Shown piece after piece: positions 1 to 64,000 of a stretch of 64,000 nt of DNA (position 1 is its first letter; the number at the start of each line of letters is the position of its first letter). The notes under the pieces are model-generated. The model was not told the origin of the DNA. It saw only the letters and a list, made by a program, of their open reading frames with translations, and searched no databases. Origin of the DNA: Coptis chinensis (Eukaryota; Streptophyta; Magnoliopsida; Ranunculales; Ranunculaceae); contig CM027380.1 of NCBI GenBank assembly GCA_015680905.1, positions 106,669,001 to 106,733,000 on the forward strand, given 5' to 3'. The position numbers and the translations under genes were made by a program.

Positions 1-1
1 T

Positions 2-160
2 GGAGTTTGATTAGGAAATTAAGGATTTTTATCTTTATTAATCTGGCCTGCTGCGTGAGTATATTAGATGAAGAAAAATACTCTAAAAATCCTCCACCCA
101 ACTCCACAGGTTTATTATATTTTTAACTTTTTTTGTTTCTTCGTTTAAATTTTAATTATT
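2..160 (+). repeat. Duplicate of the F-box gene 5' leader (left copy)
   Basis: This stretch is nearly the same as 14377-14540, directly upstream of the F-box gene. The shared core includes GATTAGGAAATTAAGGATTT and CTGGCCTGCTGCGTGAGT, with small indels further on. Similarity stops near 160, and the sequence after that is unrelated to the F-box coding region, so this is a leader without its gene. It touches the window edge, so its left boundary is unknown. Confidence 0.85.
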
Positions 161-1046
161 TGGTTGATTGGTTTGGCTATAGTGACACTCTTATTGTGAC
201 ATCCATATCTTACACCTCTCCTGAACCGTCTGATCTAATCTAAGTCTCAAAAGATCTAACACTCCAAATTTCAAATAACAAAGTCGGGGTAAAAACATTT
301 TTTACGTCTCATCTTCTCAACAACAAAATAAAAAATAAATAAAAATAGTAGAAAGATGAAAGCCTTACTAAAGTTTAGAGAAGAATAAAAACCACCACTT
401 TTGAGAGTAAAAGTCCCATTAAGCAGTCAAGATTGGTGGTTGAACGACGGGGTTGTTTGCTTTTTCACTTGGATAGAATGGATCATCATAGTTTGAAGCA
501 ACTTCAATGGTACATGGGCCTATTCCATTGCATGGGCCTTTGTTTACAGCATGCTACCTTGTAGATGTAAGCAACAATACAGATAATGAGATAGTGTCGT
601 GAATCGTAATAATTGGTAGTGTCATTGCCTCAGTGCATCGCCATATACAAAATAATGCACATGCTTGTCGTCTATAGAGTAGGTACAATCTCCAATTTTG
701 TTTGGTATGCCTCGTCAGTTTCTCTCGTCTTGGCAATTTTTTGAAAGTAAGGAAGGAAAAAAATAAATGAAAGCAACTTTAGAGCATCTCTAGGTGGTAG
801 TATCACCTCCCAAATTCTTCAAATTTGCTTTCAAAATTCGGAATTTTCCGTAATTCCAATTCTAGGTGGAAACAAATTCGGTTGCATCACCTGTCCAATT
901 GCATTTTTGTTTGCAAATTTGACATTTCAATCTGGATGTTTTTTTGGTTTGGTGCTAGAGAGGTCTCACTATTAAATATGAAAAACACCAAATTTTGGTA
1001 TTTGGTGCTAGAGAAGTCTCACCATTAAATATGCTCTCATACCCAC
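161..1046. other. Spacer without a recognised gene
   Basis: No coding similarity was recognised. A 33-bp direct repeat with few differences occurs at 948-980 and 1001-1033 (core TTGGTGCTAGAGA). Short open frames on both strands have no family signature. Confidence 0.6.
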
Positions 1047-1603
1047 ATATCTGAAGCAGTCAAATCACAAGTAGTCGTTACCACCTCCACAGTTGCGCTG
1101 GTTACGTTTTTATTTAGCCTACCCATATTTTGCAAACTTAAAACCGTGTGTATAGTACTATTAGTAGCTGCTAAGGTGTTCTACTACCCGAGTTCGATAG
1201 GGAATGTAATAACCATTTGGACAAATGGTAAACTACTCTATATGTTTTATGAAACCGATCGGTCGGCTGAAAGTTTGAGAGTCCGAGAATTTCCATCGAA
1301 AACAACCCAAGACCTCACTATAGAGTTGCGAAAGTTATAGCTCAACAGTACTAAAGGAACAATGCAGTATGTGGGTATCGAACTTATGCAAGTGGATGCC
1401 AGTAGAGAAATCCGACAATATATAGTGAAAACAACTGAGGAATTTATTATAGAGTTAGAAAAGTTAGAGCTCTCGAATGTTTGGGGACCAATGGGCTATG
1501 TGGCCCTCCAACTTATGCAAGTGACGTTTTTTTCTTTTTTCACCTTTACCTATGGAGTTATATTGTTCGTGTATATCAGGGACAAAAAGTGTGAGAAGAA
1601 GTG
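1047..1603 (+). pseudogene. Small membrane-protein gene, copy 1 (broken, internally duplicated)
   Basis: Translated from about 1047 this is homologous to the copy at 3206-3717. It reads SEAVKSQVVVTTSTVALVTF, an LPIFC hydrophobic segment, a middle domain with SLRVREFPSKTT, then YVGIELMQV and a second hydrophobic segment FFTFTYGVILFVYI before a short KKCEKK tail. No in-frame ATG precedes the first membrane segment. A TAG at 1338-1340 interrupts the frame. The 40-codon block ending in YVGIELMQV occurs twice in tandem (about 1288-1403 and 1407-1522), whereas the sister copy has it once. The family is not firmly recognised. The N-terminal hydrophobic layout resembles plant DUF4408 proteins, but that is only an impression. 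I infer a dead tandem duplicate. Confidence 0.6.
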
Positions 1604-2281
1604 AAATGCATAAAAAGTTGTTGGGAGAAGAATAAGTGAACTGAATAATAAGTTAGTGGGAGAAGAAGAGTCTACTGCTGTTGCTACTACTATGTTTAGT
1701 TTATATTAGTTAAGTTTCAGTTGTTGTTGTTTTAGTTTATGTTGTTTTAAGTTTAAAATGTTGTTGTTTTAGTTTTCGATAATGAAATAACATTTTTATT
1801 AATATCACATCAATCTATATCTATTCTGCTTTTGTTATAAAGTTTTACTTAAGTTTCTTATGTAGGATAGGAAACATATCAATAGTTGGTTCTAGAATAG
1901 TTTTAATTAGGAGTTAAGTTATTTATAAATTATAAGTATTTCTTATTTTGAATTGTTTAGAGTCTAACAAATCATATCTATAAATATGGTTTCTCTATTA
2001 TTATTCTGTATGAACCAACCCATTATTATTATTATTTGATTATTATTCAAGAATCTTTTAGTTGAGTTGTTTTTGTTATTACATATCTTTATACTCTAAA
2101 TCTTCATGTTTTTTTTAACATATTGTTCTAATTCGTTCAATCTTATAATCTCCATTCTTTTTTACTTCTATAACTTTTTTCTACATTAATTGGTATTCAA
2201 AGTCGTACTTTATAGATTCCTATCTAGAAAGTGATTCATCGCCACCTTATTTTTATTTGCTCACCACCTCATCACTATCAA
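1604..2281. other. AT-rich intergenic sequence
   Basis: The first ~100 bp are the 3' continuation of copy 1 and match the sequence after copy 2 (GAAGAAGAGTCTACTGC, then CTACTATGTTTAG). The rest is AT-rich with no gene seen. Confidence 0.6.
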
Positions 2282-2495
2282 TTTTTTTTCACCATCAAAT
2301 CGCTTCCACTTACTTTTACCTTCAACTCGCATAAACAAAAAAAAAAATCATCCAACACCTATATATCACCACAAATACATTTGCGATATGTATAATTTTT
2401 ATTTTGTGGTAATAGGTGTTGGATGATTTTTATTTTGTTTATGTGAGTTGAAGGTAAAAAAGTAAGCGAAACGATTTTGATGGTGAAAAAAAAAA
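2282..2495. mobile_element. Foldback (MITE-like) hairpin element
   Basis: Two arms of about 95 bp are inverted copies of each other. The left arm runs from about 2282 (TTTTTTCACCATCAAATCG) to 2375 and the right arm from about 2396 to 2495. Both contain the complement pair around CATCCAACACCTAT and ATAGGTGTTGGATG. Only ~20 bp separate the arms. Transcription would give a long hairpin. No target duplication could be fixed, so the superfamily is unknown. Confidence 0.65.
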
Positions 2496-3144
2496 TGCCC
2501 CTACACTTTATTCAGTATATTTTGAACATATTTTGAAATTATCAATATTTCGATCCTTAACATATAATTTTGAATTTTTCAAAAAACTAATCCGACAAAA
2601 TTCGAGATTCCGCTCAATTCGAAGCTATGGTTCTAATGTAATTAGAATTGTTACAATGATAAACTTGCATTCATCAATAACAAAGACAAAAAAACTAAAA
2701 CCCTAGAATTTGCATGTATACATTATACAAATTATAAAATAGACTGAGTGTTAAAAATTTTGAATATTCAAAAAAATTCAATTGCATCCGATTTATATTT
2801 TTTTTGAAGTTTGTCGAAAATTCAATTACTTGGAAAAATGTTACCATTTCAAAACATGAATCATATCAGATTGGCATGACATATTAGGTTATGAAAAATT
2901 TGAGAATTAATTATGTAAATCCATATCATAATCCGATCCGAGCTCAAACACGCCCCATAAAAACACATTTTTTATTTAAGGCTAATAAACAAAATATCTA
3001 ATGTTTCGGGTTGAAAAAAACCACCAAGTTATGCCATTTTTAACTGAACCCGGTTTAGGGTTTTCTTTAACTAAAATCAACCCGAGGTAGTTCCAACTCA
3101 CGCTCAAATTTGAACCCGGGTACACTATAACTCAAACACACCCT
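2496..3144. other. Intergenic, upstream of copy 2
   Basis: AT-rich with no recognised gene. It holds the upstream region of the small membrane-protein gene that follows. Confidence 0.5.
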
Positions 3145-3152
3145 TATAAATA
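3145..3152 (+). promoter_or_regulatory. TATA box of small membrane-protein gene copy 2
   Basis: TATAAATA lies about 60 bp before the first ATG (3206) of copy 2, a normal plant spacing (start site near 3175-3185). Position and consensus are visible; activity is inferred. Confidence 0.5.
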
Positions 3153-3205
3153 GGACGAGGGGCTTTTCATTTCCTCACAACTTTCACAAGTCACAACTTC
3201 TTAAA

Positions 3206-3717
3206 ATGGCCCCATTTAACAAAGCAAAATTGAGTTAAAGTTTAGGCAAAAATGGTTGGGCAAAAAGACTACAATACACTTTTAGAGCCAAATATTTGAA
3301 GCCGTTAAATCCCAAGTTGTCATCACCACCTCCACAGTTGCCCTGGTTACATTTCTATTTAGCCTACCTATATTTTGTAACCTTAAAACTGTGTGTAGGG
3401 TTCTATTAGCAGGTGCTAAAGTGTTTTACTGTCTGAGTTCCTTAGGAAATGTAGTTATCATTTGGGAAAATGGTAGGCTACTTTATTTGTTTTATAAAAA
3501 TGATAAATCAGCTAAAAGCTTAAGAGTCAGAGAATATCCACCGAAAACAAACGATCAACTCGCTGTATTGTTGGAAAAGTTAGAGAGGAACAGTACTAAA
3601 ACAACACTGAAGTATGTGGGTATCGAACTGATGCAGGTGGTTTTCTCCCTGTTTTTTACCTTCACCTATGGTGTTCTCTTGTTCATGTACATTCATGATA
3701 AGAAGTGTGAGAAGTGA
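3206..3717 (+). pseudogene. Small membrane-protein gene, copy 2 (best preserved, 5' frame broken)
   Basis: An open frame from 3286 to the TGA at 3715-3717 encodes two predicted membrane segments (TVALVTFLFSLPIFC near the start and FSLFFTFTYGVLLFMYI near the end). They flank a polar middle with SLRVREYPPKT and YVGIELMQV, followed by a KKCEK tail. That frame has no ATG before the first membrane segment. The ATG at 3206 (MAPFNKAKLS) meets TAA after ten codons and the ATG at 3252 meets TGA at 3297, so the 5' end appears frameshifted, unless an intron joins it. A TATA box lies at 3145. It is homologous to 1047-1603, and its 3' end is repeated at 5318-5450. The function is unknown. Membrane location is inferred from hydrophobicity. 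Confidence 0.55.
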
Positions 3718-3941
3718 AATGGAGAAGGAGAAGAGAAATGAAGAAGAAGTTACTCGGAGAAGAAGAGTCTAACTCTACTACTACTACTATGTTTAGTTTT
3801 TGTTGTTTTTAAGTTTCAATTGGTGTTGTTTTATGTAATAGCTACTTTTGTAAAACTAGAGTGTCGCTGACTACTAAGAATTTAATAGTCACCTAACAAA
3901 GTTAACTACTTAAAAGCACTTAAACCATTAATTGATACTAC

Positions 3942-4808
3942 TATGTCTATATATATTTACATAATCTAGTCTACAAGTCTACAACAATTTAACAAATTGT
4001 TAACTTTCTATAATATTATAAGTCTATATAACCCTACTATCATGCTATCATGTGAAGAAAAGTATAAAATATTAACATTGAAAGTAAAAAATTACCTTAT
4101 TTTGTTTTGTTATATATTTATTTTTTGTTTTTTATAATAGAATTTTTATTGATAATGATAACGAGTTTTACAAATAATTAGGACAAGCGCTATATATGTC
4201 TATATATATTTACATAATCTAGTCCATAAGTCTACAACAATTCAACAAATTGTTAACTTTATATAATACTATAAGTCTATATAACCCTATTATCATGTGG
4301 AAAAAACTATAAAAGATTAACATTGAAAATAAAAAAATTACATTGTTTTGTTTTGTTATATATTTGTTTTTTTGTTTTTTTTAAATATAAATTTTATTGA
4401 TAATGATAACGAGTTTTACAAATAATTAGGACAAGCGCTGTGTCTATATATATCTACATAATCTAGTCCACAAGTCTACCACAATTCAACAAATTGTTAA
4501 CTTTCTATAATACTATAAGTCTATATAACCCTATAAGTCTATAACGAGTTTTACAAATAATTATGACAAGTGTTATGTCTATAAATATATCTATATAATA
4601 TAGTCTACAAGTCTACAACAATTCAACAAATTGTTAACTTCTTATAATACTATAAGTCTATATAACCCTACTATCATGTGGATAAAACTATAAAAGATTA
4701 ACATTGAAAATAAAAAAAATTAACTTGTTTTGTTTTGTTATTTGTTTTTCTTAAGTGAAAATTTTATTGATAATGATAACGAGTTTTACAAATATTAGGA
4801 CAAGCCTG
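3942..4808. repeat. Tandem satellite, ~247-bp period, about 3.5 copies
   Basis: Units begin near 3942, 4193, 4440 and 4577 with TGTCTATATATAT...ACATAATCTAGTC and end with GATAATGATAACGAGTTTTA followed by CAAATAATTAGGACAAGC. The first two periods are ~248 bp; the third is shortened to ~137 bp by an internal deletion. A related piece in reverse orientation sits near 16440-16540, so the unit may come from a dispersed element. Confidence 0.8.
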
Positions 4809-5317
4809 TAACAAGTTGCACAAATTTTTTATGAATTTGTTTTTTGTTTAGGTTGAGGTCTGATGCTTGTTTAAGAATTGAGAGTGAAATAAATTAGGGA
4901 GAGTTTACGGGTTTGTTATGGGTGATTAGAATTATACAAAATTACCGGTTGAGCTTTGGGCTTTTGGCTATTTGTTTTAGTCTCATTAACCCATCAAACC
5001 TTCAAAGACACATTTGTGTCTCTGTAATGGTTTTGGACTCAAAATAAATGATAAATGATAATTTTGTAAGGACAAAAAGAGAAGTTAAAAAAAACATTGG
5101 TTTATTGAAATGTTTTTTATTAGTTTTTTTTTTCATATTATTATTATTATTTTTTTATTATATTCTCACTTTGATGGGTGAAAGATTGCCTTAAAAAATT
5201 AAGGGGAGGGCGAGTATTTATAGTTTGAATATTTTTATAGGCAATTAGTTATGTGGCAGTGAATCTTTTCTAATCTCGGGGTGCGACTGCTCCCACACGC
5301 ACCCCGTTTATATCCAT
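4809..5317. other. Intergenic AT-rich sequence
   Basis: No gene seen. A short perfect stem occurs at about 5277-5306 (CGGGGTGCG and CGCACCCCG), of unknown meaning. Confidence 0.5.
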
Positions 5318-5450
5318 CTATGCTCTTGTTCATATATATTCATTACAAGAAGTGTGAGAAGTGAAATGCAGAAGGAGATTGAAGAGAAATGATGAAGAAG
5401 TTACTTGGAAAAGAAGAGTCTAGCTCTACTACTACTATGTTTAGTTTTTG
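5318..5450 (+). repeat. Third copy of the small membrane-protein gene: 3' end only
   Basis: The sequence CTCTTGTTCATATATATTCA, then AGAAGTGTGAGAAGTGAAATG, and the following GAAGAAGAGTCTAGCTCTAC match the last codons and 3' flank of copy 2 (3673-3795). The rest of the gene is absent. With the copies at 1047 and 3206 this makes a decayed tandem family of three. Confidence 0.75.
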
Positions 5451-6452
5451 TTAATATCAATCTAATCTATCTTATCCTTTTGTTCTCGTTGCGTTCACAA
5501 AACAATGCAAGTAACAAAGGTCTAGTGAATAAATTAGAATTAATAAAAAGAAAAGAAAAAGAATTAGAATTCATATTTCCTTTTCTCTAACTCTAATCAG
5601 AATTCATTCAAAGGTAGCTTTTTCAGTCTCGTTTTTTTCATCTTACAGTAACTTATTTTGTTCTACTTTAATATAATTAGAACACCCAATTGTTTAATCA
5701 GTTGGCTATGTATCATGCTTGTGTAATTTGATAAGTGGTTTTGGAAGTGTGCTTGATGTCCAAAGTCGTTTATTTGTATTCTGTTTGACATATCATCTTC
5801 AGTGACTTACATGAATTGTATTAAGATATAAGAAGCAATCTACTACTGCGTTCAAGCTTGGTTACTTTTTTGAGGAGCATTAGAATATGTGTATGATCGC
5901 TTCATATTATGTCATGAGCTGAATTTGAACACACCAAGATTGAATAGCTGGACTCTTTTACCAGTTCTGTTTGCGGTGTGGCCATCTTCATATAACTGTT
6001 TAATTGCTCGTTTGTAGCCTTCGACACTTACTGGTTTAGACATCCAGTCAAATGTGAGATGCTCTGGAGCCTGAATCGTCCGAAGATTATAAGATAACCT
6101 TTAGTGGTCATTTGTGAATTATTTTCTATGGCAACCGTATACATACATGTTTGAGGACAACTGTTTATTATGCGAACAAACATATATCTGGTATTGGTAT
6201 GTGCATTCCTTTCTAGTATTTCTTGCCTATGGAAGAAAATTATTGATTTTAAAATAGATTTAAAGTTTCTACGTAAGTAAAGATGCGCGTTGTGCTTGTG
6301 TTTCATTTTAAAAATGTAGTGCCAAGTTGATCTTTTGTTATTGTGGTTATCGTGTTATGAATTTTGTGGATTGGAATTATGATTTCGAACCTTCCATGTA
6401 GCCTAGCTGTAATTACCTTTCCACTATAATTAATGATTCTTGTGGTATCCAT
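5451..6452. other. No gene recognised
   Basis: Mixed-composition sequence before the immunophilin pseudogene. Earlier exons of that gene were looked for and not recognised. The short frames on either strand have no family signature. Confidence 0.5.
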
Positions 6453-7570
6453 GGCAGGGCAAGTGATCAAAGGATGGGACCAGGGTATCATGACCATGAA
6501 GAAGGGTGAAAACTCTTTATTTACAATCCCCCCAGAGTTGGCTTATGGTGAATCTGTACTATGAAGTTGAACTTGAATCCTTTGTCAAGGTATCATAAAG
6601 TGAGATTTCTCTTTGTACAGCTCTTGCACTGTGCCTGGTATGGGAGAGTTTAAAATTTTCCTTTTCTATTATTAGGAGTGAGAATCTTGGGACCTGAACA
6701 CTCCTGAGAAAATTGAAGCTGCTGTTAAGAAGAAAGAGGAAGAAGAAATGTAGCATTCAAAGCTGGAAAATATGCTTAGGCTTCTAAATGATATGAAAAG
6801 GTAAGAGAGTTTATAGTAGGATCGAATCATTTTAGATATGATTTTGTTTTATTGCATCTGACTGAAAATGTCCTTGTAATCAGGTTGAAAAATTATTGAA
6901 TATGACACCAACTTCATTGAAGAGGAAAAGAAACAGTCCAAGGTTTTAAAGGTAAGCTGCAATCGGAATAATGCAGCTTGCAAGCTGAAGCTAAAAGACT
7001 ACAAACAAGCAGAGAAGCTTTGCACCAACGTAACTCATGGATAAACTTATACCTACAACTCAAATCACATCAACCAAGGGGCTAAGGATTAATGTTGCAA
7101 TGATAATTTGTAGGTGCTAGAAGTTGAGAGTATGAATGTTAAGGCACTCTACTGACGTGCACAACCTTACATCCAGCTGGCTGATTTGGACCTTGCTGAG
7201 ATCGATATTAGGAAGGCGTTGAAAATTGATCCCAACAACAGGTATGTATTGATCCTTTTTATTGAACTGGCAAATTCTTTGATGTCCAATGTCTCCTGAC
7301 TGAATGTTTGGCGGGTTGAATCTTTGTGGAATTAGGGACGTAAAGCTCGAGTATAAAGTATTGAAGGAAAAAATGATGGAGTTCAGTAAGAATGATGCTC
7401 AGTTCTATGGCAGCATATTTGCCAAGATGAGCAAATTAGAAACGCTTGATACTAATGTAAGTTGCTGACCTTCAATAAAAGAAATTGTGAGGGCCACTTT
7501 TCTTTGGTTTGAGTTGACTTTTCTCCTGACGAATATTATCTATCCGCAGACAGCAGCAGCGTAGGCAGCA
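6453..7570 (+). pseudogene. ROF-type FKBP immunophilin pseudogene (FKBP domain to TPR region)
   Basis: Homologous blocks follow the exon order of plant ROF1/FKBP62-type peptidyl-prolyl isomerases, Hsp90-binding TPR immunophilins. At 6455-6592 GQVIKGWDQGIMTMKKGE and FTIPPELAYGES come from an FKBP domain. At 6676-6760 SWDLNTPEKIEAAVKKKEE is the linker to the TPR domain. At 6884-7029 come DTNFIEEEKKQSKVLK and NNAACKLKLKDYKQAEKLC. At 7113-7241 VLEVESMNVKALY, then AQPYIQLADLDLAEID and KALKIDPNN are TPR helices. At 7336-7456 comes the final helix. Intron-like gaps with GT...AG ends separate the blocks, so this is a genomic duplicate and not a retrocopy. A TGA replaces an Arg codon at 7153-7155, and several frameshifts disrupt the rest. 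The N-terminal FKBP domains are missing. Confidence 0.85.
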
Positions 7571-8310
7571 GAGCTCAAGCGTTGACAGTGAGGTGTGATG
7601 GACGATTATGTTCAGTTCATTGGATGTCTTCTGTTTGCTGGGTTGTGTGTCTGGTTGACGCCTTAGTAGTTAGAGCCGCAGAAAGCAGCAGTGTAAGCCG
7701 CAGAGCTCAAGCGTTCAGGGGCGGATCCAGGAATTCAAAACAGGGTGGGCTGCACTCTGTATAGTAAGAAAAGTAATTTTTTGCGATCTTTAAAATTCGG
7801 CATACATAACTCAGTGCACCGGCAATTCATACGATAGAGTTACATTAATTACAATACATTGAGATATATAAGCATATTTAGTTAATATACCTACTCTTCT
7901 TTATACTTATCGTAATAATTCAGTTTTAAATTAGTACTTACTAGTGTGTTTAAAGTGATGATAATTGCATAAAATTAGTTGGTGAGAAACTTATGTATGT
8001 GAACATTTCAACTCACTGCATCCCACATCCCACCATGTGCTTTAAGAGTTTGAACGTACATGTGTTGCCTCTTTTTCAGGAACGAGTATAACAGTTATAG
8101 CAGCAGCTAACTACAAACAGTACAAAGTCTAATATTTTCTTTTTGGACAAAATCTAGGGTCCCCGCCCAGATCCACCCCTACAAGCGTTGACAGTGACGT
8201 CTGATGGACGACTGTGTTCAGTTCACTGGATGTCTTCTGTTTGCTGTGTGCTGTGTGCTGCGTAGTGTCTCTGGTTGGCGTCTTAGAGTTAGAGCCGCAA
8301 AATTTCTTAA
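7553..8310 (+). repeat. 132-bp tandem duplication after the FKBP pseudogene, split by a hAT element
   Basis: The block GCAGAGCTCAAGCGTTGACA through GTTAGAGCCGCA occurs at about 7560-7690 and again from about 7692, with the motif CAAGCGTT at 7576 and 7708. The second unit is interrupted at 7716 by a transposon and resumes at 8182 with GACAGTGACGTCTGATGGAC. The order of events is therefore duplication first, insertion second. Confidence 0.85.
7716..8181. mobile_element. Non-autonomous hAT element
   Basis: The 466-bp element begins CAGGGGCGGATCCAGG and ends with the inverse, CCCAGATCCACCCCTA. It is flanked by a perfect 8-bp target duplication CAAGCGTT (7708-7715 and 8182-8189). Terminal repeats starting C/TAGGGG with 8-bp duplications are typical of the hAT superfamily. 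It carries no transposase and presumably moved with a transposase supplied elsewhere. Confidence 0.9.
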
Positions 8311-8983
8311 TCTTTGTACTTGTTAGGGTTACGGTCTTGAGTCTATAGTCTTTGTAAAACTCTTCTGATTTTTTATAAAAGGATATTTTTGCCACGTATT
8401 TCTGATTATTGATGAAAAGGATATGTTCGCATTACATATTTCTGATTATTGATGAAAGGATATTACTTATTTCCTTCGCTTTATTAGCTCCCCTCTGCTC
8501 AAGGGGTGGCATCCTGAAATTTAGTGTGTTATCTGCTTGGTTTTTCCCTTTGAAACCAGATTTTATTTGTTAGGTTTATATGTATTGCGATGCTCAGATG
8601 TGAAATTTGTGCCATGATGAAGCCCGTTAGATGGATGATCTTGTTTCCTGAGGAAGTAAGAATTACCGAGGTGATACCTCAGAATTCTATGTATTCAAAA
8701 ATGGTTTGCATTTTCTTTCAGTGCTCAACTGATAGTTTGCTAGGCCCAAGTCATAAGACAGCTGCCTGATGTGGAATGTTTTCCAATAGGTCGCCAAGAT
8801 TTTTGAGGGATAAAAGTTACAGTCAGAATGCTTGTAACTTCCAGGGCAGGTTGCATAGATTGCATTGAAACTAATGTGCGTACCACATATATGGACACTT
8901 CAGAGTACTGTAGCGAAGGGTCTAGTTCCCCAGATTTTTACCAGATATGGCATCATTGTGTCATCATACTTCATCTTCAAAGT
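8311..8983. other. Spacer before the polyubiquitin pseudogene
   Basis: No gene recognised. It may include decayed 5' flank or intron of the polyubiquitin copy that follows, since plant polyubiquitin genes often have a leader intron. That is an inference only. Confidence 0.4.
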
Positions 8984-9641
8984 ATTACGCTGGAGGTTGA
9001 GAGCTGTGATACAATTGGCAATGTGAAAGCAAAGATTCGATAAGGAAGGTATCCCACCTGACCAAACTGATCTTTGCTGGGAAGCAGTTCGAGGATGGTA
9101 GGACATGGCTGATTATAATTTTTAGAAGGAATCTACATTGCATCTTATCCTTCATCTACGGACGTTGGGGTATGCATATCTTTGTGAGGGCACTCACTGG
9201 TAAAACCATCACTCTGGAGGTTGAGGGTTCTGACACATCGACAAAGTGAAGGCAAAGATTTAGGACTGGGAGGAAATTCCACTGGAGGAGCAAAGGCTCA
9301 TTTTTAGTGGTAAGCAGCTTGAGAATGGCCGTACCCTAGCAGATTATGACATCCAGAAGGAGTCTACATTACATCTTGTCCTTCGTCCCACGTGGTGGCA
9401 TGCAAATTTTTCTTGAAGACCTTAACTGTGAAGGCAAATACTCTAGAAGTTAATAGCTCGAACACCATTGATAATGTAAAGGCTGAGATTCAAGACGGAG
9501 GGAATCCCACCTGATCAGCAGAAGCTAATTTTTTCTGGGGAGCAACTCAAAGATGGATGCACTCTGGCTGACTATAATATCCAAATGGAGTCCAGTCTTC
9601 ACCTTGTTCTCCGCCATTGTGGTGGTTCTAAAAACGCCTGA
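8984..9641 (+). pseudogene. Polyubiquitin pseudogene, three damaged ubiquitin units
   Basis: Three head-to-tail ubiquitin-like units are visible. Unit 1 (8984-9168) starts inside ubiquitin at [18 protein letters not shown]. Unit 2 (9172-9393) starts [18 protein letters not shown]. Unit 3 (9400-9641) starts MQIFLEDL, and its last unit ends RHCGG followed by the short tail SKNA and TGA, as expected for the last repeat of a polyubiquitin gene. Frameshifts occur in every unit (for example GATTCGATAAGG in place of an intact Gln-Asp-Lys stretch), and the Arg-Leu-Arg-Gly-Gly processing sites are altered. No intact ubiquitin can be made. It lies 1.4 kb after the FKBP pseudogene, in the same orientation. 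Confidence 0.9.
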
Positions 9642-11689
9642 ATGTTTGGTCTGAGTACTTTTGATTTCTAGATTCTTAAAGAGATGTTAATTTTGTTTCT
9701 ACTATATCATCTTATGTTGCTGTAACGTCTGTCAATGGTTGTTTGATGTTGTCGTCGTTTTAATGCCTACAAACCAGTGCGACATGGGTTTCAGTTATCC
9801 TATCATTGGTCATTTGATCTTTGTTCTACTTTCTCTTGGATATTTGTTGGTTGTTTTAATTTGGTGATCCTGCAAATACACTCAGGATTCAGGAAGTGCT
9901 TTCCCGTTATGTCTCTTTTCTACAGCTTCTATGTCTCATGGGTTTTGCTAAATTAGAATCCAGCACCAGCACTAAGTAGTTTACCTCATTGGGTTTAACC
10001 GTTTAAGAGATCAATTAGCCAAACTTTGGGTTGCTCCATTTCTAGTGCAAAACGGATTTTGGTCACAAACTCTGACAATTTGCTGAATAACACAAATGCC
10101 AGAGCATGTTTGAACAAGTTTGTAAATTTACGAGTATAATCTGCAAAACGTGTCAGCTAAAGGATTATGCACCCTGTAGTCATTTCAAAGTTCATCCAGG
10201 GAGAAACCATATTCACTGAAGTTTTCACTGACGCCCTTGTGCGGTTGTGCCCATTGAATTCATTGAGGCCAACAAGTGTTATTCATTGGAACGTCTATGT
10301 TTGACAGAAAGCAGTCTTCTAGCAGCTCCCTGTGATCTGCAATTCGTCATCCAAATCATCTTGAATCAGCTTCCTCTGAAGGCATGTTACTAGTTCTCCT
10401 TGTATTCTTCTCATGTTTTGTCGAGCCAAAAGTAGTTGGTACCTTTGATCTTGAGCTGGAAAACTCTACTTTTTGATCCCTGAACTTCGTGAGTGAAGTC
10501 TTAATATGACTGATTTGGGAGTGGAAAATCTCTCGGATTTCCCAGGCTCACTGCCAACTCTACGAGGTGACATACAAAAGCACGTTGAATAATACGTCAA
10601 AATTCTAACTGAATTTATACTCCGGTGACCTGAAGATGAGTTTATCTTTATCAAAATTAGCAGTTTGTAATACATTCTCCAACAGCAAATCACAACTCAA
10701 ACTATTAGTTTTCTTCATCGAGGGTAGAGACAGTAGAATCAGAGGATCCAACTAAAGAATAACATCTCTTCATGTAAAGAGGACTAGGAAAGTCAGATTG
10801 GAAAACATCCCACCTTGTCTTTATAACTAACAACGAGTCACAAACATCCATTTTATCGAGTTTCCAAATCCCAGATGAAACATCGTGTGTACTGAGGGAC
10901 ATCTAAGAATTTTCGCAATCAGAAGACTGCTCATCACAAACCAAACACTTCCATAAGGGTAATCTAAATTTTGTCTTTGGAACAAATGAACAATGATTAA
11001 ACCGATAGCATTAGCATATGGAGTATATAAAATTATAAATGGATCGGTTTGGCCAAAAGCATTGCTGGACCATGGGGGAATGGGGGCATATGCTAGTAGT
11101 AGTCCCAAGTCCCAACCACCAAAAGGGCATACAGTTTAGTGCTATTGCAAAACAATAAGAAAGAGCAGTTAGATAATTCATATCTTGAGCCACATAATTG
11201 GATCAAACAAATAAAATGAAAGCTTAAGTACACAGATTGTATGTATCCATTTCAAACCAAGATACTCTAGGCTGTCAGCCACGAGTTCTAAGGAGTTATA
11301 ACTTTTAAAACTACACTGCGGAGGATAAATGCTAACAAACTACACTTTGCAGTGTGCTTAGTCCCGAAAAAGAATCGTCCAAAACTAAACGAATCCATAC
11401 ATATGTGATTCAGCTACAAAAAAAAAAAAAAACTTCATCAATCAAATTGATAAATGAACGCAACAAAGGAGACACCTTTTCCACCATGGCGGCCAGATGA
11501 GAGGCAAGAAAAGGTTCACCACTCCATTATAAACATTGGTTTCCAAGAAGAAAAAAACGAACGCACTTTCATTAGATCCCCTGCAACCCGGCCGCCCCTA
11601 TGGTGGTGAAGTCTGACTTGCATTATAAACATTGGCTGTCAAATTTTTCATTCGTTCCAAATCAAAGTTCTAAGTTGCAAGCAAAAATT
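9642..11689. other. Two kilobases with no recognised gene
   Basis: The first part is probably polyubiquitin 3' flank. A minus-strand frame at 10705-10902 ends in SPLYMKRCYSLVGSSDSTVS followed by TLDEEN and a stop. It reads like a genuine protein C-terminus, but I do not recognise it. No other support was seen. Confidence 0.4.
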
Positions 11690-13940
11690 GGCAATGGTAG
11701 AATTACAATGTGCGAAGCATAGTGAAATTGGGGATAAAGTTGTTTTGTGATTCCCTGAAACAAGGATCTTTATAAGGTGTGTCTAGATACTGCCTATCCA
11801 TATGTGTGTTCAAATATCGTCTGTACTTTGATCCTCATATCAGTATTTTCTTCAATGTGTCTCCCATCATGCAGTCTCTCAGAAGTTCTCTTGGCAGTAT
11901 AAGATGACAAAAGGCTCAGTTGACAGGCTACTGCGGTAGGAAAACTTCCTGGGATCTTTGGAAGCATGAACCTGAGCACTAATAAGATCGGATGTTATTA
12001 ACCCACTGCTCTGACTACTACCTCTAGAAATATTGGAGGCAGTTGAATCTGCCAACACTGAATCCATGAGATGACTTGAAGAAGGAACAGCAAGCGAAAA
12101 TGGTGGCGGAACACGAGCTGATGGAGTGTCAACTCCTGCACTAGGGGAACAGTGATTAATGCTTAGACATTAAGGAAATGGTTAATAAATCCATAATGCA
12201 GTAAATTGTTAAAAAAAAAAAGTTCTGTATGGATAAACTTAATCTGACTGAATAATTACAGTGTAATATTAAATGTGTAGTTGAGCTGAAACATTCCGTA
12301 CCAAGGTCCAAGCTAGTAGATCGCAAAGGTTTGTCAGATATATCCAAACCTCTCAGCATGCTTTCAATAACACTAACTTTTTGTTTACTTGCATGCAGCA
12401 CACTTTCAAGACTTCTCTCAGTACCTTTTCCTAAAGATTTTGCTTGCGATAAAACAAGACCAGAAGAGAGAGGTGTACCTGAGGGCAGAGTGTGCTCCTG
12501 TCATTGCAACAATTGCAGAAGTTCCGTACCCAGGTACGATAGAACTAGGTGTTTGGGATGGAGTACGCAATGATTAATTGCACCCCTCTATCACGAAGTG
12601 AAGGAGAAGCATATCTCCTGTGGACACGGGACACCACCTTCTTCATTTATAACCTATACGGAAATGCATCACATCAAACACTGAGTTTTCGTACCTTGTT
12701 CGTATCATTAACAAGGGATCCCATGAATAGATGGAAACAAATACCCTTTGAATGACGGGATCAAAAGATGAGAATGGATGCCTGGAACATTCTGGCCAGG
12801 TTTTTGTAAACATCCGATAACAAGTTCTCGCAGTTGATCGCACCTGAAAAGTTTCATTTCCCACTAGGTTTATATTAACTGAAACTACCGTAAAACAAGA
12901 TGTAATAATAATTTTTAAATACATAATTAAATCAAATGGCTAAACCACAAGGTCGGAAGCAAAAAACAACCAACTATAAACCGAAAACACACTTGTCTTT
13001 ACTTATTTTACGCAGGTAAAGCTTCACTAACGGATGAATTCACCTTAAATCATCAGGATCTTTATTTCTAACTAACACATGCAAAAGTAAAAAACAAATG
13101 AATGAAAAGCTTTAAGACCAAAATTTAAAGGTGTTAACAAACTTGGTTCTCTTAACCGAAATCGTGTACATAAATGTGTGCACACTCATTTCCGCAAAAC
13201 ACGGAATTAGGACATAGAAGGATATATAAAATCCTATTCAACTAGCTGCATGTACATTTGTCTCCCCCTAAAACTTTACATATAAGATTTTACTAGACCC
13301 AACACCCTGATAGTCTTAGTTAGAATTCACAATTCTCATATAAAATTGTAGTGATCATAACCCATCAACCTAAAAAAATAATACCTCACTCATTGTGTCT
13401 GCCACACAGCACTTTATTAGATCTTCATAAAGATCAGCTGCTTGTTGCATTTGCCCAGTACTCAAGTATCAGAAGTGCATAGTCACAACACCTGCAGCAT
13501 GTAATGTAATTATTTATTAATTAAAAAAAAAAACTTCCACCTTAAACAAGAAGCACAGATAAATATACCTAGCAGGGAGTACTGCATTGCGGTCATTTTT
13601 AGCACAATCACCAATTCGAGGGAGCACACATGCAACTTTGCAGTTACGCAACATCTGAAATATGAATATTATTTTTATGAAAAGTAGCATATAGATTAAA
13701 AGAAAATAGAAAATTATAGAAGCAGTTTAGTATAGTACCGTCTTTATGCAGTTGTCTGCAGATTCAGCAATCACATCTTCACAAGTACAGTTATGACGAC
13801 AAGCTTGAAAAGAACCTGAAAGCAAGATTACAATGTCAACAGAAATAGTAGCAGATAGAGAGAGAATTTGTCCAAGAAAATCTCCCAGAAGCACAACAGA
13901 TGGTAGCGCAAGCCTACAGAGAGAATCCCAACTCACTTTA
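11690..13940 (-). pseudogene. CLASP pseudogene (CLIP-associated protein, N-terminal half)
   Basis: Reading the minus strand from 13940 down, exon-sized blocks match plant CLASP, a microtubule plus-end and cortical-array protein, in order. They are LGDFLGQ and LFKLVVITVL-like sequence with AESADNCIKT (about 13736-13930), MLRNCKVACVLPRIGDCAKN with DRNAVLPAR (13565-13655), YALLILEYWAN with ADLYEDLIKCCVADTMSE (13385-13495), RSTARTCYRMFTKTWPECSR and FSSFDPVIQR (12743-12846), INEE and YASPSLRDRG (12567-12640), SKQKVSVIESMLRGLDISDK with SSLDLG-like sequence (12300-12400), and LITSDLISAQVHASKD, AKRTSERL and EENTDMR (11790-12060). DRQYLDTPYKD follows near 11770. Introns are retained with GT...AG borders. 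Frames change between and within blocks, and stops occur after 11760. The C-terminal half is missing. I infer a truncated, non-processed copy. Confidence 0.88.
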
Positions 13941-14237
13941 TTTAATAATGAATGAATACTGAAATGAAGAAAAAGGGAAGGACCTCTTGTTGCCAGGGTA
14001 CAATTGACCAACTGATTTCTTCTTTCTACTTGTTATATCTTCTTCTCGTTCAATTGGTGTTCTGTAAAACACGAAATCTTCTTCATCATCCAGCAAAGAC
14101 AGTGTTGGTAATAATTGGGCAGCAATGACAATGTTGCAATTTGCGAAAAAAAAAAAATACAATTGTTGAAGTGACGTGAGTTGTTGTTGTTGGTGTTGGT
14201 GTGCTTGAAACTCTACAATTGCTTGGAAAGACACCAT
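13938..14237 (-). CDS. Unassigned 99-aa frame upstream of the CLASP fragment
   Basis: It starts with ATG at 14237 and has a Gln/His-rich start (QAHQHQQQQL), an acidic patch LLDDEEDFVFYRTPIEREED and a basic SRKKK motif, and ends at 13938. The composition and the conserved-looking acidic block suggest a real first exon rather than a chance frame, but I do not recognise the family. It has the same orientation as the CLASP fragment and runs into its 5' edge, so the two may be a joined (chimeric) remnant. It could also be an independent small gene or a fragment. Confidence 0.3.
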   Translation of the reverse strand: MVSFQAIVEFQAHQHQQQQLTSLQQLYFFFFANCNIVIAAQLLPTLSLLDDEEDFVFYRTPIEREEDITSRKKKSVGQLYPGNKRSFPFSSFQYSFIIK

Positions 14238-14376
14238 CTTTACGTACGTTTATAAGAAAGAAGAAAGGATTTTTGCATTAATAATGCATGCATGGTTTCG
14301 GTAGTCATAGAAAAAAAAAAAGAAGAGTCGGTGGTTGGGTGGGCACCATCTTTACGTTGGACTAGTAATCACAGTT

Positions 14377-14540
14377 CGAGTTTGATTAGGAAATTAAGGA
14401 TTTTTATCTTTATTAATCTGGCCTGCTGCGTGAGTGTATTAGAGGAAGAAGAAAAAAATTCTCCAACCACTCCATAGGGTTTTTTTTTAAACTTTTTTTG
14501 TTTCTTCTTTTAAATTTTAATTAGCAAAAATTTGATTCCT
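14377..14540 (+). repeat. F-box gene 5' leader (right copy of the 14.4-kb-apart repeat)
   Basis: Partner of 2-160 with the same GATTAGGAAATTAAGGATTT and CTGGCCTGCTGCGTGAGT blocks. Here it lies just upstream of the F-box coding region and may be its promoter or 5' UTR. Confidence 0.8.
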
Positions 14541-14584
14541 AGATTTCTATATTGTGCCATACGTTTATATTGTGCAGATATATT

Positions 14585-15808
14585 ATGAATATAACACGAT
14601 GCCTACCCTGGGTTCAAGCATGTGTAAACAAAACTGAAAATGGAGACTCTCTCCCTTCTGACGTAATTGCCGACATTCTTAGTAGACTTCCTGCCGAGCG
14701 TATACATCATCTCATTAGGCCCACTCCATATTTTGTTGACATGCATCTCCATCGAGCTACTCCGGTTATTGCTTTCCATTGGTATTCAATGTATCCAGTT
14801 AGTGCCGCCCTTAGTCGTGCTAAACCCAAGTGGAAAATCATTATGAATTTCACTGATGAAAAGGTTAAGAAGATTGTTAGTAAAAGCATCAAATTCGAGT
14901 TATCAAGTCCCGACCACTCAAGATACGCTATGCCACGAGTTTATAGTTCTTGCAACGGGTTTCTTCTGATAAAAAAATCATTAAAAAATTCAAACGTACT
15001 TATTTGGAATCCTGTTACTGGACAAGAATTTATTGTCATTATGAAGCGTACTACAGAACCAATATTCTATTCTGTATGTGGGTTTTTCTTCCACCCAAAG
15101 GCTGGGGAGTACAGAGTTATTTTCATCGAGGAAGAAGGTGGATTCTTCAAATTCTCAGTACTTAGCTTGGCCACTAAATTGCTAAGACTGATTCCTGGGG
15201 ATGTCTCTCATCCACCAGATGTCAATAGAGCTCCTACAGTCTTTAATGGAGCTCTACATTGGATGGTTAACGATCAAGAATATAGGAGACTGTTTGAGGT
15301 TTGGCCAGATTGTTCACATTCTATTTTGATATTCAATATCGACCGGGAGGAATTTTCCACAATGCCACACCCAGGAAGCCAGTGTGGCAGCTCAGAAAGA
15401 AGACACTATTGTATGGGACTCTTAGAAATAAAAGGGTGCTTGTGCTTTTCAGATAACTCGTCCTCTGATTTGCTACTAGACATATGGATTTTAGAGGACT
15501 CTATAAAGCAAGTTTGGACCAAAAGGCATGTCGTTCACATTGCTCCAATAAAGTTTTCATGCAAGGTTGTCTATGGAAGACAACATAGATGGTGGAATGA
15601 AGCTGAGGTGGAAGCAATACAAGTATACGGTGACAAATTGTTATTGCGTGTGTATCACAGAAACTTGTTCCTTTACGATCTAAGGTTGGGTACATTTGTA
15701 AGAGTTGGACGCCCGTGTCTTACATCAGGAACTCGAGTGGGGGCACTCGCTCAAATCAATAGCCTGGCTTCCTTGAACATAGATGGAGCGATGACTTTAT
15801 CTCCTTGA
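14585..15808 (+). CDS. F-box protein with F-box-associated domain (F-box shortened)
   Basis: The predicted protein is 407 aa from the ATG at 14585. Frame-open sequence continues upstream but lacks an earlier ATG, and a possible splice acceptor (TTGTGCAG) lies just before the start. Residues ~24-38 read SLPSDVIADILSRLP, the first helix of a plant F-box that binds SKP1 in SCF ubiquitin ligases. The next residues run directly into HHLIRPTPYFVDMHLHRA, so about 15-20 residues of the usual second F-box helix (around a CK.VCK.W stretch) seem to be missing in frame. The rest is an F-box-associated domain: YSSCNGFLL, VLIWNPVTGQE, GFFFHPKAGEYRVIF, GALHWMV. It would be a substrate receptor of unknown target. 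The missing helix could weaken SKP1 binding. Expression is not shown by the sequence. Confidence 0.8.
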   Translation: MNITRCLPWVQACVNKTENGDSLPSDVIADILSRLPAERIHHLIRPTPYFVDMHLHRATPVIAFHWYSMYPVSAALSRAKPKWKIIMNFTDEKVKKIVSKSIKFELSSPDHSRYAMPRVYSSCNGFLLIKKSLKNSNVLIWNPVTGQEFIVIMKRTTEPIFYSVCGFFFHPKAGEYRVIFIEEEGGFFKFSVLSLATKLLRLIPGDVSHPPDVNRAPTVFNGALHWMVNDQEYRRLFEVWPDCSHSILIFNIDREEFSTMPHPGSQCGSSERRHYCMGLLEIKGCLCFSDNSSSDLLLDIWILEDSIKQVWTKRHVVHIAPIKFSCKVVYGRQHRWWNEAEVEAIQVYGDKLLLRVYHRNLFLYDLRLGTFVRVGRPCLTSGTRVGALAQINSLASLNIDGAMTLSP

Positions 15809-15908
15809 TGTATTTTTATTTTTAGTGAGATTAGTAACTCGGATGCTGGTGGGTTGGAGCTGCAAATAAACATCTTGTATCCTCAACTAATGTTTTTACC
15901 AACTATAA

Positions 15909-16237
15909 GGCTGAGTCCAATGGCTCTCTATCCCTTTAAAAGTAGTGTTAAAGTCAATAAAGTAAATTTAAAAGTCAATAAAGTAGAAATTTTAAAAATA
16001 AAAATTTAAAGTAAATTTAAAGTCGATAAAAAGTGAAATTTAAAGTCAACATATTTCACTCTCTATCTCTATTTTACTTCTATTATAGAGAGTAAAATAT
16101 GTTGACTTTAAATTTCCTTTATCGACTTTTAAATTTTACTTTAAATTTATTTTTAAATTTACTTTATCGACTTTAAATTTCTACTTTATTGACTTTAACA
16201 CTACTTTTAAAGGGATAGAGAGCCATTGGACTCAGCC
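15909..16237. mobile_element. Tourist-like PIF/Harbinger MITE
   Basis: The 329-bp element's first and last 56 bp are perfect inverted copies, starting GGCTGAGTCCAATGGCTCTC. The inner arms continue as a long imperfect foldback rich in AAAGTCAATAAAGT. A 3-bp TAA target duplication flanks it (15906-15908 and 16238-16240), as expected for PIF/Harbinger. There is no coding capacity. The perfect terminal repeats point to a fairly recent insertion. Confidence 0.9.
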
Positions 16238-17014
16238 TAAGATACTACTAGCTTTCAAACCCATCTTACGAACGGAGGCCGATATATTAAATTACTAGGT
16301 ATAACCCGTGCATCATAATGTTTCATTTTTTTTAATGATTTAAATTAAAATTTAAAAAAAAAAGAGAAAAAAATTATTTAAATTTAATAAAAATAAAATA
16401 AAATAAAATAAAATAACTATTCAGAAAAAACTTGTTGGCACAGCTTATTGCACGTTTGTCATAATTATTAATTATTTGTAAACCTCGTTATCAATAAATA
16501 AATAAATAACAAACAAAACAAAATGGATTTTAAAATAAATACAAACTTAAAACTCAAGTACATTCGACTTTGATAATAAATACAAAATTAAACTTAAAAT
16601 GGATGTACTTTAAAATAAATACAAAATGGATGAAGAAATAACTCGCCCTTGATAATTAAACCCTTCGACTTCTTAGAAAAATGAAAGGCGATGGCATTAA
16701 AGTTGACCAAGTCAACTGACAAAAGTGGGGTCAAATACTAATTTCCAATTAGAGTCCTCATTAAAGTAGGGCCACAAGCTAAATAACCGTAGAAAATCAA
16801 ATAAATAAATCATGTATTATTTGTGAGCTTACCTTGATTAATTAATCGCAAAAATTGAGAAATAAAAAAAGTACGTATCTACGGAATCAACAGTAGACAA
16901 GAACTAACCAAGTATAGTATTCCATATAATTTTCCTTAAGATAATATTTTCTAGCAATGATGCTAAAAGTATTGATGACAATTTGTCTCCCAAATACAAT
17001 TTTTCCACCACACC
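16238..17014. other. AT-rich spacer with possible Helitron 3' end
   Basis: Around 16298-16318 the sequence ACTAGGTATAACCCGTGCAT, read on the minus strand, ends GCACGGGTTATACCTAG followed by T. That resembles a Helitron 3' end (CTAG then T), but the expected hairpin is decayed. The segment 16440-16540 is an inverted relative of the 3.9-4.8 kb satellite unit. No gene was seen. Confidence 0.35.
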
Positions 17015-17017
17015 TTA

Positions 17018-18122
17018 GAGCATTTCCAATGCAAGTCATTATGGTGGGTTTGTAACTTTATTCACCTCCAAATGGTTCAAAATCTTTGCCCAATGCAAAA
17101 GTGAATACTAAGGTGACTATTTTCCCAAGTCAAAACGAATGTGAAATCTTCAACCGAGATAGTGGCTGAGTTGTGAACTTCGGACGGGATGTTGAATTCT
17201 GTTTCGTGTGTGTGTGTTTTTTTTAAAAAAAATGGGTTTTTTTTTTTCGGACAGAATGTTTCATTCATTCTGTCTCGCATGATTTTTCGACTTTTTTTTT
17301 GGGTTTTTATTTATTTATTTATTTTTAAATTTTTTTAATTTTTAATTTTTAATTTTTAATTTTTTTTTTAATTTTTAATTTAATTTAATTTAATTTAATT
17401 TATTTTTATTTTTTTTATTTTTTCTTTTTTCAGACGGGATGTTTCATTCCGTCCGGAACGTTTTTTCGATTTTTACGTCCAAACGGAATCTAACATCCCG
17501 TACGAGATTAATATTTACCTTTGCGTTGGACAACTTTACCTTGCTTTCCACCAAAACGGTGGAAAAGAGGGGAAATACTGCCTACATGGAGGTGTTTCGA
17601 CCCCCACCTGCGTGGCAAACGTCAATTGGTAGGAGTCTCCACTTTATTCGTTTAATCGACAGGGCTAAAGCTCAATTCGCAATATCATGGATCAATGTCT
17701 GCATCTATAAACTCATGTGACTAAGGTTGAACCTTAGCCACATGGCTTTGCCACTAATGTGCGTTGATTTATGTCCCGATTCGCTTTCTTATCAAAGAGA
17801 TAATTATCAGTTGAAAGTTATAGTATATCACAATTACTCAAGCTACAAGATTACTTGAGCTACAAGGACTCTCTACTCTACCTATATAAATACCAAACTA
17901 TTTTTCATTCAGAACTACGTTTTTGAGACTTGATCCCATTGATAATTTGGGTATGTAGGCAACCGCAAGGTACAGTCTCATCATTCCCCCGAACACCATC
18001 ATTTTTCTAATTACTTTTCTACGTTCTTCGTCTCTTTTATCAACACTTGATGTTTTGATCATATCTGGTCGAAACAGGAGGTAAAAAGAGGGGGAAAATA
18101 ATGACTTGCATTAGAAATGATC
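17018..18122. mobile_element. Non-autonomous PIF/Harbinger-like element, 1.1 kb
   Basis: The left end GAGCATTTCCAATGCAAGTC and the inverse of the right end GATCATTTCTAATGCAAGTC form terminal repeats that extend through CATTAT. TTA target duplications lie at 17015-17017 and 18123-18125. The interior has a low-complexity T/A tract (17290-17420) and no transposase. Termini and TTA duplications fit PIF/Harbinger. Confidence 0.75.
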
Positions 18123-18482
18123 TTAGCAGATATTTTATGAACTCCTCATAAGCTAAGCTAATAACTTTGAACCCTCCCATATGCCATATGTTCTAGCTTC
18201 CAAAATCTTTAGTCCACCGAATTTGGGTTGCTTTTGGGACTTTTGGTATAGCACCTGACTTGACTAAGTGTACATAGTAAAATGGAGTCTCTTTAGGACT
18301 CTATTTAATATTATAGTGTGATTCGATTAAGATATATTAGGAATGGGAGGTTTTGGTAATGGTTGTTCTTCTATAGGGGCAAATGCTTACGTATCCAATT
18401 ATATATTGAATTAACAATTTTGAATCAAGTCAACGTAGTTTTATGGGTTGGCTTTTATAGTAGTCGTGTGACTTGTGAGTTT

Positions 18483-19104
18483 TGTGACACCCCATATTTT
18501 AAAATAGATCATTTAATTTAAGACCCAAGTTGCACTATCCATAATATAAAAGACGTGACATTTCACAAATAATATTCTCCAAGTCTAATTATTTATTCCA
18601 AATATCATAATTTAAATAATGACGGTTCAACATAACTTAAATTCCCAAAACATCGATATTACTACCCAAATAAACTCCAAATAAATAATGTTTAGTCTTA
18701 CATCCAACTATGAATGAAATCAATAAAGAAACCTACTACTATTCTTACTAAATCCAACTCTGAATTCCAACTATCCACGAATTCCATAATGCCACGTGTG
18801 AATTGAAAGCGTACTAATATGAAGAAAAAAAAAAGGGGGTGAGCTTCCAAGAAGCCTAATGAGTCACTACAAAAGACAACATGGTTTGAAAGCATAATAA
18901 TACAATGAAAATGCTATATTTTCTTAAAACATATAATATGCAAAAACCATGCACTTAATAATGTGAAATCCTTATTCTAAATATGTGAACACCATGTCGA
19001 CTTAACCACTCGACAAACACTGTAAAACGCCGTATTATTATTGGGCTTAGGGGTGGTGGCCCATGACCCATGGTTGGGTCCATGAAAAAAAATATATAAA
19101 AAAG

Positions 19105-19135
<31 letters not shown>

Positions 19136-20893
19136 GTGGGAATAGTTTCGACCTTCTCTCTCGCTCTCTCTGACTTCGATCTCTTCTCCTAAAGTCTTCA
19201 AAAGAAAATATTATGGTTTTGTTGTAGGGAAGAATTTACTCCATTTCTTCGACTAGTTGTGTGATTGAAGGACTCTTAATCATCACTATTTCTAAGAAAT
19301 ACAAAGTAGGGTTTTAATTTGTGGGGTGTCGATTTGGAGCTATTTCGATGGGAATAATTGGGGGTTTTACTATATTATAGTATGGAACTTATGGGGAAAT
19401 CTTTAAGGACTGTAGACTTTGCTTGGAATGATGCATCTTAGCTTTGAAGCTGATTTCTTAAAAGAGCTTATTCGGTAACTCAAAAGCAAGTAAATATTTC
19501 TTTTATTTTTTCCCGAATCTAATGAGGGATTTGCCATTGACTTTGAGAAGAAGGTTATATATATTTATCATTACACGTTAAGAAATATATATGTTCGAAA
19601 TGATTGTTGATTATTTTACTTTAAGTTTGTATTAGTATTGAGTGCATAATTAATTTAAGTATATCGATCCATTGTTAATGGTGATGTGTTTCGTTATTGT
19701 CCTTTCCGACAATTGCTTTAATTATGATGTTTATCTAGTTGTTTTGGTGTTTGTATTATTGGTTTCAATGGTGTGTTTGGTCTCGGTATCGTCCTTTTAA
19801 ACAATAATGTCTTAACCTAAATGATTTGGTATTCAGTCATTGAATGATATTGTGAGTGCTGTGCAATATGAGGTGTAATTCATTTTTATGGAAAGATAGT
19901 TTATCTGTTGAGTTTCGATATTCGAGTTATTATATCAAACTATTGAGATATAATACCGAACTGTTGATTTGTTATGTGGGTTTGTTGAGTTATAATGTTG
20001 TTGTGCTATATTTAGGAGAACTACGTATGGGTTGATCCCTGAAAGGGTACGTAGGTAGCCACCTGGCACACCCGCTTCCGTAGGTAGATACCTACCCCGT
20101 AGAGTTCTTTGTTTCTGATGTTTGATCGTTGTTTTATTTCATAACTATATATGTTAGAGCGTGCTTAGTGTGATATGTTTAATATTGGGTCCTCACGTAT
20201 TTTGCTTGGAAGAACCGATATCAAGTGATTCAGGTTTAATGTTGTACATATGTCATTTGGTTACGAATAGATAGATGTAAGAATGGCACTGAGAGTAAGT
20301 TTTACTATAACTTAGATATTTATCGCTATGAGTGTCATTAATTCTAGTTGTGTTTGTGTCCACTCGGTTGCTATATTAGAGATATCTTTATTTGTTTAGT
20401 TTGTTTAACCGATATTAGTTTGGTACTCAAGTGATCTGGCACTTGTCAAGACGCTTTAGTATCTTTCTATTTTGTATCTCTTTTAGAAGGCTTTATAGTA
20501 AGTACTTATTGTTAAGGGCGTAAACATTTTGATAGTTATGGGACTAAGATGTATGTATGTTAGTTGCACTATATAAGTTGTGTATTAGGGTTTTTGGGAT
20601 GTTTGTATATTTATAATTTTATCCTTCGAGGATTGGTTACTTAACTTAACTTAACTGCCATTGGTCGAGATGGTTAAGTAGCTAGTTCTACGAATCAGTA
20701 TATCTTTTAGTAGTTGAATTTACGACTGAGGTATGAGGTTTTATATTTGGTTTGGATGTATTCTTATCAAATTTTTAGGTTATGACAGGTTTATATTTAT
20801 GAAATGTTGAAAATACAAATGAGACTCTGCCGAAATTTCCCAGAAAAGTCACACATCTTAGGTATATAATTGTTTGAGATTTGGGGCGTTACA
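18483..20893. mobile_element. Possible 2.4-kb solo LTR (or other element) bounded by TGTGACACCCC...GGGGCGTTACA
   Basis: The unit begins TGTGACACCCCATAT and ends ATTTGGGGCGTTACA, so its ends are short inverted repeats with TG...CA termini. The interior has a pyrimidine-rich leader-like zone (19150-19200) and no coding region. No 5-bp target duplication was found, so a solo LTR is only the best guess. Confidence 0.35.
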
Positions 20894-21900
20894 AACACGT
20901 TACTATTGGGTCGACTTTCGAATCTGCTCAATCAAGCATTCCTTGATGTGTACACTAACGTCAATACACATGGATACAATGCCCCTTTTGGGTTTTTCAC
21001 CCTAAGGATAACAACTCCTTTCTTAAGTTCCGAGTCAAACTCAATTATTCCGGGTCACATATCAAGAACTAACAAAACATTTACTCATGAATTTCCAAAG
21101 GAAGTTCAAAGCCACACTCACACATTTTGTTAAACAACAACTTCGCATAAATTCTATGCATTCTTGTGAATGTATTAAAATCCAGAAAATTAATCGTAGC
21201 TATAAAAATAGCCCTCTTATAAATACGCTAAACTTGTAATGTATTTCCAATTATGACAATGAATTTGAGTATAAAATCAGCAATATTACAATTTCCAAAT
21301 AAATCTTTAAACATATATAGAAGTGATAGAAGTAACATTCTTTCTAAGTAATTAAAAGTAAAAAAAAAATGTATAACCGACCTTGGTAATACTAGCAATT
21401 GATACTACACAACCAGAAAAGAAGATTTCAAGAGCACCTATATGTAGTCTTTGAAACTTGAGCAATAAATCCCTTCAAAAGAATTACTCCACCAACAATC
21501 ATTGTGTGTGTTCTCAACACCTGAGAGATTTTATCTACCACTTTTTTCTTTGTGAATCAGTTCAAAATCGATTGTTTTAATCACCAAAAGCTTCATCTCC
21601 TTTAAGGCTTTAATTGATGAGCTCCCCTATATTTTATCTAACCACTCAACCTGTATGCCACGACCTTTTTACCATTCTCCTATATATATCCAAATTACAA
21701 AAGCATATAGGATCGGAACCCAAATTACAAAAACATATAGGATCAGAATTTTTTAAAAGATCACAAATATTTAGGACTTTTCTTAACAAAGAACCAGCTA
21801 GGTTTATTTGAACCGGGACGGTCTAATCTGAACCGGTTAAAAAAAACCATTTAGAAAACTTTAAATTGAAAAATTAGTCTTACAAATGAGAACTGAGGTA
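20894..21900. other. No gene seen
   Basis: A kilobase of AT-rich sequence without recognisable coding or repeat structure, immediately left of the first Copia element. Confidence 0.5.
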
Positions 21901-21905
21901 GTTAT

Positions 21906-22607
21906 TGTTAGAAAAATGATTTGCTCAAATCCATTTAAATATGAATGAGTAGTTTGTCTCCCAAGTTACCCCACTTAAGATGAAATGGGTTTTTTCTTGA
22001 AACAATGACGTAATGAGAAAAACCTTTTCAAAATGATGCATTTGTTTGAAACAATGCATTATGCGAAAAAGGTGCGACCTTTTCAAAATGCACCGGTTTG
22101 AAACAAGATTGCATCATGCCGAAAAGGTGCAACCTTTTCAAATAGGCACCGGGTTCAAAAATGCTATATGCCGAAATGGTGTGTCCTTTCAAACATGTGA
22201 CTTTTCAAAGAGTTGCTTACTTTTTCCCAAGAGTCACCGTGGTTGTTTTTGAAAAGGCACCACTCACCTATAAATAGTGGATGAATTTGGAGAGAAAAAT
22301 ACACCAGATCACACAGAGTTCTGATCTTTCTCTTCTCCCTCTGTTCTTAGTCAAATACTATGTTGTGTTCGCTGAGTCTATAGAATTGAAGTGCTAGCTT
22401 TCTATAGAAGGAAATCCGTTCTATCTTGGGAGATAGTTTCCCATCAACCTTCAAGCATCGTGAGGGGGAAAATCTGTCTTAAGGACATAGTGTATCTACA
22501 CTAGGCTCGGATTTAATTAAGAAGTACAAGACACTTACAAGACAAAAGGTTTGTATAGTTTGGTAATTGGTAAAGAGTAAGTACAATTAAGTTGTATATT
22601 CCTAACA
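21906..22607 (+). repeat. 5' LTR of Copia 1
   Basis: 702 bp, TG...CA ends. A TATA box (TATAAATA, 22269-22276) marks the promoter, so the transcript should start near 22300. Differences from the 3' LTR cluster between about 22005 and 22255. The last ~350 bp differ at only a few positions. Confidence 0.95.
22269..22276 (+). promoter_or_regulatory. TATA box in Copia 1 LTR
   Basis: TATAAATA follows GGCACCACTCACC. The same box is at 27612-27619 in the 3' LTR, where it could drive transcription out of the element into the neighbouring MULE. Confidence 0.6.
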
Positions 22608-22624
22608 ACTTAAGACAGATTTTC
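22608..22624 (+). promoter_or_regulatory. Atypical primer-binding site of Copia 1
   Basis: Two bases after the 5' LTR lies CTTAAGACAGATTTTC (22609-22624), not the initiator-Met tRNA complement TGGTATCAGAGC usual in plant Copia. These 16 bases are the exact reverse complement of 22468-22483 (GAAAATCTGTCTTAAG) inside the same LTR. The position fits a primer-binding site. The pairing suggests self-priming or a leader hairpin. Confidence 0.55.
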
Positions 22625-22716
22625 TTTTTCTTCTTCTTCTTTAACGCGAAATTTGTTTCTGTTTTCTTTTCTTTTTTGGTTTAAAGGAATAACAAAGTGT
22701 AGTTGTATTTCAGAAT

Positions 22717-25700
22717 ATGGCAACACCACCAGTTACTCCTGCTGTTACTGTTCCCCATTCTGTTCCTCATGGGGAGAAGCCTGAAAAGTTCAATGGAACT
22801 GATTTCAAGCGCTGGCAACAAAAGATGCTCTTCTATCTGACCACCCTTAACTTGGCAAGGTTTCTGTGGGATAAGGCTCCTGATGTAAGCTCTGATGAAA
22901 CCGACAAGGAGAAGGTTTTGGCCAAGGATGCTTGGTTTCATGCTGATTTCTTGTGTAGAAATTATGTTCTTAGCGGGTTGGCTGACTCATTATACAATGT
23001 ATATAGTGTGTTCAAGACTGCTAAGGAACTTTGGGATTCGTTGGACAAGAAATACAAGAGTGAAGATGCTGGCATGAAGAAATTCATAGTTGGCAGATTT
23101 CTTGATTTCAAAATGACGGATAGTAAGACCGTCATAAGCCAAGTCCAAGAACTTCAAGTAATCTTCCATGATGTCATTGCTGAAGGAATGACCCTAGGAG
23201 AATCTTTCCAAGTGGCTGCTATGATTGAGAAATTACCACCATCTTGGAAGGATTTTAAGAACTATCTTAAGCATAAACGCAAAGATATGAATCTTGAAGA
23301 GCTGATTGTCCGTCTAAGGATAGAAGAAGATAACCGCCTATCTGAGAAGAAGGGCAAGGATCCCATGGTGGCAAAGGCCAATGTTGTGGAAGGATCTAGT
23401 GCTAAGGGAAAGAGGAAGCTCCAAGACAAAGCTCAAGGCGAAGAGAGTAGTACGCCTACTAAGTTCAAGGGCAAGTGCTACAACTGTGGAAAGGCTGGAC
23501 ATAAGGCAAGTGAATGTCACAAGCCAAAGAAGTACAAGAAGCAAAAGACTGAAGCAAATGTGACAATGGACACGCTTTCTGATAGTGTTAATGACATGAA
23601 CCTATCTGCTGTGGTTTCTGAATGTCTCATGATTGGAAATGAAAGGGAATGGTGGGTGGATACTGGTGCTACTCGCCACATATGCTCCAACAAGTCGATG
23701 TTCACCACTTATCATCTTTGTGGAAAGGAAGAACAACTCTTTATGGGGAACTCTTCTACGTCCAAGGTTGAAGGCAAAGGAAAGGTGGTGATGAGGTTGA
23801 CTTCTGAGAAGGAACTAACTCTAAATGAGGTGCTCTATGTGCCTGACATTCGCAAGAATTTGGTTTCTTGGTCGCTGCTGAGCAAGAATGGCTTTAAGTT
23901 AGTCTTTGTTTCTGATAAATTTGTACTAACTAAGAATGATGTATTCGTGGGAAAGGGCTATCTTCAGGATGGTCTCTTTAGGATATTTTGTTTTACTATT
24001 GCGCCAAAGAGTGCCAATAAAGTTGAATCTTTTGCTTACTTGATTGAGTCTTCACATGTATGGCATGGTAGATTAGGACATGTTAATTATGATACCTTGC
24101 GTAGATTAATTAATTTGGACTATATACCAAAGATAAAAATAGACCCACACCATAAATGTGAAACTTGTGTAGAATCCAAGTTGACCAGATCATCCTTTCA
24201 TTCCATTGAAAGAAGTACTGAACCTCTAGACTTAATACATACAGATATATGTGATCTTAAGTATGTACAAACTAGAGGTGGTAAAAAGTATTTCATTACT
24301 TTTATTGACGATAGCACTAGATATAGTTATGTTTACTTGTTGAGAAGTAAAGATGAGGCAATTGAAGTGTTCAAGCATTATAAAAATGAAGTTGAAAATC
24401 AACTAAGCAAAAAGATTAAGGCTATAAGGAGTGATAGAGGAGGTGAATATGAATCACCTTTTGAAGGTTTCGCTCAAACATGGAATCATTCATCAAACTA
24501 CGGCTCCTTATTCACCTCAATCAAACGGTATTGCAGAATGCAAAAACCGAACTCTAAAAGAGATGATGAACGCTATGTTGTTAAGTTCTGGTTTGCCCCA
24601 GAATTTGTGGGGGGAAGCTTTGCTTTTTGCCAATTACATTCTCAACAAGATTCCTAACAAGAAGACGCTTTAAACACCATACCTAATTGTGGAAAGGTCA
24701 TCGGACTTCCTACTGAATTCTTAAAAGTGTGGGGTGTCTTGCTAAAGTGGAAGTCCCTAAACCTAAGAAGGTGAAGATAGAACCCAAGACTATTGATTGT
24801 GTATTCATTGGATATGCAAACAATAGTAGTGCATATCGTTTTCTGGTTCATAAATCAGAGATTCAAGATATACATGTTAATACAATTATAGAGTCAAGGA
24901 ATGCTTCATTCTTTGAAAAGACGTTTCCGTATAACATGTGTATAGAGTCAAGTTCAACAAAGAGAACTTTAGATGCTACAACTAGTAACCATCCTACACA
25001 AAGCGAAATTGAGGAGGAACCTAGACGTAGCAAAAGGTCAAGGACGCCAACGTCTTTTGGACCTGATTTTCTAACATACTTGTTGGAAAATAATCCTCAA
25101 ACGTTCAATGAGGCAATGTCATCTCCAGAAGCTACTTATTGGAAAGAAGCAATAAATAGCGAGATTGAATCCATAATGCAAAATCATACATGGGAATTGG
25201 TAGATTTACCATCAGGTTCCAAGACTTTGGGATATAAGTGGATATTCACAAAGAAATTTAAGACTGATGGATCAATCGACAAGTATAAAACTAAACTTGT
25301 GGTCAAAGGCTTTAGACAAAAGGAAGGATTGGATTATTTTGACACTTACTCTCCAGTTACAAGAATAACTTCCATAAGGATGCTAATAGCAATAACATCA
25401 ATACATGGATTTGAAATACATCAAATGGATGTAAAGACGGCATTCTTGAATGGTGAGTTAGATGAAGAAATATACATGGAACAACCCGAAGGGTTTATTG
25501 CTCCTGGACAAGAAAGGAAAGTTTGCAAGCTTGTTAAATCTTTATATGGATTAAAGCAAGCACCTAAGCAATGACATGAGAAATTTGACAATGCAATGTT
25601 GTCAAACGGTTTCAAAATAAATGAGTGTGACAAGTGTGTCTATGTCAAAAGCACTCTAAAGGGATGTGTCATTATTTGTCTCTATGTAGACGATATGCTA

Positions 25701-26620
25701 ATTTTGGGTAGTAATATGGATGTCATAAAATCTACCAAACAAATGTTGTCTAGTAAGTTTGACATAAAAGATTTAGGTGTCGCTGATGTTATCTTAGGAA
25801 TTAAGATCTCTAGGATGGAGGATAGACTTGTTCTATCACAATCTCATTACATTGAGACGATTCTTGACAAGTTCAAGAAATATAACATCACACCAAAAAG
25901 GTCACCAGTTGACGTAAATCTTCATTTAGCCAAAAATATCGGAGATAGCATATCTCAACTAGAATACTCTCGTGATACTTGGTAGTTTAATGTATGTCAT
26001 GAACTGTACAAGGCCCGACATAGCATACTCGTGAGCAAGCTAAGTCGATATAATGAAAGTAATCCCGGCGAGATCATTGGATTGCCATATTGAGAGTTTT
26101 GGGATACTTAAAGTATACTCAGAATTTTGGTTTGCACTATACAAGATATCCAGCCGCCCGTAAAGTATCGCGATGCTAATTGGATATCCGACACTAACGA
26201 CTCAAAGTCCACAAGTGGATATGTCTTTACACTTGAGGTGCACCGTTTCTTGGAAATCCTCAAAACAAACGCGTGCATAGCGAGGTCCACTATGGAATCC
26301 GATTCATAGCATTGGACAAGGCCGAGAAGAAGTAGAGTGGCTTCAAATTTCTTAGAGGATATTCCAAACTGGGGCTAAACACATTACCCGGAAGCATGTA
26401 TACACCGTGACAGCCTAATCTGCTATTGGTAGAGCATCGAGTAGCATGTATAACGGAAGTCTTGACATATACGTCCGTAGACATAATACCGCTAGACAAT
26501 TGCTCTCAAATGGAGTTATCTCAATCGACTATGTAAGGTCAAAAGATAACATTGCAGATCCGCTTACAAAAGGTTTAACAAGAGAGCAAGTAGAAAGATT
26601 ATCAAGGGAATGGGCTTAAA
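22717..26620 (+). pseudogene. Copia 1 gag-pol polyprotein, broken
   Basis: It starts at the ATG at 22717 ([10 protein letters not shown]). The first frame (to 24657) holds a gag domain ([18 protein letters not shown]), a zinc knuckle [14 protein letters not shown] at residue ~254, a protease motif VDTGAT at ~315, and integrase HHCC and core sequence ([28 protein letters not shown]). The frame shifts near 24470 (core continues as [18 protein letters not shown]) and again near 24670. Reverse transcriptase occupies 24729-25985, with YKWIFTKKFK and YVDDMLI, and an internal TGA at 25572 in place of a Trp codon. RNase H (25986-26620) is recognisable ([33 protein letters not shown]) but has many indels. 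It cannot support its own transposition. Confidence 0.92.
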
Positions 26621-27232
26621 GCTTTTGAGATAATCAACCAAGAGTCATCATAATGGAAAAACCAACCTAGTTATTTGGAGATCCCAAGATCTAGGTTCAA
26701 TGGGCCAACTGAATTATGTTAGTGACTCAGTTAGCACTGGAGAGTAATATTATACTCTAACCCATTCCTATATAAGACAGTGCATATCTGCCGCGAGAAC
26801 CAGGATAAGTCAAGCTTTTAATGATTTACTATATCTTGGAAAGTTATGTTATCCAAGTGGAGTATTGCAGGATACTCTTTATAGAAATCACCTATGTTAG
26901 TGTGAAGTGGGGCCGCTTCTATGAGAATTTTAAAGACAAATATCTCAAAAGCACTATCTAAAACCAAGAAGTGTTCAAGGCCAAAATGAACACAAACGTG
27001 AGAACCAACAGTATTCGAGACGGTACTGCGTGAAGATGATTGTCTAGGTTTATACAAACGGCTGACAGTTCAAGTACATTAATTGAAGTCTACTGATCGT
27101 CCAATTAAATCCGATCGACTTTCACTAAGGCAAGTTCAAGGCCTCCCATGCTACTTGACCTGATGCGGTATCTTTTCATTTGTAAAAGAACAGAAATCTG
27201 ATGTTTATGATAGAAGAAGCCAAATTTTCATT

Positions 27233-27244
27233 CATGTGGGGGAT
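27233..27244 (+). promoter_or_regulatory. Polypurine tract of Copia 1
   Basis: TCATGTGGGGGAT runs up to the 3' LTR start and holds the purine-rich stretch GTGGGGGA expected to prime plus-strand DNA synthesis. Confidence 0.5.
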
Positions 27245-27950
27245 TGTTAGAAAAATGATTTGCTCAAATCCATTTAAATATGAATGAGTAGTTTGTCTCC
27301 CAAGTTACCCCACTTAAGATGAAATGGGTTTTTTCTTGAAACAGTACGTAATGTGAGAAAAACCTTTTCAAAATGATGCATTTGTTTGAAATAAAGTGCA
27401 TTATGCGAAAAGGTGCGACCTTTTCAAATGTGCACCGGTTTGAAACAAAGTTGCATCATGCCGAAAAGGTGCAACCTTTTCGAAAGCACCGGTTCAAAAA
27501 GGATGCTTTATATGCCGAAATGGTGTGTCCTTTCGAAACATGTGACTTTTCAAAGAGTTGCTTACTTTTTCCCAAGAGTCACTGTGTTGTTACGAAAAGG
27601 CACCACTCACCTATAAATAGTGGATGAATTTGGAGAGAAAAATACACCAGATCACACAGAGTTCTGATTTTTCTCTTCTCCCTCTGTTCTTAGTCAAATA
27701 CTATGTTGTGTTCGCTGAGTCTATAGAATTGAAGTGCTAGCTTTCTATAGAAGGAAATCCGTTCTATCTTGGGAGATAGTTTCCCATCAACCTTCAAGCA
27801 CCGTGAGGGGGAAAATCTGTCTTAAGGACATAGTGTATCTACACTAGGCTCGGATTTAATTAAGAAGTACAAGACACTTACAAGACAAAAGGTTTGTATA
27901 GTTTGGTAATTGGTAAAGAGTAAGTACAATTAAGTTGTATATTCCTAACA
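27245..27950 (+). repeat. 3' LTR of Copia 1
   Basis: 706 bp, same ends as the 5' LTR. It also contains GAAAATCTGTCTTAAG, the complement of the atypical primer-binding site. Confidence 0.95.
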
Positions 27951-27951
27951 G

Positions 27952-27952
<1 letters not shown>

Positions 27953-27990
<38 letters not shown>
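27953..27990. repeat. (TA)n microsatellite, left border of MULE 1
   Basis: About 19 uninterrupted TA units directly abut the left terminal repeat of the first MULE. Its counterpart is at 33976-34005. Confidence 0.95.
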
Positions 27991-27993
<3 letters not shown>

Positions 27994-28250
27994 CCGCTCC
28001 CAAACGGTGCTCCCAAACGGATGTACGTATGCGGACTTGGCAAAAAATAAAGGATATCACGTGAGAAAGAAAAAAAAAAACCCACTTGTACAAAAAAAAA
28101 ACCCCCACAAATAAAAGAGAAAAATAAGGAATGGAAATAAGAGTATAACCATTCTCTCTCCATCCTGACTTTCTCTCTCCCTAATATTCTCTCCTCTCTC
28201 ACGCTCTCTCTCTCATGCTATTTCTTTTCTGTCTCTCTGTTCATAACATT
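27991..28250. repeat. Left terminal inverted repeat of MULE 1
   Basis: Pairs with 33700-33975. Best conserved over the first ~100 bp (GTACGTATGCGGACTT, ATATCACGTGAGAAAG), then a pyrimidine-rich zone of CTCTCTCTC type that also matches in composition. Confidence 0.7.
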
Positions 28251-28908
28251 TTCTCTCACGATATTTTATTTTTCGATTTATAGATGGTGACATGTACGGT
28301 AAACATCATTCTCCCTACACTTCCCACTATGAGAGTTGTAAACAGAGAAGTAATTGACTCTGCAAATTGCTCATGCTGCGGTGAGATTAGGAGTTTGGTT
28401 AGAGAGAACCAATAACATCAATTTGAGGGTGTTCAGCTTGTCTCGGGTTCATATTACTAATCGAAGTCCTTAATTATGTGTAGTAATGAATTTTGGTCCT
28501 ACCCAACCATGTTGGTCTTGTTTCAATTACGCCAAACCATGTATTCATTTCAATAAAATCATTTTGATTTTGAATCAATGATGCTAATTTATATATGCAA
28601 AGAAACACCTCTTAATTTGTATGCAAATAACAGGTTCTGGGTGCACGTGAAGCGGTCATGGGTAAAGCAATATCAACTTATTAATTGAGGTGAGAAAGGT
28701 GGATCATTCCTCACATGCGGCACATCTAAGAGTTGGTACATCTGAAACGAAAAAATAGCTGCACCTAAAACAAGTGTAAAGTTTTACTCTAGGAGCTGAA
28801 GGTGGTACACCCTTATATGATTAGGAATTTAGGAGTAATATTCCCCCAAAAAAAAGAACCATTAGGAATTGACGTGCTGCCACCTTCCCAAATGAAACAG
28901 TAGAGACA
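28251..28908. other. MULE 1 interior without a recognised gene
   Basis: Subterminal sequence between the left terminal repeat and the helicase fragment. No coding similarity was recognised. Confidence 0.4.
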
Positions 28909-29250
28909 TCACGCGGACATATATAGAGAGGAATCGACATCTTCAAGAAGCTCTTTGATATCCACTTCAAACCTCTCTTGAACTTGATTACGAACTTCCG
29001 AGTGGCTATTAGATGAAACAAAAGTGACTACAAGTCCTTTGGTGCCAAAACGACCAGCCCTACCAACCCTGTGCAAATACGTATCAGCTTAATCAGGCAT
29101 GTCATAATTGAGCACAATGTTAATGCGTTCAATGTCTATTCCTCTTCCAACCAAATATGTTGCAACGAGCATTCGTTTATGACCCTCCTTGAAGCCCTTG
29201 TAACGAGTCAACCTTTCTTCCTGAACATGGTTATTCCAGCTTGCGATGTC
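28909..29250 (-). pseudogene. Captured fragment of a UAP56-type DEAD-box RNA helicase
   Basis: On the minus strand the frame reads [20 protein letters not shown], then [57 protein letters not shown] and a stop after SSLYMSA. These are helicase motifs IV-VI and the C-terminus of UAP56/DDX39-type helicases (plant RH15/RH56), which act in mRNA splicing and export. A TAA replaces a Ser codon after the MPD motif. N-terminal motifs are absent. It lies inside MULE 1, in the same orientation as the transposase, so it is probably a captured host-gene piece. Confidence 0.85.
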
Positions 29251-29399
29251 CGAGCAACAAGCACAATAAAAAAGAAACAAAATACTTAAAAGAAGATCCA
29301 TGCACTCTTCAAAATACACCCCTCCCAGTATCCTTTAACATGTAAACTTCAAAACTCATCCACTGATTGTTCACCCAAAATATCATCATATGTTGCATC

Positions 29400-29705
29400 C
29401 TCGTCTATTGCATAATCGTTGTATAAGGAAGATTGTTCACTGGTAGTCAGTTAACACTATAATAAGTATGTGGTTGCTTTACAAAACAACAACAACAACA
29501 ACAACAACAACCAACGAATAATGCAAATTTAATTTCTTACTGATTTATGAGCTCTGGACAATTCCTTGCATCTTCGTCGCATAAGGAAGACTGTGCACTG
29601 CAAGTCAATTACCACTATAATTATAAGTATTTGGTTGCTTTACTAAAAAAACAAACAAATAATGCGAGTTTCTTACCGATTTATGAACTCTGGACAATTT
29701 CTTTT
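29400..29705. repeat. ~155-bp tandem duplication within MULE 1
   Basis: The block around TAAGGAAGATTGTTCACTGG (29431) recurs near 29583 (TAAGGAAGACTGTGCACTGC). Both are followed by TGGTTGCTTTAC and, further on, a TTTATGA.CTCTGGACAATT segment. A (CAA)n microsatellite (29485-29512) interrupts the first unit. This may be a duplicated exon and intron at the transposase 3' end. Confidence 0.65.
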
Positions 29706-29713
29706 ATCATGAG

Positions 29714-32700
29714 TCACTCCAACCTAGTTACAACCATTGCATCGTCTGGCTTTATTTTGTTTCCCCTTCCCGAGTGCTTTCTCTTTTCCCCTCTTAAGCC
29801 TTTTTCCGCACCTTTTTGCCCTCGCTTGAATTGGTTCACAGTAATTATTTTTTTCACTCCTAAACATGTACCAAAACCAAAATTTTGACTACCTTTATCC
29901 AACGGTGCTGTTACACTTGTACCACAACTAACCAAGCTGTTAATATTTTTAAGTGCACTACTTAAAGTACCAGTAAATACTGTAGTTGCTTCCTTACTTC
30001 TAAGGGCTTTATCAATTACAAGTGTAGACATGTGAATTAATTCACTTCGCTTCATAAGATACGATTTATCGGTCAGTTCCACCATCATCAATGACTATCC
30101 CTGTCTTTGTTGTTTTACACCAACGCGTTCAAATGTAATGGTCCGGCAACTTATCAAAATCATGCATCTTGTTCAAATATGACAAAATGTGCCTGCAAGG
30201 GATCCCTGAGCTCTCAATTTTTTTTGCAAGTACATGAAGCAAAATCCAAATCCTTTTTATACATAATTTCCCACACCCTAGACTTTTCTGCGATTTTTCT
30301 TTGAACTTTATAAACTCGACAACTTTCATTCTCACTAAGAAGCTCAAATCTATAACTCAAACTCTCCCACAACTCGTCTTGAAATTTAAAAAACATCTTA
30401 TGTGTATAAACTTCAACCATGTGTACCAAAAAATTGTGGAGCATTTTCATTTTTGGTTTTTCAACCATATCTTTATTATCCGCCATTAGCTCTTCGTGGC
30501 GTTGGCACACAAGTCCCCTACCAAACTGAACCATAAAATCTACCAATGAATTTTCTTTTGAAACATACCTTTTGAAGAATGAATGGGCACTTTCTGCTTG
30601 TTGGCTACTGGACATGCCAGTAGAAAAAATATGATTCACATATGCAGGCACCCATTTGGATCGGATATCATACATTGAAAGTAGCCACTTATTTTTATGT
30701 AAGCCACTCCTCTTAACCAGATCCGTCCACTTCAAATCAAACACTTCCTTCGTCTCGGATCCCCATATGCAGTTTGAGAACTCCCCATAGTACTCACTGT
30801 ATTTAGTTGTATCTAATTTCTCTGGAAACTTCATTAGTATGTGCTAACTACAATACCTGTGATAGAATATACAAAGGCTTTCAGATAATGCAAGTTTCGA
30901 AGGCATTCAGATATTTAAACAAAATGCATGCATAGTGTATATATACTCTCCACAAGATTCAAATATCACAATATCGACAATTCTTACAAAATGGTTCAAA
31001 CTAATGCAAAATACAAAATGCATGCATAGTCCTTCGTCTTGAACTAAAGCTTTTGCAAGTGTTTACGCCCTCCTGTGTGCTAGCCACTGTAGTGAAATTT
31101 GTAAGTCCATTGTCAATGGCCAAAACCATATAGCACACCATATATGTTCATTTAAAATTTATAAAATTGATTGCTTTATAGGCTAAAACCACCATATAAT
31201 TCCAATCAAGAAACAAAATCCATTAATATGTGCAATTGCTTAAGTTGATATAAAATACTCAGGCACCTTCTTGTTCCTTGGTGAAAGAAAATATGAGAAA
31301 CAGACACAACGATGTCACCAAATAAGCTGCAAGCCTAAGAGACTCTTCGAACTCTTTTGAAATTGCTCCAATCCTTGACCAATCCCCACTATATCTGAAG
31401 AAAGGTCTCCAAAACTTCCAATCAAGATCAGTGTTTGAACTATAAAGGGCAATTTAAATGACTTCTAACTAAAGATCAATGTAGAAATGTCAGAGCATTA
31501 TACATCCCCAAATCAGACATTGTGTCCAAGCAAGATCTTGAAGCGAGAAATAAGGAGAATATAGAAATCAAAACAAACTTACATAACGGTGCAAGGACTA
31601 GGAAGTTTACATCATCAAATTGTTTTATTTCATTGATGCACGAATAGAAAAAGCTACTGCAGAAAGCTTATTTCAATAACTTTTCATGGTATATAGATTG
31701 TTGGAATCAATTCGTTATAAAGCAAAATTCATTTATTGGTCTGATCAACAGCATGGTTCTTGGAATTTATTAGAACTGTAATAGCTAGGCTGGCCTAGCC
31801 ATCCTGCTTTCCAATGTACTGATGCAATCTGCCTTCAGATTTCAGGGGTGCATTTTGTATCTTAGTAATTAGTTTCTACCAAGCAAAAAAGAAAAAAAAA
31901 CAAGAGAAAGGTTTTTCTACAATGATATTGTAGGCCAAATAAACGTAGATTAGTCACACGCTTGTTTCTGGTATATGTTGTCATCACTATCTATTGCTTC
32001 ACCTATTTGCACCAATGATCAATTAAGATTAAATCCTATAACAATTGGAGATTCTGAAAATTTGCATTAATGGTAGTACAGTTAATCCTATAAAATTTAC
32101 ATTAATGGTAGTACAGTTATGAATTTTTGAAAATCAAAATCCTATAACATGAATCCAATGACTTCACATCATTCAAAATACTAATTTAAACTTGCTAACA
32201 GTTTAACTTTATAATACTTGTGAAAAGTAGTTTGAAGCGTCTGAGAAATTGCTTTTGTCATTGCTGGATCCTGATATGTTATAATCATCTTCGGGGCCTC
32301 ACCGGGCATAGCTTCTAAAAATTTGTTGAATAACCAAACAAAAGATTCAGTAGTCTCATTGCAGAGAAAAGAGCAAGCAAAAAGAACGGGCAGACCGGGA
32401 TTATTAGCCCTGAATAATGGTGCAAGTATCAACCCATACCGATTGGTATTGTACGTAGTATCAAAGATGACAACATCACCATAAAACTGGTATGCTCGTC
32501 TAGAGGTCACATCTACCCAAAAACAATGAGTAATTCTCTGTTCATCATCTGCCTCAATTTTATAAGTGAAAGAAGGATTCTTTCCATGCTCCAATTTCAT
32601 ATACTCATGAAACATATCTCCATCATAGCCCTTCTTCTTCTTGCGCCTATCCCTTTTCTTATTGTTTAAATCTTTTTGCATGAATCCAATATGTTCTATC

Positions 32701-33290
32701 CCTCCAGATTGCACTCCAAGAAGGCTAAATTATTGATGCTGCGGTTTATTTACCATGTCAAACTGTTGTGTTAAACACTTTTGGGCATCAGAAACACCAC
32801 GACGAGATCTTAGAAATTGTACTCTACTAGGGGTTGACAACGAGTGAGTATGCCTCTCAAAGAATACACTAACTGCAAATAGGCCAGAATTTAACTTCAC
32901 CACTGCAATTCTTGCTTTACAGTTTTCTTTTATAATGCCCCGACGCCTTTTTGCTACAATGTCTGCTATCAATGTACTTTTTCCTTCTTTAAAACAGACG
33001 TACTCTTTCATTACAATTTCATCATTCGTTTTTCTCTGAGACCAACTTCGAATGCTAAACCCAGCTACTTTTGCATATGCATTGTAAAAATTCTTAACAA
33101 CATCAAGTGATTCAAACTCTTGACCATTTTTAGGCTTGAGATCATATGGGACTTCAGGACAATAAATCTCAACACATTCCGCAGGCGCACTAATAGTCAC
33201 CATATCAAAATCTTCATTATCCATTTCAATATCGTCTGACAAAATTCTACCAACATCAACATCAATATCAACATCAGAAGCTTACAAACA
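29714..33290 (-). pseudogene. FAR1/MULE transposase of MULE 1, lightly broken
   Basis: Reading down from 33290: the FAR1 DNA-binding region (33242-32730) with PKNGQEFESLDVVKNFYNAY, CKARIAVV and RHTHSLSTPSR; the MULE transposase core (32714-32181) with VVIFDTTYNTNRYGLILAPL and MIITYQDPAMTKAI; an apparent ~1.3-kb intron; then a C-terminal part (30857-30129) with WVPAYVNHIFSTGMSSSQQA and a SWIM zinc finger (CTCKK ... GIPCRHIL); and a basic tail (30091-29714). Lesions: TAA at 32732-32730 (a Gln codon in kin is likely), TAG in place of Trp just before HILMKFPEK, and one frameshift inside the SWIM finger. The residue after T in TYQD is usually Asp in this family, so a catalytic acidic residue may be lost. 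FAR1/FHY3 light-signalling factors derive from such transposases, but the terminal repeats favour a transposon here. Confidence 0.85.
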
Positions 33291-33699
33291 ATTAAAGCAC
33301 AAAATAGAACTGCACATAGTCCGTTTTCACGTGAAATTTATATGGCGGAATATGATATGACCATCCTCTATTCAAATGATTGAATATGATATGATTCTAA
33401 TATTAGTTTTGTTAAATCAGTTGTATGTCATGGTGTTCATGGGTCAAAAGAAAATTAACGGTTAATGATTATGTTATTTGAACTTGGCACAATGTAGTGC
33501 CAAATAGTACGTGTAAAGAGAATACAAAAGAAAATAACTAGAAGTTTATAGATACTTACAATTGAAATAAGTCCTTAAAACTAATTTAGTAAAGGTTGTA
33601 AAGTGGTAGTAACACGTCAAGTTCTTCGGCAACTCTTCAAGTTATTCGGCAACTCAGCAAGTAACAATCAAGTTTTTTTTGTTTTTTTTTAAGGCTGTG

Positions 33700-33972
33700 G
33701 AGAAAAAAATAAATAAAATGGACGTGAGAGAACCAAGAGAGGACGTGAGGGAAAAGAGAGAATATTGGAGGGAAAGAAAAGAGTGGGAAAGAGAGTCATG
33801 TAGGAGTTGAGGAAATATAGGATATATTATTATCTATTTGGTTATTTCCTTTTTTTTCTCTTTTCATTTTTGGGGTTTTAAGTTGTAGTGCGGTGGGGTA
33901 TTTTTTTTCCTTTCTCACGTGATATTCTTTTTTTAAAATTAAGTCCGTATACGTACTTCTGTTTGGGACCAG

Positions 33973-33975
<3 letters not shown>
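33700..33975. repeat. Right terminal inverted repeat of MULE 1
   Basis: Inverse partner of 27991-28250; see there. Ends GTTTGGGACCAGGAC against the TA array. Confidence 0.7.

Positions 33976-34005
<30 letters not shown>
33976..34005. repeat. (TA)n microsatellite, right border of MULE 1
   Basis: About 14 TA units directly abut the right terminal repeat. Confidence 0.95.
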
Positions 34006-34006
<1 letters not shown>

Positions 34007-34916
34007 CGATTTCTAATCCAATTTTGCTTAATTATTATCTGATTTTGCCGAATTATCATTTGGAATTATACAAAAAATATATCTAAAATCTAACTACTTT
34101 AAAAAGAATGATTCAGTGAATAGTAGTCATTTTCCAATTTACCCTTGTCCGGTTTCAATTATTATGATCATTGTTAAAAAGAGAATATGTTATAACTATA
34201 TGTGAAGTAGGGGTAAAAATGTCATTTGAACAATAAAATTCATACAACTCTCCCTTTGTTTACCAAATTACCCTAATGATATCAATGAATTATCACCCTT
34301 AATCCCATCCAAATGGTGTAAATAGATATTGGCTTCCGTAAACAAAATAACCCAATTAACCCACATTTGGAGTTATCAGTCGTAGACTTGTAGTTTTATT
34401 TTTTAATTCGACCTTGGTAGTTGGTAGTTCTACTCAGACTCCCTCACTAACTCCGTTGGGATTCCATTTCTTATGTGGCATCAAAATCATATTCTCTTTC
34501 CAAAATTCAAAAAACAAACATAGAAATTACTAAATAATATACTTAATTAAATGACTAAAACCAAAGTAATAAATAAATAAATAAACTTGCCTATCCACAA
34601 ATAAATCAAACAAAGACAAACTAAATAAAGAAAAAATAAACCTTAACTCCCAAAAAAAATATGAATTGGGCGCACTTGCGAAACAAATCATCATATTTTT
34701 TGACATAATCATCCAAACATTTGTTTAAGTCAATAGATAAATAATCATATGGATTTTTTTTTCTCTATTCAAAATTAATATAAACTAACGTGATAAAAAA
34801 TTGAATTTTGTTACAAGAAAGAGAGAGTGAGGGGGATTGAGAATGATGAATGTGAATTTTTTGGGCACCCAACTTTGTTTTTATTAAAAAATTATTTATT
34901 TATTTGTTTTACTTTT

Positions 34917-34919
<3 letters not shown>
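34006..34919. other. Spacer between the two MULEs
   Basis: AT-rich; no gene or repeat recognised. Confidence 0.5.

Positions 34920-34964
<45 letters not shown>
34920..34964. repeat. (TA)n microsatellite, left border of MULE 2
   Basis: About 22 AT units directly before the left terminal repeat. Confidence 0.95.
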
Positions 34965-34965
<1 letters not shown>

Positions 34966-34966
<1 letters not shown>

Positions 34967-35117
34967 GGTGGGATAGAGGCACAGTCACTGTAGCCACATT
35001 CTAGGCACAGTTAATCTAATCCGTCGATCTGTTTCCAATCCTACGGTTGGATCAGTTTAAATCAAACACCGAAATATATCTAAACGCGAAGGGTTTTCTC
35101 TCCTATTCTTCTCTCTC
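34966..35117. repeat. Left terminal inverted repeat of MULE 2
   Basis: Pairs with 39875-40026. Shared blocks include CACAGTCACTGTAGCCACAT, TCCAATCCTACGGTTGGATC and ACCGAAATATATCTAAACGC. Confidence 0.92.
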
Positions 35118-35839
35118 CAAATTTATCCGAATCTAAACCAACACCTCCAAATTCAACACCAAACACCTCCAAATTCAAACCCGAAAAGCTAGATTTGTCC
35201 TTCTCCTTTCTCCAAATTGAGAAAATCAAGCACAAATTGGAAGAAGGTATGTATTTTGTTGATTTTCAATTTTTATTTTTCGATTTTAATGAAATGGGTT
35301 CGGTAATAGTAGAAGAACAAGTTGTGAATTGTTTTTGTTTGTTTTCGCAAAGTATAATTTTTATTTTTATTTATTTTTTTCGATTTTTAATCAATTAACT
35401 ATTTTTTAGACCTCGATGTTTTTACTTTTTCGATTTGGTTGTTATTTTATTTTATTTTTAGTTGCAAGTATAATTTTTAATCAATTAACTATATTTTAGA
35501 CCTTGATTTTATTTATTTATTTATTATTTTTTTCAATTTGGTTGTTAATTGTTTTTAAATGTATCGAAGCCATATACCGTATACCAAGTTGACAAGGTAA
35601 ATCTTCAAGACAGGTATAGTATTTGCAACAATTTCGTTTTCCCTAGTCGACTGATTCCATAGGTAGATGGTGTTGTTCTCATTGACAACTTATCGAGATT
35701 GGGGTAGTAGTAGTAGTCTGTTACAAGCTGCAGTTAAACATGAAAGTGTTTGGACGCTCGAAGTGGTCTACTGGCTTGTGCTCTTCCTGTCAAGTTGCAA
35801 ACGATGTCATGGGTAGTATTCGAACTGTTGGTTCCTTCT
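35118..35839. other. MULE 2 interior, left part
   Basis: T-rich subterminal sequence and an unrecognised stretch leading into the cystathionine gamma-synthase piece. No gene assigned. Confidence 0.4.
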
Positions 35840-35942
35840 TTGCAAAACAATGGAACTTTACCAGAACGATGGGACGTTATGCAAGTTTGGAATATGGGCA
35901 CTATGGAAATCCTACTACTGAGTTTCAGGAGAAAAAGATAAG
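35840..35942 (+). pseudogene. Captured fragment of a cystathionine gamma-synthase-like gene
   Basis: The frame reads GRYASLEYGHYGNPTTEFQE followed by KKIR, which matches the highly conserved R.ASFEYGRYGNPT block of cystathionine gamma-synthase, a PLP enzyme of methionine synthesis in plastids. Upstream the similarity continues weakly in another frame (KTMEL). It ends at AAAAAGATAAG|GTTTG, a plausible exon border. It is a single exon-sized piece with no active-site lysine region, so it is non-functional. Confidence 0.6.
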
Positions 35943-36130
35943 GTTTGTTCTACTTTTGGATGTCTCAGATATTCATTCATGAAAGTCGGACTCATAGCTT
36001 CTATCATAGTTTATAACGCCAGGAGATTAATAGTGACCATTTCTCTTGTTATGTGCTCTCTTTGTATGCATAGTGTTTGTGAATTGAGGTCCAGGATTCT
36101 TGTTTAATGTCATGAAACTTTATCTTTTTT

Positions 36131-36206
36131 AGGTGGCTCCATCGGGATGGTCTGAAGGGGAATGCAAAGGTAAAGTTGGATGGTTTCCATCAGATTATAT
36201 TATGTA
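36131..36206 (+). pseudogene. Captured exon of an SH3-domain protein gene
   Basis: After a TTTTTTAG acceptor-like border, the frame reads VAPSGWSEGECKGKVGWFPS and DYI, the C-terminal half of an SH3 domain as in plant SH3P-type trafficking proteins. A stop follows five bases later. It is a small piece, so the parent gene is uncertain. Confidence 0.6.
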
Positions 36207-37114
36207 GCAAAACGTTAAGGATTCCAACTAGTAATGTATCCACTGAACTTGGATGCTAGGTGCCCTTTCACATTTTGCTTATGTGATGTGTCATTGTGGT
36301 AAGCAATATTTCTCTGCCATTAATATAAACATTGTCGAGACGAAGAAGTCCACTCCTCAAGAGATAGGGTTCGAGAGACTTAAGATTTCTAAAAAGAAAC
36401 AAAAACAAAAAAAAAATTGAGAGTTAGTGCCCAAGGATTAAAACTTAGAAATTTTTAGTTATTGAATCTCCTTAGGTTAGATGTCACGATTGGTCTGAAT
36501 TTGTTTATTTATTTCCCTAGAAGCTTTCGGTATATCTTTATATTGTAGCATAGCCACTCTGAGTTTTGTTAACGTAGTGAGAAAAAAGAAAAAATCTAGT
36601 AAAGCTGCAGGCTTTTTAGCAGCCTTTTTCTGCCCCTCCGCTAAATGTAGAGGTGAATAATGTTGTGGAGAAACTCAAGTGAAGAGTGTAGATAAGAATG
36701 TCATTTTTTTTATTAGTTGTTGTAGGGCGTCTACCTAATAGCAGCTGATCTTGCCAAGCAAGCGTGAAGTAGCTAATCTTGCCAAGTAGGCGTCTACCTA
36801 ATAAATGAGTGATAGTTTGTCTTTATTAAATTTAATTAATCTCATTTATTTCCCAGTCTGTCTCAGTGAGAGAGGTTTGTGGGTATCAAACCCAATTCTA
36901 CTGATTAAGGTAATATTACTAATAATGTTGATAAATAAAAAAAAAATAGATAAGTGGTTGACTCGAGAAAAGTAAAGAATTTTGTTATATCACTCTTTCA
37001 TTCTTCCTTTTTAGTTGGTTTTACCATTAAATTTGCTTATTTTCTACATATTTTCTTCCTTAGCCCTTTTTCATGTACAAGCACATTGCAAGCGTCTTTG
37101 TTCAAAAGTTGTAG
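36207..37114. other. MULE 2 interior, no gene recognised
   Basis: Contains a short repeated motif GGCGTCTACCTAATA (36727 and 36789) around GCTAATCTTGCCAAGTAGG-like sequence. No coding similarity was seen. Confidence 0.4.
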
Positions 37115-37426
37115 ATGGAAGCCAAATTCTTTTCGCTTTTCTAAAGATTGTTGGGGTTGGATTCAAAGCCGAGTCGAGTCGGGGGCCACTTCATCAGATT
37201 TGAAATTGGGTTACAACCATGAAGTGGAACCGAGTGTTCCACCAAATTTATTTCGTGTTTTGTTTCAAACCCAACATAGTTTGCTGACTTTGGGATTAAA
37301 AAGAGGGTGCACCGGTTTTGTCGCTATCGTTTTCACAGCTGTAAACCTCCCGAGGTTTATAAAGGCAAAGGTATCATGTATGTTGATGAAGTCATCAAGA
37401 AGAAGCAAGGAAAGAAGTCCAAATGA
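37115..37426 (+). pseudogene. Captured mitochondrial ribosomal protein L6 (uL6m) pseudogene
   Basis: It starts ATG at 37115 with MEAKFF, then FLKIVGVGFKAES after a frameshift, LKLGYNHEVE, SCKPPEVYKGKGIMYVDEVI and ends KKKQGKKSK with TGA at 37424-37426. Length (312 bp, 104 codons) and order match the small nuclear-encoded mitochondrial L6 protein of plants, which helps form the large ribosomal subunit. Several single-base indels move it between frames. The whole coding region is present without introns, unlike the kinase piece further right. Confidence 0.85.
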
Positions 37427-37959
37427 TTGTTGGGAACTGTTATAGGGTTGCACTGCTCGAGGATGGCCTTTGTTTTGTTTATGTTACCTGTTGCAGTGTG
37501 TTGTTCTAAAGATCCTCAGACTTATGAGAATGTAGCCAGAAGTATTTGCAGCTTAGTTTGAAGAGTTTTTGTTTAGTTGTAATGAGGTAATCTTGTTTAA
37601 AGATTTTAATCCAAAGGTCCCAACGTCAGTTTCTCAGTTATGATTATCAATAGTGTTTTTTTATATTTATAGTAATTCACATTACAAACCCTTTTTGTCA
37701 GGGAACACCTTCATGTGAATCACTTGCAGCCCACACAAAAAATATTTGTATTGTTCGTGTAAAAAAGAGAAGTGTGGAAAGGAAATTATACATGTTCAAA
37801 AATTTGCACAGAATTGAACTTTTTATTTATATATTTATATTTGGTGCTGAATCCAAGTTCTTCTGGGCTGACTACGTACCATGGAGGGGGACATAAAGCC
37901 TTGCCCCATTGACAGGATCAAGCTAACACGTAGTTATTTTTTCAATTACAAAAACCAAA
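37427..37959. other. MULE 2 interior between L6 and kinase pieces
   Basis: Probably L6 3' flank followed by unassigned sequence; no gene recognised. Confidence 0.4.
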
Positions 37960-38840
37960 AACCTTGTCTAAGTCGGCGTTTTCTGATATCACGTTGATCG
38001 ATCGCCCTTTTTGCTGGAGATTTTGGCCATTAATATCTTTGTCTCCCTCGTCGCCATTTTCTGAAGATGCTTCAACAGAAAAACTTTCCTCCTCGTCCTC
38101 AATAAGGGCTGCCTGTGCTTTCAGTTCTTCGATATCAAAATTCCAGTTGCTTACTCCCCTTACATACTGATTATGCGATATATCTCCTCCTTTTGCACAT
38201 CCTGAATATTACTAGGTGCTTGCATATGTTCTCGCTCACCTTCACTGTTTTGGCTTTTCCCAACAAAGACTCGTCACGCAAACTAAACTTGTGATTCTTA
38301 AAGAATCGATCCCTCAAAAGTGTTGTTCTTGAAGGTCTTTTGATGGATCTTTTACTAAGCACTTAGCAATCATCCGCTTTAAATTGCTTTGAGAACTTCG
38401 GTCTTTTATATCATCTAAACGCTGTGGATCATCCGTCGATTGTAAGAAACAGTTCCACAGGGGAGGATACTCGAGAAAGGAGCATGACCGTGGGCAAGCT
38501 CTATGGCTGTGATGCCAAAGGACCATATATCTGCTTTGAAGTCGTATCCATGCCCTTCTTCCATATCCAAGATCTCCGGCGCCATCCAGCAAGGTGTCCC
38601 TGTTATTGTATTTCTTTTGTGCCACCTATCATCAGAATAAAAAAAGAGAAGTAGACACACCAAGATCTCCGAGCTTACTTGCTCCATGTGAGTCGACTAA
38701 GATGTTTCCAGCCTTGACATCTCGATGTATACACCCTTGCCCGTGAAGATACTCCAAACCATTCAACGCCTCTTGGATCAATAAACTCAACTGAAGCCAC
38801 CCCCATAGGTGACTGAATTTCCCCAGTTACAGTAGGCTAG
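37960..38840 (-). pseudogene. Captured fragment of a STE20-like protein kinase gene
   Basis: On the minus strand, exon-like blocks match plant STE20/GCK-type kinases of the BLUS1/OSR-like group. They are LEYLHGQGCIHRDVKAGNIL with the HRD catalytic loop and DLG in place of DFG (38651-38815); [14 protein letters not shown] and [20 protein letters not shown] with GHAPF (38430-38630); CLVKDPSK and LLRDRFFKNHKF (38270-38360); and GVSNWNFDIEELKAQAALIE with DEEESF (38000-38160). Intron-like gaps remain, so genomic DNA was captured. The N-lobe with the ATP-binding lysine is absent and frames are broken. Confidence 0.85.
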
Positions 38841-39874
38841 AAACAATCAAGCATTAAAAATGTAAATCCAAAGTCCAAACAAATAACAATAATATAAAAC
38901 ATTCGACCCACGACACGCATGAACAAAATTTATCAACTCACCAGCCAATCCCTACAAGCTTCATATATAAGTAGCCTCCCTAATTCCGCCATAGTATTCT
39001 CTAATTCAACAAATAATAACATAAAGCAATTAAAATAATAACAATACCAACATTTTACTATTACGTAAACAAAAACAAAAAAAAAACACTTACTGAAAAT
39101 GGGTTCAATACCTTGTGAGAGCGAAGAAGCAACTAGAGCGAAGCGACTACGCTGATGCTAACTTATTTCTTAGGTCTAGAAAGCGTAATATTCCCTTCAA
39201 GGTCTAGAAAGCTTACTATACACTTCAAGGTCTCGAGGAACTTAACTCTCTAAGCCTAGGTATGGTCTTGAAGAACTAAACTACACTGTGCAAACTCACT
39301 TCTAACAAGGAAAGGGGGGCGAATAGCAGCTAAAACGAACGTGCAAGCCAAAAGCAAGCAGCAGGTGATGAGGAGTTCAAACGTGTGTTCGATCGGTTCG
39401 AATAAAAATCGAAGGCTATCATCGAAGAAACTTAATATGTGAACTTGGTAACTCCTTAAGAACCCAAGATAAAAAAGTGAGTCGCTCTTTTCCTCTCAAG
39501 AGAAACAAGAGTATATCTTGAATTCCTCCTTAAAAAATGTCCAAATCCGCTTTTTACTCAACAAAGCTAGCTTTCCAATGCACCAAAGTGCTTCCGGCCT
39601 CACTTCCAAGATAAAGAGAAGCAAGGAGCTCGGGTAAGCATCGGTCAATCGGAACTATTTCCGCGACGGTCGAGATCGATCATATATATATATCTATTTT
39701 AACGAATTTACTGCTCCAGACCAATCAAAAAAAAAAAAAAAAAAATCGAGAATTGGTTCAAATCGAATTTTAAACCCCAAATCAGAGATGGATTCTTCAA
39801 ATTTGGGTGCTGAAAATCGAAAAAATAGTTGGTTGCTTGCTAAATTTGTTGTTGTTTGATTTTGTGTTGTTGGA
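38841..39874. other. MULE 2 interior, right part
   Basis: No gene recognised between the kinase fragment and the right terminal repeat. It includes a short A-run (39728-39745) and sequence with TCTAGAAAGC repeats near 39175-39215. Confidence 0.4.
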
Positions 39875-40022
39875 GAGAGAAGAATAGAAGAGAGAAAACC
39901 ATTCGCGTTTAGATATATTTCGGTGTTTGATTTAAACTGATCCAACCGTAGGATTGGAAACAGATCGACGGATTAGATTAACTGTGCCTATAATGTGGCT
40001 ACAGTGACTGTGCCTCTATCCC

Positions 40023-40026
<4 letters not shown>
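39875..40026. repeat. Right terminal inverted repeat of MULE 2
   Basis: Inverse partner of 34966-35117. Confidence 0.92.

Positions 40027-40053
<27 letters not shown>
40027..40053. repeat. (TA)n microsatellite, right border of MULE 2
   Basis: About 13 TA units directly abut the terminal repeat. Confidence 0.95.
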
Positions 40054-40058
<5 letters not shown>

Positions 40059-40199
40059 TAATATGTTTGTGGAAATATAGGTAGTAAGATTTTTAGTATT
40101 TATTTGTTACTATTTATATTTTGGGTGTTAGTTATTTAATTGGGTAAATTATTAGTTATTTTTTATTCTCTCTCTCTGATCTCCTTAACTCATCATCCT

Positions 40200-40640
40200 C
40201 ATTTCTCAGCCTATCTATTTCTTCTGGGAGGAGTCTAGTTGCTTCTGCCGCCATATCTGTGACTTTCTCCTCCTTTCTCAGCACTTGCCGTTTCTTCTTC
40301 AACTTCTTGAATTGTAACCTTCCTGGGTCTCCCTACACCTCTTTTAGCTATTGTAGCCATATTCTATGTTTCTTTCTTTACCACGTGGTCGTGGGTGACT
40401 CGCTTCCGACAAACGTCGCCAAATGTGTGAGCCAAATTTACACCTTTTAACCTTACTACCCGTCAATGTGTATATCTCTTCGATTCACCTCTTGTAAAAT
40501 GGTCGAGATCGGGCTTTCTCTTCCAATCACTTTCTCTTCTCTCTCTCCCTGGGATTTAGGGTTTTTTCTCCTCTCTTTTCGCCTCCACCCCACCCCCTTT
40601 ATTTCACTACTTTCTTCCTCTCTTATCCGTTGATTGTCTT
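40200..40640 (-). mobile_element. Possible Gypsy 5' end fragment (leader, primer site, gag start)
   Basis: On the minus strand, a leader is followed by TTTGGCGACGTTTGTCGGAA (about 40424-40404), which resembles the TTTGGCGCCGT...GGGAA primer-site region of many plant Gypsy elements. About 40 bp later an ATG opens MATIAKRGVGRPRKVTIQEV, with an AT-hook-like GRPRK, and stops after ~40 codons. The element would be cut off to the left. There is no second LTR in the window, so this stays tentative. Confidence 0.35.
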
Positions 40641-41015
40641 TTCTATCTAATGGTCGCTCCTCTCCTTACATGTCGCTGTGTGTACCCAGTAATTTTAGGG
40701 TTCTGCAAATCTGTTATCCTGCTACCTGTCATTTCATTCTTATTCCGCATCTTGGGCCATGTGACATGTAACCCTGTAGGTCATGAATTAGACTACTACA
40801 TTAATGCAACCGGATTTCTCAGGACAAATATAGCTTATCATATCTTGGGCCAAGATGGTAGCTGACACAAGACTTTAGACTTATTTGGTGTGATTTCCCC
40901 AAATGGTGTAAAACGAATATGGGCCTGTAAAAGGGAAAACAATTAACGTCACTCTTCAAACATAACATTAGCAATTTTTTTTTTTTTTTTTTTTACCTTG
41001 ACTGAGTTGTTGGAA
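40641..41015. other. Upstream region of the PPR gene
   Basis: No coding similarity. An uninterrupted run of about 18 T (40977-40994) lies just before the PPR start codon. No clear TATA box was picked out. Confidence 0.4.
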
Positions 41016-43064
41016 ATGGCGATGTGGAGAAGAGCAGCATGTGTTGTTGGATTGTTGGGTCGCCCGCTGGTAACAAATTTTCCTTCTCTTTTCCATTCCA
41101 AGACTAGTTCTACTACTTCCTCTTTCTCCGATTTTGTACGGGAAAGATGTAAATCAGGGACACTTGGACTCGATGAGGCTTTATGTCTGTTTAATAAGTT
41201 GATTCAGATGAAACACTCGCCTTCCATTTTCCCTTTTAACCAATTACTAGGAGCACTTGTGAAGATGAAACACTTTTCTGTCGCTCTATCTATCTCCAAA
41301 AGGATGGATGCAGCTGGTATTCAACTTAATATTGTTACACTTTCTACACTAATCAATTGTTACTCCAATATGGGTCGGCTTGATTTCGGTTTTGCTATTC
41401 TCGCTAGTATTCTGAAACGCGGATTTGAACCTAGTGTTGTTACTTTGAACACCCTCCTTAAGGGGCTGTGTAAAGGGGGTAAAGTTGCCGAAGCTATAGA
41501 TCTTTTTACCCAAATGCTGGAAAACGGATATCCATGCAATGAAGTCAGTTATGGGACAGTAATGAATGGGATTTGCAAGTCTGTGAATTCTACTGCTGCT
41601 CTTCAATTCAAGAGGGCAATGGAAAAGAGAGAGTTTACTCCTGATGTTCATATATACAATATGCTTATCGACACCCTTTGTAAGGAGAATTTGGTGAACG
41701 AGGCATTGAATCTATTTCAGGAAATGACCTCCAGAAACCTTACACCTAATGTTATCACCTACAGCTCTTTGATTTGCGGGCTATGCGGATCTGGTCGATG
41801 GATAGATTCCATGCATTTATTGGACAAAATGTTGGCGCAGAATGTCACACCGGATGTCATAACCTTTAACATTTTGGTGGATGCATTTTGTAAAGAAGGC
41901 AGGGCAAACAAAGCTTTTGATTTGTTACAACAGATGTCTCAGAGAGGTTTAAAACCTGATGTTTTCACATTTAACTCTTTAATCAGGCACCTATGCACAT
42001 CAAATCAGTGGGAAGATGCCAAGAGGGTATTCAGCCAAATGTTATCTGAGAATGTCTCACCGGATGTTGTAACTTTTAACATCATGGTGGATTCTCTTTG
42101 CAAACAAGGTAGGATAAAGGAGGCTTTTGAGGTATTTCAAGAAATATATAAAAAAGGATTAAAGCCTACCGTTTTCACGTACAATGCTTTAATTGATGGT
42201 TTATACACTTCAGGGAAAGGGAAGGATGCAATAAGACTGTTCAATGAAATGACAGGTAGGGGAATCTTACCAAATGGACACACGTATGGTATTATAATTG
42301 ATGCTTGTTGCAAAGATGGGATGGTCGATGAAGCATTTGAACTATTCCAGACAGTGATTGAAAGAGGTGACGAGGCTAACACAGTCACATACAGTAGTTT
42401 GATGGATGGATATTGCTTGCAAGGGCGGATAACGGAGGCAAAATGTGTTTTCGATTTGATGGTCGCTAGAGGTCATGGTCCTAACGGAATCAGCTATAAC
42501 ATTTTGATCAATGGCTATTGCAAGGCTAGGAGGATGGACAAGGCAGTTCAAGTTTTCAAGGAGATGCAACTTAAGGGAGTCAAACCCAACACTATAACTT
42601 ATAGTACCCTGATAGATGGATTTTGCAAGAGTGGAGAAGTTTTGGTTGCAAAAGAGCTTCTGAAAGACATGAAAGCTTGTGGGGAAAAACCAAACCAGTT
42701 CACATATAGTTCATTAATGCATGGCCTCTTCAGAAATGGTTGTTCTGCTGAAGCAATGGAGCTGTTCCGTGTGATGGAAAATAATGGAATGAAAGCTAAT
42801 GTTCTGATTTACAACATCATCATTGATGGCATGTGCAAAGATGGTAAAATAAGTGAGGCCAAGGAAATCTTTCGTACCCTCTCAGCCAGGGATTTGCAGC
42901 TTATTAACACTAGGACATATAACGTAATGATTAGTGAATGTTTTAGAGAAGGGAATTCAAAGAAGCTCAAGATTTGTTTTATGAGATGCAAGAGAAGGGT
43001 TTTGCTGCAGATGATTTCATCGTTCAATATCATGGTCCAAGGATACCTAGACCAAAAAAAATGA
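41016..43064 (+). CDS. P-class PPR protein, RFL-like, C-terminus frameshifted
   Basis: The predicted protein is 682 aa from the ATG at 41016. A basic, Arg/Ser-rich N-terminus (MAMWRRAACVVGLL) suggests import into mitochondria. From residue ~60 on there are about 17 consecutive 35-residue P-type PPR motifs (e.g. PDVVTFNIMVDSLCKQGRIK, PNTITYSTLIDGFCKSGEVL) and no E, DYW or SMR domain, as in restorer-of-fertility-like proteins that bind organelle RNA. Within the last motif a base is lost near 42957 (frame leaves FKEAQDLFYEMQEKGF) and a compensating shift follows near 43020. An 8-A run at 43053-43060 then brings an early TGA. In the other frame homology continues (THKAKQFLNILLDKGFSPDA) to TAG at 43273-43275. 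The gene is therefore either freshly damaged or misread at homopolymers. Confidence 0.85.
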   Translation: MAMWRRAACVVGLLGRPLVTNFPSLFHSKTSSTTSSFSDFVRERCKSGTLGLDEALCLFNKLIQMKHSPSIFPFNQLLGALVKMKHFSVALSISKRMDAAGIQLNIVTLSTLINCYSNMGRLDFGFAILASILKRGFEPSVVTLNTLLKGLCKGGKVAEAIDLFTQMLENGYPCNEVSYGTVMNGICKSVNSTAALQFKRAMEKREFTPDVHIYNMLIDTLCKENLVNEALNLFQEMTSRNLTPNVITYSSLICGLCGSGRWIDSMHLLDKMLAQNVTPDVITFNILVDAFCKEGRANKAFDLLQQMSQRGLKPDVFTFNSLIRHLCTSNQWEDAKRVFSQMLSENVSPDVVTFNIMVDSLCKQGRIKEAFEVFQEIYKKGLKPTVFTYNALIDGLYTSGKGKDAIRLFNEMTGRGILPNGHTYGIIIDACCKDGMVDEAFELFQTVIERGDEANTVTYSSLMDGYCLQGRITEAKCVFDLMVARGHGPNGISYNILINGYCKARRMDKAVQVFKEMQLKGVKPNTITYSTLIDGFCKSGEVLVAKELLKDMKACGEKPNQFTYSSLMHGLFRNGCSAEAMELFRVMENNGMKANVLIYNIIIDGMCKDGKISEAKEIFRTLSARDLQLINTRTYNVMISECFREGNSKKLKICFMRCKRRVLLQMISSFNIMVQGYLDQKK

Positions 43065-43275
43065 TACCCACAAGGCAAAGCAATTTCTCAATATCCTGCT
43101 TGACAAGGGTTTCTCACCAGATGCAAAAACTAGTTCTCTTCTAGTAGACTTGTTTGTGGAAGGTGGACCAAATTCTAAAGAAATGGAGATGCTTCTCAAG
43201 CGCCTGCCAAAAGGTTGTGCTAAAGGTGATGTGCTCGATTTTACTATATGGCTAACTAGTTATTTCTTGAGATAG
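43065..43275 (+). pseudogene. Out-of-frame C-terminal end of the PPR gene
   Basis: After the early stop, the shifted frame reads THKAKQFLNILLDKGFSPDA, then LLVDLFVEGGPNSKEMEMLL and ends TSYFLR with TAG at 43273-43275. These are typical last motifs of RFL-type PPR proteins and show where the gene originally ended. Confidence 0.75.
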
Positions 43276-43537
43276 TGTGGCTAAGGTTAACTGGTATCTT
43301 CTCTTCTTTACTGTGATTTTTCATCTTATCATATCTGCTAAATGTTCTTTGATTTTGTTGATGAACTAAGTGAGTTGCTTGACTACCATTATAAACGAAG
43401 GACTCTCCTCTCGGATTTCCTAGTGTGATTTGTTAGACTTTTCAGAACTATTATATACCTCATACTATGCATTCGTTTGATACATTATTCTTATGTTTTC
43501 TAGTACTTGCTAGTCTTGTTTATAGTGTGATAGTTAA

Positions 43538-43912
43538 GGGGGGTGGTTATATGAACTCCACCTTATCGAGACTTGAAAATAACTCCCACCTCTAAAAGTG
43601 GAGTTACAAGATGAATTGAGGACTGATTTTTGGTGGAGATAGGCATCCCATAATGGAGAACACCCCCACCAAAAATCAGCTTATACAATATATTTAAACT
43701 TGTCAAACGTTTTTTCGGAATTAGGTCCATTAGATACCACAATGTTCTAAACAATTTTTGAAGGGGTTAGACATCTTCAAAACAGCTGTTATTTGTGAGG
43801 TTGATCTCTATTGTGTGGAGAACATTTCCACCAAAAATCAGCTTCTAATTCATAGTTTTGAGTGGTGAAGTTTTTTTGGAATCACTTAAGTGGAGTTCAT
43901 ATAACCGCCCCA
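43538..43912. mobile_element. Non-autonomous hAT-like element downstream of the PPR gene
   Basis: 375 bp. The left end GGGGGGTGGTTATATGAACT and the inverse of the right end TGGGGCGGTTATATGAACTC are terminal repeats extending through CCAC.TTA. Flanks ATAGTTAA (43530-43537) and TTAGTTAA (43913-43920) form an 8-bp duplication with one mismatch, as expected for hAT. No coding capacity. Confidence 0.75.
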
Positions 43913-44019
43913 TTAGTTAAAGTAGCATTTGGTTACTAAATATGTGAAAGTTCATTTGGTATGGTAGAGCCTATCATGAGAAACAATGCTGGGTTCCTTG
44001 TCCCTTTTGTGGTGCTTCT

Positions 44020-44262
44020 TAAGACAGGGAGGTGTCCTCATGTCTACTCATTTTGTTAATTGCGAAATTACATACATTCTTATTGTATCAGTTCTTTCCT
44101 ATTGACACACGACTATGTGAGCTTACTGCTTAGATACTTGATAGGGAGGTGTCCTGTGTCCCCATGTCTAAGCATTTTGTTCAGTGCAAAATCATATATG
44201 TTCTCATTTGAACTGTTCTTCCCTATTGACATGCGACTATGTGAGCTTTGGTACTTACAGAA
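44020..44262. repeat. Tandem duplication, ~125-bp unit
   Basis: GGGAGGTGTCCTCATGTCTA ... CTATTGACACACGACTATGT (about 44028-44120) recurs at about 44145-44250 (GGGAGGTGTCCTGTGTCCCC ... CTATTGACATGCGACTATGT). It lies in the 3' region of the PPR locus. Confidence 0.7.
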
Positions 44263-45567
44263 AATGCTTACATGCAATTTCAGGTGCCCAAGAGGAAGTT
44301 GTTGACTCGTGACATTTACTGCAGCTAAGTTTTATGGCCAAAAAGTCTTCAGCAACTTTAACATAAGAGGATCTGATAAAGCAATTTTATTGGGATCATT
44401 ATTTCTAACTTCTGTTCAGCATATATTGCATCCAGCATTGTTGACCATCTTTGAACGGTGTCCCTGCAACAAGGCAGTATGATGGAAAGATAAAAATACA
44501 CCCACAAGTAAAACTCTCATGGAGAGTGAGTTCGAACATCTTTCAATGGTCCTTTCCGAATTGGATAGTGTCCGACTTTGAACACCTGTTAAAACTCAAG
44601 TGTTGTTATAAACTTATAATCTGGATGCAAATAAAATTGTTGGGTTCCCTGCGATGCAGCTGTCTTTACAGAAATTGTTCATACACCAATGGTTGGCAGA
44701 AATCCGTATTACAAACTCGAGTGGCACTGTGGGAGACTTTACAGAAATTAGCTGTTGTGTTTCTTTAATCTGCCTCTCAATTCTCAATACCTCAAAAGCA
44801 TTTGCCTGCAATCAAGTATCCATCTATGCGCAACTGCCCCTTCTAGCGTGAAGAAGGATTCATGAGACTAAATATTAACGTAATACGAACACAAGCAGTT
44901 ATATAGGTGACATAAAACACCATTAAAATTGAAATAAGCCAAAACATAAAATTGGCTATAGACTCAGTAGTAATAGCTTTTTACTTCTTAACGCTCAATT
45001 CGGAGAAATCAGTTTGCATGAGAACTCAATCTTGGACACTTAAGTACCAAAACACCAAGTTAACTAACTAAAAGAACAATCAAATTATTCATCAGACATC
45101 ACAATCAGAACAATCAAATTATTCATCAGACATCACAATCAAACACAGAAAAAAAAAGAGAGGGGGATCACAAGTGCAGATCAGAAAAAAAAAAAAAAAT
45201 GTAAGATAACTAAAGAAACAATTGAAGAGAAACTAAGTAAATTAATACCAAGCTGGGTAAGAGCATAAGCAAGTCTTAGACATCTTTCAAGCATAAATAA
45301 CAGACACTCTATCTCTGTATACAATACCAGCTCTCTGTAAAAAGCTTATGGGTGATAATGGAACATAGTTTGCAGGGCATTGGAATAGACCCTCCATTGG
45401 TTTCTTCGAAGAGAAATGTATTACTTGTGTTCTTTGACTCGAAGTTTGATGTAGTCGTCTAATAACAGATAGAGACCGAGTTGGTCAGAACATTTTGAAC
45501 GTAAAATTTTGAGCAATATCAAGAGCAGTAGTGATGACTCTAGTGAGGTTCAGAAACAAACGTTTTC
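44263..45567. other. No gene firmly recognised
   Basis: A minus-strand stretch at 44700-44811 reads ANAFEVLRIERQIKETQQLI after an acceptor-like border and could be a single exon, but the family is unknown. A 25-bp direct repeat (AGAACAATCAAATTATTCAT) occurs at 45074 and 45108. Confidence 0.4.
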
Positions 45568-45572
45568 ATGTC

Positions 45573-46170
45573 TGTTGTGAATAATTAACTGCGGAAACAA
45601 CGTTATCCACACCAAACGGATCAATCCTACACAAAGATTGATCTTTCTCAATAGACAAGACTTCAACACCCTCCAAGCAATATCCCAACACTTCGCAATA
45701 TCAAATAACAAGTATATGAAATAAAACAATCAATGTAAAAAGAACAAACCACAAGACGAGATATATCGGTGGTTCGGCAATTTGCCTACTTCCACACTCG
45801 CGAGTTCCAAGCTTTACTAGATGTCCCGAGTAACGATTACAAGTCTCTCTCAATTCACTCACAAAGAATGAACACTCAACTCACAAAGAATTGTTCTCTT
45901 GTAATCACTCTCTTTCTTGGTTTTGGAAAAGTTAGGTTTTCCAAAACTGATTTTGTTTTATACCAAAAAAAAAAAAAAATCGCGATTCTTGTAGCGAGGC
46001 CCGCAAAAGACTGAAGGCGGGCGCTACTACTCGAAGAGCTGGCGCTTCGTATTTAAAGCCATGGCTGGCGCTTCTTTTGAGCTGCGCGTATAAAACACCG
46101 GAGTAGTGGTGAGCGAAGTCGCGCCACTCGGCGTGCGGCGGCTCGACCGTGAGAAACGTAATTTTCTACA
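45573..46170 (-). repeat. 3' LTR of Copia 2
   Basis: 598 bp, paired with 50414-51012. Differences are concentrated around CG-containing words, for example CGGTGGTTCGGCAAT here against CGGGTTCGCAAT there. Confidence 0.93.
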
Positions 46171-46564
46171 TTCTCCACCTCGGTGAGGTTTTAACACATA
46201 AAACCAAGCCGAACACATCCAAAGAAGATCACATCCAAGAAGAACACCTCCGAAGGAAGACTTCGCGGTCACCGCCTGGCGGCTATGCCCACACGGGGCT
46301 CTTTCAAACATGTAGGATTTGGAGCAAGTCCAAACGGTGTTGGAACTTAACTCCGGTGACAACTTTCGCCAAGATATCGCCAGGTTGTCATGGGTGTCTA
46401 CTTTCTCAAGTGCTACATCACCATCCTCAACGACATCCCGGATAAAGTGATATCGGACATCAATATGCTTGGTCCGACCATGATGAACTTGGTTCTTCGC
46501 CAAATGAATAACACTCGACTATCACAATACACGCAAAGAACACCGTTTCGCTTCAATACCCAAA

Positions 46565-49500
46565 TCATCTAGAAGACCTCGGCCATAGTGCCTCTTTCAC
46601 CGCCTCTGCCATCGCCATATACTCGCCCTCGGTAGTAGATAGAGCAATCAGAAGCTGTAGCATAGACCTCCAACTAACCGGTGCACCATGCATCATAAAC
46701 ACATAACCGGTGGTCGATGATCGTCGTCTATCTAGATCACCGCATAATCGGAATCCACAAACCCACCGACATAACAAGTGCCTCCACCATAAGCTAATCC
46801 CACATCCAAAGTACCCTTCAAGTACCTTAGTACCCATTTCATCGCCTCCCCAATCTTTGCTTCCCGGGATTAGCCATATACACGCTCCCACAACACTAAC
46901 GCCAGGAAATGTCCGGGCGCAGTGCACCATAGCATACATCAAACTACCCACGGCACTTGCATAAGGAACATGAGCCATATGCTTTTGTTCCTCCAATCAA
47001 CTAGGAGAAACTTAGGTGAAGCCTAAAATGCCCAAATAAAGGAGTAGAAACCGACTTTGCATTCTCCATTCCAAATCGAAATTACTTTCTGAATGTATTT
47101 CTTCCGAGATACAACTATCCGTCGCTTCTTCCTATCTCCTCACAATCTCCATGCCCAATCTTCTTGGCTCCACCTAAGTCTTTCATCTCAAACTTCGAGC
47201 TAAGTTGAGATTTCAACTTGTCTATCTCCACCATGCTTTTGGAAGCAATAAGCATGTCATCCACATAAAGCAGGAGATAGATGAAGTCATTACCACGAAG
47301 CCTTCTAAAGTAGACACAGCAGTCATACTTACTTCGGGTGTACTCATGTTGCATCATGAATGTGTCAAAGCGCTTGTACCATTGCATGGGCGATTGCTTT
47401 AACCCGTACAGTGACCGATTCAATTTGCATACATAATCTTCTTTCTCAGCAACGACAAACCCTTCAGGTTGTCTCATATAGATCTCTTCTTCCAAGTCCC
47501 CATGCAAGAAAGCAGTTTTCACATCAAGTTGCTCTAACTCCTAGTTGAAGTGAGCAACTAAACTTAATAACACACGAATGGACGTATGTTTGACCACCGG
47601 GAAAATACCTCATTGTAGTCAACTCCTTCCTTCCTGCGAAAAACCCTTTGCTACCACTCTTGCCTTGTACCCGATCTTTGATCCGGACTCGGGGAAGGAC
47701 CTCTTTCTTCAACACCCATTTATCGCCGATAGTCCTTTTGCCCTTTTTGGCAAATAAAACTAGGTCCCATGTGTGATTTTTATCAAGAGATTCCATCTCT
47801 CGCTTGCATAGCTACCAACCAATCTCAGAATGAGCATCTCTAACGGCTTCCTTGAAGCTATATCCGCTCATCATCTTCGATATTCGTGCATATGCCACTA
47901 AATCCACGACCATAGTGTTTCACGGCTTCCGTGCCCATACTTGTGCACTTTTTAACTTGTCTCTGTGGCCTGGGTCACCACTACAAGTTCATGGATGCTC
48001 TTGCTCTTCTTCCTGTTCTTTGTGTGGTTCCATGATTTGGTACCTCATCATGATCTAACCACCATCTGCAGCATCGCATAACTCAAGCTCGGTGAGTTTG
48101 AACTTCTATAGACTCACCATTACGCCCGCCTACTTCCGAACATCAAAGATAACACGGAAGTCTCATCAAAAGTAACATCTCTGGCGACCGGGAACTTGTG
48201 GGCTTCTAGACACCACAATCGTATCCCTTTTACCCCATTTGCGAAGCCTTCCAAGAATATGGCCTTCTTAGCTCTGGGATCTAGCTTGTCGTCCCTCACA
48301 TGGTAGTAAAGTCACGATCCAAACACTCGCAAGATACTATAATCACCGTTACCCCGACCACACCTCATAAGGTGTCCCGCAATCTATAGCCGGTATCGGT
48401 GACCTATTAGACAGTAACACGCCATGGACACCGTGATTCCGCCTAATAATCTTTGCCTAGACGGCATTAGACAATAAACATCTTGCTCTTTCAAGCAAAG
48501 TTCTATTCATCCTCTCTGCCATTCCATTCTGTTGTGGCGTGCCCCCCCGGTTAATCATTCAATTCCACTTGGGCCCGCGCAAGCATTTAACTCTTGGAAA
48601 GGTCCATAGGTATACTTTCGGTACCATTGTCGGACCGTAATGTCTTTACCTTCCTATCTGTGCGATTCTCAACCCTTGCCTTCCACTTCTTAAATGTCTC
48701 AAACACTTCATCTTTCGATTTCATCATATACACCCACACATAGCGAGTATGATCATCAATGAATGAGACATAATAGCGGTTACCTCCCTTTGAAGCCACC
48801 CCGGAGGTCCCCAAACATCCGTATGCACATAATCAAGGATGCCATTGTCGTGGTGCTTGCTTGACTTGAACTTGACTCTGCCTTTGCTTCCCATGGATAC
48901 GCAATGCTCACGGAACCCCATACTTGGCTTCTTCAAGTTCTTCAAGAACCCTCGCTTTGCACAACTCGGTCAAACCCTTTTCACTCATATGCCCTAAACG
49001 CGTATGCCACATCTTAGTGCACTTTCGAATCATTACTACATGCACCCCATCGCTACATCGCCTATCACCGCACTACCAATCGAGTATACAAGGTTCCATA
49101 TTTTTGACCCTTCATAACAACTAAAGAGCCATTAACAATATTTAGGACTCCACCTTCGCCCACAAACTTGTGGCCTTTGGAATCCAAGGTACCAAGAGAA
49201 ATAAGACTTTTCTTTAGCTCAGGAACATGTCTCACATCAGTTAGAGTCCTCACTACACCATCATACATCTTGACCCATATAGTTCCAATTCCTACCGTCT
49301 TACAAGCAACGTCATTACCCATTAAAACAGAACCACCATCAATGCTCTCATAAGAAGTAAACCACTTTCTATTCGGGCACATATGATAGGAACATCCGGA
49401 ATCAAGAATCCACCTCTCGGTCATATAGTCTTGTGTGGACACACAAAGACCAACTCATCCTCTTGAGCTCGAAGCATAATTTGCCTCAAATTTTGCCTTA

Positions 49501-50284
49501 CCTTTCTTCCTCCCATCTCTCTTGTTCTCTTTCTTGGTGGGGGACAATTACTTGCGTAATGTCCTTTTTCATTGCAATTGTAAAGATCGCGTACATGTTT
49601 TAAAGGCTTCTTTGACTTGGACCTAGAATTATCATTACTTGAATAATTCTCGTTGACGAAGTTTCCTCTTGCCACTAGCCCCCGACTTGCATCAATGCTA
49701 TTCTCTACACGTGTCTTCTTCATTAACTCATAAGAAAGAAGAGCACTCAACTTTGTCAAGATCGGCGACTTCTCTCGCTCATGAATGTAGTCATTAGATG
49801 CTCATAGCTTTCGGCAAGGAGAATATTAAACATGCCGCTTGATCCTCATCATCCATCTTCATACCAACATTCAAATAATCCGCTAGACGCCGACGGAACT
49901 CACTCACGTGCTCTTGCATCGTTGAACCATCGACCATCATGTACCGATAAAGACGCTTCTTAAGGTACATCTTGTTCGCCATGCTCTTGGTCATATACAT
50001 AGACTCTAGTTTGAGCCAAATACCGGCAAATGTATTTTCTCCCATCACACTATACATGACCTCATTAGCAAGACATAACCGGATTGATGAACAAGCCCGA
50101 AGATCGAACCCTCTTCCCAATCATCATTACTCATACTTTCGCCTTTAGATTTAATCCCCTTCAAAGCCTTGTGCAAACCTTGTTGGATGAGGATGTCCTT
50201 TACTTGGACTTGCCAAATCCCAAAGTTATTCTTCCCATTAAACTTCTCTACTTCAAACCTTGCGTTTGACATCTTGGGAGCCAT
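46565..50284 (-). pseudogene. Copia 2 gag-pol polyprotein, heavily frameshifted
   Basis: It begins with the ATG at 50284 (MAPKMSNARFEVEKFNGKNN). Gag continues in another frame (49794-50120). The zinc knuckle CNEKGHYASNC lies at ~49570, the protease motif [12 protein letters not shown] at ~49410, and the integrase core at 48587-48945 (YVHTDVWGPPG, RYYVSFIDDHTRYVWVY, LRSDNGTE). Reverse transcriptase follows at 47115-47796 (MKTAFLHGDLEEEIYMRQPE, LYGLKQSPMQWYKRFD, LLYVDDMLIAS), and RNase H at 46565-46996 (STTGYVFM, VSWRSMLQ, STTEGEYMA). At least eight frame changes separate these. Many are one- or two-base losses, so no functional protein is expected as the sequence stands. Confidence 0.9.
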
Positions 50285-50399
50285 CTTTCAAGTTACACAC
50301 AATAACCCAAAAGAAACAGTTTCACCTCGGAATTTAATCGAACACCTTGTCTACACAAATTTTTAGTACTAAACTCAAAATCCTAGGTCGTATACCTAC

Positions 50400-50411
50400 G
50401 CTCCGATACCA
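50400..50411 (-). promoter_or_regulatory. Primer-binding site of Copia 2
   Basis: TGGTATCGGAGC on the minus strand, complementary to the 3' end of initiator-Met tRNA with one difference. It contrasts with the atypical site of Copia 1. Confidence 0.85.
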
Positions 50412-50413
50412 AT

Positions 50414-51012
50414 TGTTGTGAATAATTAATCTGGAAAACAACGCGTTACCCACACCAAACGGATCAATCCTACACAAAGATTGATCTTTCTCAATAGACA
50501 AGACTTCAACACCCTCCAAGCAATATCCCAACACTTCTCAATATCAAATAACAAGTATATGAAATAAAACAATCAATGTAAAAGAAGAACAAACCACAAG
50601 AAGATATATATCGGGTTCGCAATTTGCCTACTTCCACATCAAGGAGTTCCAAGCTTTACTAGATGTCCGAGAACCGATTACAAGTCTCTCTCAATTCACT
50701 CACAAAGAATGAACACTCAACTCACAAAGAATTGTTCTCTTGTAATCACTCTTTTCTTGGTTTTGGAAAAGTTAGGTTTTCCAAAAAACTGATTTTGTTT
50801 TTATACCAAAAAAAAAACAAAAAAATCGCGGTTTCTTGTAATGAGGCCCGCAAAAAGACTCGAAGGGCTGGGCGCCGCTTCTCTGGCCTTGGTTAAAAGC
50901 CATGGCGCCATGGCTTGGCTTTTTTTGCGCTGGCTTAAAACATCTGAGTAGTGAGCGAAGTCGCTTCTTTCTCTGGCCGCTGGCGGCCGTGAGAAACAGA
51001 ATTTTCTCTACA
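50414..51012 (-). repeat. 5' LTR of Copia 2
   Basis: 599 bp; see 45573-46170. Confidence 0.93.
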
Positions 51013-51017
51013 ATGTC

Positions 51018-51572
51018 CATATCATCCTTTTGCTTATCCAGGGACGAGGTTGAGTTTGTTCTTAAACTCTTGTGATTGCAAATTTACAGTCGTAACTCGT
51101 AATTGCTGGAAATTACAGTTTACAAACGAACAGATCAAATGACGTAAAATAGAACGCTCTGAATCCCAAAAACAAACAACAAAGAAGTTGTGGCTGGAGA
51201 AATAGTACTCAAAGGTTAAAACTGCTGGATTGTAAAAACCTTTCAATTAATTATGTTACTGACGATCAATGTTACTCACAGAGCATCTATTGCTCTTAAT
51301 AATAATAATAATAATAATAATAAATTAGTGTTCAACATAACTGGCGATCAATAAAAAAAATTGGGAGCAAGAAGATCATTCATCTCAGTGATCAACCACT
51401 GTTAAAAATAAATAACACAGGTTATTTTTAACATATACTGACGACAAAAAATCTCAATACTGATTGAAATCATGGTTTCAACTTTGAACTCGAAATTCAG
51501 TAAAATATTGGGAAAAGTTACATCGGCCATATTTTTCAATATACCACCGACATGTTGTCTGACAAAAAAACG
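51018..51572. other. Spacer with (AAT)n microsatellite
   Basis: About nine AAT units at 51296-51323. No gene recognised. Confidence 0.6.
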
Positions 51573-52047
51573 TGATTGTACGTAGAATGCCAGAAATGAT
51601 ATCCTCCGATTCTCGCATTCTAAGTACAATCACCCTCTTGACGGCAGTCTCAACATCATGGCAGGCGACAGGAGTAGGGCTACTGGATTTGCCTTCTTCT
51701 CCACTACCAGCTTCTCATTCCCCACATTGCCTGCTGAAGCACCTTGCTCAAAGATTGTATGATCACCCCCGACATTCCCTAACCATCAAGTCATGATAAC
51801 AATAGTAACTTACAAGTGAGACAAAACACAAACACACTACAGTACTACACATTAATCTATGTTTAGAGTTGGCCAAGGAACCCATATCAACCACTCTTAC
51901 TGTACACTGCCACTAGAAGATTTCTACATCTTTTTTTCATCAGAAAATTTAAAAATTATGGTAGGTACCTCCTGGCATCACTCCAGTGCCACCAGCAATA
52001 CCAGCTGCAGTATTTGACACCAGATTGCCATAGAGATTCGGAGTGAC
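51573..52047 (-). pseudogene. NAD-dependent isocitrate dehydrogenase fragment (3' exons)
   Basis: Exon A (about 51970-52047, minus) reads VTPNLYGNLVSNTAAGIAGG and TGVMPGG after a TTTTGCAG acceptor and ends at a GT donor. Exon B (about 51573-51780) reads IFEQGASAGNVGNEKLVVEK and KANPVALLLSPAMMLR. It then lacks about a dozen residues and resumes with ETAVKRVI. These match the C-terminal part of mitochondrial NAD-isocitrate dehydrogenase (regulatory subunit type) of the TCA cycle. Upstream exons with the catalytic residues were not found, the small deletion shifts the frame, and no normal C-terminus follows. This is a truncated, intron-bearing genomic copy. Confidence 0.82.
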
Positions 52048-53500
52048 CTGCAAAATTACTTGTTATGCACTTGGTACGGAGGTGTCAAATTGAATCTACG
52101 ATGTAAAGTTGGTGTGTCAGCAATGTCACTGAAACATACATGAGAAAAAAATGCACAAGTACATGGATGCAAATAGAGAAATTATCTTTGGATGTTCAAA
52201 TTCATAACTTTCACATGCAGATTTCACTGTGGGCAGGGCAGGATAGAAATGGATGTATTCCTCCCTAAAACATATTTATCTTGCTCAACTTTGGTTAGTT
52301 ACTTACCGACCAGAAAGAATAGATGAATGACGTTTGACATGAAATGACGTAACAATCTCAAATAGGTAATGCCTAAAACTAAACTTTTTTCTGTAGGTTC
52401 TAGACTTCTATAGTGTCGTTAATGACAGGTGCAGAATTAAGTAACTCATTGTTGTACATTCATTACTTCCCTAAACAAGTTAACCAAAACAAATAACTTT
52501 GGTCAAGCCAATAAAACTTCTCAAAGTGACCTGAAACTCTGAAAGAGTGTAGTTCTGTTTGGCACTCACCACATGAACATGTTATCACTAACATATCCAC
52601 ATACATGCAAATCTTTTTTATTCGAATTTGTGAAAATGAGATGTAGGGATGAGGAAGACCAACAATGGAGTAAAACAGGAGCAGAATGCTACAGTCCAAT
52701 CAAGAATAGACTTCTTTTGACACAATAAACTCATAATGCATTATCTTCATCCACGATAAATGACATATATATTCTCACTGAAATCACAAGCTCAGAAAGA
52801 TATTGAGATCTGAGGAAGTTCGCTAACATTAGACAAGGCCTATGCCTTATGGCGATATGAAGCGTAAAACAAAACTTTGCCCCAAAAAAATTAGGAAAAA
52901 ATTGTTAAAATAAAAAAAGAAATTTATGAACATACAAAAAAAACACAAAACCAATGCACTGACCATTATTAGCTTACACTTCACCATATTGATTGGCCTA
53001 AAAAACATTACAGATGACGTTACCAGTATGAACATTAATTCATTAGTTCCAAATTCACAATAAACCACCAATGGTGTCTTTACTAAGAGTAGGAGTTCAA
53101 CTATCAGGCTATACCCAAAACAAAACCCAAATGCTGCTACAGTCGTACCCATTGTAAGGGGTTTTTGCTCCGAGGACCACAGGCTGAACAGGCAAAGGCT
53201 AATTTTGACTTAATCCTCTGTTAGCCCCCAAGAAAGGAGCTACCTTCCAGATGGCTTGACATATGAAGTCAGGGGCAGGGTAAGGCGCTAAGTTTCCCCT
53301 CGGCAGTATTGATGCCTTTTGGTCTTGTAGGCACCTTTGACAATGTAGGCATTGACCATTTCCTAAAAGCAACTTAGTTCTAGAGTTGTAGGATGTCAAT
53401 CTCTTACAAACTTTATGGGGCTAACGATATATCGAAGAGAGTGAGGACCAATGTTCCAAAAGAGATACATAAACGACAATGAAACAAAATGCTAAGCATA
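52048..53500. other. No gene recognised
   Basis: AT-rich sequence between the IDH fragment and the third Copia. The minus strand was read for earlier IDH exons without success. Confidence 0.45.
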
Positions 53501-53782
53501 TCCACCACTGTCACTACCCATTTAATCATGATCACAGCTATCAATCTTCAATAGTCCCAGTCCTCAGTAATAAGGGGTCTGAAGAACAGTCATCTGAAGA
53601 CCAGTCAATGAAGGACAGCTCAGCAATCATCTAACAACATTCTGTAACCAAATGTAATCAAATGTAACTGATTTGTAACAGCATAACAACTCTGTAACTA
53701 ATTGTAACTACTTGCTTTGTAGATAGTAGTATAAATAGGAACATTTCTGTAAGTAGTAAGTGTAATGAAAATCATTTTGTGA

Positions 53783-53794
53783 TGGTATCAAAGC
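53783..53794 (+). promoter_or_regulatory. Primer-binding site of Copia 3
   Basis: TGGTATCAAAGC, one base from the canonical TGGTATCAGAGC complement of initiator-Met tRNA. It marks the end of the 5' LTR region just upstream. Confidence 0.8.
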
Positions 53795-53878
53795 CAAATA
53801 CACCTCACGGTGCTAATTGATCCAAAAACAGTTTTGAGATTCATCAATTTTCTTCAAATCAATTCATAAAACCTTTCA

Positions 53879-55225
53879 ATGACAAGATCAAATCATACAA
53901 ATTTACCTTCTTCAAACCCTAATTTGATTGTTAATGGAGTTGAAAATCAAATCACTCCTCAACTTAATGAAAATCAGATCAATGATCATCATCAAGTCAA
54001 TGCCGCTGCTAATATTCCGGCATCTCAAATCAATATTGCAGCTGCTTCTATTCCAGCAAATCTTCAAGAACAAGTTCAAGAACAATTTCAAAGCTTCAAC
54101 AACATGACTTCAAATTCAGCAAGTTTTTCACAAAACTCACAACAAAATCAAGTTCCTCAAACCTTCTTTATGCCAAATCAAGGTTATTATCAAGGTTTCA
54201 ATTCTATTAATGGTTTTCAAACCTCAAATCCAAATCAGAACTACAACTTTACAAGCTTCAATGCTCCAATGGCGGTTCCACCATCAAGCAGCTCTTATTC
54301 GTTTCAGAACATCTCAAATATGGTTCCATTAAAGCTAAAGCGAGATAATTATCTCATGTGGAAGCAAGTCTTCATGCCTATACTCAAAACACATGATTTG
54401 ATGGGTTTAATTGAAGGTACTGATGTTTGTCCCCCTAAATTTCTTATGAATAATGCTGGAATTTATTCAACTGTTACAAATCCTCAATATGTTGTATGGG
54501 TTAAACGTGATCAAATGCTTTTAATTTGGATTAATGCTACTTTATCTGAAGAACTGCTTCCTTATGTTGTTGGAGTATCTACTTCAAGAGAGTTATGGCA
54601 AACTCTAGAAAAGAGGTTAGGAACAATATATGTGGCACATATTATTCAGTTAAAAACACAGCTACAAGAGATTAAGAAGGGTGATTCTTCAATGGCTGAT
54701 TATCTTCAAAAGATCAAGATGATAACTGATAGCCTAGCTGCTTCTGGTTCTCCTGTTGATGATGCTGATCTGATTTATCACACCTTAAGAGGATTACTTA
54801 CAGAGTATCACTCATTTACTACATCAATTCGTACAAGATCTGTAAATGATCCGGTTCATTCTGAAGAATTGCACGGGTTACTTTTGAATGAAGAGCTTAC
54901 TACTGAACAACGAAATAAAGGACTTCTGAACACAGAACAGATACATCAAGCTTTTGCAGCTTTCAATATCTCCAATAGAGGCTTCTATGGTTCAAATCGA
55001 GGTTATGGTAGAAATAGTGGAAGAAGTAATCAAAATGGAAGAGGAAATGGTTCTTATAGAGGTAGAGGAAATTTTAATCAAGGACAATCTTCTGGATATA
55101 ACAGTCCTGGAAACAATAACTCTGGCAATGGAGGTTTTAGTACCAATGGTGGAGGTTTTAGTCCCAATGGTGGTAGTTATTACAAGAATTTAGGATACAA
55201 TAATACAGGATCCTCAAGGCCATAG
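53879..55225 (+). pseudogene. Copia 3 gag, ending at a premature TAG
   Basis: 448 aa from ATG at 53879. The N-terminus is long, Asn/Gln/Ser-rich and low-complexity. A Copia gag domain (DNYLMWKQVFMPILKTHDLM, LEKRLGTIYVAHIIQLKTQL) is followed by a Gly/Asn/Arg-rich nucleic-acid-binding tail (residues ~370-445). TAG at 55223-55225 falls just before the zinc knuckle CQICNKFGHIALDC, which is in the same frame. In kin this position would be sense, so a C-to-T change (CAG to TAG) is likely. Readthrough is possible but unproven. Confidence 0.85.
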
Positions 55226-57404
55226 TGCCAAATCTGTAACAAGTTTGGTCATATTGCTTTGGACTGTCACAATAGGATGAATCACAGCTATGTTGGCAGG
55301 ATTCCACCTGCAAAACTTGCTATGCTAGCAAGCTTCAATGATACAAAATTTTCTATTCAAACCAATGATACTCAGTACTATGATTCACCTCAATTCAATG
55401 AGTCTAATCACACATCAAATCAAGCTTCATCTTCTCAAGCTAATGACTCTTGCTGGTATGCTGACACTGGTGCATCCAATCATCTTACAGCCAATCTTAA
55501 CAATCTTGCTGCTCACACTGACTACAAAGGATCTGATAAAGTGCTCGTAGGCAATGGACAAGGTTTGCCTATTCTTCATACTGGTTCTACTACTTTTAAA
55601 ATATCTAATTCACATCATCCATTTCATCTTAGAAATATCTTACATGTTCCTCATATCAAACACAATCTTCTTAGTGTTCATCAATTTGTCTCTGATAATA
55701 ATTATGTCCTAATTTTAACTCCCAATGCCTTTTTTGTCAAGGACATGGCATCGGGGAGGATGCTTTTCCAAGGCCCAACTGAAAATGGATTGTACCCTCT
55801 ACATTTCTCATCATCATCATCTCCATGCTTCTCTGCTCATACTGCATTCATATCAAATAAAACTTCAAATTCTACATGGCATAGTAGACTTGGACATCCC
55901 CGCCTCTTCTATAATCGCGATCAACTCATTCAAGATAACTCTATTAATGTTCTCATTGGTTCAAAGAACTCTTTTTGTACTGATTGTGCTATAGGCAAAA
56001 CTACAAAACTTTCTTTTTATTTGTCATCTTGTAAGTCCACTGCTCCTTTGCAGTTGTTACACATGGATTTGTGGGGTCCCTCTCCTGTAATTTCAGTAAG
56101 TGGAAATAATTTTTTTGCTACCATTGTTGATGATTACTCTAAATATTGTTGGATTTTTCCCTTACATGCAAAATCTCAATTCTGTCTTGTGTTTCAATCA
56201 TTCAAATCATTCATTGAAAATTTTTTATCACACAAAATCAAAACAGTTAGAACTGATAATGGAGGTGAATTTGTTAGTGATATACTTGAAAATTTTCTGT
56301 CTGTTTATGGTATTTCTCATCAATTTACTTGTCCACACACTCCAGAGCAGAATGGAGTGGTGGAAAGGAAACACAGACATATTTTGGACATGTCTAGAAC
56401 CTTAATATCTCAATCTTCCATTCCTTCGAAATATTGGGTTGATCTTTTCTCAACATCAGTTTATCTTATAAACAGATTGCCTTCGTCTTCTTTGAGTTTC
56501 ATTTCACCTTGGCAGAAACTTTTTCACAGAAAACCAGACTACTCAATGCTCAAAACCTATGGGTGTAGTTGTTTTCCTTGGTTAAAACCCTATACCTCTA
56601 ACAAGTTAGAGTTAAGATCCAAACTCTGTGTTTTTATTGGTTATTCTTTGAATCATAAAGGATATAGATGTCTTCATATTAATTCTAGAAGAGTGTACAT
56701 TTCTAGGCATGTTATATTCAATGAAAAAGAGTTTCCTTTCAAACTACAAGATTCTTCTTTCAATTCAAATTTTCCTTTTACTATTCCTAGACAAGTCACT
56801 CTCAGTTCTTCTGGTCCTTCTCATCTTTCTACTTTTCCTGAATCATCAATTTCTACTCAATCTATTTCTACTGAATCACTTCCTACTTTGAACTCTGGTT
56901 TACCTTCCATTTCTACTCAGACCTCAAATCTGTCTAGTATCATTCCTGCCTCTAGCTCATCAAACAATCACATCATGCAGACTAGATCTAAACAAGGCAT
57001 TTTCAAACCTAAGGTCTTTCATGCTATTAAACATCCTTTACCATATGCTCTTCAAACTACCTTATCCTCACTTCCTCCAACTCCTACTTGCTTTTCTCAA
57101 GCCATAAAAGATACAAATTGGAAAGATGCAATGGTGAGTGAGTTCAATGCTTTAATAAAAACAAATACATGGATTTTAGTTCCACCCTCTTCTTCTCAGA
57201 ATCTAGTGGATAATAAATGGGTCTTTCGACTTAAACAAAAGGCAGATGGCACAATTGATAAACATAAGGCAAGACTGGTAGCCAAGGGCTTTCATCAGCA
57301 GTATGGAGTTGATTACTGGCAGACATTCAATCATGTAGCCAAGCCAACTACAATTAGATTGATACTGTCCATTGCTGTGCACTACAACTGGGAAATTACT
57401 CAGG
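55226..57404 (+). pseudogene. Copia 3 pol (zinc knuckle to truncated reverse transcriptase)
   Basis: In frame with gag after the TAG. It contains zinc knuckle CQICNKFGHIALDC, protease YADTGASNHLT, integrase zinc site and core (WHSRLGHPRL, CTDCAIGKT, LLHMDLWGPSP, RTDNGGEF, PEQNGVVERKHRHI, giving D-D-E), and the first part of reverse transcriptase (NKWVFRLKQKADGTIDKHKA). The frame stays open for over 700 codons and then ends in foreign sequence. The catalytic YVDD is absent because of truncation. Confidence 0.9.
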
Positions 57405-57660
57405 GCGTCTAGTGAATCACTCATGGAGAGGAGGAGTGACGACTTGGTGACGAGAGAAGAGAGGAATCGGAACCGTTCTGGGCAGAAGCGACTGACCAGT
57501 GGTGATGGAGGCTCGGGGGCTGGGGTTGGTAAGGGGCTTGAGAGCACACCCTACAATCTGGATGATATCGTCTTTGATCCACCCGAGCAGAGTCGTTCGC
57601 TGAAGAGAAAAGTTGATGAACCTGAGTCAAGGGCTACCAAGGTCGCAAGAGTAGCTAAAA
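57405..57660 (+). other. Unassigned coding-like sequence after the Copia 3 break
   Basis: The frame after the junction runs ~85 codons and is hydrophilic: MERRSDDLVTREERNRNRSG, GGSGAGVGKGLESTPYNLDD and the basic KRKVDEPESRATKVARVAK, which resembles a nuclear localisation signal. The family is not recognised. It could be an exon of another gene or part of another transposon that replaced the Copia 3' half. Confidence 0.3.
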
Positions 57661-57674
57661 CTTACTATTTTTTT

Positions 57675-57708
<34 letters not shown>
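57661..57708. repeat. Poly(T) tract
   Basis: About 45 bases almost all T, directly after the unassigned frame. It could be the poly(A) tail of a minus-strand retroposon to its right, or a simple-sequence expansion. Confidence 0.8.
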
Positions 57709-57710
<2 letters not shown>

Positions 57711-58739
57711 GGTAGCTCGTGATCAAAACGAAAAAAATAGATAGAGAGATGGTGGGAAGAGGAAGGCTTAAAATTCTACAGTTCTAGGTTGAGGCCACGA
57801 TCGACTTTTAGTGTTATGGGTGAAGGGATAAATATACCGAGGTCGGGGTTTACACAAATATATATTATAATACATAAATTATCACCTCTATGATTTGTGT
57901 TACCGGAGATACTTCGTAAGATGAAGGGAAGGTCAAGTTGTTAGGAAACCGGGAAAGGGTCACTCACGCATTGGGAAGGATGAGCCGGAGCCCATAACTT
58001 GATGTACGCTGACGAGCGCCCGCAAGAAACGCTTTGTTAAGAGGTCGGATCAAAAGCTACAAATCTGCACCTATAACTTGATGTTCGGGGGGTTTGCCTT
58101 ACTTCATTAAATCAATTACAAAAGTGCATAATTATATTATGACCCCTATTGAAAACTAATTTAATAATTTTTTATACAATTTAGATAATTATAGTATAAT
58201 ACATAAATATAATGGTATGGTTTTCAGGGTTTACACAAATATATAGTGACTTGAAGTGGCTATTTGAACCGACGAACCGTAAAATATTTAGGCCATAGAA
58301 CTTAACTCTCCTCTCTAGTGCATAATTGAATCGCCATAAGTGAAAGCTTTCAACATGTTGTTTAGAAATTGTTTGTGCAAGCTTGTGTTTTTGTATGGCC
58401 TTTGGCCCGAAACGATAGAGCTAGTTTCCTGGGGTAACCTGGGCAGTTCGCCTTAAGTAGTAGTTTTTGTTTGTATTGTACTTGGACGACCTGGTCTCCC
58501 GGATTGGTCTGGGGAGTTCAGGAAGTGATGACTGGTGGCTAGTCGAGCTGGATTTCCTGAGTAGACTCAACAACTCAGTTAGTACATGAACTGGGGCTTA
58601 ATTTTGGCCTTCAGTTCGCTCTTTTGTTTGTATTGAATGCATATTTCTTCTTTTTGCTCAATTACTTGATGCTTTGAATATGATATTCCTGATTTGGTTT
58701 GTAAATGTATGGCTGTGCCTGCGACCTTTGATAAGAGTT
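57709..58739. other. No gene recognised
   Basis: Mixed sequence, with ~20-bp similarities between 57850-57890 and 58190-58245 (GGTTTACACAAATATATA). Nothing else was assigned. Confidence 0.45.
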
Positions 58740-58747
58740 GGTGAGGC

Positions 58748-59518
58748 TAGTGTAGTAAAGGCGTTAAAGCGCACCTAAGGCGCAACACCCTCTTGTGCAT
58801 TAGGCGCAAGGCGCGAGGCTTGGCGCGCGCCTGATTGAAGTGAGGCACGTAGTAATAAAAAAATAGATATATCAAATAAAAAATAAAAAATAAAATTAAA
58901 TATGACATGCATTATCACTGATTTGCTTAGCCAAACTTTAAAATTAATTTTATGTGATTGTAAACATAAAACCATTGTAGTCATTTAAAAGAAAAATCTC
59001 AAGCAATAAGTAAAGAGCAAAATAAACTCGTATCTCTCAATACAATCTAGCTCAACTTCAATAAACTAAAATAATGAACCGATCGAATTGAGCCAAATGA
59101 GTTCTTCATAAAATAGAACATGTGATTCAAATTTTAGAATCCCATAAAATTTCATTTAAAATTTAATCCATCTTTGTGTCTTCTCTCAATCCATACAACT
59201 TAACAAAAACTAGTCAAAATTAAGTTTAAAGTGTACTCCACAATGAAACTTACTAAATTTGTACAATTTCTTATTTCATACAACAATTGGATCGAGTGTA
59301 AATGTGTCACGTATAGCAAAAATTATAAAAAAAATGAAAAAACTGTAAAAGTTGATAAGGCGTGCGCCTTGTGCGCCTCGCGCCTCGCGCCTCGACAAAA
59401 GGTGCAAAAAGGCATAAAAACGCACTTCTTATGCTACCTCTTGTGCCTGGGTCAAGGCGAGGCACCAAAGTGCGCCTTGCGCCTTAGGCGCGCTTAGGCA
59501 TGTACCTTAACTACCCTG
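58748..59518. mobile_element. Non-autonomous hAT element, GCGCC-rich subtermini
   Basis: 771 bp. The left end TAGTGTAGTAAAGG and the inverse of the right end CAGGGTAGTTAAGG match at 11 of 14 positions, followed by GC-rich arms containing ACCTAAGGCGCAA and its inverse TTGCGCCTTAGG. A perfect 8-bp target duplication GGTGAGGC flanks it (58740-58747 and 59519-59526). The interior is AT-rich and non-coding. Superfamily call from end sequence and duplication length. Confidence 0.85.
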
Positions 59519-59526
59519 GGTGAGGC

Positions 59527-60007
59527 TAAGTAATCTGTGAGCCTGATTAAGCATTCTACCCTTTATTCGTCCTTAGCGTTGTAGGTCGCGAATAGCAAGG
59601 AGTAGTAAGTCTATACGAACTGAGGAGACCTTAGCATGTATGAATCGTCCTGCATTTTAGAGCTGAGGGTACCTCCGCACGTGTGTGACACGTGTAGGAA
59701 TATGAACGGCTGGGGATACGGAATGATGATGGCTGCCAAAGCGGCCCCGGGCGCTTGGTGGCTCAATGTAATTATGACATTCCTTGGGAAGGTACATTGT
59801 TTGAACATAAAAAGAAACTATTGATGGAAGATCAAAGGTATTTGCTCTACCATTTCTTGACGCTGCTGCTCCAAGGTGCTTGTACAAGTTTCTTGATCAT
59901 TTTCTATCTTTCATTGTGTTGCTATGCTTTTTGAACGAGAAAGCTTTGCTGTTATGTTAGTTTGCTTAACGTTGGGCTGTTTGCAAAATCTGCTATGGCC
60001 AGGCAAC
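59527..60007. other. Spacer with a short unassigned frame
   Basis: A plus-strand frame at 59636-59824 contains NGWGYGMMMAAKAAPGAWWL, unrecognised. No other support. Confidence 0.35.
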
Positions 60008-61627
60008 TGATAAGTGCTCAAAAAGTGCAATTTAACCCTCGATTATGCCTCTTGTTTAGTCATTTTAGTGGACTAATAGTGTTTGTAAGTTATGTTTTAT
60101 GATTCTACAGGTGAAAAAGAGAGTTTTGTGGAATATTAAAGAAAAAGGGGTAAAACGGAGCAATTCGGAGCATTAAGGATCACATGGGAAGCCCGTGGAC
60201 AATCATGGAGAAGGACAAGGAATTAAAGCTATTAAAGATGTGACTTGGACCTATTCTAAAGCCTATTTGGAAGCCCAAGGCAAAATGATTCGTTTCTTGG
60301 ACCAAAGCCTGCAAAAGAGGATAGAAGGATAGAGCAAAAGAGGGAAAATAGACTTTTGTGTCTGGGACACAAGGATCGTGCGTCCAGACGCAATGCTCGC
60401 GTCTGAGACACAAGGATCGTGCGTCCAGACGCATGAACCAACACTGTAGCCACTTCCTTCTCAGTTTTGGAGATGAAGTTGGACTCTGAAAGAAGTTGAT
60501 TTGTATTAGGAAACAAATGGCGGTTTGGAATGCTTCTAGAACTCATTGTAACCCCTATAAATAGAGAACCTAAGTGCTTCATGTAACTTGCCAATTCACT
60601 TATAATCTTGTCTCCAGAACTTGAGGCAGAGAGAGATTAATAATAAAATATCGATTTTCACTAGCTGAGTCTTAATAAATTAGTCTTTCTAGTCTTATGT
60701 TCTTCAACTTTTCTCCTTCTCGTTCTTCGTGTTCTTCCTTCTTCATGGAAGGCTAATCTTCTCCTTCAAGGGAGGAGATGAAGCCGGTGCTTAAGGTTTA
60801 ATGATTCTTCTGGTTCATGGTGTTTTTCAATCAGGTTAGTTCTTTATGTTTTTAGTTATTAGTTCCATTGCCCACACCAGTGGATAGAAGTATAGAATAG
60901 GGTTTATGTTTTGCAATATTAATATCATGCCAGTGTTCTTTCCTTTTCTTCTAGTAGTATAGTTCTTTAGAGTTAGGGAAGTATTCTTTGTGTTGCCTTA
61001 GAAGGGGTAGCTCAGGGAGTGGCCTGCTTAGGGGAAGTATTCTTTGTGTTTGCCTTAAGTGGTGATTCATTGAATGGCCGCCTTATTAGGAAGTACTCCT
61101 TGATGTTGCTCTCGGTAATACATTGAATGGCTGCCCTAGCTTACATAAAAGGAAAGAAGATATTAATGGCATAAACATAGGAACAACCTTAAGTAGAGTT
61201 AATTGTTAACGATGTTTCGCCTAAAGAGGGGCATCGGCACTCGCCGATTGCCTAAATTGTAGTCTACTTGTAAGAACAACCATGAAGCAGAAGGTCATAG
61301 ATCAAAAGTATTGGTGGATTCTAATCTCTTGAATTCCCTCTCTTATAAATTCTCAATAATTTAGTTAGTTTAGTTTAGTTTAGTTTAGCATTAGAATCTA
61401 AAATCTCTACAATCATAGTTTTTAATCCCTCAAACCCCCTTTCCAGTCCTGTCCTTCACATAACATACACTTAAAAGTGGAACGATACCCTACTCATCCT
61501 TTACTTATTGAGGGATAATTAGGTTTTGATACGCTTCTATTTTGTTCAACGACTATCATCCATTTACATCATCTATCTACCATCATCCATATACCATCAC
61601 AAAAACACAAAAAGAAGTAAGGTCAAA
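60008..61627 (+). repeat. 5' LTR region of an Athila-like Gypsy element
   Basis: It begins TGATAAGTGCTCAAAAAGTG, a start common in plant Athila/Tat LTRs, and contains a TATA box TATAAATA (60556-60563). It runs to a degraded primer-binding site, TGGCACCGCTGTCG (61628-61641), recognisable against the TGGCGCCGTTGCCGG form of this group. The exact LTR end and the partner LTR are not visible. Inside, ACAAGGATCGTGCGTCCAGA occurs twice (60369 and 60411), and degenerate ~65-bp repeats occupy 60985-61140. Confidence 0.6.
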
Positions 61628-61641
61628 TGGCACCGCTGTCG
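61628..61641 (+). promoter_or_regulatory. Degraded primer-binding site of the Gypsy element
   Basis: TGGCACCGCTGTCG resembles the TGGCGCCGTTGCCGG site used by Athila/Tat-group elements. Three to four changes suggest an old copy. Confidence 0.5.
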
Positions 61642-62160
61642 TTTTAAGTTGTTTATGTTTAATGTTTTGTTTTAAGATTAGAACCTTGGATCTTGAGGTA
61701 ATTTTAGCCACATCATCTGTCCTTTTAAGAAAGAAAGAAGCTTGAAGGACATCTCGAAGACAAGATCTACCATCCAGGTTAGTCGAATCTTCATTTTTAT
61801 TATTTCATTCTTAGTATAATTGCATCGTAGTTTAGTATTATTGCTTTCTAGTATAATTGCATTTAAGACCTTTTCAACAATTGAAGTTGTAAGCCAACAC
61901 AGCGAAATATCAAACTATAGTGTTTCTTGTCTGAATCTTGACAAACGGACTATCGTCTATGGGCTGTGGTACTTAAGCAATCCAAGTGATTCACCATAAC
62001 CCTAGAAGAGACAGCTTTAGACAACGGGCGAGATACTAGCTGCAAAGCCCAACCCAGTTGAAGGAAAGTAGTTTTGCATTAATATTTTAGTATAATTTAG
62101 AATAATAGTTTAATTGCATTCAAACATAGTAGGATAGTTTTTTTTTTGTCATTTTCGCAT
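61642..62160. other. Gypsy leader between primer site and gag
   Basis: Untranslated leader; no open frame of note. Confidence 0.5.
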
Positions 62161-64000
62161 AGCATTTTCTAGTGTATGCCCCATCATCCATATCATCGTC
62201 CAAGAAGAACACAACAATAAAGGGACAAGGTTCAATAACCGACTCACAAGAATACTAGACGAGATTGATACAATGGTCGACGCGAATGATGGAGGTGTTA
62301 TTGACACCAATAATCCCCGGGCTATCCCACCCATGCAAGCACAATAAGAGGAAGAAGTCTGCGTGATTTCTATTAACCAATCATTGGAGACCCACACAAA
62401 GCCAAGATTGTTTTTCCAGATAGAAGCTAACCAGTTTGAACTTAGAGTATCGCGAATCTCTATACTTCCAAAGTTCAATGGTTCGCATAATGTTCACCTT
62501 TATGTTCACATGAACAAATTTCTATCATCCCTCGAACTTTCAAGAACCGTAATATCGGGATGAGAGTATCAAGTTAATTCTTTTTCCACTCTCACTGGCT
62601 GTAAAGCATCCGAATGGTTAACCGCATGACACCGATCAATTCAATCAACAACCGGAGAAGTTGAGAACAAAGTTTATGAACAAGTTCTACCCACCCCGTA
62701 AGACAGATGCCATGCAAGCAGCCATCAACAATTTCAAAGGGAAGGTGGATCAAGAATATCATCAAAGCTGGGAGAAATTCAATAATCTACTAGTCTCATG
62801 TCCACATCATGGTTATGATAAGAGCACAGTGGCTCATTTTTTCTTTCGAGGACTTTCTACTATGAACAAGTAGATGATTTAGTTGATGCATCAAGGTAAT
62901 TTTACATCATTGGATGGAGAGGATCGGAAGCCTACAACTTTCTCGAGAATTTAGCTAAAGACACTCAACAATGGAGTACTAGCAACGAGGACATAGCTAG
63001 AGTGGAGGGGGTGCCGAAGCAATTTGGTAACTAAGTTCGTGAAGACCCAGATCAAGTGATGCTATCAATTATGGCAAGCCTATCAACAGGACTTGAAACT
63101 CTAAACAAGAAGTTTGATCAGTTCTCCATGAATCTTCCAAAAGCAAACAATTTCCAAGCTAAACCGCAGCCATCCAAGCCTTGTTATGTCATTTGTGAGC
63201 TATGTTCTGATGAAGGTCACACCACTGAAGAGTGTTCGTACTATCTGAATACTAATGCAGAGGCATGTAGTATCAACTCTTTTGGAAGAAATAACTAGTT
63301 CAATCAGAGACAGAATTATTGGAAGCCACAAAATACAAATCAGAGGAATTTTCCTCAAGGATTCCAGAATCAGTCTAATCAATTCCAGAATAACCAGTAT
63401 CAGTTCCAAGACCGCCAAAGAACCATACGTAAATCAACAAATACCGAACCAACAATACCAAGCCAACACAAATAGAGAGTTAGTACGATCTTATGAGTGG
63501 ATACATTGCCCTACGCCTCGGTCGAGCAAAGCGGTTATCCCACATCCGAAGAAGCTATCACCACCATTGTCAATGAGTCTGAAACGCACAAATCAAAGAA
63601 CCCGTAAGTCGGAGAATAACTTTAGTGTCATTCAAGGCCAGATAAGGCAAATCGCTGCAGCCTTGACAGAGAGATCAAAAGGATCATTACCAAGCCAGTC
63701 GGAGCTAAATCCGAAAGGAAGAGGTGTCCTGCAAGTGGATAACCTGGAGATTACTCAGTCGAATGACCAAGTTAATGATGTCACCACTCTAAGGTCAGGC
63801 AAGAAAGTTGATAACAAGATTGTCTATAAACCAGGAAAAGATTCTGCGGAGCCTGAGGTAACTTATGTTCTCACCATCCCACCCAGTTGTAACAATCAAG
63901 ATATATATAGTGTTGTGCCACCCGCTGAAGTAACTGTTGAAAGAGAAGCTGAAGGAACTATTGTGGAAGTAAGTAAGAAGAAGTCATCACGAGTGACTCC
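62161..64000 (+). pseudogene. Athila-like Gypsy gag, broken, continues past the window
   Basis: Frames from 62161 include a leader with DDGGVIDTNNPRAIPPMQAQ and then a Gypsy-type gag domain at 62580-62870 (MRTKFMNKFYPPRKTDAMQA, WEKFNNLLVSCPHHGYDKST, FFRGLSTMNK). A zinc knuckle CELCSDEGHTTEEC occurs at ~63200, followed by a Gln/Asn-rich stretch (FNQRQNYWKPQ). Stops and frameshifts occur at 62346, 62871, 63298 and throughout the last 600 bp. It ends at the window edge, so pol is not seen. The CPHHG motif and layout point to the Athila lineage. Confidence 0.75.

Follow-up and report, generated by a model that had tools for sequence, protein, structure and literature searches.

What primes the reverse transcription of Copia 1, a retrotransposon whose 5' LTR is followed, at the place of a tRNA-complementary primer site, by a sequence complementary to that same LTR? 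The original prediction was that this Copia may self-prime or carry a regulatory leader hairpin. We addressed the question by searching the window (the whole stretch of DNA analysed, 64 kb) and the 935.6-Mb genome in 116 contigs. The genes and elements present mark the DNA as that of a plant.

The window copy of Copia 1 is a full-length but broken insertion, as judged by its LTR pair, target site duplication and Pfam domains. Its features are the following:

21901-21905, plus strand: target site duplication GTTAT, 5' copy, abutting the 5' LTR
21906-22607, plus strand: 5' LTR of 702 bp, TGTTAG...CCTAACA (LTR-LTR alignment)
22269-22276, plus strand: TATA box TATAAATA, at LTR offset 363
22462-22483, plus strand: putative self-primer arm, of which 22468-22483 is perfectly complementary to the site
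22488-22503, plus strand: short hairpin that begins four bases beyond the predicted primer 3' end; 22488-22493 pairs with 22498-22503
22608, plus strand: one-base spacer between LTR and site, from the LTR boundaries
22609-22624, plus strand: putative primer-binding site CTTAAGACAGATTTTC, complementary to the element's own LTR; G.U pairs prolong the duplex to 22630
22717-24657, plus strand: ORF 1, with gag (Retrotran_gag_2, zinc knuckle), Pol beta-barrel domain (PF22936), GAG-pre-integrase and integrase core (Pfam)
24729-25574, plus strand: ORF piece with an SH3-like domain and the first part of the RVT_2 reverse transcriptase (Pfam)
25596-25985, plus strand: ORF piece with the second part of RVT_2 (Pfam)
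27245-27950, plus strand: 3' LTR of 706 bp (LTR-LTR alignment)
27811-27826, plus strand: the primer arm again, within the 3' LTR (exact match)
27951-27955, plus strand: target site duplication GTTAT, 3' copy, abutting the 3' LTR

The order of Pfam domains (Retrotran_gag_2, zf-CCHC, Pol_BBD, gag_pre-integrs, rve, RVT_2) is of the Copia type, with integrase before reverse transcriptase, and RVT_2 is split by an interruption of the open frame between the 24729-25574 and 25596-25985 pieces. Where RNase H would be expected (25985-26600) there is no ORF of at least 120 aa, and by eye the frame appears to change. The motif TGGGGGAT at 27237-27244 (plus strand), adjoining the 3' LTR, we take to be polypurine-tract-like. 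The two LTRs are identical at 684 of 695 aligned bases, with 18 gap columns; these differences cluster upstream of the TATA box, with every gap column and nine of the 11 mismatches there and just two differing bases in the R/U5 half, a skew that could reflect uneven decay, conversion or sequencing error. The U3 region also holds repeated palindromic units of the CGAAAAGGTGCGACCTTTTC type at a spacing of about 55 bp (22055-22142 and 27397-27484), possibly enhancer-like. Transcription typically starts some 30 nt after the TATA box, from which we predict a Copia 1 transcript start at about 22298.

Direct sequence comparison confirmed that 22609-22624 is the perfect 16-nt reverse complement of 22468-22483, and that this complement is repeated in the 3' LTR, at 27811-27826. 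The site had been placed two bases after the 5' LTR; as the LTR ends at 22607, a single base (22608) lies between. The complement was also said to lie past the predicted start and hence in the RNA, and indeed it stands about 170 nt beyond the start predicted from the TATA box. As RNA, the duplex would be prolonged by 22462-22467, through four G.U pairs, one A-U and one G-C.

A published rule for self-priming plant elements, as given in the accessible text of PMC6317226, asks for complementarity to the 5' LTR over 10 nt or more, beginning 0-5 nt past it; Copia 1 has 16 nt at offset 1. For a chance control we applied the same 0-5 nt offset rule to pseudo-sites, allowing a match anywhere in the LTR. 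Pseudo-sites in the interior of Copia 1 reached an LTR complement of at most 12 nt (6 of 4,517), and those on the plus strand of the window outside LTR areas at most 13 nt (18 of 62,292), so that the 16-nt match is beyond chance, as had been claimed. With up to two mismatches, the arm sequence occurs at three places in the 64 kb, all of them at the site and the two LTR arms; shuffles gave an expectation of 0.05 matches, and none of 100 reached three. Genome-wide, the 16-mer has 691 exact matches (335 + 356), against 0 for the reversed control. Many of these are LTR copies without the site: six of the eight extracted loci were one-armed in the scanned stretch, and the other two (L003 and L004) represent opposite arms of a single element.

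A primer site for the 3' end of a tRNA begins with TGG, corresponding to the CCA end of the tRNA. No TGG was found in the 53 nt after the 5' LTR of Copia 1, and thus no tRNA 3'-end site is present there. In the four related families described below (B-E), TGG is absent within 30 nt in eight of nine leaders, and the sole TGG of the ninth falls at the gag start codon. We also searched the genome for tRNAs, scoring 63 of 51,287 candidates and reading 30 extracted loci with ARAGORN, which gave 52 tRNA genes, 33 of them distinct, from 7 isotypes. Against these 33 tRNAs, a partial set because most isotypes, the initiator Met included, are missing from it, the longest exact complements of the sites of families A (that of Copia 1) to E were 6, 6, 6, 7 and 6 nt. 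A good tRNA match had been named as evidence against the prediction, and the outcome favours that prediction: no TGG within 53 nt, and a best complement of 6 nt to the window site among seven isotypes. Among the loci read were small arrays of tRNA-Cys (gca) and tRNA-Gln (ttg), at G000:C1:62578592-62580615 and G000:C4:33318905-33320836.

The other two Copias of the window belong with the tRNA-Met-primed plant elements. They had been described as carrying near-canonical sites, and these are found as TGGTATCGGAGC at 50411 (minus strand) and TGGTATCAAAGC at 53783. Their position relative to the LTR is like that of the Copia 1 site, but they are of the TGGTATCNNAGC type with an LTR self-complement of at most 6 nt (6 and 4 nt, respectively; for the third Copia, TGGTATCAAAGC, no LTR pair was found and the 245 bp upstream were used), whereas Copia 1 has no TGG-type site and 16 nt. 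We consider it very improbable that an ordinary tRNA or half-tRNA primer fits the Copia 1 site while the repeat in the LTR is incidental. Half-tRNA primers are described for the Copia lineages Bianca and Osser in the accessible part of PMC6317226, and our tRNA set is incomplete; against this stand the missing TGG and the 6-7 nt of best complement to 33 distinct tRNAs. Moreover, the five families have differing sites that each fit the LTR of their own family, which a tRNA target would not explain.

To follow the arms among the closest relatives of the window copy (family A), a gag search was run that gave 4,213 candidates, 150 of which were scored. Leaders of 47 loci were aligned (the 30 best and 17 of 20 further stretches, mostly more gag-diverged) and 38 were counted; seven were left out because their LTR arm region is not homologous (L013, L024, L033, L047, L048, L053, L057), together with L050, whose arm is cut off, and L058, the same copy as L038. 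In these 38 leaders the arms pair at 12.4 of 14 positions on average. Numbered from the primer 3' end and with G.U included, pairs 1-7 are kept in 36-38 copies, pair 8 in 28, pair 9 in 37 and pair 10 in 18; the mismatches concern 10 copies at pair 8 and 20 copies at pair 10, 13 of the latter with the same T in the site. With G.U allowed, pairing is unbroken over at least 14 nt in eight copies and over all 16 nt in two, the window copy and L051. Many copies of the family have stops in gag.

Within family A, no compensating double change was seen in the 38 copies. The majority fraction of the site, 0.921, falls below that of the LTR stretch between the arms (0.957) and exceeds only slightly that of the 40 bases downstream (0.907). 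The decayed pairs, a conservation like that of the surroundings and the lack of compensation indicate, within this family, conservation by descent with decay.

More distant families (B-E) came from the three gag matches with the lowest scores and from a second search that used one of these as query (4,119 candidates, 150 scored, 12 leaders fetched). Their arms were located by flanking anchors. A joint MAFFT alignment of four families was discarded for the counts; in it the family D site was misaligned and A was shifted by one base against B and E. The arm table is without L090 and L096 (not extracted) and keeps L099, and in L095 the anchor is misplaced; its mean for family D is accordingly an underestimate. 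In all, five Copia families (A-E) have a self-complementary site just past the LTR, with differing letters. In family B, L040 (66% gag identity to A) has the LTR arm AAATTCGTCTTTAG and the site CTAAAGACGAATTT, pairing at 14 of 14 positions, and L041 pairs at 13. Family C is a single element (L042) with its duplicate L102; its LTR arm AATATTGTTTTAAG, read from the 3' LTR since the 5' LTR is truncated, in the duplicate likewise, makes 11 pairs and one G.U with the site CTTAAGACAATAAC. In family D, L091 and L097 share the arm TTTTTCGTCTTAAG and the site CTTAAGACGAAAAA (14 of 14 pairs), the remaining leaders pair at 12-13 of 14, and lower values are those of L098 (9, with an indel) and L099 (6, a chimera). 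In family E, L093 pairs at 13 of 14 positions and L101 at 12 plus one G.U.

Measured against the window copy, B-E (one representative each) have 16 double changes that preserve Watson-Crick pairing, against three one-sided changes, all in family C (L042), and one unpaired double change, in family E (L093). The preserved double changes number 3 in L040, 3 in L042, 5 in L091 and 5 in L093, and touch 9 of 14 positions. Under a simple independence model, the chance of matching both positions and complements is 1e-4 for B, 1e-4 for C, 2e-6 for D and 2e-6 for E. Likewise, among 120 permutations of arms and sites across the families, the one that joins each arm to the site of its own family scores highest (60.2; runner-up 57.4). 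The compensatory changes that had been suggested as a check are therefore present between families (16 paired double changes) but absent within family A (none in 38). Conservation of the LTR complement, also suggested, came out in favour of the prediction: the 38 family A leaders pair at 12.4 of 14, and four other families keep the pairing.

The position of the site carries further information. It starts 1 nt past the LTR end in A and 2 nt past it in B and C; in D and E, whose LTR ends were inferred from a terminal ACA motif with no second LTR to fix them, it starts 2 nt past that motif. The gap between the arms is 80-82 nt in D, 110-112 in E, 125 in A and 154 in B, the family D range being given without the 46 nt of L095, which reflects the misplaced anchor. 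With arm gaps anywhere between 80 and 154 nt, the site still keeps to the LTR end, as expected of a primer site, and the helix is thereby linked to the position of the primer.

Two family D leaders are rearranged. In L095 (G000:C6:30436820-30437280) the LTR end is tandemly duplicated and there are two sites, the second of which fits the element's own variant LTR arm (CATC/GATG) better than the first. The leader of L099 (G000:C3:58143340-58143800) is an inverted-duplication chimera, whose arms are 42 nt (95%) and 36 nt (92%) long.

That the match is chance or a mechanical by-product, for example a small inherited inverted duplication with no function, would agree with the way in which the family A arms decay much like their surroundings. 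We nevertheless give this explanation hardly any weight, in view of the matched arms with different letters in five families and of chance maxima of 12-13 nt.

Would the arms find each other in the RNA? In the predicted fold of 22298-22720 all 16 site-arm pairs have probabilities of 0.94-0.99, and the isolated site-arm duplex is predicted at 22 bp and -30.0 kcal/mol. Taken as a whole, the leader is little more stable than its shuffled versions, 9 of 100 of which fold as low (z -1.29). The helix also forms when shorter leaders of A, B, D (L091) and E (L101) are folded; in isolated leaders it is partial in L093 and at about 0.1, that is, not folded, in L097.

In representatives of all five families, a hairpin stands three or four bases past the predicted primer 3' end. 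Its alignment comprises 11 chosen rows from the five families, with statistics on 10 distinct rows: 91.1% of cells are paired, against 79.9% when shuffled, and the covariation score is 0.319 against 0.125 (reached by none of 500 shuffles), with at most 0.070 at slid positions. Other measures of the hairpin are unremarkable, namely the pairs with double changes (84 of 500 shuffles), the pair types (455 of 500) and the single-sequence z-scores against shuffles (-0.3 to -1.8). The place of the hairpin recalls the U5-IR stem-loop named in the title of one Tf1 paper.

These folds bear on two further explanations. In the first, the paired arms serve as a regulatory structure in the leader, acting on translation, packaging or dimerisation, and something else does the priming. 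The helix is strong and predicted to lie within the RNA, and its CTTAAG core is palindromic in A, C and D; palindromes can serve as RNA dimer sites. But the palindrome is missing in B and E, and for this reason we dropped CTTAAG as a candidate key feature. The site also keeps to 1-2 nt past the LTR or the ACA motif in five families despite the varying arm gap, and TGG is lacking both in the 53 nt of the window copy and in the 30 nt of eight of the nine B-E leaders. Altogether, a purely structural role appears improbable.

The second is self-priming in trans, in which the site pairs with an RNA fragment of another element, derived from one LTR or the other. Since the arm recurs in the 3' LTR, a full transcript reaching it would hold two copies of the primer, and the arms of L097 can prefer other partners in the isolated fold. 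Still, in the predicted folds of A, B, D (L091) and E (L101) the two 5' arms have a high probability of pairing with each other, and we regard priming in trans as unlikely, if less so than a structural role.

We therefore return to self-priming by the element's own leader. From sequence comparison and folding models, we estimate a probability of roughly 80% that the post-LTR site of Copia 1 is a primer-binding site for its own RNA and that reverse transcription is self-primed, by a primer cut from the LTR part of that RNA. The self-priming proposed originally is thus supported by complementarity, between-family covariation, position and the absence of TGG, priming itself being what we infer from them. 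Mechanistically, the leader fold would bring 22609-22624 onto 22468-22483, and the RNA would then be cut after 22483, the predicted 3' end of the primer, beside the hairpin; the likeliest nuclease is the RNase H of the element, by analogy with Tf1. From the freed 3' end, minus-strand synthesis would run through 22608 and stop near 22484, and the strong-stop product, roughly 125 nt long, would fall short of the RNA 5' end. With strong-stop synthesis ending near 22484, the first template jump would need a poly(A) site beyond 27826. Plus-strand synthesis would in turn recopy the site from the primer, and the arms might for that reason be more easily kept matched.

The TATA box lies 201 nt before the 14-nt arm in A and 186 nt before it in D (L091, L097). 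With a start predicted about 30 nt after the TATA box, the arm would stand some 155-170 nt inside the transcript. We also advance a more detailed joint reading, tentatively and at a little under even odds: in plant Copias of this group the primer would be cut from an internal stretch of the leader at a hairpin-marked site, the cut and not the transcript start would set the 5' end of the first-jump repeat, and each round could rewrite the site from the LTR.

How does this compare with known systems? The Tf1 primer is the opening 11 nt of the RNA, released when RNase H cuts between bases 11 and 12 (PMC7175516, in its accessible part). Tf1/sushi elements resemble Copia 1 in having, past the 5' LTR, a site that pairs with RNA of the same element, and extra structure beside the duplex (accessible parts of PMC7175516 and PMC10085805). 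They are Ty3/gypsy elements, however, and their primer is the RNA 5' end, whereas Copia 1 is a Copia by domains and their order, with the arm about 155-170 nt inside the predicted transcript. The analogy with Tf1 drawn in the original prediction consequently stands as to function (self-priming) but not as to the primer, which in Copia 1 is putatively internal. Fungal GalEa elements are, like Copia 1, Copias without a tRNA site and with a structure at that place; in their Conserved Hairpin Site both arms come after the LTR, while Copia 1 has one arm within it, and GalEa has, according to its authors, no U5 sequence complementary to the hairpin site (PMC5445492, accessible part). Our search for relatives in viral contigs returned none, and in genome contigs one, a Trichormus MAG with 43% over the reverse transcriptase, which was set aside.

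The closest comparison is with the Ty1/copia TAR lineage (Houba, Osr-1, Fourf), which shares with Copia 1 the Copia domain order, a 5-bp target site duplication and an own-LTR site that replaces the tRNA site. According to the accessible text of PMC6317226, self-priming is predicted for 12% of the plant elements surveyed and, among Copias, for the TAR lineage, with an earlier proposal cited for Houba and Osr-1. Judged by primer type, Copia 1 likely belongs to this lineage, and since self-priming has already been predicted for it, Copia 1 adds to a known mode. For plant Copias that mode rests, in the same accessible text, on the complementarity rule alone (PMC6317226). What is added here is the between-family covariation, the hairpin and a putative primer inside the transcript, some 155-170 nt from the predicted start, unlike in Tf1. 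The listings of an open-access literature search contained no paper on covariation or an adjacent hairpin in TAR-type elements, which we do not take as absence from print.

The covariation and the shared hairpin at the predicted cut make self-priming precisely testable, through an RNA end at 22483/22484 and a cDNA start at 22608. If true, the Copia elements of families A-E would start copying without host tRNAs. A review from 2025 on how plant LTR retrotransposons complete their life cycle does not contain the string 'self-prim'; its accessible text names tRNA-derived primers only and describes tRNA fragments as triggers of silencing (PMC12786077). Self-primed elements should, if so, escape silencing triggered by tRNA fragments, and the internal-cut reading, if true, would describe a self-priming pathway distinct from that of Tf1 and beyond tRNA-fragment control.

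Elsewhere in the window, two coding regions were noted by eye. On the minus strand, 29714-33242 holds ORFs that resemble a FAR1/MULE-type transposase-derived gene, and 40998-43064 is a long open frame of the pentatricopeptide-repeat type.
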